A DNA stretch of 44,124 nt from Acidimicrobiia bacterium (GCA_003235475.1 QJWC01000103.1:1-44124), one strand, 5' to 3'. Numbered from the stretch's first letter, positions 1-44,124 are shown. Program-made: numbers and translations. The notes: a model not told the origin generated them from the letters alone.

Positions 1-210
1 GTGCGGTGCAGGGGGTTCGCGTGCGGTGGAGTGCGTGGATCGCCCTCGCTCGCTTGCTCGCCCGTCCCCTAAAAAGGGACGATCCGATCTCACGTCCACC
101 CTTGAGGGGGGACGGCGGCGCACGGAGTGCGGTGCAGGGGGGTTCGCGAGGTGGATGGGCTTGATCCCCTTGGCTCGCTGTTCTCGCCTGTCCCCCTTGA
201 AAGGGGGACG
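1..210. repeat. Tandem ~126-bp repeat with GTCCC...GGGAC hairpins
   Basis: Two diverged copies of a unit of about 126 bp. GTGCGGTGCAGGGGG-type sequence occurs at 1 and again at 127, and each copy runs on to a C/G-rich inverted repeat. Three hairpins are visible: 64-80 (5-bp stem), 94-113 (imperfect) and 190-209 (9-bp stem). No gene is seen in this stretch. It lies just downstream of the minus-strand DUF885 gene, so it may have grown by duplication of a terminator-like element. Confidence 0.6.
190..209 (-). terminator. Hairpin downstream of the DUF885 gene
   Basis: GTCCCCCTT-GA-AAGGGGGAC is a near-perfect stem 9 nt past the stop codon of the minus-strand gene ending at 218. There is no U-tract, so terminator function is inferred from position and stability only. 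Confidence 0.45.
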
Positions 211-217
211 AAGCCCG

Positions 218-1882
218 CTACGCGACCGCCCACTCCTTGACCATGCGGTCGAGCGTCGGGAGCGTCACGAGACCGGAGTCGAGCACGACGTCGTGGAAGC
301 CCTTGATGTCGAACCCATCGCCCATCGAGATCTCAGCTTCGTGGCGCATCCGCTGGATCTCGATGCGGCCGATCATGTAGCTCACGGCCTGCCCTGGGAA
401 CGACAGGTACCTATCGATCTCCTGGACGATCGAGTGCATCGAGAGCGGTGAGTTCGCTGCGACGTAGTCGATCGCCTTCTGGCGGCTCCAACCGAGCGCG
501 TGCATTCCGGTGTCGACCACGAGACGGCACGCACGCATCGAGTCTGCCGACAGCATCCCGACACGGTCGAGCGGCGTCGAGTACAGGCCCATCTCGTCGG
601 CGAGTCGCTCGGTGTACAGGCCCCATCCCTCGCCGTATGCGGAGATGAACCCGTTTCGCTGGAACGCCGGGATCGAGTCTCCGAGCTCCTGGGCGATGGC
701 GATCTGGAGATGGTGACCGGGAATGCCCTCATGGAAGGCCGTCGATTGCACCTCGTACGTGCTCCAGCTCGTGGGATCCGCGGTGTTCATGAAGAAGGTT
801 CCCTGCCTCGATCCGTCCTCTGCCGGCGGGTAATAGAAGGCGACGGGCCCATGGTGCGTCTCCTGCACGAAGCAATCCGACTTCGGGAGGCGACCGAACC
901 AGTTCGGCATCTCCGCCTTGGCGGCCGCGAAGGCCTCCTCTGCGTGCCGGACCACGTCCTCACCCGACGTGTGGTGGAGTTCGGGGTCCTCGCGGAGCGC
1001 CGTCATGATGTCATCGAGGGACGTCATGTCGAGGAGCGGGCCAGCGACCTCGAGGTACTCGGAAGCCAACCTGTCGATCTGTTGCAGCCCGATCTCGTGG
1101 ATCTCCTCGGCGGGCATGTGCAGCGTCGTGAAGCGGTGAAGGAGCCGCGAGTAGATGAGGTCTCCGTCGGGGAGGTACTTGAGGCCTGCCTCCTCGTTGG
1201 AACGAGCGATCGGACCGACGGTGTCGCGGATGTAGGCCCGGTAGCGGTCCATCGCCGGGTTGATCTCTGATTCGACGATCGCCTTCGCGCGCTCCATCCA
1301 GCGTGCTTTGTCCTCTTCTGTGTAACCATCGGGCATCTGAGCTTTGAGGAACGCCGACTCTTCGATCGGCGAGTCGAGGACGGCGTCGAGCTGCTGCACG
1401 GTGCTCTCGACCGCGAAGTCTGCGTTCACCCGTCCTGCGGCGACACCCTCCCGCAGGCGGTCGGTCACCTGGTCGATCTGTACGGCGATTGCCCGGAGCT
1501 TGTCCAGCATGCCGTCAGCGTGGTCGGGGGTCTCGACCGTGAACTGGGGCATCATCACCTGGTACACGGCCTGCAGACCGAAGATTGGGTCGATCCCGAA
1601 CTCGGCCTGCCGCATCTCGATCACGTCTGCCGTCGCTTCGCAGTCGTAGATCAGCGTTTCCCTGGTGATCTTGTCCGCAGAGCTCAGCGTCTCGGGGTCG
1701 AACGAGCGAGCCTTCGCCGCATACGCACGCTTGGTCGCGATCTCCTCGTCCTCGGCAGCCCGTGAGGCATCCTCGACACGGTCGATGTACCGGTAGTCGC
1801 CGAGCATGTGGGCCTCGCTCGGGTTGACCTTGAGGGTCCACTCCCAATAGTCGTCTGCGAGTTTGCGAAGTTCAGGATTCAC
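218..1882 (-). CDS. DUF885 family protein (putative metallopeptidase-like)
   Basis: A 554-residue protein of DUF885 length. The family signature HEGIPGHHLQ sits near residues 380-392, and its His/Glu residues look like a metal-binding centre. Arg- and Asp-rich helical sequence surrounds it, and no signal peptide is visible. DUF885 proteins are generally regarded as zinc-dependent peptidases, but the substrate is not established, so the activity is family knowledge rather than something read here. The start is GTG, preceded by a good Shine-Dalgarno sequence (AGAGGAG, 5 nt spacing). It diverges from the metal permease at 1951 with only 68 bp between them. Downstream is the hairpin repeat block. 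Confidence 0.85.
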   Translation of the reverse strand: MNPELRKLADDYWEWTLKVNPSEAHMLGDYRYIDRVEDASRAAEDEEIATKRAYAAKARSFDPETLSSADKITRETLIYDCEATADVIEMRQAEFGIDPIFGLQAVYQVMMPQFTVETPDHADGMLDKLRAIAVQIDQVTDRLREGVAAGRVNADFAVESTVQQLDAVLDSPIEESAFLKAQMPDGYTEEDKARWMERAKAIVESEINPAMDRYRAYIRDTVGPIARSNEEAGLKYLPDGDLIYSRLLHRFTTLHMPAEEIHEIGLQQIDRLASEYLEVAGPLLDMTSLDDIMTALREDPELHHTSGEDVVRHAEEAFAAAKAEMPNWFGRLPKSDCFVQETHHGPVAFYYPPAEDGSRQGTFFMNTADPTSWSTYEVQSTAFHEGIPGHHLQIAIAQELGDSIPAFQRNGFISAYGEGWGLYTERLADEMGLYSTPLDRVGMLSADSMRACRLVVDTGMHALGWSRQKAIDYVAANSPLSMHSIVQEIDRYLSFPGQAVSYMIGRIEIQRMRHEAEISMGDGFDIKGFHDVVLDSGLVTLPTLDRMVKEWAVA

Positions 1883-1938
1883 GCGTGCTCCTCTGGGTCT
1901 GATGCCGCTCGTATCGTATTGGCGCGCCGGACCCTGCG

Positions 1939-1944
1939 TAGCAT
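1939..1944 (+). promoter_or_regulatory. Putative -10 element (TAGCAT) of a leaderless gene
   Basis: A TANNNT hexamer ends 6 nt before the ATG at 1951, which has no Shine-Dalgarno sequence. The same geometry recurs at four other genes in the window. Transcription would start at or next to the A of the ATG. Confidence 0.4.
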
Positions 1945-1950
1945 GCGCCG

Positions 1951-2622
1951 ATGTTCCCCATCATCACGGGCGTGGCCGCGGGTGCGCTTCATGTGTTCAC
2001 CGGCCCGGATCACCTCGCGGCACTGGCGCCCGCCGCCGTCGCGGACCCTCCATCGGCCACGAAGACGGGGGTCGCCTGGGGACTCGGGCATGGCATCGGG
2101 GTGCTGGTGATCGGCCTCGTCGGTCTCGTGTTCCGGGGGATGGTGGATCGGGACGTGTGGTCGGCGTGGGCAGAATTCCTGGTCGGCTTCCTCATCGTGG
2201 CGATCGGCGCTTGGGCAATATGGCGTTCCCGCACGCTCGAAATCCATCAGCACCGCCACGATCACGACGTCGATCTCGATGTCGACCACGGTCACGAGCC
2301 GCACGAGCACCTCCATGCACATGCCCACGGGCAGCATCGGCACCATCGCGCCGTGATGGGCATAGGGGTGTTCCATGGCATGGCGGGTGGCGGCCACCTG
2401 TTCGGGGTCCTCCCGGCGCTGGCGCTCCCGACGACCGCCGCGGTCGTCTACCTGTTCGCCTACCTGGTGTCGAGTGTGGCTGCGATGGGCGCGTTCGCGA
2501 CATTCATCGGTGCGGTGGCGACCCGGTCGAGCACGGACTGGATCCAGCGTCTCATGCTGATCTCCGGCATCGTCGCTGTTGTGGTCGGCCTGGCGTGGGT
2601 CATCAACGCCTGGCCGTTCTGA
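1951..2622 (+). CDS. UreH/NicO-type metal permease with His-rich loop
   Basis: A 223-residue polytopic membrane protein with about six hydrophobic segments. The first helix carries H-x5-DH (HVFTGPDH, residues 13-20), the signature of UreH-like proteins and a relative of the HX4DH motif of NiCoT nickel/cobalt permeases. A second HGMAGGGH motif lies in the second half. Between them (about residues 98-130) is a cytoplasmic-type loop very rich in His and Asp, typical of Ni2+/Co2+ or other transition-metal binding. The metal is not defined by sequence, and no urease or hydrogenase genes are nearby. It converges with the YCII gene, with 9 bp between their stop codons. No ribosome site precedes the ATG, consistent with a leaderless mRNA. 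Confidence 0.8.
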   Translation: MFPIITGVAAGALHVFTGPDHLAALAPAAVADPPSATKTGVAWGLGHGIGVLVIGLVGLVFRGMVDRDVWSAWAEFLVGFLIVAIGAWAIWRSRTLEIHQHRHDHDVDLDVDHGHEPHEHLHAHAHGQHRHHRAVMGIGVFHGMAGGGHLFGVLPALALPTTAAVVYLFAYLVSSVAAMGAFATFIGAVATRSSTDWIQRLMLISGIVAVVVGLAWVINAWPF

Positions 2623-2631
2623 TCTGAACTG

Positions 2632-2967
2632 CTACTGCTCGAACGGCACGGGCATCAACTCGTAGACGTCGATCGCAAAGTTGCCGAGTCCTTCACTGAG
2701 ATACGGGTGTCCGTTCGTGAGTGATTTCGCAGCATCGAGGCTGCCGGCCGAAACGATCGAATAGCCAGTGGCGGCTGCGGCTTTCGCCGTCGATCCGTCA
2801 TCGACATACGACGCACCCGGGCCGAACGGTGCACCGACATCGACGAGCGCGTCGCCGACCTGTGCCATCCAGGCATTCCATTTTGCCATGACCTCTGCGC
2901 CCTGCTCGGGCGTCATGTCGGCCATGTCGGTGGCTTCGCCCTTGTAAATGAACATGAAGTTCGCCAT
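2632..2967 (-). CDS. YCII/DGPF-type small protein
   Basis: A 111-residue protein beginning MANFMFIYKGEA. It is followed by an M-x-x-W-x-x-W-like helix and a P-F-G-P-G-A / Y-S-I-V-x-A-x-S-L-D-A-A pattern, which is characteristic of the YCII-related (DGPF) ferredoxin-like fold often encoded near ECF sigma factors. No sigma factor lies nearby here. The ATG is chosen because GAGGAG precedes it at normal spacing; the open frame runs 28 codons further upstream without that support. Members are usually of unknown function, and no catalytic residue can be assigned. Confidence 0.75.
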   Translation of the reverse strand: MANFMFIYKGEATDMADMTPEQGAEVMAKWNAWMAQVGDALVDVGAPFGPGASYVDDGSTAKAAAATGYSIVSAGSLDAAKSLTNGHPYLSEGLGNFAIDVYELMPVPFEQ

Positions 2968-3057
2968 CGAAGTCTCCTCTCGATGATGACCCGATGAAAC
3001 TAGCCGCTGGAGGAGACAGGCCCGACGGGCGGCGCGGAAAGCGCCGGTCACACCTGA

Positions 3058-3063
3058 TACGAT
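3058..3063 (+). promoter_or_regulatory. Putative -10 element (TACGAT) of a leaderless gene
   Basis: TACGAT ends exactly 6 nt before the ATG at 3070, and no Shine-Dalgarno sequence is present. Same spacing as at 1939 and at 27893 (minus strand). Confidence 0.45.
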
Positions 3064-3069
3064 CGCGCC

Positions 3070-3372
3070 ATGAGCATCAACAAGGCACTCTCAGAGCTGT
3101 ACAAGGAGAGGGACCGCCTCGACAAGGAACGCGACCGTCTCACGTCCGCGATCGAGGCCCTCGAGGGGCTCAACGGACCGGCTCCCGCAAAGGTGAAGGC
3201 CGCCCCGAAGAAGAAGGACGGCCGCAGCGCGCCGAAGCCCCCGGTCGACTGCCCGTTCTGCGGCAACGAGCAGAAGGGCATGGCCGGCCTCGCCGCGCAT
3301 GTGCGGGGATCGCACGACGACAAGTACCCCGACGACTACGAGTCCTGGAAGCTGACACGGGCGTCGTACTGA
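3070..3372 (+). CDS. Small coiled-coil protein with C2H2-type zinc finger
   Basis: A 100-residue protein in three parts. Residues 1-37 form a charged amphipathic helix (E-R-D-R-L-D-K-E-R repeats), likely a coiled coil. A Lys/Pro/Ala-rich linker follows. A single zinc finger then reads CPFCG-x12-H-x4-H (about residues 61-82), ending in DDYESWKLTRASY. The Cys-x2-Cys...His-x4-His spacing is close to classical C2H2 fingers, which are uncommon in bacteria. A nucleic-acid-binding or dimeric scaffold role is possible but not shown. The stop codon lies 43 bp before the tRNA-Arg gene. Confidence 0.75.
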   Translation: MSINKALSELYKERDRLDKERDRLTSAIEALEGLNGPAPAKVKAAPKKKDGRSAPKPPVDCPFCGNEQKGMAGLAAHVRGSHDDKYPDDYESWKLTRASY

Positions 3373-3375
3373 CGG

Positions 3376-3402
3376 TTGACACCCAGTGGGAGTTCCTAGA
3401 CT
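3376..3402 (+). promoter_or_regulatory. Promoter of tRNA-Arg
   Basis: TTGACA (3376-3381) and TAGACT (3397-3402) are separated by 15 bp, 13 bp upstream of the mature tRNA 5' end. The -35 box is a perfect match. The spacer is shorter than the usual 17. Confidence 0.6.
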
Positions 3403-3415
3403 CTGCTGACCGCTT

Positions 3416-3492
<77 letters not shown>

Positions 3493-3708
3493 ACTACCGC
3501 AAGGCATTGCGCCGTCCGACCTCCACAGGACAAGGGCCACAAGTCTTGGGCGACCGGCCCACGCGGTTGATGACTGCAACCGAAGTGCAACCCAACGCGG
3601 TGGCACGGGGCGACACGATTAGGTACCAGACGTCACATCGATCGCCTGAGACCCATGCAGGACATGACGAAACGGGACGCATTGGTACTGGCTGGTATGG
3701 GGTTTGTG
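3493..3708. other. 216-bp non-coding segment between att copies 1 and 2
   Basis: No convincing gene is present; the open frames here are translations through the tRNA-derived repeats. It contains GACTGCAACC-N3-GTGCAACCC at 3572-3593, matched by a second copy at 3826-3847 beyond att copy 2. It may be the remnant of an element that lost its integrase. Confidence 0.5.
3572..3593 (+). repeat. GACTGCAACC-N3-GTGCAACCC repeat, copy 1
   Basis: Composed of two TGCAACC half-units and shared with 3826-3847. A role as integrase arm-type sites flanking the att core is inferred from position only. Confidence 0.4.
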
Positions 3709-3755
3709 TGACTACGGATCAGAAGGTTGGGGGTTCGAGTCCCTCCGGGCGTGCT
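3709..3755 (+). repeat. att-like core, copy 2 (tRNA-Arg 3' fragment)
   Basis: A 47/47 match to 3446-3492, lacking the acceptor 5' strand, D-arm and the 5' part of the anticodon stem, so it is not a functional tRNA. It is followed by a strong hairpin at 3763-3780 that could be the original tRNA terminator, displaced by an insertion. Confidence 0.85.
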
Positions 3756-3762
3756 TGAGAAA

Positions 3763-3780
3763 CCCCTGCAACTGCAGGGG
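3763..3780 (+). terminator. Rho-independent-type terminator after att copy 2
   Basis: CCCCTGC-AACT-GCAGGGG forms a perfect 7-bp stem, followed by CTTCCGTTTGTTTTGG (T-rich). Its position just after a tRNA 3' end suggests it originally terminated tRNA-Arg. Confidence 0.7.
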
Positions 3781-3825
3781 CTTCCGTTTGTTTTGGTGCT
3801 CTGTCGGGTGGCGCTCGAAGGGGCG

Positions 3826-3847
3826 GACTGCAACCATCGTGCAACCC
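3826..3847 (+). repeat. GACTGCAACC-N3-GTGCAACCC repeat, copy 2
   Basis: Same two-part unit as 3572-3593, with only the three spacer bases differing. It lies 71 bp beyond att copy 2. Confidence 0.4.
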
Positions 3848-3935
3848 TGCCCCCCGACAGGTCCATTGGTGACCTCGAGAGACTTCTCGGTGCCCGCGCC
3901 CAAGAGCCGCCTTCGGATCTGGTGCGGCATAGTCG

Positions 3936-3941
3936 TATGAT
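3936..3941 (+). promoter_or_regulatory. Putative -10 element (TATGAT) of aidB-like gene
   Basis: TATGAT ends 9 nt before the ATG at 3951. A weak TTCGGA lies 18 bp upstream. With no ribosome site, a leaderless transcript is likely. Confidence 0.5.
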
Positions 3942-3950
3942 TTGCAGACG

Positions 3951-5582
3951 ATGCCAGCGACGCACGACGTCTTCAACCAGACACCACCTCTGGAGGGTTA
4001 CAACCTCTTCACCTCCGACCCTGTTCTCGCCGGGGCCGTTGCCGACCAGGGTGGGGCCGAAGCGGAGGCCGATTTGGGGGAGTTCGGTGCCATCGTCGGC
4101 TCATCCGAGGTCTACCGCTGGGGATTCGAAGCCAATGACAACCCCCCGGTCCTGAAGACCCACGATCGGTTCGGGCGCCGCTCCGACACCGTTGACTACC
4201 ACCCGTCCTACCACTCGCTGATGGGGCTGTCGGTCGACCACGGCATCCACAGCCTCCCTTGGGAGGCCGCCCGCCACGAGGCGGCTCACGTGATTCGGGC
4301 GGCTCACTTCTACCTGATACACCAGATCGAGGCCGGTCACACCTGTCCGATCTCGATGACCAATTCCGTCGCTCCTTCGCTGCTCGAGTCGCCTGAGATC
4401 GCTGACGAGTGGCTTCCCAGGATCGGCTCCCGGGGATACGACCCGTCGTTTCGGCCCGCTGATCAGAAGACCGGGGTGCTCATGGGAATGGGCATGACCG
4501 AGAAGCAGGGTGGGTCGGATGTGCGCAGCAACACCAGCGTGGCGGAGCCGATGAACGGCGGGTACGCGGTCACCGGTCACAAGTGGTTCACCTCGGCACC
4601 GATGTGCGATGCCTTCCTCATCCTCGCCCAGGCACCAGGCGGGTTGTCTTGTTTCCTGCTGCCCAGGTGGACACCTGATGGCGAGGTCAACGCCATCAGG
4701 CTGCAGAGGCTCAAGGACAAGCTGGGGAACAGGTCCAACGCATCGAGCGAGATGGAGTTCGACGGGGCGTGGGCGATGATGGTGGGCGAGGAGGGGTGGG
4801 GCGTCCGCACCATCATCGAGATGGTCAACGGAACCCGGCTCGACTGTGTGATCGGGTCGGCATCCGAGATGCGTCAGGCGGTGACACAGGCGGCTTGGCA
4901 CGTCACCCACCGCTCCGCCTTCGGAGCCAAGCTCATCGACAAGCCGCTGATGCAGAACGTCGTCGCCGACCTCGAGATAGAGACCGAAGCCGCAACCTTG
5001 ATGATGAGCCGGCTCGCCGGTGCATTCGACCGTTCTCATGCCGACCCGGCCGAGGCGGCCATGAAGCGAATCGCCCTGCCCATCGCCAAGTACTGGGTGA
5101 CCAAACGCTGCAATGAGGTGGTCCGGGAAGCCCTCGAGTGCCTGGGAGGGAACGGGTACGTCGAGGAGTCGATCATGCCGCGTCTCTATCGAGAGGCTCC
5201 CGTGAATGCGATCTGGGAGGGCTCGGGCAACGTGATAGTTCTCGACGTGCTTCGTGCCGCCAATCGCTCTCCTGACTCGTTGGAGACCTTCTTTAGCGAG
5301 CTCGACTCGGGACTCGGGCTGGATGCTCGTCTCGACGACGCGATCACGGCAGCCAAGAGCTCGATCAATGCCGCGACCCACCTCGAATTCGAGGCACGCC
5401 GCCTCGTCGAGAGACTTGCCGTGGCCTGGGGCGGGGTGCTTCTCGCCCAACATGGTGATGACCCGGTCTTCGAGGCATACGCCGCCTCCCGGCTGGCCGG
5501 TGACCACGGCGGTCTCTTCGGGACCTTGCCGGGCGGCGTCGACGCTGCGGCCCTGGCTCGTCGGGCGGTTCCTGCGGCCTGA
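3951..5582 (+). CDS. aidB: AidB-type acyl-CoA dehydrogenase-family flavoprotein
   Basis: 543 residues, the full length of AidB. It follows E. coli AidB closely from the N-terminal THDVFNQTPPLEGYNL through GMGMTEKQGGSDVRSNT, AGGLSCFLLPR-like and RLKDKLGNRSNASSE, to YREAPVNAIWEGSGNVIVLD. AidB is an FAD-binding relative of acyl-CoA dehydrogenases induced by alkylating agents. It binds DNA, and a role in protecting DNA or destroying alkylators is proposed but unsettled. I use ATG 3951 (MPATHDVF). A TTG at 3942 would add three residues but leaves no promoter spacing. The gene fills most of the segment between att copies 2 and 3, odd cargo for an element with no mobility gene. Confidence 0.88.
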   Translation: MPATHDVFNQTPPLEGYNLFTSDPVLAGAVADQGGAEAEADLGEFGAIVGSSEVYRWGFEANDNPPVLKTHDRFGRRSDTVDYHPSYHSLMGLSVDHGIHSLPWEAARHEAAHVIRAAHFYLIHQIEAGHTCPISMTNSVAPSLLESPEIADEWLPRIGSRGYDPSFRPADQKTGVLMGMGMTEKQGGSDVRSNTSVAEPMNGGYAVTGHKWFTSAPMCDAFLILAQAPGGLSCFLLPRWTPDGEVNAIRLQRLKDKLGNRSNASSEMEFDGAWAMMVGEEGWGVRTIIEMVNGTRLDCVIGSASEMRQAVTQAAWHVTHRSAFGAKLIDKPLMQNVVADLEIETEAATLMMSRLAGAFDRSHADPAEAAMKRIALPIAKYWVTKRCNEVVREALECLGGNGYVEESIMPRLYREAPVNAIWEGSGNVIVLDVLRAANRSPDSLETFFSELDSGLGLDARLDDAITAAKSSINAATHLEFEARRLVERLAVAWGGVLLAQHGDDPVFEAYAASRLAGDHGGLFGTLPGGVDAAALARRAVPAA

Positions 5583-5963
5583 CCGGCGAGCGCCACCGCA
5601 ACCGGATTGCTGCCGGCGTGCAGTTCCTCTGAAACTTCATTCTCGTACCCTTCCCGCGCCCCTACCGGGGACAACACCACGCCTGGTTCGCAGCAGCGCT
5701 ACGTGTCCTCTCGGCCATTTGGCAGGTTTGGGAGCTTACATTTCGGATGACTACGGATCAGAAGCTTGGGGGTTCGAGTCCCTCCGGGCGTGCCACTGCT
5801 TCGGCGCCCCCGGGGCATCACACGGTAGGCAGCTCTCTTCCGTCGCTGCGGTGTGGAATGCTCCAGGTCCGAACCGGTGCCGATTGTGTTCGCTCGAAGC
5901 CTCACGTACGGGAATTCTCGGACGTGCGATTTCGCGGAGATGGTGGTCGTCCAGCCGGCCAGA
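5583..5963. other. Gene-free stretch containing att copy 3
   Basis: No gene is supported. The stretch holds the third tRNA-Arg 3' fragment (5748-5793). The antisense open frame here, reading GGTRTPKLLIRSH, is a translation of that fragment and not a protein. Confidence 0.6.
5748..5793 (+). repeat. att-like core, copy 3 (tRNA-Arg 3' fragment)
   Basis: 46 bp matching the tRNA-Arg 3' half with one change (G to C in AAGSTTGGG). The flank after the acceptor end is GCCACT. This differs from copies 1 and 2 but is shared with copy 4, suggesting copies 3 and 4 bounded the same element. Confidence 0.85.
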
Positions 5964-6389
5964 TCACTCCTGATCCTCCAGCTTGCGTATCTCATTGACC
6001 ACGCGCTTGGCATCAGGGCGGTCCTTCAGCCTGTCGAAGGCATCGACCAATCGCTCCGTATCGGGACGACCTCGGAGCTTGCGAACCTCATCGACCATTC
6101 GGCCCGTCCTCTGTGAGTGGCCTTTGTGGTCCTTCATGCTGTCTCCTTGCGGGTATTGGAATACGTCATCGAGTGGGACGCCGAGCGCTTGGGCGATTCG
6201 GAACGCCATTTCAAGAGACGGTGAGTAGCGGCCCTTCTCGATGGCGATGATCGTTTGGCGAGTCACGCCGATCAGCTCAGCGAGTTCCGCCTGCGTCATC
6301 TCGTTGTGGGCGAACCTGAGTGACCGAATCGAGTTCGTGACTTTGGTTGGTTTGACGATGAGAGGAACGTACAGCAAACACGACATCAT
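5964..6389 (-). CDS. XRE-family (YgzD-like) regulator with C-terminal helical repeats
   Basis: A 141-residue frame. It contains a Cro/C1-type helix-turn-helix (TQAELAELIGVTRQTIIAIE, then KGRYSPSLEMAFRIAQALGV and a DDVFQYPQ end) like small YgzD-type repressors. After the usual end of that family comes a tail with three 16-residue repeats of the type R-P-D-x-x-R-x-V-x-x-x-x-K-L (R-T-G-R-M-V..., R-P-D-T-E-R-L-V..., R-P-D-A-K-R-V-V...), likely amphipathic helices. The start is uncertain. The ATGs at 6389 and 6386 lack a ribosome site, and the homologous part begins near KVTNSIRSLRF, where no ATG/GTG codon exists. It is the first gene after att copy 3. Small regulators are common in integrated elements. 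Confidence 0.75.
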   Translation of the reverse strand: MMSCLLYVPLIVKPTKVTNSIRSLRFAHNEMTQAELAELIGVTRQTIIAIEKGRYSPSLEMAFRIAQALGVPLDDVFQYPQGDSMKDHKGHSQRTGRMVDEVRKLRGRPDTERLVDAFDRLKDRPDAKRVVNEIRKLEDQE

Positions 6390-6536
6390 GTCAAAGATTC
6401 TTTACCCTTGGCAGGAGGGCGTTTGTCGTTCGCCGTGGTCGATGCGAGCGCGATGACTTGGCGCGGGAGTCGGCATCGACGAGGAGACCTCCCTGTCACC
6501 AGAGCACCCGACCGAGGGGTTCGTTGGCGCGTCTCA

Positions 6537-7586
6537 TCACGACGCTGCCGCCGAAGCGCGGAGAACGGTTTCGACAACGACTTGAAAGCCTTCCTCCCCC
6601 CACACGTCGTGTTGGGCTCCGGGCATGGAAACGAGCGTCGCGTCATAGCCGGCGGCGATCAGCTTCTCGTACGCGTACTCGCCGGATTCGACGAGTCCGA
6701 AGTTCCCATCGTCGAGGAAACCCATCGCCCTGAGATCGGCTTCCAAGTCGATGTCAGCGTGGCGATATGACAACCACGACGTCGCCGGGTCCGCATCGAC
6801 GCTGCGTACGAGGCTCTGGTCCTCGGTGACCATCACGAAGATGCGCACGTCCTGTGAGCCGTCCATGTAGCGCCACGGGGTGAGCGAGTAGAACGCCTCC
6901 GGGTTCTCGGCCAGCTGGGAGTCCCAGTCTCCCCCAAGCACCCAGTCGGCGTCGATCGGAACCAACGCTTGCGGGCTGACCGCCGGGCCAGGCGCCGCGC
7001 AGGTGTCGAGGGGCTCGGCTCCTGAGAGTCCGGCCATCAGGACGGCGTTGCCGCCAGCGGACAACCCATAGAGCGTGATGTGGTTCGGATCACCCCCGTA
7101 CTCGGCTGTGTGGGCAGCCGCGAACACCACCGCGCAGGTGACCTCCTGCACAAGTGTGTCCCACGTGCTGTCCAACGAGTCGGCGCTGGAGGAGAGCGTC
7201 GAATGGCCCCACGCGGGGAGGAAGACCACTCTGCCGTGACTGGCGATCTCGGTGGCGTCCTTCCGGTGCCAGATCTTCGACGCAAAGCGTGGGTCACCAT
7301 GGAACACGACCACCGTGGGCCAAGGGCCGCCCTCATTTGGCGCGATTACATCGGTCAGTCCCGAGGCGGCCGTGAAACGATCATCGGGTGCGTGATACAC
7401 CAGATCGGTCACCAGCCTCGTGTCCGTCGTGACGGTTGTTGTTGTGGTGGCCATGCCTTCGGTGGTAGACGTCGCCGCCTCGGTCGTCGTGGTTGTGGTC
7501 TCCGGCGCCGCTTCCGGCGGGTTGCTGGCGCCACCACAGCCGCCGAGCGCCAAAGCGAGTGCCACCATCAGTGCCAGTTTGCGCAT
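6537..7586 (-). CDS. Lipoprotein with alpha/beta-hydrolase fold
   Basis: 349 residues. The signal peptide MRKLALMVALALALGG has a lipobox ending at Cys (LGGC), so the protein should be lipid-anchored outside the membrane. A Thr-rich spacer (TTTTTTEAATSTTEG and on) precedes the hydrolase domain. The domain has an oxyanion-type VVVFHGDPRF strand, the nucleophile elbow GLSAGG (Ser), a late Asp region and a terminal AQHDVW His, so the esterase/lipase catalytic set appears complete. The substrate is unknown. The start is ATG preceded by GAGGAG; a longer frame upstream lacks such a site. It lies in the att copy 3-4 segment and is read in the same direction as the secreted protein at 7668. Confidence 0.8.
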   Translation of the reverse strand: MRKLALMVALALALGGCGGASNPPEAAPETTTTTTEAATSTTEGMATTTTTVTTDTRLVTDLVYHAPDDRFTAASGLTDVIAPNEGGPWPTVVVFHGDPRFASKIWHRKDATEIASHGRVVFLPAWGHSTLSSSADSLDSTWDTLVQEVTCAVVFAAAHTAEYGGDPNHITLYGLSAGGNAVLMAGLSGAEPLDTCAAPGPAVSPQALVPIDADWVLGGDWDSQLAENPEAFYSLTPWRYMDGSQDVRIFVMVTEDQSLVRSVDADPATSWLSYRHADIDLEADLRAMGFLDDGNFGLVESGEYAYEKLIAAGYDATLVSMPGAQHDVWGEEGFQVVVETVLRASAAAS

Positions 7587-7667
7587 TTCCGTGCTCCTCG
7601 AGTTCTCGTTGTTGGACTGGATCGTTCGGTCATGGGGGCGCCGGAGCGCCCCCATGGCAGGTTGGTG

Positions 7668-8219
7668 TCAGCCCTGGCTGCCGAGCCATCCAATGAGTCG
7701 GAGGAGCTGGTAACCGGTCTGGTCGTTGCCCCAGAGCACCCCTCGTCCGGAAGTGCCGGCGAAGACGCCGGTGCTGTCGTGTCCGTCAACCTGGTACCTG
7801 AGCCACACCTTGGTAGTGAACTCCGGAAGGGTCACATCACCTCGAAACGCGAAAGCTCCCGAGTAGGTCAGGACCAGGATCCCCTCCGGAGTGGTCACCG
7901 TCAGCACACCGTCGCCGACGCGACCGGGGAACGTGCGATCCGCGCTGTCGGGTGGGCTCGTCGTCCAACGGCTGCAGTGTTCGCCGGAGTAGGTGAACGC
8001 CCCGGTGTAGACGTCGGACGTCAGTTCACCAGATCCGAAAGTCTCGAGGATCCACTGAAATCCCGTCGGACACCTCGCTGAGACAGCGCCGGGATCGAAG
8101 ATCGGTATCGAGCCACCCTCCGTGTCCCCGCGAAGCGTGCCGGCACCATGGGCTGCTGCCGACGGCATGGCGGTGAAGCTGAGTATGAGTGCCACGGCCA
8201 GGACCGTGAGTCTGCGCAT
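7668..8219 (-). CDS. Secreted protein of unknown function
   Basis: 183 residues with a Sec signal peptide (MRRLTVLAVALILSFTAMPSAAA, cleavage near AAA-HG). The mature part is beta-rich and polar, with two Cys (ARCPTG and EHCSRW) that could form a disulfide. No family is recognised. AAGGAGG precedes the ATG at good spacing. It is 81 bp upstream of the lipoprotein hydrolase on the same strand, so the two may form an operon. It diverges from the BTAD regulator at 8357, which is the obvious candidate regulator. Confidence 0.7.
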   Translation of the reverse strand: MRRLTVLAVALILSFTAMPSAAAHGAGTLRGDTEGGSIPIFDPGAVSARCPTGFQWILETFGSGELTSDVYTGAFTYSGEHCSRWTTSPPDSADRTFPGRVGDGVLTVTTPEGILVLTYSGAFAFRGDVTLPEFTTKVWLRYQVDGHDSTGVFAGTSGRGVLWGNDQTGYQLLRLIGWLGSQG

Positions 8220-8280
8220 GGATGCCTCCTTGCTGTCGCCCCTGCGTCTGCAGGGTTGTATTCACACGATGCGCCCGGTG

Positions 8281-8300
8281 GATCTACGTCTGATCTATGT
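8281..8300 (+). promoter_or_regulatory. Possible SARP-type operator: GATCTAYGT direct repeat, 11-bp period
   Basis: GATCTACGT (8281) and GATCTATGT (8292) are spaced 11 bp apart, one helical turn. This is the layout bound by SARP-type OmpR-like DNA-binding domains. A further ACGTCTGRTCT pair occurs at 8286 and 8302. The site lies between the divergent secreted protein and the BTAD regulator gene. The link to that regulator is inference. Confidence 0.4.
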
Positions 8301-8356
8301 CACGTCTGGTCTAGGCCATCCGTCCGGGGCTTGGTAAGTTGAGAGGTGGAGGAGTT

Positions 8357-9160
8357 ATGCGCTTCGAGGTTCTCGGGCCGATGCGTGTGACTGTCAACGC
8401 CGACAGCCTCGCACTCGGCAGTCCGCAGCAGCAGAAGGTGCTTGCCCTGTTGCTTGCCTCGCCGAACCAGGTCGTCTCCACCGACCGGCTCGTCGACGAG
8501 GTGTGGGGCGACGAGCCGCCCGACAGCGCACGGCACCTCGTGCAGGACTACATCTGGAGGTTTCGACGGCTGCTCGGCGAGGTCGAGGATGGACTACGAA
8601 TCGATCGACAAGGTTCGGGTTATACGATCGCGGTGAGTCCCAACGAGCTGGATGCCCTGCAATTGGCGAGAGCGGTCGACGAAGCTGAACAGCTGATTGG
8701 ACGCGACGCGGCGACAGCCGAGCGATTGCTCAGCGAAGCGACGGGGATGTGGAGGGGTCGACCGTTTGGCGACCTGAGTGACGAGTGCCCCACGCTGCAC
8801 ATGGATGCAGTCCGACTCGAGGAGCTGTACCTTCTCGCCGTCGAGATGTGCATCGATGCCGGCATCAGCCGCGGCCGCCATCAGCATCTCATTGGTGAGC
8901 TCGAGGTTCTCACCGAACAGCATCCATACCGGGAGCGATTCTGGGAGCAGCTGATGTTGGCGCTGTACCGCAGCGGCCGCCAAGCTGAGGCGCTGGGGAT
9001 CTACCGCACGTTGCGCGAGACCCTCGGTGAGGGGTTGGGCATCGAGCCGGGACCGACCGCCGAAGAGCTGGAGCGACAGATCCTGTTTCACGATCCCGAT
9101 CTCCTCTTGGTTCCGCCGCGAATTCTCCTTGCTTCGCACATAGCGGCGCGCTCGAGTTGA
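8357..9160 (+). CDS. SARP-type transcriptional regulator (OmpR-like HTH plus BTAD)
   Basis: 267 residues. Residues 1-95 form a winged-helix domain (MRFEVLGPMRV, LLLASPNQVVSTDRLVDEVW, then YIWRFRRLLGE and GYTIAV). Residues 100-250 form the bacterial transcriptional activation domain, with AERLLSEATGMWRGRPFGDL and HPYRERFWEQLMLALYRSGRQ. It ends shortly after GLGIEPGPTAEELERQIL, the usual BTAD end. SARPs activate secondary-metabolism or stress genes, and larger relatives continue into ATPase or TPR domains. The stop codon falls only 8 bp before the start of att copy 4, so a longer parent could have been truncated there. The start is ATG with GGTGGAGGAG; an upstream TTG is less likely. Confidence 0.85.
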   Translation: MRFEVLGPMRVTVNADSLALGSPQQQKVLALLLASPNQVVSTDRLVDEVWGDEPPDSARHLVQDYIWRFRRLLGEVEDGLRIDRQGSGYTIAVSPNELDALQLARAVDEAEQLIGRDAATAERLLSEATGMWRGRPFGDLSDECPTLHMDAVRLEELYLLAVEMCIDAGISRGRHQHLIGELEVLTEQHPYRERFWEQLMLALYRSGRQAEALGIYRTLRETLGEGLGIEPGPTAEELERQILFHDPDLLLVPPRILLASHIAARSS

Positions 9161-9168
9161 GATTGAGT

Positions 9169-9195
9169 GTTCGAGTCCCTCCGGGCGTGCCACTT
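9169..9195 (+). repeat. att-like core, copy 4 (short tRNA-Arg 3' fragment)
   Basis: 27 bp covering the T-loop and the acceptor 3' strand plus GCCACT. It is identical to the corresponding end of copy 3, including the flank, and the anticodon part is missing. It marks the right boundary of the third segment. Confidence 0.75.
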
Positions 9196-9300
9196 CTCAA
9201 TGGGTCCCCCGCCATCCCGTGACAGCCGCGCGACGGGCCGCGTTCAGGTATGAGCCAAGTGATTCGCTGAGAATCCGGGACAGGACGACAATGGGTCCGG

Positions 9301-11031
9301 ATGGATCATGTTCGCCGAGGAGATTCCTACGGGGCCTGGGGCCGGACGATTCGGATCGTCTCGCTCATCGCAGTGGCGATCGTCGTTGGATGGGCCCTCT
9401 CGCTCCTCGCCCCAGCTGACTGGCCGTCGGGCGAGGGGACCATTGTCGTCAGTCAGGGTGGACGCACGGTCATTGAAGCCACAGTGGCCGTCGGAGGGGT
9501 AGCGACCATCAACCTCGATGCGATCGTGGATGACACGAGCTACCGGCTCGAGCTTCCGAACGGAATACCGGTCAATTCGCTGATCGAAGCGACCGTTGCT
9601 GTTGAGCCAACCGGGGATGCCACCACGGGCCCCGCCGATGATCTTCGGATCGACGTGACGCTCCCCGATGGACGCGTTGAACCGCTTCCCGTCGTCGGAT
9701 ACGACGAGGATCGTGCGGTCATGGTCGCGCGAAGGCAGCCGACACAGTCGAGCGCCTTCGCACTCGGACTTCTCGGTCTGGTCGCTGTCCTGTGGGTCAC
9801 CGAGGCAGTCCCACTGTTTGTCACGTCGCTTGCGATCCCGGTACTCCTTGTGATCGATGGAGCCGCTACGGCGCAGGAGGCCACCGCTCCGTTCTTCAAC
9901 CCGATCATCGTTCTGTTCTTCGCCGGCTTCCTGATGGCACAGGCAATGACACGGTCGGGCCTCGATCACCGGATCGCCATCGCCGTGACCGCCCGTTGGG
10001 GTGCGGGCCCGAAGACCATGTTCATCTCGATGCTTGCGATCACCGCCCTCATGTCGATGTTCATGTCGAACACTGCAGCAGCTGCGGTTCTCATCCCGAT
10101 CGCCGTTGCCGTGTCGGCGCCCCTCGAAGACACGCGGTTCCGTTCCATGCTCGTGCTCGGTATCGCGTACGCGGCAACGATCGGGGGAGTCGGAAGCGCG
10201 ATCGGCACTCCTGCGAACCAGCTTGCCATCGAGTTCCTCGACAGTTTCGGGTACCGATCGATCACTTTCGTCGAGTGGTTCCTGTTCGGACTTCCGATGC
10301 TTGTCGTGTTCCTGCCGGTGGCGGGTGTGTACCTGTGGTTCACCCATCGTCCCAAGGTCAACCGCGACCGATTCGCGTCCGCGCATCGGTCTGCCGTTGC
10401 GGAGCATCGGGCGATTGTCCCCCCTGGTCGCGACGAGATCATCGTTCTTCTTGTGTTCTCCGGCGTGATGGCCGGCTGGCTCACGCAGACCGTGCACGGA
10501 ATCCATCCCGGGATCGTTGCGCTGGCGGGTGCTGTTGCTCTCTTCGTGATCGGGCGCCTCGGCCCCGAGGATCTCGGCCGGATCTCGTGGTCCTCCCTGC
10601 TCACGTTCGGAGGCGGATTGACACTCGGCTACTTCCTCGTTTCGAGTGGCACTTCCGATTGGATCGCCACCCAACTCGATGGCCTGGGGGCCGTTCCGAC
10701 ATGGGCGGCTGTGATGGCGGTGGCGGCGCTGACCGTTGGACTGACCACCGTTGCCTCGAACACGGCATCGGCCGCGATCCTCATCCCGTTGGCTCTCCCC
10801 ATCGCATCTGTGATCGGGGTGGATCCCGTCGCGCTGGTGGTGGTCGTCGCTATCGCATCGTCGATCGACTTCGCCCTCGTCGTCGGGACGCCTCCGACGA
10901 TGATCGCCTACGCGACAGGTCTGTTCACGGCTGGAGGCATCTTCCGCAAAGGCGTCCTGCTCGACCTGCTCGGCATCCTCGTCCTCAGCATCGGCATCGT
11001 CCAGATCTGGCACCTCATGGGTATCGCTTGA
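9301..11031 (+). CDS. DASS/SLC13-type anion symporter with N-terminal extracytoplasmic domain
   Basis: 576 residues. The transporter core (from about residue 150) has the two family hallmark motifs: SNTAAAAVLIPIA at residue 256 and SNTASAAILIPLAL at residue 486. These SNT tips bind sodium and the carboxylate, phosphate or sulfate substrate in this family. After the first membrane helix (about 17-36) comes an insertion of some 110 residues, rich in beta-strand patterns and acidic residues (EGTIVVSQGGRTVIEATVAV). This is not usual in DASS proteins and should face outside. The substrate cannot be read from sequence. The ATG has no clear ribosome site. It converges on the LLM oxidoreductase gene. 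Confidence 0.82.
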   Translation: MDHVRRGDSYGAWGRTIRIVSLIAVAIVVGWALSLLAPADWPSGEGTIVVSQGGRTVIEATVAVGGVATINLDAIVDDTSYRLELPNGIPVNSLIEATVAVEPTGDATTGPADDLRIDVTLPDGRVEPLPVVGYDEDRAVMVARRQPTQSSAFALGLLGLVAVLWVTEAVPLFVTSLAIPVLLVIDGAATAQEATAPFFNPIIVLFFAGFLMAQAMTRSGLDHRIAIAVTARWGAGPKTMFISMLAITALMSMFMSNTAAAAVLIPIAVAVSAPLEDTRFRSMLVLGIAYAATIGGVGSAIGTPANQLAIEFLDSFGYRSITFVEWFLFGLPMLVVFLPVAGVYLWFTHRPKVNRDRFASAHRSAVAEHRAIVPPGRDEIIVLLVFSGVMAGWLTQTVHGIHPGIVALAGAVALFVIGRLGPEDLGRISWSSLLTFGGGLTLGYFLVSSGTSDWIATQLDGLGAVPTWAAVMAVAALTVGLTTVASNTASAAILIPLALPIASVIGVDPVALVVVVAIASSIDFALVVGTPPTMIAYATGLFTAGGIFRKGVLLDLLGILVLSIGIVQIWHLMGIA

Positions 11032-11218
11032 AGGGACGCCGTAGTTGGCATCGAATCCCGTGGTGGTGCATTTCGTACAGCCAACATCGATCGTCCCGAG
11101 TGTCGCACCAACCGGCGCATCCGACAGACCCACTTCGGTCGCATAGTGCCGGTCATGGAGAGAGACGTGTCCGAGTATCGCGATGCTCTTACCGATGGTC
11201 GCGACCTCGGCCTTGCGC

Positions 11219-12160
11219 CTAGCTGTGTCTGCTGAGCTTCTGGAATGTGGCGCGGACCTCGTCCTTGTTCCAGTCCTTGCCCCACAACAGAACGTGGATG
11301 CGGTCGATGCCGAGCTCCTCCCAGTAGTGAAGCGCCTCGAATACCTGGTCCCAGGTGCCGAAGGCGAGGTGGAGGTCACGAATCAGATGTCGCGCCTCGT
11401 CCGGTTCCATGCCCATCTCAGCAGCCCTCTGGTCGATGGCGTCGTCGAGTTCGGCTTGTGTATCGACGCCGGTCACCCTCATCTGCATCGAGACCATGAG
11501 GTCATCGGGATCTCGGCCAGCCTGCTCGGCGGCTTCCTTCGCACGTTGGATCCGGATCCTCCTGTCGTCCGGCTCGTGGGAACCGATGAGGTTGAACTCG
11601 GATGCGAACGTGCCGGCAAGACGTGGCACCTTGTGAGAACCACCACCGCCGATCAGGATCGGGACCGGCCGCTCTGGTATCGGAATGTGTGGGAAGTCCG
11701 TGAGCCGGTAGGTGTTGCCCTCATATCCGGGGCGTGCAGGATCGAAGAAGGCGACCAAGTATTGGAGGACTTCTTCGAGCAGATCGAACCGCTCGCCGAC
11801 AGACGGAAAGGGGATGCCAAAGACCTCGTGTTCCTTGTCCATGAAACCCACTCCCAACCCCAGCTTGAAGCGCCCACCGGACATCTCATCCAAGGTCACC
11901 GCAGCTTTCGCCATCACCGCAGGATGTCGGAACGTGATCGGTGACAGCAACGTCCCGATCTCGATGGTGGATGTCTCCCGAGCCACTCCGCCCAGCTGCA
12001 CGAGGGCGTCATATGTCGGTTGATCCCAAGGGGGCTGCATGTCACGCGCCATCAAGTAGTGATCGGGCACCATCACGGATGCGAAGCCTGCCTCTTCCGC
12101 CAGGACGGCTGCTTCGATCACCGTTTCGTACGAATACGCCGGATATGCCCCGAACTCCAC
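11219..12160 (-). CDS. LLM-class (luciferase-like, probably F420-dependent) oxidoreductase
   Basis: 313 residues of a TIM-barrel luciferase-like monooxygenase. Features visible are AEEAGFASVMVPDHYL, the TLLSPITFRHPAVMAKAAVT strand, LDEMSGGRFKLGLGVGFMDK, PVPILIGGGG and a LFGTWDQVF-type C-terminal helix. In Actinobacteria this subfamily mostly uses coenzyme F420 to oxidise or reduce small molecules; FMN use cannot be excluded. The GTG start is preceded by AAGGAG. It stands alone, with no gene on its strand within 180 bp. Confidence 0.85.
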   Translation of the reverse strand: MEFGAYPAYSYETVIEAAVLAEEAGFASVMVPDHYLMARDMQPPWDQPTYDALVQLGGVARETSTIEIGTLLSPITFRHPAVMAKAAVTLDEMSGGRFKLGLGVGFMDKEHEVFGIPFPSVGERFDLLEEVLQYLVAFFDPARPGYEGNTYRLTDFPHIPIPERPVPILIGGGGSHKVPRLAGTFASEFNLIGSHEPDDRRIRIQRAKEAAEQAGRDPDDLMVSMQMRVTGVDTQAELDDAIDQRAAEMGMEPDEARHLIRDLHLAFGTWDQVFEALHYWEELGIDRIHVLLWGKDWNKDEVRATFQKLSRHS

Positions 12161-12345
12161 GCCTCACTCCTTACGACGGGTCCAGAACACGATAAAGAGC
12201 GGGACCACACTGCGCCCCGACAGAGTGATGGCGATCAAGGCCTAGTCGAGCCGCCGCAGAGATCAATCGATGCCGGTGATCAAGAGCCGTTCACGAAGGT
12301 ACCAGCGCCCCTCGGCGGCACGACTCGCTGGCTGCCAGGAGAGAT

Positions 12346-12612
12346 CTACTGGGACGCGAGGAGGACCACCGCTCCGATCAAGAGGAGCAGGATGACCGCA
12401 GCGATAACGGATGCCACAGTGACGGGCGCCTTGCGAATTCTGACCACGGAGTAGGACATGGGGTCGGTCTCGTCGAGGGCGAACTCGTCATCGGAGCCGC
12501 TGTCGACGAATCCGTGGGCGAGCATGGACATGCGGTACGAGCGAAGCGGGTTGCCCGGGACATTGCTTCCCTCGATCGACGGGCCACGGTCGGTGCGTCC
12601 TGATCGACTCAT
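12346..12612 (-). CDS. Small C-terminally anchored membrane protein
   Basis: 88 residues, with a polar, acidic first two thirds and one strongly hydrophobic helix (VTVASVIAAVILLLLIGAVVLLA) at the C-terminus, preceded by RIRK. This is a tail-anchor topology with the N-terminus probably inside. No family is recognised. No ribosome site is seen before the ATG. A GACAAT hexamer 8 nt upstream could be a -10 box. Confidence 0.5.
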   Translation of the reverse strand: MSRSGRTDRGPSIEGSNVPGNPLRSYRMSMLAHGFVDSGSDDEFALDETDPMSYSVVRIRKAPVTVASVIAAVILLLLIGAVVLLASQ

Positions 12613-12760
12613 ACTGCTGCATTGTCGTCACAGTCAGAAGAATTGTCGAACGCCGATGTCGGTCACACATGCGTGCGTGAGCAGGGCTGTCAGGACCAAC
12701 GCTGTCGCGTTGGATGTGACGTTCGATGGCCTTGTGGGACCGCGGACCTGGGTGCCGTTG

Positions 12761-13015
12761 CTAGCCGCACGTCCCGTCAGCGACTCCGATGAACTCGCCA
12801 TCGACGAACTGGCCTTCCATCAACGCCCAGTCGACGCGCGTTCCGGTGTCATCGAGCGAGAATTCGAAGTGAACGGAGCCATTGACCGGTTCAACGTTGC
12901 CGGATCAGATTCCACCGTACGGACTCACGACTCGCACGATCACATCAACTTCCGTTTCGTTAGCCACCAGAACGAAGTACTCACCTGACGGGCGGTAGAA
13001 CGAGTCGCAGGTGGT
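12761..13015 (-). pseudogene. Remnant of a secreted-protein gene with an in-frame TGA
   Basis: The minus strand reads CDSFYRPSGEYFVLVANETE...VVSPYGGI, then a TGA (12905-12907). It continues in the same frame as SGNVEPVNGSVHFEFSLDDT...GVADGTCG before a TAG at 12761. Both halves look like one beta-rich extracellular domain, and the TGA could be a mutated Trp codon. The upstream part, with any start and signal peptide, is missing and replaced by the divergent small gene at 13090. Parent family unknown. Confidence 0.5.
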
Positions 13016-13089
13016 CGGGCGCTCACGTTTGGTGGTGTGTGAGACACTGGACAGAGGCAGCCACTTCGGATGCCGGTGAGGGGTCGCGA

Positions 13090-13224
13090 ATGGCGAACAA
13101 AGACAAGGGCGGCAGACGCTCGAAGAAGGTGGCTGAGAAGTCATTGAAAGAGAAGCGCGCCGACAAGAAGACCAAGAGGGGCGAGAGTTCCAATCAGTCC
13201 TTCGACAAGACGTTCGGTCACTAG
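13090..13224 (+). CDS. Small Lys/Arg-rich protein
   Basis: 44 residues starting MANKDKGGRRSKKVAEKSLKEK-like and ending SFDKTFGH, extremely basic. GTGAGGGG precedes the ATG at 13090; a longer frame from 13039 lacks such a site. Short, highly charged proteins beginning MAxxDKGGR are widespread in Actinobacteria without a defined role, and nucleic-acid or ribosome association is only a guess. The Cys-rich small gene follows after 8 bp, so the two are probably co-transcribed. Confidence 0.65.
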   Translation: MANKDKGGRRSKKVAEKSLKEKRADKKTKRGESSNQSFDKTFGH

Positions 13225-13232
13225 GACAATCC

Positions 13233-13373
13233 ATGAATTCCAACTCGATCATTGACGGCGGTCGGCAGCGATGCGTTGCTTGTGGGCACCCACGACGCGA
13301 GCATCGCCAGAACGAACCGTGCACAGTGCCGAAATGCGCGTGCGCGGGATACCAGCTGCCCAAGGAAGACTGA
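13233..13373 (+). CDS. 46-residue Cys-rich (zinc-ribbon-like) protein
   Basis: It reads MNSNSIIDGGRQRCVACGHP, then RREHRQNEPCTVPKCACAGYQ, then LPKED. The pattern C-x2-C-G-H...H...C-x4-C-x-C suggests a single zinc-binding knuckle. The ATG is 8 bp after the stop codon of the Lys-rich gene, with AGGA 6 nt upstream. It falls below common length cut-offs, so it is easily missed. The frame is preferred because its Cys/His spacing is orderly; the opposite strand gives no sensible protein. Function unknown. Confidence 0.6.
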   Translation: MNSNSIIDGGRQRCVACGHPRREHRQNEPCTVPKCACAGYQLPKED

Positions 13374-13381
13374 CGTGCCCG

Positions 13382-13781
13382 CTACGGTCGGTTGCTCAGC
13401 CAGTGCGATCCTTCGCCTTCCTCTTGCAGGGGGAAGGTGGTGGTCGTGGTCGTGGTGCCGGTGGCGCTCGACTCGGTGATGGAGGGTCCTACGAGGAGCC
13501 GGGCGGTCGCGTTGTCGATTGTCTGATCGACGCACGAAGCGTCGTTGCCTGACGACACGTTCAGCCAGGCGGTGATGAGGGCTCGCCCGAGTATCCAGGT
13601 GGTGTCGCCACGAGCGGGCTGAGAGAGCGCTGCGGCTGCTTCATCGAGCGAGAGTTCGAGACACACCTCGCCGCCAGGGCACACTGTGTCATGGTTCCAG
13701 TCCCCGATGATCATCTGATCGCCGAACACCGGCCCCGCACATCCGTGTGGTTCTTCCAATACCCGGGCGTACCCGTAACGA
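13382..13781 (-). pseudogene. Frameshifted duplicate of the C-terminal domain of the vWA surface protein
   Basis: It reads GTPGYWKNHTD in one frame, then shifts (about 2 extra nt near 13740) to VFGDQMIIGDWNHDTVC, LELSLDEA, ARGDTTWIL, RALITAWLNVSSGND and TGTTTTTTTFP. All of these align with residues about 380-527 of the protein at 28363-29946. A segment corresponding to GSDAWAIAQPLAEELDAYNN is deleted, and the end is out of frame. No start or signal peptide is present. It is a broken copy lying about 15 kb from its paralogue. Confidence 0.8.
13384..13416 (-). repeat. GGTCGG-type 3'-end element, copy 1
   Basis: ACGGTCGGTTGCTCAGCCAG and the following GCGATCCTTCGCC resemble 27951-27982 and 28351-28384. 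The other two copies span a stop codon (TGA in GGCTGAGC), and all three can form a hairpin on the minus strand. Confidence 0.55.
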
Positions 13782-13927
13782 GAGCAATCTCCGCGCTTTG
13801 ACGCCGGAGCGAGCCCACGTTCCGCATCATCGATTCGGCCCCGGCCGATACGACCTTCTCGTCGATGCGCCTCCGATTGAGACCGGCCACTTGACGGCCT
13901 GGAGCCTCCTCGGCGCTCTGTCGTCTA

Positions 13928-15445
13928 TTACTCCTCGGTGACCTCGACCACGAATCGGAAGGCGGGAAGATCCTCGCCCGGGTGGTCATCGGCGTATGTC
14001 AACTGCGGAAGTCGGAAGTTGACCGCCCCCCGGATGTCCTCCCCGCGATAGATCGCGGGGTAGAAGTCGACATAGTGGAACCCAGGTTCACCCGCGAGCG
14101 GCAAGTAGATCTGGATGTCACCCTGGCTGTTGAAACCACACGCGAAGCCGACGTACGAGTTGTCGTAGACGACCGTGTAGATGTTCGCCGTCTCGGTCCA
14201 GCCCACACCCTTGACGTGGAAGAGCGCCATCGTTCCGGCGGGGCCGACGCCGTTCTCCACCGCGATCGCAGAGGGCTTGATGTCGAACTCGGTGGACGCA
14301 ACGGTATCGCCATCGGCGACGGCGTCGATCCGATGTGGGCCCCCGAGATCGTCGAGGGCTGCGAAGTCGTAGGACATCGTCCCATCGTCCTCGGGGGTGA
14401 TCGTGCCAAGCTCGACACCCACCTCAGACCACCCGCCCCCGGACACGCGGCTTCCTTCCTGCCGGTACCACATGAGGGAGATCGGTACGGTGGGCATGTT
14501 GTGCCCGGACACGGTGACTGGCGTGCCTACCGGCCCGCTGGTCACATCCGTCCAGATCGCTGGAGCTCCCGTGTCCTCGGGTGCTGTGCCGCTTGCGACA
14601 GGGAATCCCTGTTGGGCTGCTGGCGGAGGCAGGACTGCTGGCCCGTCGGTCACCTCGAACTCGAAGGTGAAGACGGGTCTGTCCGGTCGTGGCGACTGCT
14701 GATTGTTGAGGTATGGGACGTGACTCCAGCCGTGGGTCAGTTGGATCACATGTGTGCCCGGAGGGCCAACCGCGGGAATAACTGCCTGGGCCGAACCGTC
14801 GGTTGTCACCGCTGACACCCAGCCCGTGTACGAGTTGTCGTACGTGAGCTGCCAACTGTTCTCGAGGTACCCATAGCCCATGCCGTTCACCTCGATGGTG
14901 ATTGGCGTTCCCACTGGGCCGGAGGTCGGGTTGATCGACATCTGCATCTCTGTGCGGAACGCCGCACGGTTGAGCAGATCCTCACCCTGATGCACGGTGA
15001 CGTTGTGGGTGAATCCAAAGTCCTTCGGCACCTCGAAGTCCACCTCGAAGTTCCCCTGATCGTCGGTTGCCACGCTTGCCAGCGGCACATCCTCGGTTAC
15101 GAACTCGCGGCCGTAGTACTTGCCCTCGACGAGGTCCACGTTCCACGTCGCCGTGGTGTCTTCCCAAGCAAGGATCACTTCCGTGTCAGCGGGAAAGCCA
15201 GAGCCAGCAGCGGTCACCATCGTGCCGATTGGCCCACCTGCGGGTGTCAGCTGCAACTCCCCTACGAATACCGGTGCTTGCGGTTCCTCAGGTGCAGTCG
15301 ATGATGTCGTCGGCGTCTCGGTAGTCGACGTCGTCGATTCGGAGGCGGCCGAACTCGTACAACCAGCAAGCAGAAGGGTGATCGATACGCCCCATGCGAC
15401 ACCGGAACGAGAGACTCGCCTATGTCTCTTTGGCCTCCTGGTCAT
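13928..15445 (-). CDS. Lipoprotein with IPT/TIG-like beta-sandwich repeats
   Basis: 505 residues. A signal peptide ends in the lipobox LLLAGC, followed by a Ser/Thr-rich linker (TTSTTETPTTSS). Four modules follow, each beginning with a P-x-G-P-x-G-T-x-V/I motif (GGPIGTMVTAAGSGF, SGPVGTPITIEVNGMGY, SGPVGTPVTVSGHNM, VGPAGTMALFHVKGVG), the hallmark of IPT/TIG Ig-like folds. It should be an extracytoplasmic scaffold or binding protein. The ATG at 15445 has GGAGGAAGG 7 nt upstream; the open frame extends two codons further to a TTG. Last gene of the minus-strand redox operon, after a hairpin (15485-15532). Confidence 0.8.
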   Translation of the reverse strand: MTRRPKRHRRVSRSGVAWGVSITLLLAGCTSSAASESTTSTTETPTTSSTAPEEPQAPVFVGELQLTPAGGPIGTMVTAAGSGFPADTEVILAWEDTTATWNVDLVEGKYYGREFVTEDVPLASVATDDQGNFEVDFEVPKDFGFTHNVTVHQGEDLLNRAAFRTEMQMSINPTSGPVGTPITIEVNGMGYGYLENSWQLTYDNSYTGWVSAVTTDGSAQAVIPAVGPPGTHVIQLTHGWSHVPYLNNQQSPRPDRPVFTFEFEVTDGPAVLPPPAAQQGFPVASGTAPEDTGAPAIWTDVTSGPVGTPVTVSGHNMPTVPISLMWYRQEGSRVSGGGWSEVGVELGTITPEDDGTMSYDFAALDDLGGPHRIDAVADGDTVASTEFDIKPSAIAVENGVGPAGTMALFHVKGVGWTETANIYTVVYDNSYVGFACGFNSQGDIQIYLPLAGEPGFHYVDFYPAIYRGEDIRGAVNFRLPQLTYADDHPGEDLPAFRFVVEVTEE

Positions 15446-15484
15446 CAGCAATCCTTCCTCCGGGTACTTCCTATTTCTTGAGGG

Positions 15485-15532
15485 GTGCCAGATCCATGGT
15501 CACGACTCGGGCGTGTGGCATGGATCTGGCAC
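15485..15532 (-). terminator. Long inverted repeat between two lipoprotein genes
   Basis: GTGCCAGATCCATG and CATGGATCTGGCAC form a perfect 14-bp stem with a 20-nt loop. On the minus strand it follows the coiled-coil lipoprotein stop and precedes the TIG lipoprotein ribosome site. It could be a partial terminator, an mRNA stabiliser or a protein-binding palindrome. Confidence 0.55.
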
Positions 15533-15546
15533 TCCCGCGTCTCGGT

Positions 15547-16191
15547 TCACGCAGTGACGTCCATCACGGTCAACAGCGACGGAGCGACATTGAACGGCTC
15601 GAACGTTCCGGTCCGACCATCCGTCGCGGTCGCGGTGATGGTGTATGACACATTGCCCGCCGGATACCCAGCGAAGATCTCCCAGCCGTAGGTCCAGAAG
15701 AAGTCGTTTTCGGTGTTGGGTGGATGTGGTCCCCAGTGGAGCTCGAACTCCTGACCGTCACTCAACGTCAAGGTCACGGACTCCAGACCCTCATCGTCGA
15801 GCTGCTCGCCCGTCACTGGATCGAAGACACGAACCCTGAAGGTGGCCTTTGCCTCGCCATCGTTGACGTACGCGTTCTGAAGCATGCATCCTTCCCCGAC
15901 GATGTCGGCTTGGAGGATGAGCGTCTGACCCGTTTCGGCGATGGTTCCCTCGAGCGCCGCCTTCTCTTCACTCAAGCTGGCGTTCTCAGACTGGAGGGTT
16001 TGCGCCGATTGCTCAAGGTCAGCGACACTCGACTCGAGGTCTGCAACGGTCGATTCCAGGGCAGCGTTCGCCGATTCGAGCTCTGCGATGTCCGCCTGAG
16101 CCTGCTCGAGCTCGCTGTTGTTACTACAGGCGGTGATTGCCGCCACCAGGGCCACGATTACAAGGACCAGTCGTATCTTTCTCACGGGCAT
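15547..16191 (-). CDS. Coiled-coil lipoprotein
   Basis: 214 residues. The signal peptide has lipobox AITAC. Heptad-rich sequence then covers about residues 28-88 (LEQAQADIAELESANAALES and similar Leu/Ala/Glu repeats), predicting a long coiled coil. A C-terminal domain of about 110 residues is beta-rich with aromatic residues (WGPHPPNTENDFFWTYGWEI). The coiled coil probably gives trimeric or dimeric assembly or spans the wall; the outer domain is unrecognised. ATG 16191 is favoured (GAGGAGG 9 nt upstream) over ATG 16197 (3 nt). It lies 72 bp downstream of the cytochrome gene on the same strand. Confidence 0.75.
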   Translation of the reverse strand: MPVRKIRLVLVIVALVAAITACSNNSELEQAQADIAELESANAALESTVADLESSVADLEQSAQTLQSENASLSEEKAALEGTIAETGQTLILQADIVGEGCMLQNAYVNDGEAKATFRVRVFDPVTGEQLDDEGLESVTLTLSDGQEFELHWGPHPPNTENDFFWTYGWEIFAGYPAGNVSYTITATATDGRTGTFEPFNVAPSLLTVMDVTA

Positions 16192-16263
16192 AGTCATCGA
16201 CCTCCTCGGGTCAGTCGTCGGAGGACCGCTTCAGCGATCCAATTCAGTGCACGGTGGTGGGTG

Positions 16264-17574
16264 TCACTCAGCAAAAATCACCTCGATCCATCCGAGGTGG
16301 GAGCTCTGAACGTGGTCCCGGCGGCCCCATCCGTTCTGTCCCGCATCGGGATCCCAATACGCCAACGCGAGCTGGCTGGACTCCCCGACGGAGAATTGAG
16401 CGTCCTGCTCATCGCCCGTCTGCAGCGGCCGGCGCATCTCGAAATACCATGTGCCGTCTCCATCCTCGATTGGGTTCGAGTGGGAGAACACACCGAGGAG
16501 GCTGTTCTCGGCGGTGTCGCCAACGTCGTCGTCGTGGGTCTCGGGATTGGTCGCCCACTCGTCATCGAAGTTGCACGTCCCGTCGTTGCCGGGATCGCCG
16601 TTGCCGGGTCCGTGGGCGGCGCCACCCTGCTCCTCACCGATGGGACAGTCGAGGCGCCAGTACCAGATGTCGACCATCCCGAGGGCTGGCATGCCGGACG
16701 GGTCGTCGCTGCCCATATGTGGTCCGGCGGCACTCTCGATCGGCCACATCACGGCGGGGGCTCCGCTGTAATGAGGGTCTACTTCGCTCCAGTTGAAGTC
16801 GTCGTCAACCGTGTAGAGCACATAGACGAACTCGTCGTCGTGGGCGACCTTGATACTCGCGGCGTGGGGTGGCGCCGACTCACCCTGAATGGGTTCGAGC
16901 GTCAGTTCGACTCCAGGGATGGCGTCCCAGTCGGAGGGATCACCGTCGACGACGATCCCCGTGACGGCAGGCGCTTCCACAACGAGCGCCTGTTGTTGCA
17001 TGGTCGTCGTGGTTGTCTCGCCCGGCGGTTCGTTGCCCGGTGTCGTCGTTGTGGTGGCGACCGTCGTTGTTGGTGCCGGAGGCCGTGTCGTGGTGGTCGT
17101 GGTGATACCCAGATCCGCTGCTGCCCCGGGTGCACCCTCGAGGAAGGTGAGAATCAGCGCAAGGTCATCATCGGTGAGGTAGATCTCGGTGTACGCAGGC
17201 ATTCCTGAGGGTCCCTCCCGGACATCGCGGACGAAGTCGGCGAACTCCTCGCCGGGCACGTCCCATAGCGTGCCCCCGACGGTGGCTCCCTGGGCATGGG
17301 TTCCGTGGCAACCGATGCAGCCTGCTCGCGTAAAGAGGTTCTTCCCTGCCAGCCATCGATCGCTTGGGTTTCTGATCTGGTCCGCGCTGCTTCCGTATCC
17401 GACGTACGTGTACTCCCGGTCGAGGTAGGCAAGCTCCGTTCGGTCGTAGAACTCGGGGTCCTCGAGATTGGCATGCGTCGCTGGATTCCTGAGAATGACG
17501 ATCACAAGGGTCGTAGCGACCACGATGGCGGCCACGAAGATCACCGTGGCGATGTTGAAGCGGGGTCGGTTCAC
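16264..17574 (-). CDS. Membrane-anchored cytochrome c fused to an ethylbenzene-dehydrogenase-type haem domain
   Basis: 436 residues. An N-terminal helix (about 8-28) anchors the protein. A class I cytochrome c domain has CIGCH at 86-90 and a likely axial Met in SGMPAY (Met125). A Thr/Pro-rich linker (about 155-195) leads to a domain with the hallmarks of the DMSO-reductase-family haem-binding subunit (EB_dh type): VDGDPSDWDAIPGVELTL, DDEFVYVLYTV, GMVDIWYW and a C-terminal SSQLALAYWD. This predicts one c-type plus possibly one b-type haem, outside the membrane. GTG start, overlapping the upstream gene by 4 bp. It is the natural electron partner of the Fe-S/NrfD module. Confidence 0.85.
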   Translation of the reverse strand: MNRPRFNIATVIFVAAIVVATTLVIVILRNPATHANLEDPEFYDRTELAYLDREYTYVGYGSSADQIRNPSDRWLAGKNLFTRAGCIGCHGTHAQGATVGGTLWDVPGEEFADFVRDVREGPSGMPAYTEIYLTDDDLALILTFLEGAPGAAADLGITTTTTTRPPAPTTTVATTTTTPGNEPPGETTTTTMQQQALVVEAPAVTGIVVDGDPSDWDAIPGVELTLEPIQGESAPPHAASIKVAHDDEFVYVLYTVDDDFNWSEVDPHYSGAPAVMWPIESAAGPHMGSDDPSGMPALGMVDIWYWRLDCPIGEEQGGAAHGPGNGDPGNDGTCNFDDEWATNPETHDDDVGDTAENSLLGVFSHSNPIEDGDGTWYFEMRRPLQTGDEQDAQFSVGESSQLALAYWDPDAGQNGWGRRDHVQSSHLGWIEVIFAE

Positions 17575-18152
17575 GGCACTTGCTCCTGACCGGCGTGATC
17601 AATCGTGCGGCTCGCCTCTGCCTCCCTGGACACCTGGATTGGCCCGATCATGGCGAATTGAATGATCGCCCACACACCCACGAGGAGCGCGATCAGGACC
17701 CAAGCGCCCAAGCCGGGGATCCGAACGCCGTTGTTCGAACGTACGATCTGCGAGCCGAGACCCTCGGTCACAACCGACTCAGGGACCGACTCGAACTCGA
17801 CTTCACCGGCCGCGGCATACGCAACGATGACGGTGTCCGATCGGCCGCTGTGCTCGCGCCATCGGAGGATGGCGATGCCGTTGCGGTCGGTGATGGATCG
17901 GGCGATTTCCACCGTGCCGTCGATCCCGAGCATCGAGGCATCGCGGCTCGCGACAACGACGGCTCCGGGTACCCGTGCACCGGAGTCTGCGAGCCTGACG
18001 ACAACCCGCATCTGAACCACCTCGCCCGCAGCGACGGTCTGCGGTGCCGACACCTCGGCATCGAGATGGTCAGCCCGAGCAGCTGACGACGCTGAGGCAA
18101 GGGAGCTCACCACGACGGTGACGAGTATCAGCCATCGAAGCGCGCCCTTCAC
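17571..18152 (-). CDS. Ig-like membrane protein of the redox operon
   Basis: 193 residues: signal peptide (MKGALRWLILVTVVVSSLAS), an Ig-like beta domain (APQTVAAGEVVQMRVVVRLA, GNAI/GIAILRW-type strands) and a C-terminal membrane helix (LGAWVLIALLVGVWAIIQFAM) with a short charged tail. It resembles a periplasmic domain tethered at its C-terminus. The enzymatic role is unknown, and a structural subunit of the complex is plausible from its place between NrfD and the cytochrome. It overlaps both neighbours by 4 bp (ATGA/GTGA), indicating translational coupling. Confidence 0.72.
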   Translation of the reverse strand: MKGALRWLILVTVVVSSLASASSAARADHLDAEVSAPQTVAAGEVVQMRVVVRLADSGARVPGAVVVASRDASMLGIDGTVEIARSITDRNGIAILRWREHSGRSDTVIVAYAAAGEVEFESVPESVVTEGLGSQIVRSNNGVRIPGLGAWVLIALLVGVWAIIQFAMIGPIQVSREAEASRTIDHAGQEQVP

Positions 18153-19501
18153 GATCTGCCCCTCACCGCGTCAGGCGCCGGTGCGGCGCTCTCCCCGTCG
18201 CGCCCCAACAGCTTGCGCTCTTCGACCATTTCCCAGACGGCCATGATCGGGAAGATCTTCACGAACACCGCGATCAGCAGTATGAAGAAAGCGATGGCAG
18301 CGGCAAAGATCGACCATTCAACCCATGTAGGCATGTAGTCGAACGGCTCGTACGGCAGCAGCGGGACCCGCTGCGCCGAGATCACGATGAAGTACCGCTC
18401 GGCGAACATTGCGACGTCCACGAGTACGGCAGCGGTGACGATCCCGGCGATGGTCCGGGTTCGTTTGAAGAGGATGATCAACCCGGGAATGGCAAGGCCA
18501 CCGATGAAGTAGAACCAGTAGAGGCCAGCGAACTGCCCGAGGAAGAGCTGTCGGAAGAGGAACTCCTCACCCTCTTCCAGCTTGAATCCGGTGGTGAGGT
18601 ATTCGGAGAGGTTGATGTACATCATGATCAACGTGAATGCGGCGAGGAGGTAGCCGAGGTTCACGAACTGGACCTTCGTGATGTACTCCTCGAGGTGGTA
18701 GATCCTGCGCAACAAGGCCATGACGATGACGAGGGTTGCTATCCCCGAGAAGATCGCCCCAGCGACGAACAGGAGGCCGAAGATCGTGCTGTTCCATCCA
18801 ACCCGCAGGGTCATGCCGAAGATCCACGACACCACAGTGTGCACCGAAACCGCGATCGGGATGATGATGATGGCCAGGACACCGACTGCGCGGCTGAGCG
18901 CCTTCACCTGTCCGGGGAGACCCTCCCAGCCGATGGCGAAGAACCGGTAGAAGGCCGCCCTCGTCCGGTGCCCCATGGACGCCATTCGGTCCCTGAAGTA
19001 GGCCACATCGGGAACCATTGGTATTCCCAGGTATATGACGCTTGCCGTCAGGTAGGTCGTGATCGCGAGGACATCCCAGAGAATTGGTGACTGCCACCGG
19101 CCGTGGATGATCACGTTGAGCAACCGATCGGGGCGACCCATGTCGACGACGATCAGCGAGGCGCCACAGACGAGCGCAACAACCGTGATGAACTCTGCGA
19201 TCCGGGTTATCGGCGTCCGCCATTGTGCTTTGGTGACCCGGAGGATCGCGGAGATCAGCGTTCCTGCGTGGCTGATGCCCACAAAGAAGACGAAGACTGA
19301 GATGTAGAGACCCCATGCAACCCGATCCCGCATTCCAGTGACGACGAGGCCGTTGTCGAGCTGCGTCGTCCAGGCGTAGACGCCAACCCCGATCACAGCG
19401 AGGAGAACCCCTACGAGAACCCAGTACCAGGAGGAAGTGACCAGGACTGGCCGCAGCGTGGTCTCCTCGAGGCGCCTTTCGTACTCCCTCAGCGACTCCA
19501 C
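18149..19501 (-). CDS. NrfD/PsrC-family quinone-interacting membrane subunit
   Basis: 450 residues with about ten hydrophobic segments, typical of NrfD-like proteins in polysulfide reductase, alternative complex III and related complexes. Recognisable parts are VAWGLYISVFVFFVGISHAG, VDMGRPDRLLNVIIHGRW and SPILWDVLAI. These proteins exchange electrons between the quinone pool and a partner Fe-S subunit and may conserve energy. The start is GTG 19501, with GGAAGGG at proper spacing. This overlaps the Fe-S gene by 13 bp; the frame extends much further upstream only as antisense-type sequence. Usually paired with a molybdopterin catalytic subunit, absent here. Confidence 0.88.
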   Translation of the reverse strand: MESLREYERRLEETTLRPVLVTSSWYWVLVGVLLAVIGVGVYAWTTQLDNGLVVTGMRDRVAWGLYISVFVFFVGISHAGTLISAILRVTKAQWRTPITRIAEFITVVALVCGASLIVVDMGRPDRLLNVIIHGRWQSPILWDVLAITTYLTASVIYLGIPMVPDVAYFRDRMASMGHRTRAAFYRFFAIGWEGLPGQVKALSRAVGVLAIIIIPIAVSVHTVVSWIFGMTLRVGWNSTIFGLLFVAGAIFSGIATLVIVMALLRRIYHLEEYITKVQFVNLGYLLAAFTLIMMYINLSEYLTTGFKLEEGEEFLFRQLFLGQFAGLYWFYFIGGLAIPGLIILFKRTRTIAGIVTAAVLVDVAMFAERYFIVISAQRVPLLPYEPFDYMPTWVEWSIFAAAIAFFILLIAVFVKIFPIMAVWEMVEERKLLGRDGESAAPAPDAVRGRS

Positions 19502-20517
19502 GTCTGGGACCCTTCCACTCGCTGCACCCACGGCCACTCGGTGGGTTCCCTGCCCTCGGTGAATGGATCGCGTCCGACCGCCTCGCCATGCCCGGGGATG
19601 TAGAAGACCCTGGGCTTGGTCCCCAGATGCTCTTTGAGCACCTCGGCGTTGTTCGTGGTGAGGAAGCGTGATACGGAAACGATCTCGCGTCCGTTGGTCG
19701 CGATGTCCTCCTCGAGATCCCCGTAGTAGATGGCTCCGTTGGGACATGCCTGCGAGCAGTACGGAAGCGTGCCAGCCCGTGCCATGTCGGGGCACATGTC
19801 GCATTTCATGACCGTGCCCTTGGTGGCGGGGATCTGATGATCCGGCGAATAGTCAGCGAGCAGCGCCTCGGGCGGAATCGGCGGATCCGACCAATTGAAG
19901 AAGCGGCGATCGTAGGGGCACGCTGCCATGCAGATCCGACAGCCGATGCACCGTTCTTGGTCGATGAGTACTGCGCCCTCAGGCGTGGAGAAGGTTGCCC
20001 CGACCGGGCACACATTGACACACGGGGGGTTCTGGCACTGCATGCACGGTGTTGGGAGGAATCGGGTGCCGCCTCCTTCGAGTTCCTCCTCGAATACCTG
20101 AATCCACTCCATGGGTTCAGGTGCGAGGTGCCCCTCGATGCATGCCGTGGTGCACTTGGGGGGCGAGTCCTGACTCTGGCACCCATCGCAGGAACGCAGA
20201 TCGATGATCATTGTCCACTGCCGTATCCGGCCGCCAGGGCCGGTGGCTGGACTTTCCGTTGACGCAACTCCGGCTTCACTGTTGAAGACCGCGGGCAGGG
20301 CCACAGCGGGGAGCACGCTCAGGCCCCCTATCCCGACGACCTTCAGGAAGGTGCGGCGGTCACCAGAGAGGATGGCCTCATCAGGCTGCAGGTCTTCGGA
20401 GGGCGCGCTCCCTTCCTTCCGGCCGCCGCGAACGCGTCGACTGAGCAGGACCCTGAGGGCGAAGAAGAGTGTGAGGACTACGACCACACCGATGAGGAGT
20501 GCCGTCGCAATAGTCAT
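19489..20517 (-). CDS. Four-cluster [4Fe-4S] ferredoxin-type subunit with membrane anchor and Tat-like motif
   Basis: 342 residues. An N-terminal membrane helix (ATALLIGVVVVLTLFFALRV) is followed by DRRTFLKVVGIGGLSVLPAVALP, which resembles a Tat-type segment (RRTFLK). The Fe-S region then carries four Cys clusters: CDGCQ with CTTAC, CMQCQNPPCVNVCP, CIGCRICMAACP and CDMCPD with CSQACP. This is the arrangement of PsrB, NrfC and DmsB-type subunits that wire NrfD to a catalytic subunit. The combination of a membrane helix plus an internal Tat-like motif is unusual. ATG 20517 is chosen; TTG 20553 is an alternative. First gene of the operon. Confidence 0.87.
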   Translation of the reverse strand: MTIATALLIGVVVVLTLFFALRVLLSRRVRGGRKEGSAPSEDLQPDEAILSGDRRTFLKVVGIGGLSVLPAVALPAVFNSEAGVASTESPATGPGGRIRQWTMIIDLRSCDGCQSQDSPPKCTTACIEGHLAPEPMEWIQVFEEELEGGGTRFLPTPCMQCQNPPCVNVCPVGATFSTPEGAVLIDQERCIGCRICMAACPYDRRFFNWSDPPIPPEALLADYSPDHQIPATKGTVMKCDMCPDMARAGTLPYCSQACPNGAIYYGDLEEDIATNGREIVSVSRFLTTNNAEVLKEHLGTKPRVFYIPGHGEAVGRDPFTEGREPTEWPWVQRVEGSQTWSR

Positions 20518-20664
20518 CGTCGGCCAGAGCTTCTCGTCGCAGGTCCGGGGCAACCGGCGGGAGGCGCACTTGGGGGAGGAGCTGCAATACGAAGGTGCGC
20601 GTAACCGAAAACACTGTGGGTACCGTGCATTCCGAGCCCTCCGTTTCGGTACTTCCTCGGTACT

Positions 20665-20682
20665 TTGTGAACCGTATCACAA
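20665..20682. promoter_or_regulatory. CRP/FNR-type palindrome
   Basis: TTGTGA-ACCGTA-TCACAA is a perfect inverted repeat matching the TGTGA-N6-TCACA consensus of CRP-family sites. It sits between the divergent redox operon and the PAS-SpoIIE operon and so could control either. A family regulator gene is not in the window. Confidence 0.6.
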
Positions 20683-20698
20683 GTCTGCGTGGTAGACA

Positions 20699-20712
20699 AA
20701 CAAACGTTTGTT
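20699..20712. promoter_or_regulatory. Second palindrome AACAAACGTTTGTT
   Basis: A perfect 14-bp palindrome, AT-rich in a GC-rich genome, 16 bp from the CRP-type site and 57 bp upstream of the PAS-SpoIIE start codon. A likely repressor operator; the cognate protein is unknown. Confidence 0.5.
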
Positions 20713-20769
20713 GGCTTAGGGTTCGTGAAGGAGGGCGGAAGCCCTTCGCTGTGACGGAAAAAGCGACCG

Positions 20770-22620
20770 ATGGGTGAGCATGCGGGCGAGGACTTCCAAT
20801 ACGTGACACCGCGTTCTTCCTCGACGACGGGTGGGCCACCAGTGAGCGGTTCGCGTCGCTGGGGGTTCTCGCGCGCAAGGTGGGCCAAAGATGGCGGGCC
20901 GTTGTCCCAGGACGAGGGGAACGTCGAAGCGCGACGCCGGTGGTTGCCGTCATTCGATCGTCAGAAACTCAGCCCCTGGCATTCGCGTCAGAACTCCGGA
21001 CCGTCGCGCCGGGAGCTCGAGCTCTTGGTCCGCGAGCGAACTGCCGAGCTGGAACTCGCCATCGAGCAGATGGAAAGCGCAGACACCATCATCGACCGGT
21101 GGACGCTCGACGGCGTAATCCACTACATGAACGACTTCGGCCTCCAGACCCTCGGGTATTCCGCCGAGGAGGTCGTCGGCCGTCGAAGTATCTACTCCAT
21201 CGTTCCCGACGATCCCGAGCGACTGGCCGAATGGTTTGCAGTCCGCGACCAGCTCGAGGCGAATCCGCATCGCAACGTCCACTCCGAGTTGCAGTGCAAG
21301 CACAAGGATGGATCCCCCGTCTGGATTGCCTTTCGCAATCGTCCGATCCTCGACGCCGACGACAGAATCGTCGAGGTGTTCAGCGTGGGAATCGATATCA
21401 CCGATCGAAGGCTCCGGGAATCGAGGCTGGCCGCCGACAACCGGCGAATGGTCGATGAGTTGGCGATCGGGCGTGAGATCCAACTCAGCATGCTGCCGGA
21501 TGGGGCACCGGAGTTCCCGATGCACGACGAGTTCACCGTACGGGCCCTTCTCGAGCCGGCCCGGGAAGTCGGTGGCGACTTCTACGACTTCTTCCTCATC
21601 GACGACCGACATCTCTGCGTCTGCGTCGGCGACGTATCCGACAAGGGCGTGCCTGCGGCGTTGTTCATGGCGGTCACGAAGACACTCATCGTCTCCAGGG
21701 GAAGTAATGACACCTGTCCGGCGAGCATCCTTCGGCACGTCAACGATGAGCTGTGCCGTCGGAACGACCAGTCGATGTTCGTCACGATTTTCATCGGGGT
21801 CCTCGACACTCAGACGGGAACGCTCCGCTTCTCGAATGCCGGGCACAATCCACCGATTGTCAGACGGGCGGACGGAAACCTCGACGTGCTCGACCCTCGG
21901 CATGGACCGGTGGCCGGGGTGGTCGAGGGCTTCGACTACCGGTCCGACGAAGCGGTGCTCCACCCCGGTGACCAGCTGGTCATGTACACCGACGGCGTCA
22001 CCGAGGCGATGGATCCGGACAACGTGGCGTTCGGCGACGATCGATTGCTCGCCGTGCTCGGTGGCCCAGTCCCCGATCCGACGACCACGGTCGAGGTTCT
22101 GTTCGATGCCGTCACCGCTCATGCAGGCGAGCGTGACGCATTCGACGACGTGACAATCCTCGTCCTCGCCTTCCACGGACAGGGGAGGCTCCCTTCCGCA
22201 GGGTGTGAGCTCATCCTCGATCACGATCGCGCAGCGATAGCCGGCGCACTCGACCGCCTCGAGCAGTGGATGGCCGAACGCGACACTCCGGACGAGGACC
22301 GTCGTGCGTTGCTCACCGTTGCTGACGACCTGCTCACAAATGCCATCGAACACGCCGACGGCAGTGCGCCGGTCGTGACGACCCTCGCGATCACCGATGG
22401 GTGGCTGGAGTTCACCGTGAGCGACGAAGGGTCCCCCTTCAACCCGTTCGAGGTCGAAGTACCCGATACGGATGCGCCCCTCGAGGACCGCCGGGCGGGG
22501 GGCTTGGGCATCCACCTGGCGAGATCGCTCATGGATAGACACGAGTACGACCGGACCTCGGGCCGGAACGTCGTACGCGTATCGAGGAAGATCAACGGTG
22601 CGGGAGGAGCGGAACAATGA
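20770..22620 (+). CDS. PAS-SpoIIE (PP2C) phosphatase with C-terminal HATPase domain
   Basis: 616 residues. A basic N-terminal stretch is followed by a helix (about 75-100), a PAS domain (IIDRWTLDGVIHYMNDFGLQ, VEVFSVGIDITDRR) and a linker with ELAIGREIQLSMLPD. A SpoIIE/RsbU-type PP2C domain comes next (EVGGDFYDFF, CVGDVSDKGVPAALFMA, NAGHNPP, MYTDGVTEA). The C-terminal domain is a GHKL ATPase of anti-sigma type (ADDLLTNAIEHADGSAPVVT, GGLGIHLARSL). Such proteins switch partner-switching pathways by removing or adding phosphate on STAS antagonists. An in-frame TGA just upstream fixes the 5' limit; ATG 20770 has only a weak ribosome site. It overlaps the STAS gene by 4 bp. Confidence 0.9.
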   Translation: MGEHAGEDFQYVTPRSSSTTGGPPVSGSRRWGFSRARWAKDGGPLSQDEGNVEARRRWLPSFDRQKLSPWHSRQNSGPSRRELELLVRERTAELELAIEQMESADTIIDRWTLDGVIHYMNDFGLQTLGYSAEEVVGRRSIYSIVPDDPERLAEWFAVRDQLEANPHRNVHSELQCKHKDGSPVWIAFRNRPILDADDRIVEVFSVGIDITDRRLRESRLAADNRRMVDELAIGREIQLSMLPDGAPEFPMHDEFTVRALLEPAREVGGDFYDFFLIDDRHLCVCVGDVSDKGVPAALFMAVTKTLIVSRGSNDTCPASILRHVNDELCRRNDQSMFVTIFIGVLDTQTGTLRFSNAGHNPPIVRRADGNLDVLDPRHGPVAGVVEGFDYRSDEAVLHPGDQLVMYTDGVTEAMDPDNVAFGDDRLLAVLGGPVPDPTTTVEVLFDAVTAHAGERDAFDDVTILVLAFHGQGRLPSAGCELILDHDRAAIAGALDRLEQWMAERDTPDEDRRALLTVADDLLTNAIEHADGSAPVVTTLAITDGWLEFTVSDEGSPFNPFEVEVPDTDAPLEDRRAGGLGIHLARSLMDRHEYDRTSGRNVVRVSRKINGAGGAEQ

Positions 22621-22943
22621 GAATCCACGAGGAGAGATTCGAGGGGGCGGTAGTGGTGCACCTCGCCGGTCGGCTCGACACCAGCACGGCACCTGAAGTC
22701 CAGGCGCATCTGGAGTCGGTCGTCGGTGAGGGCGTGGATGTGGTGGTGGTGGGCCTCGACGACCTGGAATTCATGTCGAGCGCCGGGTTGCGGGTTCTCC
22801 TGGCCACTGCCAAGCGCCTGCGCCCGACCGGTTCGCTCCGACTGTTCGGACTCAACTCAACGGTGAGGGATGTCTTCGATGTGTCCGGCTTCTCGATGAT
22901 CTTCCCGGTCTTCGAGGATGAGCCGGCCGCCCTGGCCGGGTGA
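22617..22943 (+). CDS. STAS-domain anti-sigma factor antagonist (RsbV-like)
   Basis: 108 residues, a complete STAS domain. It has EGAVVVHLAGRLDTSTAPE at the start and LDDLEFMSSAGLRVLL containing the phosphorylatable Ser54/Ser55. The neighbouring SpoIIE domain should dephosphorylate this site, and the HATPase domain may phosphorylate it. ATGA overlaps at both ends show it is translated together with the phosphatase and the large fusion protein. The target (a sigma factor, or another GHKL protein) is not in the window. Confidence 0.9.
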   Translation: MRIHEERFEGAVVVHLAGRLDTSTAPEVQAHLESVVGEGVDVVVVGLDDLEFMSSAGLRVLLATAKRLRPTGSLRLFGLNSTVRDVFDVSGFSMIFPVFEDEPAALAG

Positions 22944-25462
22944 GAGTCGTGCAGGCCGTCATCGTCGGAACGGGACTGTCGAACCGCCGGCTGGGTACCG
23001 AGCACCCATATGTCGGCAACCCGGAGCATGTCGGGATCCGCGAGGTCAACCGACTTCTTGGCACGGGCAATGACTCGAGCCCCGGACCCCTCCCGACGGT
23101 GATCAGCCGTGCAGGCGCTGCCGAGGTGGGACTCGTGCTCGTGACCGGTGCAGACCCCGGTGTTGAGGATGCCCTGGTCGAACCCGTGACGCTCGCGGCC
23201 CCCGAAGCGACCCTTCTCAGGTCTGCTGGAGCGGCGATCCCGTGGCGCGAAATGGACGAGCTGCTCGGGACGAGCTGGCCGAACGCGACGGCGTTCTTGG
23301 TGGTCGGTTCGCGCACTGAGCACGAGGTCGCTTCACTGGCGACGATGCTCCGGAGTCTGCGCCCACACGCCGCCATCGCGGTTTCCCGCCATCTGGCCGC
23401 AACAGCGACTCCGGATGCGCACTTCGCGACCCTGCGCCACACGCTTCCCATTCAAGGTGTCGACGTACTCCTGGATCTGCAAGAGGTCGGTGCATTCCTC
23501 GGGCTTCCGGCTGGGACCTTCGACACCTTCGCCGAGCCGGGATGCCCGGTGGAGCCTGAGGAAGTCTGCGCGATGCTCGGCGAGACGCGCCGCCGCATCG
23601 TGAAATCACTGATCATGCATTGGAGCCGAACGAAGCTCCGACCCCTGGGCGGGGGATTCTCGGGTAGTGCTCTGTTCATCGCCGAAGGATGGAAGGGAGA
23701 GGCACGGACCGAGCCAATGGTCGTCAAGATCGACGGCATAGACCAGATGCGCCGCGAGCTCGATGGTTACCACCAGGTCAAGGATCTGCTCGGCAAGCAC
23801 GTTCCGTCCCTCGGCTATCCGGTCCGCGGCGACGGCATGCTCGGGGTGGGCATGGAACTGGCGGCGATGGATGGGTCTCCCCAGACCCTCCAAGAGACCT
23901 TCGAGGCAGCCACCACGGACGGCGACTACGCGATCTTCTTCCGTCGTCTCGAACGGAGCCTCGAGATGCTGAGCGAGCGACTGTATCGAAATACCAGCAG
24001 TGAGGCGTGGGTCGCCCCCTATCGATCCTTCGGTCTGCACACCGAAGACCAGCTCCGGTGGCTCCGTGAGAACGGCGACTACATCGTCGGGTACCTCGGG
24101 CCGAACCACTCATACGGCGTCGACATCGAGCGCTTGGTGCAACTGCTCCAGATCGTCGGTGCCAACCCAGACGGCCTCGACGGGCAGGTGGGGATCGTTC
24201 ACGGGGATCTCAACTACGCCAACATCATTTCCGACGCAGGCGACAACCTGTGGTTCATCGACTGGACCCTGTCGCGCTCCGCGCCGATCGAGATGGACTT
24301 CGCCAAGCTCGAGAACGACATCAAGTTCGTCATATCCAAGGACTTCGAGCTGTCGGAGCTCGGCCGACTCCGCGCCTTCGAGGACTACCTCCTCGCCGGG
24401 CCACTCCCCGGTGACGTGGACGAGCTTCCTGATGCACTGCGATACGCGCGCTGGGACCTGCGATACCGGAAGATTCTGACCGCCGTTCGCCTCATCCGCC
24501 GGTCGTGTCTCGAACTGAAGGGTGACGACGACTGGCTCGTCTATCGGATCGCCTTGCTCCGTTACGCCGCGCACACGCTCAGCTGGGACCTTCGTCGCGG
24601 CCGAGGAGAGTGTGACGTACCCCAATTGGCGTACGCGCTGTACTCCGTGGAAGCCCTGCTCATGGATCTTGTGGGCGATGATTTCCACCTCAAGATCCGC
24701 GCGGAGCGAGCCCCCGGATACCCAGAGCGACAGCGGATCCCGATCGACGAGGCACCGTGGGACGTTCCCTGCAACGACTACGCGCCCCCGTACCATGTGA
24801 GCGAAGCCGTGCTCGCAGCCGACCGTTCCGTTGTGCCCGGAGGATGGGCCGACCCGGAGGACATTTCCGCCCTGAGTGGGGAACTCTCCCAGCGTCCCGC
24901 CGATCATCACGACGCGGGAGGGCGACCGCTCAACCCGCGGGGCCGGACCGGTATCGCCGGCCGGGGATCCCTCGGGAGATGGGGTCCGAACCGCTCCGCG
25001 TCCGTCATTACGGTACGGCGAAATCCGGCGACGGACCGACTCGACATCCTCCTCGGCTCCGGGGCCGACGGTGTGCTCGAGGTTCCCAAGGGCTTCCTGC
25101 GTGAGGGCGAGCCACCCCATGAGGCCGTTCGCAGGATCATCGAAAAGGAAACCGGATGGGAAGATCTACCTGAGTTGGAGCCGGGCTTCTTCGAGGGCTA
25201 TGTCTACGATCCTCGCCAGACGGACCATGCCTGGGTCGAAACCGGTGCCCACGTCCTCGAAGTCGATCCGTCGAGGCGCGTACCAGAGCACCACCCGGGT
25301 AGCCCATACGCCGAGATCGGATGGTGGCCCCTCGATGCCGAGACGGTCAACCAGGTTCCCGCGGTGCAGGCTGGCCTCGTGAGGGAAGCGGTTCGGCACC
25401 TCGCCCGCAGCGATCGCATGGATCAGAAGGAAGCCTCCGCGCTGCTGGCGGCCACGGGATGA
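22940..25462 (+). CDS. Fusion protein: isochorismatase-like region, APH-type kinase, NUDT9/TRPM2-type ADP-ribose domain
   Basis: 840 residues. Residues 1-210 look like a degenerate isochorismatase/cysteine-hydrolase fold (ATAFLVVGSRTEHEVASLAT, HFATLRHTLPIQGVDVLLDL) without the catalytic Cys; this call is tentative. Residues 230-560 form an aminoglycoside-phosphotransferase-type kinase: loop LGGGFSGS, Lys in MVVKID, catalytic HGDLNYAN (H421, D423, N428) and FIDW (D441). Residues 605-830 match the NUDT9 family: APWDVPCNDYAPPY, NPRGRTGIAGRGSLGRWGPN (665-684) and YDPRQTDHAWVET (756-768). The Nudix box (718-740) reads R732-I-I with K736 in place of a Glu, as in the inactive human TRPM2 sensor. The GTG start overlaps the STAS stop. 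Confidence 0.85.
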   Translation: MRVVQAVIVGTGLSNRRLGTEHPYVGNPEHVGIREVNRLLGTGNDSSPGPLPTVISRAGAAEVGLVLVTGADPGVEDALVEPVTLAAPEATLLRSAGAAIPWREMDELLGTSWPNATAFLVVGSRTEHEVASLATMLRSLRPHAAIAVSRHLAATATPDAHFATLRHTLPIQGVDVLLDLQEVGAFLGLPAGTFDTFAEPGCPVEPEEVCAMLGETRRRIVKSLIMHWSRTKLRPLGGGFSGSALFIAEGWKGEARTEPMVVKIDGIDQMRRELDGYHQVKDLLGKHVPSLGYPVRGDGMLGVGMELAAMDGSPQTLQETFEAATTDGDYAIFFRRLERSLEMLSERLYRNTSSEAWVAPYRSFGLHTEDQLRWLRENGDYIVGYLGPNHSYGVDIERLVQLLQIVGANPDGLDGQVGIVHGDLNYANIISDAGDNLWFIDWTLSRSAPIEMDFAKLENDIKFVISKDFELSELGRLRAFEDYLLAGPLPGDVDELPDALRYARWDLRYRKILTAVRLIRRSCLELKGDDDWLVYRIALLRYAAHTLSWDLRRGRGECDVPQLAYALYSVEALLMDLVGDDFHLKIRAERAPGYPERQRIPIDEAPWDVPCNDYAPPYHVSEAVLAADRSVVPGGWADPEDISALSGELSQRPADHHDAGGRPLNPRGRTGIAGRGSLGRWGPNRSASVITVRRNPATDRLDILLGSGADGVLEVPKGFLREGEPPHEAVRRIIEKETGWEDLPELEPGFFEGYVYDPRQTDHAWVETGAHVLEVDPSRRVPEHHPGSPYAEIGWWPLDAETVNQVPAVQAGLVREAVRHLARSDRMDQKEASALLAATG

Positions 25463-26373
25463 ACGACGTACCGACACCTACTGAGGTCGCGTGCCTCGAG
25501 GCCATGCGGAGAGGCGACCCACCCGAGGCCGACCCAACCACTTCCGACGGGTGGCTCCGCTTCGGGTTGGCGCTCATGCTCGAGGCGTGCCGCACCATCC
25601 GTGTCGGATGGAACGAGACTTTGGCGGGAGCAGTGATACGGAAGCCGGATGGCACTCCCGGCCTCGAACTGGAGCAGGAGGTCGAGGCGGTCATTCGACG
25701 GCGGATGGCCTCGTTCGCCCCAGAGGTGCCAATCGTCGGTGAGGAGTTCGGCGGGGAACTCGCCCAAACCGGCTGGACCGTCGCAGTGGATCCGATCGAC
25801 GGCACGTGGGCGTTCTTCAACGGGACCGAGACAGCCTGCTGCAGCCTCGGACTGTTCCTCAACGGCGATCCCGTTGCAGGTATCGTCGGCAACCCGGCCA
25901 CGGGAGAGGTCGCATACGGCGGCCGCGGTATCGAGCCACGACTCATGCGCGTGTCGCTGTTCGGGGAACGGGACACGGCAACCGACCTCCCCGTCGTGCC
26001 GGACGGTCGACGAGCACCGACACTCGTGAGTGTGCACCCCGACCGCAAGCAGCCCTCCCTGCTCGCCCACCTGGTCCGTGCGTGGTCCGATGGTGACATC
26101 GCTGCGATCCGTGCCCCCGGCGGTGCTCCGGCATGGGGGATCATCGACGCGGCAAAGGGACGCTACACGTACATCAACCCATGGACGACCCGTCCGGCAG
26201 AGCCGTTCGACCTGGCGGGAGCCGTCGAGGTCATGCGAGCTGCCGGGGGCGACGTGGATGATCTCGATGGACGACCCATCGATGCCGCACGGCATGTCGG
26301 AGCCTTCGTGGCCGGCATCGAGGCAACCGCACGCAAGCATGTCGCGTCCATCGCCCGAAACATCGTCGTTTGA
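25459..26373 (+). CDS. Inositol-monophosphatase-superfamily phosphatase
   Basis: 304 residues. It has the metal-binding set of Li+-sensitive phosphatases: VGEEFGG (E95, E96), DPIDGTWAFFNG (D111, D114) and EPFDLAGAVEVMRAAGG (D251). The catalytic residues therefore look intact. Possible substrates in this superfamily include inositol phosphates, histidinol phosphate, 3'-phosphoadenosine phosphate and NADP-type 2'-phosphates; sequence alone does not decide. The ATG overlaps the stop of the NUDT9-like fusion gene (ATGA), so it is the last member of a four-gene coupled operon and probably acts on a related phosphorylated metabolite. That functional link is inference. Confidence 0.88.
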   Translation: MNDVPTPTEVACLEAMRRGDPPEADPTTSDGWLRFGLALMLEACRTIRVGWNETLAGAVIRKPDGTPGLELEQEVEAVIRRRMASFAPEVPIVGEEFGGELAQTGWTVAVDPIDGTWAFFNGTETACCSLGLFLNGDPVAGIVGNPATGEVAYGGRGIEPRLMRVSLFGERDTATDLPVVPDGRRAPTLVSVHPDRKQPSLLAHLVRAWSDGDIAAIRAPGGAPAWGIIDAAKGRYTYINPWTTRPAEPFDLAGAVEVMRAAGGDVDDLDGRPIDAARHVGAFVAGIEATARKHVASIARNIVV

Positions 26374-26818
26374 GGCTGCGATTCACCGGCCATGTGCTGC
26401 CCTCGGGCAGTTCTCCGTATCGAGGACAAGGAAGTCGCTCAGCGGTATTGCGGCCTGGCGGTCTGCTTGGTGCCCCAGGGCGCTTAAGGGGGCAACGTTC
26501 GGTGCCAGGTTCGTCCCCGAGAGCCGGCAGGCGGTGTCGGTCAACCAGCGAATAGGTTGAAGCTTTGGTTGTGCAATTCGACTGTTGGCAGCGTGATCGG
26601 TATCGAGCCGACATCGACGCGCGCGCCATCGCGCACTCGACTCTATCCCTCCCAGCCGGGGTACTCGGATCGCGCCATGACGTCACCACCGCACGGACTT
26701 CGGAGGGAGGGTCGCGACCACTGGCTCGAGCGTGTCTGACGGTGTCTCTCGATACCTCAGCCTCCACACTGCCGGAAGCGGGTCGGGTCTTACTTGTAGT
26801 GGCTCGTAGAGTGCTCCG
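26374..26818. other. 445-bp region without a recognisable gene
   Basis: Short open frames on both strands have no coding character (Arg/Ser-rich, stops in all frames). No strong terminator is visible after the phosphatase gene. The right end holds a candidate -10 box at 26807. Confidence 0.5.
26807..26812 (+). promoter_or_regulatory. Putative -10 element (TAGAGT) of a leaderless gene
   Basis: Ends 6 nt before ATG 26819; no Shine-Dalgarno sequence is present. Same geometry as at 1939 and 3058. Confidence 0.4.
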
Positions 26819-27364
26819 ATGCATACCGAAGGGTCAGAGAGCCGCCGGCCAGGCCTGAGGTGGGTTGGTGTGTGGTTCATTGCCGCGGGGGTCCTCGTTG
26901 TGTCCCGCGCCGTCATCGAGTGGGCGGATCCGGTGTACTGGAATCCTTCTTCTCTTCTCGACTACTCCGCAGCGGTGCTGACGACCGTCGCTTGGGTCGT
27001 CACGGGCATTGCCTTCATTCTCTGGTGGCGCACCACACCGATTCGGCGTGGCGCCGAGATACTGCTCTTGGTGGGCGTCGGCACCGCGGTGTCGGGCATT
27101 GGGAACTTCCTCGAAGACGTGCTCAGTCTCGAGTTCGGGGAGCTCCTGTTCACCTACGGCGGGATGATTGGAGCCATTGCCGCTCTCTTGGCAGGCGTCT
27201 TGGTGCTGACGGTCCGCCACCCGCTCCGGTGGACAGGCATCTTGTTGTTCACGTTTGTCGGCGGCGGCATTTTCCCTGACAGCGGCGGTCAGTTCGTCAC
27301 CGGGGCCAGCCTCGCCGCCTTGGGTGCATCGCTCGCGATGTACCGACGAGCAGACGCTGTGTAG
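26819..27364 (+). CDS. Multi-pass membrane protein of unknown function
   Basis: 181 residues with five predicted membrane helices: VGVWFIAAGVLVVSRAVI, AVLTTVAWVVTGIAFILWW, ILLLVGVGTAVSGIGNFL, YGGMIGAIAALLAGVLVLTV and GILLFTFVGGGIFPDSGG into the C-terminal helix. Loops are short, and there is one acidic loop (EDVLSLEFGE). No family or catalytic motif is recognised. Its start lacks a ribosome site and is probably leaderless. It is separated from the coupled operon upstream by 445 bp, so co-expression is unlikely. Confidence 0.7.
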   Translation: MHTEGSESRRPGLRWVGVWFIAAGVLVVSRAVIEWADPVYWNPSSLLDYSAAVLTTVAWVVTGIAFILWWRTTPIRRGAEILLLVGVGTAVSGIGNFLEDVLSLEFGELLFTYGGMIGAIAALLAGVLVLTVRHPLRWTGILLFTFVGGGIFPDSGGQFVTGASLAALGASLAMYRRADAV

Positions 27365-27496
27365 CCAAACCACGAGCACGCGTCGGCGCTCGGGGGCGCT
27401 TGAGCCGACCCGACATCACGAGACGCCGAATTCCGTAACGCGAACGCACCGGCACATGCAGGTGTGCTGACCCAGGTCGCTCGCAGCGGTTGCGCG

Positions 27497-27886
27497 CTAC
27501 TGCGCGGGGTCGTAGGTGAGGATCTCCAGAATGTGGCCGCTCGGATCATGGAAGTAGACGGAGTCGGTGGCTCCGTGGACTCCGCTCGACCGACCCGGAC
27601 CCCGCATGTTGGTGGCGTTCGACGGACCGTCGCCATATGTGCCGCCGCTCGCACGAATGCGCTCGAACGTAGCTTCAAATGTGATGCGATCCATGCGGAA
27701 TGCGAGGTGGCGAGATGCCGGCGTCGACTGCTCATGCAGATCCAGCGCTGTGTCTTCGGTGATCAGCATGACCTCGAAGGATCCGCTCCTGCCCCGGTGT
27801 TCCAGGCCAACAACATCCCGATAGAACGCGACCGAATCCTGGAGATTGGTGACCTCGAGGATTGTGTGGTCGAGAAGCACAGCCAT
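27497..27886 (-). CDS. VOC/glyoxalase-family protein
   Basis: 129 residues, one vicinal-oxygen-chelate unit. It has VLLDHTILEVTNLQDSVAFY (first beta-alpha-beta with metal His), LDLHEQSTPASRHLAFRMD and a terminal VYFHDPSGHILEILTYDP with His and Glu metal ligands. Family members include glyoxalases, ring-cleaving dioxygenases and antibiotic-resistance proteins; the reaction cannot be specified. ATG 27886 is chosen because TACGAT lies exactly 6 nt upstream (leaderless pattern). The frame also allows GTG 27904. Confidence 0.8.
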   Translation of the reverse strand: MAVLLDHTILEVTNLQDSVAFYRDVVGLEHRGRSGSFEVMLITEDTALDLHEQSTPASRHLAFRMDRITFEATFERIRASGGTYGDGPSNATNMRGPGRSSGVHGATDSVYFHDPSGHILEILTYDPAQ

Positions 27887-27892
27887 CGCTTC

Positions 27893-27898
27893 ATCGTA
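27893..27898 (-). promoter_or_regulatory. Putative -10 element (TACGAT) of the VOC gene
   Basis: On the minus strand TACGAT is followed by 6 nt and the ATG, identical in hexamer and spacing to the zinc-finger gene promoter at 3058. Confidence 0.45.
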
Positions 27899-27950
27899 CC
27901 TCACGCCCCCTCGCGTGTAGCGAGACGTGGGACCCGCGCGCTGTGTTCGA

Positions 27951-27982
27951 ACGGTCGGTCGCTCAGCCGGAGCGACCTTCGC
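27951..27982 (-). repeat. GGTCGG-type 3'-end element, copy 2
   Basis: Contains stem GGTCGCTC / GAGCGACC around AGCCG and includes the stop codon of the 2TM gene. Similarity to the copy at 28351 extends about 20 bp further (GGGACCCGC and CGAACGGTCGG). Confidence 0.55.
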
Positions 27983-28247
27983 GTCGACGTTCGTCCTCGA
28001 GTAAGCGCTCGTAGCGCCTGCCCGTTCGAGATACGTCGATGAAGTACCAAGCGACGTGGAATGCGAGGCCGATGCCCCAGAAGATCGTCACCCAGAAGGC
28101 CCAGTCGACGCCGCCGCCTCCTGCAGTGTCGACAGCCCACAGCATGCCGTTGATGATCACGAATGTGACGGCGTGCCAGAGCATGCCCGTGTAGTCCCTC
28201 ACTCGCGCTTGGGCCCGGTCGTGTGCGGTTGACTCACTGATCGTCAC
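27963..28247 (-). CDS. 2TM-domain small membrane protein
   Basis: 94 residues. A charged N-terminus (TISESTAHDRAQARVRDY) is followed by two helices, MLWHAVTFVIINGMLWAVD and WAFWVTIFWGIGLAFHVAWY, joined by a Gly-rich turn (TAGGGGVD). A basic/acidic tail (RRYERLLEDERRREG) ends the protein. This is the pattern of the 2TM domain family often found attached to kinases or as stand-alone proteins of unknown role. The start is GTG with GGAGGGG upstream. The last codons lie within a repeated hairpin element also found at the end of the vWA gene. Confidence 0.75.
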   Translation of the reverse strand: MTISESTAHDRAQARVRDYTGMLWHAVTFVIINGMLWAVDTAGGGGVDWAFWVTIFWGIGLAFHVAWYFIDVSRTGRRYERLLEDERRREGRSG

Positions 28248-28350
28248 GGTGCCCCTCCGTTCATCTCGCTTCCCAGATATCGTTCCGCTGATTCGGAGGG
28301 ATGTCCAGCAGAACATGCCGTGCGGTCCGGGACCCGCACGGTACGTGCGA

Positions 28351-28384
28351 ACGGTCGGCTGCTCAGCCGGTGCGACCCTTCGCC
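28351..28384 (-). repeat. GGTCGG-type 3'-end element, copy 3
   Basis: Overlaps the last codons and stop of the vWA gene. Related to 13384-13416 and 27951-27982. Likely terminator or recombination-prone repeat. Confidence 0.55.
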
Positions 28385-29946
28385 TTCCCCTTTCCCGGGA
28401 AGGTGGTGGTCGTGGTTGTGGTGCCGGTCGAGGTCGACTCTGTGGCGGAGGACGCGACTTGGCTCACCGAGTCGCGGTGTTCGGCGCACAGCAAGCCGTT
28501 GTTGTACGCGTCGAGTTCCTCGGCGAGAGGCTGGGCGATGGCCCAGGCGTCGGATCCGCCGCCGACCTCGCTGCCGATGGGATTCGCGAGGAGCCAGGCA
28601 GTCGCATCGTCGATCGTCTGCGCGATGCACGACGAGTCGTTGCCGGACGACACGTTCAACCACGCGGTGATGAGGGCTCGGGCCAGTATCCACGTTGTGT
28701 CGCCACGAGCAGGTTGCGAAATGGCGGTGAGCGCTTCGTCGAGCGAAAGCTCCAGGCACACCTCGCCGGCAGAGCACACCGTGTCATGGTTCCAGTCCCC
28801 GACGATCATCTGATCGCCGAACACCGGCCACGCATCCGTGTGGTTCTTCCAGTAACCCGGCGTACCGGTGCCGAGCGCACGCAGGGACACCGAAGCCGAA
28901 TCTTGGTCGTTGACGGTCGTGCCGAAGTTGTCAGAGCCTGAAGCAACCACCGTGTTCGTCAGGGGTGCCCACAGCACGGTGGTGCACTGGTAGGTGGTCG
29001 TCGCACCGACGACGAGGGTTCCAATGACGACCGAACACGACGGAACAAGGGGATCGGTGACGGTCACGTTGAACAGGTCGGTGTTCCCGGTGTTCATGAC
29101 CTCGATCGTGTACGTGACCTCTGACCCTGCCGTCACCACGGCTGCGCTCGCAGACTTCGTGACGTCAATCTGTGGCTGTGCGCACATCGCCTCGGCGATC
29201 AGCGACATGACGGCAGGAAGCTCGGCAAAGTTCGGGACGAGCACCACGTCGGTTTCGTCGAGGTCGAGCGGGCCCGATCCATCGAAGTGGCTCGTTCCCG
29301 ATACCGCCTCCAGGCGCCCGAGGCTCGACCCGCTCGAGAGGGACGCACCCAACCCAACGGCGATGATGTGAGATCCCTGCGCCTTGATCTCGTTGGCTTC
29401 CTCGACCGCCCTGTCGAGAGCCGTCGGTGTGACGCCGCCCACGGAAACCCCTCCAGGGTCTCCGGTGTGATCGAGGTTGTACGCGGTCGGGTCACCGTCG
29501 GTGAGGAACAGGACGAGCGGGTCCGGATGTGCGCTGGTGTCGAGGAGCGACACATCATCGAGCGAATCGTCCCAGTTCGTATACGACCCGGTCTGGGAGG
29601 GTGCGTCGTATACGTCGCCGCCGGACGTCCCGTCGAGGTACGGCAAGAACGTCGCGGCGAGGTTTGCGGCGTCGACTTGTGTGAAGTCGAAGACCGCGTT
29701 GGATGCCGTGCCGAACTCGATGATGGCCGCTGATGACCCGGAGTCGCCGATGCCGACGAGGAAGTCTTCGACCGCCGATCGCACGACTGCCTCGTTTGGT
29801 GCAATCGAGCCGGATTCGTCGAGGACCAGGACCACGTCGCCGCAGCTTTCAGCAGCCATCGCCGGTGCGCTGGCGGCGAAGACAAGCAGCGCGGACGCCA
29901 TCGCGAGGGTCAATGCGCTGCTCGTGAACGTCCTGGTCCGGTTCAT
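28363..29946 (-). CDS. Secreted von Willebrand A-domain surface protein
   Basis: 527 residues. Order: signal peptide (cleavage after APAMAA); vWA domain with MIDAS DESGS at 43-47 and LFLTDGDPTAY; a DUF11-like repeat (IDVTKSASAAVVTAGSEVTY, then EVMNTGNTDLFNVTVTDP); and a C-terminal GTPGYWKNH module (VFGDQMIVGDWNHDTVC, ARGDTTWIL, LITAWLNVSSGN, LDAYNNGLLC). A Thr-rich tail (TGTTTTTTTFPGKGKAKGRTG) ends it, with no sortase motif. The WKNH module is common in large bacterial surface proteins of unknown role. Adhesion or matrix binding is likely from the MIDAS. The ATG is preceded by AAGGGG. A broken copy of the C-terminal module is at 13382-13781. Confidence 0.85.
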   Translation of the reverse strand: MNRTRTFTSSALTLAMASALLVFAASAPAMAAESCGDVVLVLDESGSIAPNEAVVRSAVEDFLVGIGDSGSSAAIIEFGTASNAVFDFTQVDAANLAATFLPYLDGTSGGDVYDAPSQTGSYTNWDDSLDDVSLLDTSAHPDPLVLFLTDGDPTAYNLDHTGDPGGVSVGGVTPTALDRAVEEANEIKAQGSHIIAVGLGASLSSGSSLGRLEAVSGTSHFDGSGPLDLDETDVVLVPNFAELPAVMSLIAEAMCAQPQIDVTKSASAAVVTAGSEVTYTIEVMNTGNTDLFNVTVTDPLVPSCSVVIGTLVVGATTTYQCTTVLWAPLTNTVVASGSDNFGTTVNDQDSASVSLRALGTGTPGYWKNHTDAWPVFGDQMIVGDWNHDTVCSAGEVCLELSLDEALTAISQPARGDTTWILARALITAWLNVSSGNDSSCIAQTIDDATAWLLANPIGSEVGGGSDAWAIAQPLAEELDAYNNGLLCAEHRDSVSQVASSATESTSTGTTTTTTTFPGKGKAKGRTG

Positions 29947-30131
29947 GACTAGTCCCCTTGATATACAACCGAGTAGTCAACGTACCACAAAGCGCGTCCG
30001 GTTGACCACCCTAAGTATTTGACTCTTCGGAGCTCGGGACTCGGTGCTCCGCGCAGCACATTCGCCGAGCGTCCGGCAGTGCACCAAGAACCCGCTGGTA
30101 CCCTCGCGCCACCTGAGTTGGAGAGTCAGCC

Positions 30132-32837
30132 ATACAGGATCGCCCCATCTACCTGGACGGCTTCACCCATCAGCTGACCGATCTGGACCCGACAGAGACG
30201 CGAGAGTGGCTCGACGCGTTCGACCAGATCGTGGAGGTCGATGGGGGGAACCGCGCGCGCTATTTGATGGCTCGCCTCATGGAGCGGGCACGACAGCACA
30301 GCATCGGTGTCCCTGGTTCGGTATCCACCCCGTACATCAACACGATACCTCCAGAGGCCGAGGTGCCGTTTCCCGGAGACGAGTATCTCGAGCGGCGGAT
30401 CCGTCGGTTCGTCCGGTGGAATGCCGCGGCCATGGTGATTCGGGCGAACCAGCACGCGGACGGCATTGGCGGGCACCTCTCGACCTTCGCATCGTCGGCG
30501 CTGCTCTACGAGATCGGTTTCAACCACTTCTTCCGCGGCAAGGCCGATGGAACCCCGGGGGACCACGTGTATTTCCAGGGCCACGCCGCACCAGGCATCT
30601 ACGCGCGCGCTTTCCTCGAGGGGCGACTTTCGGAGGCCGACCTCGATCGGTTCCGGAGGGAGATCGGCGAGCCCGGATTGTCGAGCTATCCGCACCCCCG
30701 GCTCATGCCAGATTTCTGGGAGTACCCGACGGTGTCAATGGGACTCGGGCCCATCAACTCGATCTACCACGCCCAGTTCCTGCGCTACCTCGAGAATCGG
30801 GGGATAGACGACACGAGCGGTTCACGCGTGTGGTGCTTTCTCGGCGACGGGGAGACCGACGAGCCGGAGACGCTCGGATCCATCTCCCTTGCAGGTCGCG
30901 AGAAGCTCGACAACCTCGTGTGGGTGGTGAACGCGAACCTTCAGCGGCTCGATGGGCCCGTCCGCGGCAACGGGAAGATCATCCAGGAGCTCGAAGCGAT
31001 GTTCCGCGGCGCGGGATGGAACGTCATCAAGGTGATCTGGGGCTCTGACTGGGATGCGCTCCTCGAGCGCGACCGGGACGGGTCCCTCGTCAACAAGATG
31101 AACGCAACGGTCGACGGCGAGTACCAGCGGTTCAAGGCCGAGTCTGGTGCATACGTCAGGGAGCACTTCTTCGGACCCGAGCCGGCTCTTCAAGCCCTGG
31201 TTGCCGACATGTCGGATGACGAGATCTGGGATCTGCGACGTGGGGGGCTCGACTATCGCAAGGTCTACGCCGCATACGCCTCTGCCGTGCAATTGCGCGG
31301 CGCTCCCACCGTGGTGCTGGCCAAGACGATCAAGGGCTGGACACTCGGCCCGGACATCGCGGGCAAGAACGCGACGCACTCCATCAAGAAGCTCACCGGC
31401 GCGCAGCTCAACGACCTTCGAGACCGGCTCCACCTCCACGACGACATCTCGGACGAGTCCCTCGCGTCGGGCGAACCACCGTACCTGCGCTTCGAGGAGG
31501 GCTCCCCCGAGCACAACTACATCGTCGAACGGGCCCGAGCGATGGGTGGGCCCCTCCCGAGCCGCGGCCTTCCAACGAGGCTCCCCATCGAACTCCCGGA
31601 CGGCGCGGTGTTCTCTGAGTTCAACGCAGGGTCGGGAACAGTCGAGGTGTCCACGACAGGAGCCTTCACCCGGTTGCTCCGCGGCCTGACCCGCGACCCG
31701 AACGTCGGCGAAAGGATCGTCCCGATCATCCCCGACGAGGGGCGGACGTTCGGTATGGATGCGCTCTTCAAGGAGATCGGCATCTACGCACCCGAAGGGC
31801 AGCTCTACGAGCCGGTCGATCACCACCTGATCCTCTCGTACAAGGAGTCGATCGATGGGCAGATCCTCGAGCAGGGCATTACCGAGGCGGGAGCGACGGC
31901 GAGCTGGATAGCCGCAGCGACCTCGTACGCGACGCTCGGCGTCCCGATGATCCCCTTCTACGCCTTCTATTCGATGTTCGGCTTCCAGCGAGTCGGAGAC
32001 GCGCTTTGGGGTGCATCGGATGCCGGTGCCCGAGGTTTCCTGCTCGGGGCGACGGCAGGTCGCACCACGCTCGCGGGCGAGGGATTGCAGCATCAGGACG
32101 GGCACAGCCATGTGCTGGCTTCGACGATTCCAGCGTGTGAGGCGTATGACCCCGCTTTCGCGTACGAGATGGCAACGATCATCAAGCGCGGGATCGAGCG
32201 CATGTACGGCGACATGGACGACGTCTTCTACTACCTGACGCTGTACAACGAGCCGTACGTGCAACCACCGATGCGCGACGGTGCCGAGGACGGCATCATC
32301 GACGGCCTCTACAAGTTCGCGGAGGCTCCTGAGGGTCTGGAGCACAGTGCCACGATCCTGTTCTCGGGGCCCTCACACGCCGCGGCCCGAACCGCGCAGG
32401 CCGAACTTGCCGAGCACTTTGGCGTCGGAGCTGAACTGTGGAGCGCAACGTCCTACAAGAAGCTGCGCGAGGAAGCGATGGCGGTGGAACGCTGGAATCG
32501 GCTCCACCCCGGAAGCGACAGGCGGATTCCCCTGGTGGAGCGGCTCCTGGAGTCGTCACCCGGGCCGATCGTTGCCGTGACCGACTACATGAAGGCGGTC
32601 CCAGACCAGGTCGCCCCGTATCTGCGGCGGCCTTTCACCACACTCGGAACAGACGGATACGGGAGAAGCGACACGAGGGACTCGCTCCGGTCGTTCTTCG
32701 AGGTGGACGCCCGCCACGTCGTTGTCGCGATGCTTGCGTCGCTCGCTGCGACTGGCGACATCGGTCCTGATGTCGTCGCGTCTGCGATTGCGCGTTACGA
32801 AATAGATCCCGATGCGTCTCCGCCGTGGAGTATGTAG
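30132..32837 (+). CDS. aceE: Pyruvate dehydrogenase E1 component, homodimeric type
   Basis: 901 residues if begun at 30132. It matches AceE throughout: DLDPTETREWLDAFDQIV, STPYINTIP, WNAAAMVIRAN, LSSYPHPRLMPDFWEYPTVS, the ThDP motif FLGDGETDEPET with VNANLQRLDGPV, GMDALFKEIGIY and FGFQRVGDALWGAS. It decarboxylates pyruvate and acetylates the lipoyl domain of E2; E2 and E3 genes are not in the window. The first ATG/GTG/TTG in frame (GTG 30231) would remove about 30 residues that align with AceE. An in-frame TGA lies at 30114. The only well-placed start is ATA at 30132, 6 nt after GGAGAG. Non-standard initiation or a point mutation is possible. Confidence 0.9.
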   Translation: MQDRPIYLDGFTHQLTDLDPTETREWLDAFDQIVEVDGGNRARYLMARLMERARQHSIGVPGSVSTPYINTIPPEAEVPFPGDEYLERRIRRFVRWNAAAMVIRANQHADGIGGHLSTFASSALLYEIGFNHFFRGKADGTPGDHVYFQGHAAPGIYARAFLEGRLSEADLDRFRREIGEPGLSSYPHPRLMPDFWEYPTVSMGLGPINSIYHAQFLRYLENRGIDDTSGSRVWCFLGDGETDEPETLGSISLAGREKLDNLVWVVNANLQRLDGPVRGNGKIIQELEAMFRGAGWNVIKVIWGSDWDALLERDRDGSLVNKMNATVDGEYQRFKAESGAYVREHFFGPEPALQALVADMSDDEIWDLRRGGLDYRKVYAAYASAVQLRGAPTVVLAKTIKGWTLGPDIAGKNATHSIKKLTGAQLNDLRDRLHLHDDISDESLASGEPPYLRFEEGSPEHNYIVERARAMGGPLPSRGLPTRLPIELPDGAVFSEFNAGSGTVEVSTTGAFTRLLRGLTRDPNVGERIVPIIPDEGRTFGMDALFKEIGIYAPEGQLYEPVDHHLILSYKESIDGQILEQGITEAGATASWIAAATSYATLGVPMIPFYAFYSMFGFQRVGDALWGASDAGARGFLLGATAGRTTLAGEGLQHQDGHSHVLASTIPACEAYDPAFAYEMATIIKRGIERMYGDMDDVFYYLTLYNEPYVQPPMRDGAEDGIIDGLYKFAEAPEGLEHSATILFSGPSHAAARTAQAELAEHFGVGAELWSATSYKKLREEAMAVERWNRLHPGSDRRIPLVERLLESSPGPIVAVTDYMKAVPDQVAPYLRRPFTTLGTDGYGRSDTRDSLRSFFEVDARHVVVAMLASLAATGDIGPDVVASAIARYEIDPDASPPWSM

Positions 32838-32885
32838 GCGCGCTCTCCGACGCCACATACAAGAGGATCTTCACTTCTTCTCATT

Positions 32886-32911
32886 CGCAGCCACACCCGA
32901 CGTGGCTCTGC
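32886..32911. terminator. Hairpin between convergent aceE and DUF2252 genes
   Basis: CGCAGCCAC and GTGGCTCTGCG pair with a two-base bulge around loop ACCCGAC. Suitable as a bidirectional terminator. No U-tract. Confidence 0.4.
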
Positions 32912-32917
32912 GAGGAT

Positions 32918-34270
32918 CTACGGATGCGCGGGGATCTCGTTGTCTTCGACTGCGGCCGTGAACTCGCGGTAGTCGAGCTCGTTCTGCGCCGCGTATCGGA
33001 CAGCAAAGTCCCCGATCGCTCGATCGAATGTGTCGCCCTTCCCCAAGTACTCGGCGACTTGCTGCACGTCGGTCGAGCGGGCGTGTGACCTTGCGAGGGT
33101 CCGCCCACAAAGCTCGGCGTACAGACGGAGTTGATGTCGATTCATGTCCTCGACTTCAGGAGATCCCTTCATGTCCCTGAGCTGACGCCAGTAGTAGTCG
33201 TGTCCTGACGATTCAGCCGAGGTCCACCCGAGGAAGCTGTCCGAGGCGGCCTGCATCAGACGCTGGCCCTCGACGACCCGTTGCCCCGAGCTTGCGTACT
33301 GACTTGGCGCGAGATGATCCTCGAGAACTGATCGAGTGGCCTCCTTGATCTGGAGAAAGAGGGGGTCTTCGAAGGTTCGACCCCTGAACAGCACGATGAA
33401 GCAGCGGGTTCCGACGCTGCCGACACCGACGACCTTCACGGCGAAGTCGACGAACTGGAATCTCTGAAGCAACACGCGCATGTGATCGGGCATGGATGCG
33501 AGATAGCCCTCAAAGGCTCGATGCAAGTCTGCTTCGAGGGTTTCGGGGTCGGCAGACTGTGCGATCTCCCGTAGCGGCACGATCAGCGGAGGCTTGGACG
33601 CGATCCGGTAGCCGTCGGGTGTGCGCTCAGCCAGCTTGCCGAGGGCATGACGACTGTCTCGCCTGCGCGCCTTGACCAGCAAGCCCTTTGTTGCCTTCCG
33701 TTCCTTCTTGGTCAGGTCGTCCTTGAAGACCCGCCAGAGGTTCGAGTCGTCAACGCGTCGGTACCAGACATCCAGATAGCCCAAGCCCGACATCTCCCGC
33801 ATTCCCCTCCGGTAGGCGGCGCTGGCTTCGGTTGCGAGCTCGCGACCATCGACCTCCACGAGCCCGTTGTTTGCAGCGGCGATCGCGAAACTGGTCGCGA
33901 GGCGCTTCACATCCCACTCCCATGGACCTCGGAGCGTCTCATCGAAGTCGTTCAGGTCGAAGACCAACGCACGATCGGGTGCCCCGTAGAAGCCGAAGTT
34001 CGACAGATGTGCATCGCCACAGATCTGCGCATCGATGCCGGTGACCGGGCTGTTCGCGAGATCGAGGGCCATCAACTTCGCTGCACCTCGGAAGAAGGTG
34101 AACGGTGACTCGGCCATCCGCCAGTGTCGGATCGGTACGAGCCAGTCCAAGCGGTCGCCGTTCTGGCTCGTAATCACATCAACCGCGGACGGGCGGCCCT
34201 CGGCATTTGACCAATCCGCGTGTCTCGTCCGGGGAACGGACTTTCGAAGAGATCTGCCAGACAAACGCAC
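32918..34270 (-). CDS. DUF2252 family protein
   Basis: 450 residues, full length for DUF2252. It has FRGAAKLMALDLA, ICGDAHLSNFGFYG followed by VFDLNDFDETLRGPWEWD (resembling the catalytic and metal-binding loops of APH-like kinases), CDVKRLATS-like and GVGSVGTRCFIVLF. It ends with TLARSHARSTD and DFAVRYAAQNELDY. DUF2252 proteins are widespread in Actinobacteria; kinase-like activity is suspected from fold similarity but unproven. GTG start with a weak ribosome site. It converges with aceE and diverges from the hydrolase gene at 34387. Confidence 0.85.
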   Translation of the reverse strand: MRLSGRSLRKSVPRTRHADWSNAEGRPSAVDVITSQNGDRLDWLVPIRHWRMAESPFTFFRGAAKLMALDLANSPVTGIDAQICGDAHLSNFGFYGAPDRALVFDLNDFDETLRGPWEWDVKRLATSFAIAAANNGLVEVDGRELATEASAAYRRGMREMSGLGYLDVWYRRVDDSNLWRVFKDDLTKKERKATKGLLVKARRRDSRHALGKLAERTPDGYRIASKPPLIVPLREIAQSADPETLEADLHRAFEGYLASMPDHMRVLLQRFQFVDFAVKVVGVGSVGTRCFIVLFRGRTFEDPLFLQIKEATRSVLEDHLAPSQYASSGQRVVEGQRLMQAASDSFLGWTSAESSGHDYYWRQLRDMKGSPEVEDMNRHQLRLYAELCGRTLARSHARSTDVQQVAEYLGKGDTFDRAIGDFAVRYAAQNELDYREFTAAVEDNEIPAHP

Positions 34271-34373
34271 CTCACGTGGCGGGTGTCACCAGTCTCGCCG
34301 TCGTGGCCGCGTAGCGTGGCGGTGTGCGTGTCGCACTGCGCGAGCGCCTCCTCGCTCACCGCTGCGTCGCTCA

Positions 34374-34379
34374 TAACCT
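34374..34379 (+). promoter_or_regulatory. Putative -10 element (TAACCT) of hydrolase gene
   Basis: TANNNT hexamer ending 7 nt before ATG 34387, consistent with the leaderless pattern elsewhere in the window. Confidence 0.3.
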
Positions 34380-34386
34380 CGGAGCG

Positions 34387-35286
34387 ATGCTGGCAGTATT
34401 CAAGAAGCCATACGCCTACGCAGGAGCTGCTGCCGTGCTGGCAGTCGGGTGGGCCCTCGCGACGGGGGGCGCCGCGATCCTCCATGGGCACGTCACGTAT
34501 TGGGTCGTCTATGGGCTAGGTCTTGCGGTCGGAATAGCCGCAATCGTGCTCGCTTTCCGGTGGTCTCGACGCCCCCCGCGCGTCGCTTGGTCGATCGCTG
34601 GCACGGTATCTCTGCTCCTGGTAGGTGGCATCTTGTGGTGGCTTCGTCCGTACGTCGCCACGAGCGTTGCCCTCGACGCGTTGGAGTCCGACGCCCGCGT
34701 CGAAGTCCATTCGACCCATACGGCGATCACGATGATGCCAATCACGAAAGATGGAGTCGGCTTGATCTTCTTGCCGGGCGCGAAGGTCGACGCGCGCGCG
34801 TACGGGCGAATCCTCCGCCCGCTTGCCGAAGCGGGGCACATCGTTGTGATCGTGAAAGAGCCGCTCGGTGTCGCGTTCCTCGCGTCGGCTGCAGCGCCGA
34901 GATGGGCGGCCGCACATCCCGAGATCGAGACGTGGGTTGTCGCTGGCCACTCCCTTGGCGGCGTGGTTGCCGCCCAGAATGCCGCAGAACCCAACGACAT
35001 CGACGGTCTCGTCCTGTGGGCATCCTTCCCGGCCAACGACCTCTCGGCACAATCGCTGTCGGCCATCTCGGTGTTCGGCACGAACGACGGGTTGACCACG
35101 CCAGATCGGATCGCCACGTCCCGATCAGACCTTCCCCCGGACACGCAGTTTGTTGCGATCGACGGTGCCATCCACGCTTACTTCGGCGACTACGGCGCCC
35201 AATCAGGTGATGGCACTCCGTCCACGTCGCGAGAGGAAGCACAGGCAGAGATCATTTCAGTCACGCTGAGCTTCCTCGATCGGTGA
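34387..35286 (+). CDS. Membrane-anchored alpha/beta hydrolase
   Basis: 299 residues. Three N-terminal membrane helices (AYAGAAAVLAVGWALATGG; WVVYGLGLAVGIAAIVLAF; VAWSIAGTVSLLLVGGILWW) are followed by an extracytoplasmic hydrolase domain. The domain contains VGLIFLPGAKVDARAYGRIL, the nucleophile motif VAGHSLGGVVA (Ser), a late Asp in FGTNDGLT and His in DGAIHAYFGDYG, giving a complete catalytic triad. The fold resembles the abhydrolase group that includes dienelactone hydrolases. Substrate unknown. ATG 34387 is favoured over GTG 34324, whose extra residues (RVALRERLLAHRC) look non-coding. Confidence 0.78.
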   Translation: MLAVFKKPYAYAGAAAVLAVGWALATGGAAILHGHVTYWVVYGLGLAVGIAAIVLAFRWSRRPPRVAWSIAGTVSLLLVGGILWWLRPYVATSVALDALESDARVEVHSTHTAITMMPITKDGVGLIFLPGAKVDARAYGRILRPLAEAGHIVVIVKEPLGVAFLASAAAPRWAAAHPEIETWVVAGHSLGGVVAAQNAAEPNDIDGLVLWASFPANDLSAQSLSAISVFGTNDGLTTPDRIATSRSDLPPDTQFVAIDGAIHAYFGDYGAQSGDGTPSTSREEAQAEIISVTLSFLDR

Positions 35287-35691
35287 CCTCCGGGAGCGAA
35301 ATGTGGCGACTCCGGCACAGTGTGATTCCTTCGGTCTTCCGATCGGTCGGATGGCCACCAAGCCGTGAGAAGCGGAGTTACGGTCGAGCCGACAGCTCAG
35401 CGATGAACGAGTGCGTGCGGACATGAATCGTGTCGGATGCTGGTCACTTCTGAAGGCGAATCCTGGTGGCAGAGTCGTCGCTGCCCTCGTAGCGTGAGAC
35501 CATGGATCCGTGTCCTCGACCATGGTGGGTGTGCAGCCGAACAGCCCCCATCGTGGGTGGACGGGTCCGCCATTCGTCCGGGATCCGACTGACGCCACGC
35601 CGCCATGCGAGCGCGTCGGTGACCGCTCTTCGACAGCATCGGCATCGTCGTTCGCCCACGGACGGCGGGATCTGAAGGCGAGGATGACGGT
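35287..35691. other. 405-bp region without a recognisable gene
   Basis: Open frames on both strands are broken and compositionally unlike the flanking genes. No tRNA, repeat or strong hairpin was found. It presumably holds the promoter of the SulP gene. Confidence 0.5.
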
Positions 35692-37377
35692 GTGAACGCC
35701 ATTCGCAGGTGGCTGACGTCGCTGTACGATCGATCCACGGTCCGCCAGGACACGGTTGCCGGTCTGGTTCTCGGAGTCGAGTCGGTTCCTGACGGACTTG
35801 CCGGGGGGCTTCTCGCCGGTGTGAACCCGGTCTACGGCCTCTACGCGTACATCGTGGGCACCGCGACCGGCGCATTGTTCACCGGCGCAACCTTCATGGC
35901 GGTGCAGGCGACCGGGGCGATGGCAATCGTGGTCGCTGACGTCGGTGCAGTCCAGTTGTCGGACGACCCCAATCGCGCCCTGTTCACGCTCGCGATGCTG
36001 ACCGGCGTGGTGATGCTTGTTGCTGGGTTCTTCAAGCTCGGCAAACTTCTTCGGTGGGTGTCGCGGTCGGTCATGGTTGGCTTCATCAATGCGGTGGGTG
36101 TGAACATCATCCTCGGGCAGCTCGACGCGTTCAGTGGATATGACTCGCTGGGATCGAACCGCATCGCCCGAGCTGTCGACCTGCTCTTCCACCTTGGTCA
36201 ATCCCATCTGCCAACACTGGCGATCGGCACGATCACGATTGTCCTCATCGTGGTGCTCGAGCGCACACGACTGAAAGCACTCGGCATGGTGATCGCGATC
36301 CTCCTGACGTCGACTGTCGTCACGGTGCTCGATCTCGACGTGGCGCTGCTGCGTGGCATCACGGAGGTACCCGGATCGCTTCCACTCCCGACCCTTCCGG
36401 ATCTCAGCCTCTCTTTCCCACTTCTTCTCCCGGCAATCGCCTTGGCCTTCGTCGGGCTCGTGCAGGGGGCCGGGATTTCTTCCGCACTGCCGAATCCCGA
36501 TGGCACATACGCCGACCCTTCACAGGATTTCGTTGGTCAGGGCGCGGCCAACATTGCTTCAGGGCTCTTTTCGGGTATGCCCGTTGGGGGTTCGATGTCC
36601 GCGAGCTCCCTCGTGAAGACAGCCGGTGCAGGCTCCAAACTGGCTCTCGTCATTGCGAGCAGTGTGATGGTCGTGGCGGTGTTGGCGTTCAACGAGGCGA
36701 TCGGGTACCTCGCGATGCCAGCACTTGCTGGATTGCTCATGCTGGTGGGCTATCGAACCGTCAAACCTCGCGAACTTCGAGCTGTTGCGAAGACCGGCAC
36801 CACACAGGCGACGGCGATGGCGGTGACCTTCGTGCTGACGATGATCATCCCCCTGCAGAATGCCGTGCTCGTCGGAATAGGCATCTCGCTGATCCTCTAT
36901 GTGATCAAGCAGTCCAACCGGATGGTTCTGCGACGATGGGAGTTCGACGAACACACTGGCGCGACTCGTGAGACCGACCCGCCTGCCTATGTAGGCGACT
37001 CTGAGGTCATCGTGCTCCAGCCGTATGGCAGCGTCTTCTTTGCGACCGTGCCTGCTTTCGAGGAGTTGCTTCCGGGCGTCGGCGCGCGGTCGCGGAACTC
37101 TGTCGTCATCATCCGCTTGCGTGGCCTGAGCGATCCGGGTGCGACTTTCATGCAGGTGATGGAGCGCTATGCCCAAAGGCTCCGCGATGCGTCGTGTCGA
37201 TTGGTCATCACGTATGCGGATCAGAACGTTCGCAGCCAACTGGAGGCGTCGGGAGCACTTCGCGTGATGGGGGACGACGCGCTCTATCGATCTGACGAGT
37301 GGTTGGGTTCGACTATCCGGAAGGCCGTGTCAGATGCCGAACGATGGGTTGCACGATCGGGAGCGGATGAGACGTGA
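35692..37377 (+). CDS. SulP-family anion transporter with STAS domain
   Basis: 561 residues. The membrane part (about 20-415) has DTVAGLVLGVESVPDGLAGG and GVNPVYGLYAYIVGTATGAL, with a family-typical SGMPVGGSMSASSLVKTAGA segment. A C-terminal cytoplasmic STAS domain (about 435-545) includes VIVLQPYGSVFFATVPAFEE and VVIIRLRGLSDPGATF. SulP proteins carry sulfate, bicarbonate or dicarboxylates; the substrate cannot be read here. Start GTG, with GGCGAGG at fair spacing. The next gene downstream, 187 bp away, is unrelated by family. Confidence 0.87.
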   Translation: MNAIRRWLTSLYDRSTVRQDTVAGLVLGVESVPDGLAGGLLAGVNPVYGLYAYIVGTATGALFTGATFMAVQATGAMAIVVADVGAVQLSDDPNRALFTLAMLTGVVMLVAGFFKLGKLLRWVSRSVMVGFINAVGVNIILGQLDAFSGYDSLGSNRIARAVDLLFHLGQSHLPTLAIGTITIVLIVVLERTRLKALGMVIAILLTSTVVTVLDLDVALLRGITEVPGSLPLPTLPDLSLSFPLLLPAIALAFVGLVQGAGISSALPNPDGTYADPSQDFVGQGAANIASGLFSGMPVGGSMSASSLVKTAGAGSKLALVIASSVMVVAVLAFNEAIGYLAMPALAGLLMLVGYRTVKPRELRAVAKTGTTQATAMAVTFVLTMIIPLQNAVLVGIGISLILYVIKQSNRMVLRRWEFDEHTGATRETDPPAYVGDSEVIVLQPYGSVFFATVPAFEELLPGVGARSRNSVVIIRLRGLSDPGATFMQVMERYAQRLRDASCRLVITYADQNVRSQLEASGALRVMGDDALYRSDEWLGSTIRKAVSDAERWVARSGADET

Positions 37378-37564
37378 CCCCAATCTGTCTGCGTCACGAC
37401 CTTCCTGAGCGTTTCGATGATGCCGTGAGCGAGCCTGGCTACGACTTCAGCAGTGTCGCCCATGTGTTCGTGACGAACTCGAATCGTTGGTGCTGATCCG
37501 CTGAGCCTTCTGTGACATGATGGACGTAGGGATACGACGTACCGATGACGGTAGGAGGTCGACG

Positions 37565-38887
37565 ATGTCGAGGAGCGAGGAAAGCGGGCTGGTACTGGAG
37601 AGGATCGCGGAGGAGGCATACCTCTATCTGTTTCCCCTCGTCTTGATGGACGTGACACGTCGGGTCACGACCAGCCTTCCCGAAGGGGTGAAGCCGGGCT
37701 TCGGTCCAATGAACCTCTTCACGCACATGAGGGCCTTTCCCCCCGGCGACTTCAGGGAGGTCGTGCGTCCGAACTTCGACACCCTCTATTCCATCCTGTG
37801 GTTCGACCTCCGGTCCGAGCCCGTGGTGGTGTCGGTCCCGGACACGAACGGTCGGTACTACATGCTGCCGATGCTGGATATGTGGACCGATGTGTTCGCG
37901 GTGGTGGGGTCGAGAACGACCGGGACCGGCGAAGGGGCGTACGCGCTCGTCGGGCCGGGCTGGGAAGGCGATTTGCCTCTGGGTCTGAGCCGGATCGATT
38001 CCCCTACGCCGTTCGGATGGATCATTGGGAGAACACGAACCGATGGCGCCGCAGACTACCCCAACGTGCATCGAGTTCAAGATGGGTTCCGTGCGACGAC
38101 GCTGTCTCACTTCCCTGCGATTGTGGCGCCGGATGACCCTATTGATCCGGATGTGGACATGGGAAGGTCGCCGCTCGACCAGGTACTGTCGATGGACGCG
38201 GTCGAGTTCTTAGGCTACGCGGCCGAATTGATGAGACTGCATCCACCGCATGTCACCGACCAGCCGATCGTCGCCAGGATGAGGCGCCTCGGGGTGGAGA
38301 CGGGGGAGCCCTTCTCGCCACACGCGGGTCTCATAGATGTGATTCAGAGTGCTGCCAAGGCGGCGCAACAGCGGATGGTGGATGTCCAAGGGATGCTCTC
38401 ACCGGTCGTGAACGGATGGGCGATGCCGACCTTTGGAATGGGTGTCTATGGCACCGATTATCTCCGCCGTGCCACGGTCGCACGGATCGGCTTGGGAGCC
38501 AATCTTCCCGAGGACGCCATTTACCCGGTGCTGTACCACGACGAGACCGGTGCGGTCCCCGATGGAGCGAATCGATATGTGCTGCATTTCGATGCCGACG
38601 CCCTTCCGCCTGCAGATGCCTTCTGGTCGTTGACTATGTACGACGGCGATGGTTTCACGGTCCCCAACGGTCTTCACCGGTACGCACTCGGCGATCGCGA
38701 CCCGCTTGTGTACGGCGTTGACGGTTCACTCGACATCGTGATCCAACACAACGACCCCGGCGGCACCGAGACGCAGAACTGGCTCCCAGCGCCTCTGGGA
38801 CCGCTCGGTCTCACCTTGCGGCTCTACGGTCCGCGGCCCGAGGTATTGAACCGGGTTTGGGAGCCACCACCGTTGGTAGCGGCCTAG
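37565..38887 (+). CDS. DUF1254/DUF1214 protein
   Basis: 440 residues with two linked domains. The N-terminal DUF1254 part has IAEEAYLYLFPLVLMDVTRR, VVRPNFDTLYSILWFDL, VPDTNGRYYMLPMLDMWTDV and FGWIIGRTRTDGA. The C-terminal DUF1214 part has DADALPPADAFWSLTMYDGD, NGLHRYALGDRD and QNWLPAPLGPLGLTLRLYGP. The family is common in soil and marine bacteria; its biochemical role is not established. No signal peptide is visible. The start at ATG 37565 is fixed by a perfect TAGGAGG 7 nt upstream; the open frame reaches back to 37517. Confidence 0.87.
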   Translation: MSRSEESGLVLERIAEEAYLYLFPLVLMDVTRRVTTSLPEGVKPGFGPMNLFTHMRAFPPGDFREVVRPNFDTLYSILWFDLRSEPVVVSVPDTNGRYYMLPMLDMWTDVFAVVGSRTTGTGEGAYALVGPGWEGDLPLGLSRIDSPTPFGWIIGRTRTDGAADYPNVHRVQDGFRATTLSHFPAIVAPDDPIDPDVDMGRSPLDQVLSMDAVEFLGYAAELMRLHPPHVTDQPIVARMRRLGVETGEPFSPHAGLIDVIQSAAKAAQQRMVDVQGMLSPVVNGWAMPTFGMGVYGTDYLRRATVARIGLGANLPEDAIYPVLYHDETGAVPDGANRYVLHFDADALPPADAFWSLTMYDGDGFTVPNGLHRYALGDRDPLVYGVDGSLDIVIQHNDPGGTETQNWLPAPLGPLGLTLRLYGPRPEVLNRVWEPPPLVAA

Positions 38888-38979
38888 CGAGATCAGCGCT
38901 GGTAAAGGGGTGATCGCCGTGCCCTCATGCGACCAGCCGGATGGCCGCGTCCACCGCAAGCCGTTGCGGACCCATTGAC

Positions 38980-40215
38980 GTGACCACCTCTGGACTTGTG
39001 ACGCTTGCCCTCCTGGTCGTCGTATACGCCCTCCTTGTCAGGAAGATCGCGACCACGGCGCTCACGGGTCCGATTCTGTTCATGATCTTCGGGATCGTTG
39101 CGGGGCCACCGGGGCTCGACTGGATCGATGCGCAGTCGGGCGTGCACCTTGTGTCACTCACCTTGGAAGCAACGCTTGTGGTCGTCCTTTTCACCGACGC
39201 GTTCAACATCGATCCCGGACGGTTCCGAGACGCTGTTCGACTTCCTGTCCGCCTCCTCGGAATCGGCTTTCCACTCATGGTGGTTCTCGGCTGGGGGTTG
39301 TCGTACTGGATGTTTCCTCAGCTGGGGGCGGTGCCCGCGCTGCTTGTCGCAGTGATCCTCGCCCCGACTGATGCCGCCCTAGGGCAGGCTGTCATGACCA
39401 ATCCGCGGGTACCGACGCGTTTTCGCAACGCGCTCAACGTCGAGTCAGGACTCAACGATGGGCTTGCCCTCCCGATGTTCTTTGTCGTCCTCGCTGCTGC
39501 AAGCGACTCGGGCTACGGAGGAGGTGTCGCGCGAACGATCTTTATCCAGATCGGGATTGCAGTGCTGGTCGGAGTCGTGCTCGGAATCGGCGCGGGGCGA
39601 TTGGGAGTCGTGGCCGTTCGCAGGAACTGGACGAACCGCGTCTGGATGCAGATTGCCATGGTCTTCGTTGCGCTCGCTGCCTGGGGCACCGCGGACGGCC
39701 TGGCTGCAAGCGGGTTCATTGCCGCGTGGGTGGCCGGATTGTCGTGCGGGCTGGTGACGAGGAATCGGCTGGATGATCCGGTCGGGTTCGCTGACGATCT
39801 GGGGAACACCCTGACGTTGATCAGCTTCGCTCTGTTCGGCGCAGTCGCGGTGGGACCGCGTATGTCGCACCTCGCTGTTCGGACAATCGGCTATGCCCTG
39901 TTGAGCCTCTTCGTCGTTCGGATGGCATCGGTGATGGCGGCAACCGCGAGGGCTCGACTCAGTTGGGTCACCAGAAGCTTTCTCGGATGGTTCGGTCCTC
40001 GGGGCCTTGCATCAATCATCTTGGTGTTGGTCGTCGTGATGGAGGATCACATTCCGAGCACCGACCTGATCTCCGATCTCATGATCGCGACCGTCGGATT
40101 GAGCGTGGTGCTTCACGGTGCGACCGCTTGGTGGGCTTCGAATCGGTATGGCGATTGGGTCAGCGCACACCCGGATCAATCGGGTGCCGCGGGGTTGCCT
40201 CAGCCGGGGAGCTGA
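38980..40215 (+). CDS. CPA1-type sodium/proton antiporter
   Basis: 411 residues with about twelve membrane helices. Family features include LTGPILFMIFGIVAGPPGLD near the start, LFTDAFNIDP, LLVAVILAPTDAALGQAV (the PTD motif), RFRNALNVESGLNDGLALPM (ND pair for ion binding) and FLGWFGPRGLASIILVLV. It exchanges Na+ (or K+) for H+ and supports pH and ion homeostasis. The start is uncertain. GTG 38980 begins directly at the hydrophobic part; ATG 38941 would add 13 residues. It converges on the copper ATPase gene. Confidence 0.83.
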   Translation: MTTSGLVTLALLVVVYALLVRKIATTALTGPILFMIFGIVAGPPGLDWIDAQSGVHLVSLTLEATLVVVLFTDAFNIDPGRFRDAVRLPVRLLGIGFPLMVVLGWGLSYWMFPQLGAVPALLVAVILAPTDAALGQAVMTNPRVPTRFRNALNVESGLNDGLALPMFFVVLAAASDSGYGGGVARTIFIQIGIAVLVGVVLGIGAGRLGVVAVRRNWTNRVWMQIAMVFVALAAWGTADGLAASGFIAAWVAGLSCGLVTRNRLDDPVGFADDLGNTLTLISFALFGAVAVGPRMSHLAVRTIGYALLSLFVVRMASVMAATARARLSWVTRSFLGWFGPRGLASIILVLVVVMEDHIPSTDLISDLMIATVGLSVVLHGATAWWASNRYGDWVSAHPDQSGAAGLPQPGS

Positions 40216-40260
40216 CCTCGGCCCTGAAGCACCGTCCGGCTCTCGGCCACCGATGAGGCT

Positions 40261-42339
40261 TCAGCCGTCGAGGTCGACGTTGCGGAGGAGTTGGGCGTTC
40301 GCCGCCACCACCACGGTGCTGATGGACATCAGCAGGGCTCCAAGCGCAGGCGGGATGAGGATTCCCCACGGGGCGAGAAGCCCGGCCGCGAGCGGGATCA
40401 TCACGATGTTGTATCCAGCCGCCCACCAGATGTTCTGAATCTGCTTGCGATACGCGGCGCCGCTGAGGTGCAGGATGCGGACGATGTCGAGTGGGTTGCT
40501 CTTCACCAGCACCAGGTCGGCGCTCTCGACGGCGACGTCGGTTCCTGAACCGATGGCGATCCCGATGTCGGCGCGGGCGAGGGCCGGAGCGTCGTTGACC
40601 CCGTCACCGACCATCGCCACAAACGCATCCGGACCCTTCAGTTCGTCGATGATGCGGTCCTTGTCCTCCGGGAGCACCTCGGCGCGGTAGTCGTCGATTC
40701 CGAGTTCGGCTGCGACGGATGATGCAACCTGCTCCGAGTCTCCGGTGATCATCACCACTTCGACTCCCATGTGGTGAAGAGCCTCTACGGCCTTCGAGCT
40801 CTCCTTCCGGATGACGTCGGCGAACGAGAATGCCGCCTCGGCTTCTCCGTCACGCACGAGGTACACGACGGTGTGTCCCTCGTCGCCCTCCCGCGTGGCG
40901 AATTGAAGGAGGTCATCGCCCGGATCGATGTCGAGTTGTTCGATGAGGCGCGGGCCGCCGATCTCGATCCGGGTGCCGCCGAGGGTGGCTGCGACGCCGC
41001 GGCCCTTCATGACCTCGAAGTCGGAGACAGAGGAGGTACTGAGGTCACGTTCGGACGCAGCGTCTCGCAGGGCCTTGGCGATCAGGTGCTCGGAGTCTCC
41101 CTCGACGGCCGCAGCCGACGCGAGTGCTGTGTCCTCGTCCATGCCCGAACCGGCTGCGACTCCGACGAGCCCGATACGGCCCTCGGTGAGCGTGCCGGTC
41201 TTGTCCGTGGCGACCACGGTGATCCGGCGGGCAGTGTCGATCGCCTCCCGATTGCGGATCAGAGTCCCATTGTCGGCCGCGATCTTCGTCGTGATCGCCA
41301 CCACAAGCGGTATTGCCAGGCCGAGGGCGTGGGGGCATGCGATCACGAGCACCGTCACGACGCGTGCCACCGTGTCCTGGGTGAGGCTGCGGTCCACGAT
41401 GATCCACACGATCGCGGTGGCGACGGCCGCGGCGAGTGCCGCATAGAACAGGATCGATGCAGCCCGGTCGGCGAGGAGCTGCGTCGGCGACTTGCTGGCC
41501 TGGGCCTCGGCGACGAGGCGCATGATCCCGGCAAGTGCCGTGTCGTCGCCCGTCGCTGACACCCGCGCACGGAGGCTCGAGTCACCGACATTGACCGTTC
41601 CTGCAATGAGGGGATCGCCCTGTTCCTTGTCGACGGGTCGCGACTCCCCGGTGACCATCGCCTCGTTCACCTTCGAGGAGCCGTCCACAACCGTTGCGTC
41701 GGCTGGTGCGCTCGCGCCAGGCCGAATGAGTACGACATCACCGACCGACAGTTCTCCCACAGGACGCTCCGTGACGTCCCCCTCTTCGTCGACCACCTCC
41801 GCGGTATCGGGAAGCAGCTCGGCAAGTGCATCGAGCGCCCCCGATGCCTGCCTGACGCTGCGCATCTCCAGCCAGTGGCCGAGCAGCATCACGTCGATGA
41901 GCGTTGCGAGTTCCCAGAAGAAGTCTGCTCCGAGATCCCACACCAGTGACGCCATCGAGAACCCATACGCCACGAAGATCGCTAGCGATATCAAGGTCAT
42001 CATGCCCGGAGCCCGGTCGCGCAGCTCGGGGATCGCCATCCTGATGAACGGGATGCCGCCATAGACGAAGACGGCTGTGGCGAGCAGAGGAACGATCAGA
42101 TCGGACCCAGCGAACCTTGGAGCCGTGTAGCCGAACCAATCCTGAATCGTGTCGCTCCACAACAACACGGGGACGGAGAGCACGAGACACGCCCAAAAAC
42201 GCCTGCGGAACATCTCCTCATGACCTCGATGGTCGGTGCCATGACCCTGGTGACCAGCATCGTGGTCGCCGTGGTGGCTCTCGGGCGCACCGTGGTGCTG
42301 CGGCACCTCGGCGTGGCTGTGCGCCATGGGTCCGTTCAT
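40261..42339 (-). CDS. copB: CopB-type copper-translocating P-type ATPase
   Basis: 692 residues. The His-rich N-terminus (about residues 8-42, HSHAEVPQHHGAPESHHGDH and on) replaces CXXC domains. The membrane motif is CPH (ACPHALGLAIPL near 334), characteristic of the IB-3 (CopB) group, which exports Cu2+/Cu+. The phosphorylation site DKTGTLTEG is near 378, the VTGESRPVDK actuator loop is in place, and GDGVNDAPALARADIGIAIG lies near 577. All catalytic motifs are intact. The ATG overlaps no gene but lies 7 bp after the frameshifted SHOCT-like gene; ATG 42327 is an alternative. Probably one transcript with that gene, which follows the small cytochrome c on the same strand. Confidence 0.92.
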   Translation of the reverse strand: MNGPMAHSHAEVPQHHGAPESHHGDHDAGHQGHGTDHRGHEEMFRRRFWACLVLSVPVLLWSDTIQDWFGYTAPRFAGSDLIVPLLATAVFVYGGIPFIRMAIPELRDRAPGMMTLISLAIFVAYGFSMASLVWDLGADFFWELATLIDVMLLGHWLEMRSVRQASGALDALAELLPDTAEVVDEEGDVTERPVGELSVGDVVLIRPGASAPADATVVDGSSKVNEAMVTGESRPVDKEQGDPLIAGTVNVGDSSLRARVSATGDDTALAGIMRLVAEAQASKSPTQLLADRAASILFYAALAAAVATAIVWIIVDRSLTQDTVARVVTVLVIACPHALGLAIPLVVAITTKIAADNGTLIRNREAIDTARRITVVATDKTGTLTEGRIGLVGVAAGSGMDEDTALASAAAVEGDSEHLIAKALRDAASERDLSTSSVSDFEVMKGRGVAATLGGTRIEIGGPRLIEQLDIDPGDDLLQFATREGDEGHTVVYLVRDGEAEAAFSFADVIRKESSKAVEALHHMGVEVVMITGDSEQVASSVAAELGIDDYRAEVLPEDKDRIIDELKGPDAFVAMVGDGVNDAPALARADIGIAIGSGTDVAVESADLVLVKSNPLDIVRILHLSGAAYRKQIQNIWWAAGYNIVMIPLAAGLLAPWGILIPPALGALLMSISTVVVAANAQLLRNVDLDG

Positions 42340-42345
42340 GATGAT

Positions 42346-42613
42346 CTACGTCCCATTCGTGAGGAGGTCGACGCGACGCTGGTACTCGTCATCGTCGATT
42401 CTCCCGCGCTCGTATGACTCGGCGAGGATGACCAACGCTGTTCTGGTCGCATCTGTCCTTCCCAGCCGGGTGGTGCCTCGTGATGCGAACCAAACGAACG
42501 CTCCGATAGCGACGATGACGGTGACCCACCTGGAGGACCATCATCGCCCACCCGGCGCCAGCGATGTGGTCGATGTGGGCAATCAGCGTTGCTTGATCGG
42601 CCATCACACTCAT
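42346..42613 (-). pseudogene. Frameshifted small SHOCT-like membrane protein gene
   Basis: The minus strand reads MSVMADQATLIAHIDHIAGA, then GWAMMVLQ, in one frame. After a one-base shift near 42530 (GGTGGG run) it reads WVTVIVAIGAFVWFASRGTT and a tail (TALVILAESYERGRIDDDEY, then QRRVDLL) typical of the SHOCT oligomerisation motif, ending at TAG 42346. Repaired, it would be a protein of about 88 residues with one membrane helix. Removing one G restores the frame. It may be a pseudogene, an assembly error or a recoding event. It sits directly before copB; such small SHOCT proteins are often next to metal-transport genes. Confidence 0.7.
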
Positions 42614-42649
42614 GGGGTTCCTCCCTTTCTGCGGTTCGGTCCAGCCGAC

Positions 42650-43078
42650 CTACGGCGGGTATGCCTCGAAGCCCTGTATGCGTTGGTGTTCCCGGATGAA
42701 GGCAATGATCCGAGTCATGTCAGCCTGCGCGAGATTGGGGATCGGAGGCATGTCACCGAAGTTCCAGTGATGAGCTGGCACACCTCTCGCAGCAGCCAGA
42801 ACATAGGCATCGTCAGGGTGGTGACCGGGCTGGTAGATCACCGACAGCAGCGACGGCCCCACGGCAGTGCCGCGGAGGTCGGTTCCGTGGCACGAAGCGC
42901 AGTACGCCTGATACCGGGGTTCGCCCTCGACAACCAGCATCGGATCCTGGGTCGGGATGTCGAACCTCGTGGTGCCGTTCATTGGATCCCGTGGCATCGA
43001 CGATCCGCCGAAGACGATGGCGACAACCGCGATGACTACCCCGGCCAGCACGATTGCGATGACTGTCGTTCTCTTCAT
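42650..43078 (-). CDS. Membrane-anchored small cytochrome c
   Basis: 142 residues: an N-terminal helix (TTVIAIVLAGVVIAVVAIVFG), then a class I cytochrome c domain with CASCH (Cys60, Cys63, His64), GTDLRGTAVGPSLL and a likely axial Met in GDMPPIPN. It would carry electrons on the outer face of the membrane. ATG 43078 is used; TTG 43084 is an alternative that would overlap the spacing to the upstream gene. It sits 9 bp after the secreted protein gene, and the SHOCT-like and copB genes follow. A link to copper supply or oxidase maturation is plausible but not shown. Confidence 0.85.
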   Translation of the reverse strand: MKRTTVIAIVLAGVVIAVVAIVFGGSSMPRDPMNGTTRFDIPTQDPMLVVEGEPRYQAYCASCHGTDLRGTAVGPSLLSVIYQPGHHPDDAYVLAAARGVPAHHWNFGDMPPIPNLAQADMTRIIAFIREHQRIQGFEAYPP

Positions 43079-43087
43079 CGTCAACGT

Positions 43088-43561
43088 TCAGCCACACTCG
43101 TCCGTTGTGAGTGGCCACCAATCCCCGCCCCGAACCACTGAGTAGCACCCCTCGGAGACCTCGACGTCCACGACGACGATGGCTTCCCCGGTTGGTGTGG
43201 TGCCGGTACCGGAGACCGTCCCCTCGATGCCAACGTCGGTGACGCAGGCTGAAGAGCCTGTGGGCCACGTCGAACCGGAGGCAATCGTGCCGGCACATGA
43301 AGGCGGCGCATAGAACTGGACCGCAACGAAGTAATGGGAATCCCCGCGGATGAAGCCGAAGAAGGAGGTCTCCTGGCTGCGGTGCGTTGAAATGACCATT
43401 GCGACAGGCTCGCCGTCCGGACCCACGGTGCCGGGTGGGGGGACCTCAACGGTCGGCTGCATGACGACTTCCGTGGTACCCGGGCGGAGCGCGAGAACGA
43501 CGAGCACCAGCGCCGCCGCGGCGGCGAGGGTCGCAAGGATTGGGCGAAGCTCACGTTTCAC
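43088..43561 (-). CDS. Membrane-anchored extracytoplasmic protein of unknown function
   Basis: 157 residues. An N-terminal hydrophobic helix (ILATLAAAAALVLVVLALRP) acts as signal or anchor. A Pro-rich stretch (VEVPPPGTVGPDGEP) and a beta-rich domain follow, with four Cys (SCAGT, SACVTD, EGCYSV, DECG) that could form two disulfides, and a GGDWWPL end. No family is recognised. Only 9 bp separate it from the cytochrome gene, so the two are co-translated and it may be an accessory to that cytochrome. Confidence 0.7.
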   Translation of the reverse strand: MKRELRPILATLAAAAALVLVVLALRPGTTEVVMQPTVEVPPPGTVGPDGEPVAMVISTHRSQETSFFGFIRGDSHYFVAVQFYAPPSCAGTIASGSTWPTGSSACVTDVGIEGTVSGTGTTPTGEAIVVVDVEVSEGCYSVVRGGDWWPLTTDECG

Positions 43562-43669
43562 ATGGGCTCCTACTGACGCGAATCAAGAAAGGCCGTCGGG
43601 ATCCGACTGAACCGCGCTGCGGTCTCACCGGCGCGACGCTGTCACGCTCGGCTGTGAGTCGAGGACCGT

Positions 43670-43855
43670 CTACCAACCCCTGCTCGACGCACCGGCGAGC
43701 AAGACGGAGACGAGGATTCCCAGCGGGAGGGTTGCCACGTATGACAGTCCCATCCCCATGTTGCCGAAGAACAGCATCAACAACCAGGTTGACGGAAACG
43801 TGAAGGTCGCGAACGCGACCGCGAACACGAGAACCGACTTGATGAAGTCACCCAC
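43670..43855 (-). CDS. Small two-helix membrane protein
   Basis: 61 residues with two helices: IKSVLVFAVAFATFTFPSTWLLMLF and GLSYVATLPLGILVSVLLAG, ending ASSRGW. The GTG start is preceded by an excellent AGGAGG 6 nt upstream, which supports it as a real gene despite its size. Function unknown. It lies 108 bp upstream of the secreted protein gene on the same strand. Confidence 0.6.
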   Translation of the reverse strand: MGDFIKSVLVFAVAFATFTFPSTWLLMLFFGNMGMGLSYVATLPLGILVSVLLAGASSRGW

Positions 43856-44022
43856 CGATCTCCTCCTCGTCGCTCGGTTATCACGATATTACTAGGTCGG
43901 AAGCCGCTCGAAGCATCCGCATGCCCCCTGAAATCACAGTCCGAGCGCCCACCGCAAGGCCGCAGACGCTCAGTCGGGTCGCGACGCGATCTTGTGCCTG
44001 ATCCCGGAGACGCGACGAGGCG

Positions 44023-44124
44023 TCACGTGTGAACTGGTTCGAGGTCCGGGACCTCCGCTTCGAGGTTGCGGATCCGTGGGTGTTTCCACGCGGCCATGAC
44101 GACGACCATGACGAAGAGGCCGAT
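44023..44124 (-). CDS. C-terminal end of a membrane protein (cut by window edge)
   Basis: The minus strand reads IGLFVMVVVMAAWKHPRIRN, then LEAEVPDLEPVHT, to a TGA at 44023. One hydrophobic helix is followed by a charged tail. No other frame is convincing, but the fragment is short and its family cannot be told. Confidence 0.45.
   Translation of the reverse strand: MGLFVMVVVMAAWKHPRIRNLEAEVPDLEPVHT

Follow-up and report, generated by a model that had tools for sequence, protein, structure and literature searches.

Genes at the locus

The contig analysed here (the window; 44,124 nucleotides) belongs to a single MAG-like assembly of 2.14 Mb in 117 contigs that is 95% complete. Between positions 13928 and 20517 it carries six co-directional genes, all on the minus strand, as an earlier note on this DNA had described:

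19489..20517, minus strand: Fe-S subunit, 342 aa; hydrophobic N-terminal helix, then a Tat motif (RRTFLK), then four 4Cys sites
18149..19501, minus strand: NrfD quinone-binding membrane subunit, 450 aa; GTG start; PF03916, E=2e-36
17571..18152, minus strand: Ig-like subunit; signal/TM segment, Ig-like domain and C-terminal TM segment
16264..17574, minus strand: cytochrome c/EB_dh fusion; Cytochrome_CBB3, E=4e-8; EB_dh, E=1e-14
15547..16197, minus strand: lipoprotein lipCC; coiled coil and conserved C-terminal domain
13928..15451, minus strand: lipoprotein lipTIG; repeated TIG/Ig-like domains; likely start at the ATG at 15445

The gene overlaps reported in the same note are also present, with Fe-S, NrfD, Ig and cytochrome c neighbours sharing 13, 4 and 4 bp; the GTG start of NrfD lies 13 bp inside the Fe-S gene, and gaps of 66 and 95 bp precede the two lipoprotein genes. 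A longer NrfD reading frame extending to 19804 is a mere in-frame extension, and the GTG at 19501 is preferred. The domain assignments made in the note stood as well. The Fe-S protein has 16 of 16 cluster cysteines in four complete sites, the PF03916 match identifies NrfD, and the Ig-like membrane subunit, for which Pfam gives a weak score in the window copy (E=0.06), has a homologue that matches Big_1 at 2e-8. The cytochrome c is a monohaem class-I protein (CIGCH) connected through a Thr-rich linker to an EB_dh domain at about residues 198-436, the domain that the note had taken to be of haem-b type.

The two lipoproteins, which the note had counted with the other four genes, belong to the set, and homologues lie beside the same genes in relatives; those of lipCC adjoin them in Chloroflexota and in another Acidimicrobiia MAG. 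A fold search with lipTIG returned generic Ig-like chains at low TM scores and no clue to a cofactor, and a viral fold search gave no match.

Conservation of the gene set in other lineages

Comparing operon content in relatives, as the earlier note had proposed, we found that genes for Fe-S, NrfD, Ig and cytochrome c follow one another in this order in dozens of MAGs. At least 66 separate loci, most of them from Acidimicrobiia and Chloroflexota, encode an Fe-S protein with a score like that of the core family; these and the following counts are among the matches listed and are not prevalences. Fe-S relatives with at least 50% identity among the matches listed come chiefly from Acidimicrobiia and from Chloroflexota MAGs (SAR202, Dehalococcoidia and Limnocylindria included), with a few in Rokubacteria and one in Armatimonadetes, and an outer tier at 40-50% identity includes Euryarchaeota MAGs. 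When content was counted at the 42 loci, among the matches listed, with at least 4.5 kb of downstream sequence, NrfD and the Ig subunit were each present at 41 and cytochrome c at 34, with EB_dh at 12, lipCC at 5, lipTIG at 6, and either EB_dh or a lipoprotein at 18. EB_dh, lipCC and lipTIG are optional parts of the set. At L079, in a Dehalococcoidia MAG, the Fe-S, NrfD, Ig and cytochrome c genes are followed by lipCC and lipTIG, the same order as in the window.

Gene fusions tie the Ig, cytochrome c and EB_dh parts together: many, if not most, Acidimicrobiia have an Ig-cytochrome c fusion, the window, genome G002 and locus L103 have a cytochrome c-EB_dh fusion, and L060 has an EB_dh-Ig fusion. 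The cytochrome is not universal in the module, since the domain that follows the Ig part at L114 and L115 has no CxxCH. Because the order of Fe-S, NrfD, Ig and cytochrome c recurs in other phyla, the gene set is not a product of chance; the operon is a real, conserved one and not a broken one. In a genome of the same genus (G001, 90% complete), neither NrfD nor the cytochrome c/EB_dh protein has a match.

The Fe-S subunit has a feature at cluster I by which the core family may be recognized. Members at 50% identity or more have CxGC-x8-CxxxC there, typically CDGCQSxxxPPQCTxAC (CDGC-x8-CTTAC in the window protein), whereas the outer tier and DsrO/PsrB-like proteins have CxGCxxCxxxC, without the insertion. 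In these alignments, the insertion is diagnostic for the Fe-S protein of the core family; L080, L089, L093 and L112, where another site was picked or the contig is cut, were left out of the scoring.

The NrfD subunit and its quinone site

The best solved matches of NrfD are ActC chains of alternative complex III (6f0k_C, E=1e-56 for the single sequence and E=3e-80 as a profile), so that its residues could be placed on ActC numbering through the NrfD-ActC alignment, with the roles of the ActC residues taken from PMC8076601. Along the N-side ion path, seven ActC residues have identical counterparts in NrfD (His97 as His77, Thr100 as Thr80, Ser103 as Ser83, Arg114 as Arg94, Arg119 as Arg99, Glu122 as Glu102 and Thr125 as Thr105), and all seven are invariant among 18 sequences. 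At the quinone site, Ser164 and Asp169 are kept as Ser137 and Asp142. ActC His139 corresponds to Asp119, the residue type found there in DsrP, PsrC and QrcD, and NrfD also keeps Glu367/Arg368. The sole listed quinone-site residue that is lost is Asp253, replaced by Ile226. With its PF03916 and Fer4 matches, its 16 cysteines and Ser137, Asp142 and Asp119, the pair has the features that define NrfCD-type modules, in which a four-cluster Fe-S protein accompanies an NrfD of 8-10 TM segments, and NrfD is predicted to have their P-side quinone site.

In a quick tree containing some long branches, the NrfD family and its outer tier are separate from ActC (SH-aLRT 99) and also lie apart from DsrP and from multihaem-linked NrfDs, with the deeper order unsure.

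Comparison with known Fe-S/NrfD systems

The earlier note had called the module an orphan on the premise that an Fe-S/NrfD pair serves a molybdopterin catalytic subunit. This premise is too narrow: DsrOP, NrfCD (with NrfA/NrfB), HybAB, the MccACD pair and ActC have non-molybdenum partners (PMC8076601), and Shewanella SirCD is a quinol dehydrogenase without a molybdopterin subunit (PMC11434368). Because known Fe-S/NrfD pairs serve such partners, and molybdenum-free modules of this kind are established, "orphan" is the wrong word.

One of the closest systems is alternative complex III (ActABCDEF), whose ActC is the nearest solved relative of NrfD at about 32% identity (E=1e-56), and which shares with the module an Fe-S protein, an NrfD, a two-TM protein and a monohaem cytochrome c, ordered as at L149. 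However, pentahaem ActA, the molybdoenzyme-like domain of ActB, an ActD-like protein and ActF were not seen in the operon, whose two-TM protein is the Ig-like subunit; its Fe-S protein stands alone with a Tat motif, and its NrfD falls outside the ActC clade. The genome has no NrfD gene besides the one in the window, and hence no ActF was found. We also considered whether the Ig subunit is an ActD homologue, but in alignments the proteins at the ActD position appear unrelated to it.

DsrOP is similar in having a separate Tat-signal Fe-S protein, an NrfD with 8-10 TM segments and no molybdenum subunit. Yet the NrfD is only about 26% identical to the two DsrP proteins compared and belongs to a different clade, both NCBIfam models score below their cut-offs (DsrO, 164 bits against 200; DsrP, 129 bits against 350), and the operon contains no genes for DsrM, DsrK or the triheme DsrJ that complete DsrMKJOP. 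Cbc4 (CbcSTU) and SirCD are likewise described as passing electrons from quinol to cytochromes without a molybdenum subunit (PMC11434368), although by description they have other cytochrome partners and no Ig subunit, EB_dh or TIG lipoprotein. The module would work in the manner of these established molybdenum-free systems; judged by its gene content, its model scores and the tree, it is neither alternative complex III nor DsrMKJOP nor a Psr-type enzyme. In the open-access papers searched, a set without most subscription journals, we found no account of such a module that unites an Ig subunit with EB_dh and TIG lipoproteins.

The EB_dh domain

The EB_dh domain resembles the gamma subunits of type II molybdoenzymes in fold and in one candidate haem ligand. 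Foldseek matched the predicted fold to EbdC (2ivf_C, TM 0.78 by target) and to NxrC (7b04_C); the EB_dh profile, when used to look for EbdC by sequence, picked up NxrC and CBM proteins only, whereas the fold search recovered EbdC. The score against TIGR03477 is 25 bits, below the cut-off of 170. Unlike the gamma subunits, the EB_dh domain is fused to cytochrome c in the window or occurs as a separate lipoprotein, and has no alpha subunit.

The haem b of EbdC is ligated by Met and Lys. The EB_dh domain of the module is highly conserved. Its Met287, present in 20 of 21 EB_dh sequences, falls opposite a Met that is shared by two type II gamma-like subunits from the phylum, whereas the position of the Lys ligand is not conserved in the EB_dh family, in which Cys310, Cys334, His365 and His421, additions relative to the gamma subunits, are invariant (21/21). 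His421 lies within a few residues of the EbdC Lys position, and as the alignment may be off by 1-3 residues at this point, one can only speculate that His421 might replace the Lys to give Met/His ligation.

At two other loci (L037 and L038), an EB_dh protein precedes a different operon, encoding a GltD-like flavoprotein, a split cytochrome b, a Rieske protein and a dihaem cytochrome c, without a molybdoenzyme gene. This placement before a cytochrome b/Rieske operon without molybdenum suggests that EB_dh acts on the cytochrome side of quinol oxidation.

A model for electron transfer by the module

We think it somewhat probable that the products of the operon form a complex at the outer (P) face of the membrane that works without molybdenum and transfers electrons between quinone and cytochrome, here from menaquinol to cytochrome c. 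We infer the direction of quinol oxidation, the haem b in EB_dh, the P-side location and the sink. In such a complex, the P-side site of NrfD would oxidize menaquinol and electrons would move onto the four [4Fe-4S] clusters of the Fe-S subunit, which is exported by the Tat route. The next carrier would be the monohaem cytochrome c, which is tethered to the membrane with the Ig/TM subunit holding it, and the EB_dh haem b would follow as exit; the lipoproteins would be cofactor-free scaffold or docking parts. The likely sink in this organism would be a haem-copper oxidase or the cytochrome c pool, and some relatives may use polyhaem or surface cytochromes instead. Several points count against this reading: a bc-type complex is present, Asp253 is replaced by Ile226, the Lys ligand is not conserved, CxxCH is missing after the Ig part at L114 and L115, Qrc-type modules run in the opposite direction, and the sequence comes from a single assembly in many contigs.

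If the reading is right, it would describe a conserved, unnamed respiratory complex in lineages known largely from metagenomes (SAR202 and groundwater Chloroflexota among them), add a quinol:cytochrome branch near alternative complex III, and give the EB_dh domain a role that involves no molybdoenzyme. Calling such genes polysulfide or nitrite reductases in annotations would then be a mistake.

The same parts could operate in reverse, with an outside or periplasmic donor reducing EB_dh and cytochrome c and the Fe-S/NrfD pair reducing menaquinone. Type II gamma subunits pass on electrons from substrate oxidation, and the fold match of EB_dh to them would fit such uptake. So would the precedent of Qrc, whose QrcCD, an NrfCD-type module, reduces menaquinone with electrons from cytochrome c3 (PMC13059093). 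We regard uptake as unlikely, however, as no dehydrogenase lies beside the core at the surveyed loci, ActC, nearest to NrfD, oxidizes quinol, and electrons at the potential of cytochrome c would need an energy input to reduce menaquinone.

Electron outlets

Two haem-copper oxidase genes and the genes of a bc-type complex (cytochrome b, a Rieske protein and a dihaem cytochrome c) occur in the window's genome. Since it already has this complex, the module is not filling a gap, and with cytochrome b present a replacement for complex III is ruled out. Elsewhere, polyhaem class-I cytochrome c genes follow the module in G012, G036 and G042, in the last of which a cytochrome b gene also adjoins it; 9-haem, cytochrome b561-like and NapC/NirT-like genes follow it in G002; hexahaem genes flank it at L125; and an MtrC-like decahaem gene lies directly upstream at L096 (PF22113, E=8e-54). 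Haem c assembly genes follow the module at L068. Candidate terminal oxidase genes beside the module proved to be these cytochrome c assembly genes at L068, and sulfate permease, LPG synthase and BrkB genes at L112. The range of neighbours supports swappable outlets with no single fixed partner. One could tentatively go further and see in these modules a separate branch of quinol-oxidizing complexes in Acidimicrobiia, Chloroflexota and a few others, with an EB_dh of the molybdoenzyme gamma-subunit kind as the possible exit and an oxidase, a polyhaem cytochrome or a surface decahaem protein as interchangeable outlets.

From the lipoproteins, the earlier note had suggested an outward-facing conduit or an unknown terminal partner. 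In such a conduit, EB_dh and the lipoproteins would carry electrons from quinol to other cells or to minerals. It would work much as Cbc4 of Geobacter and SirCD of Shewanella do (PMC11434368), and the idea is compatible with some relatives, namely those with the MtrC-like decahaem gene (L096), the 9-haem/b561/NapC-like group (G002) and the hexahaem genes (L125). It is not borne out for this genome, in which CxxCH codon motifs are in no excess (140 versus 154 for a control pattern) and the operon has no multihaem gene nearby, and overall we consider the conduit quite improbable.

The question of a molybdoenzyme partner

That the operon contains no molybdopterin subunit, as the earlier note had observed, was confirmed, and there is none in the window among the genes examined; the pair is thus without the co-encoded subunit that defines complex iron-sulfur molybdoenzymes of the Psr/Ttr/Dms type. 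The Fe-S subunit nevertheless resembles TtrB/PsrB and EB_dh resembles type II gamma subunits, which would fit a module that serves a known molybdenum reductase or dehydrogenase with its catalytic subunit at another locus. A PF00384 search of the genome for such a distant subunit, a check the note had itself put forward, yielded only NuoG, an FdhA with an in-frame TGA and a BisC/TorA-like protein, all on other contigs and away from the module. Among the related loci listed, many on contigs that end near the operon, a molybdoenzyme homologue lies within 9 kb at just one of 66 (L108, on the opposite strand, 8.7 kb off). The same probes found a Tat-signal molybdenum subunit beside a Psr-like Fe-S/NrfD pair in G020 (L038) and are therefore able to detect a linked one. 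These results make an unlinked molybdoenzyme partner very hard to credit.

A degraded or incidental cluster without a single function, to which the patchy distribution and the missing NrfD and cytochrome c/EB_dh matches in G001 might point, is very improbable as the gene order is conserved, the residues are intact and the fusions are repeated across phyla.

At several loci, a HisKA_3 histidine kinase and a LuxR-type response regulator, of the NarX/NarL type, are encoded alongside the module.

Gene neighbourhoods and domain variants

Adjoining the operon in the window are genes for a divergent PAS-SpoIIE-HATPase protein, a STAS-sized protein and a TCAD9/APH/NUDIX fusion (20770-25462). At one related locus, from a Dehalococcoidia MAG (L096), the gene for an MtrC/MtrF-like decahaem cytochrome (4538-7534) lies upstream of the module, separated from it by a Band 7 protein and a response regulator.

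An EB_dh protein gene stands first in a second operon type (L037 752-6335 and L038 9566-15098), which additionally encodes a GltD-like flavoprotein with two 4Fe-4S motifs, a split cytochrome b, a Rieske protein and a dihaem cytochrome c. Single proteins with two tandem EB_dh domains, and fusions of the Ig-like membrane subunit to a PSCyt1-like domain with zero CxxCH motifs, are as follows:

L044 15531-17465, tandem EB_dh
L062 2579-4351, tandem EB_dh
L101 13404-15125, tandem EB_dh
L114 12032-13453, Ig-PSCyt1-like fusion
L115 12177-13295, Ig-PSCyt1-like fusion

The FdhA-like gene of the window's own genome (L001, G000:C46:27986-29245) contains an in-frame TGA, possibly a selenocysteine codon.
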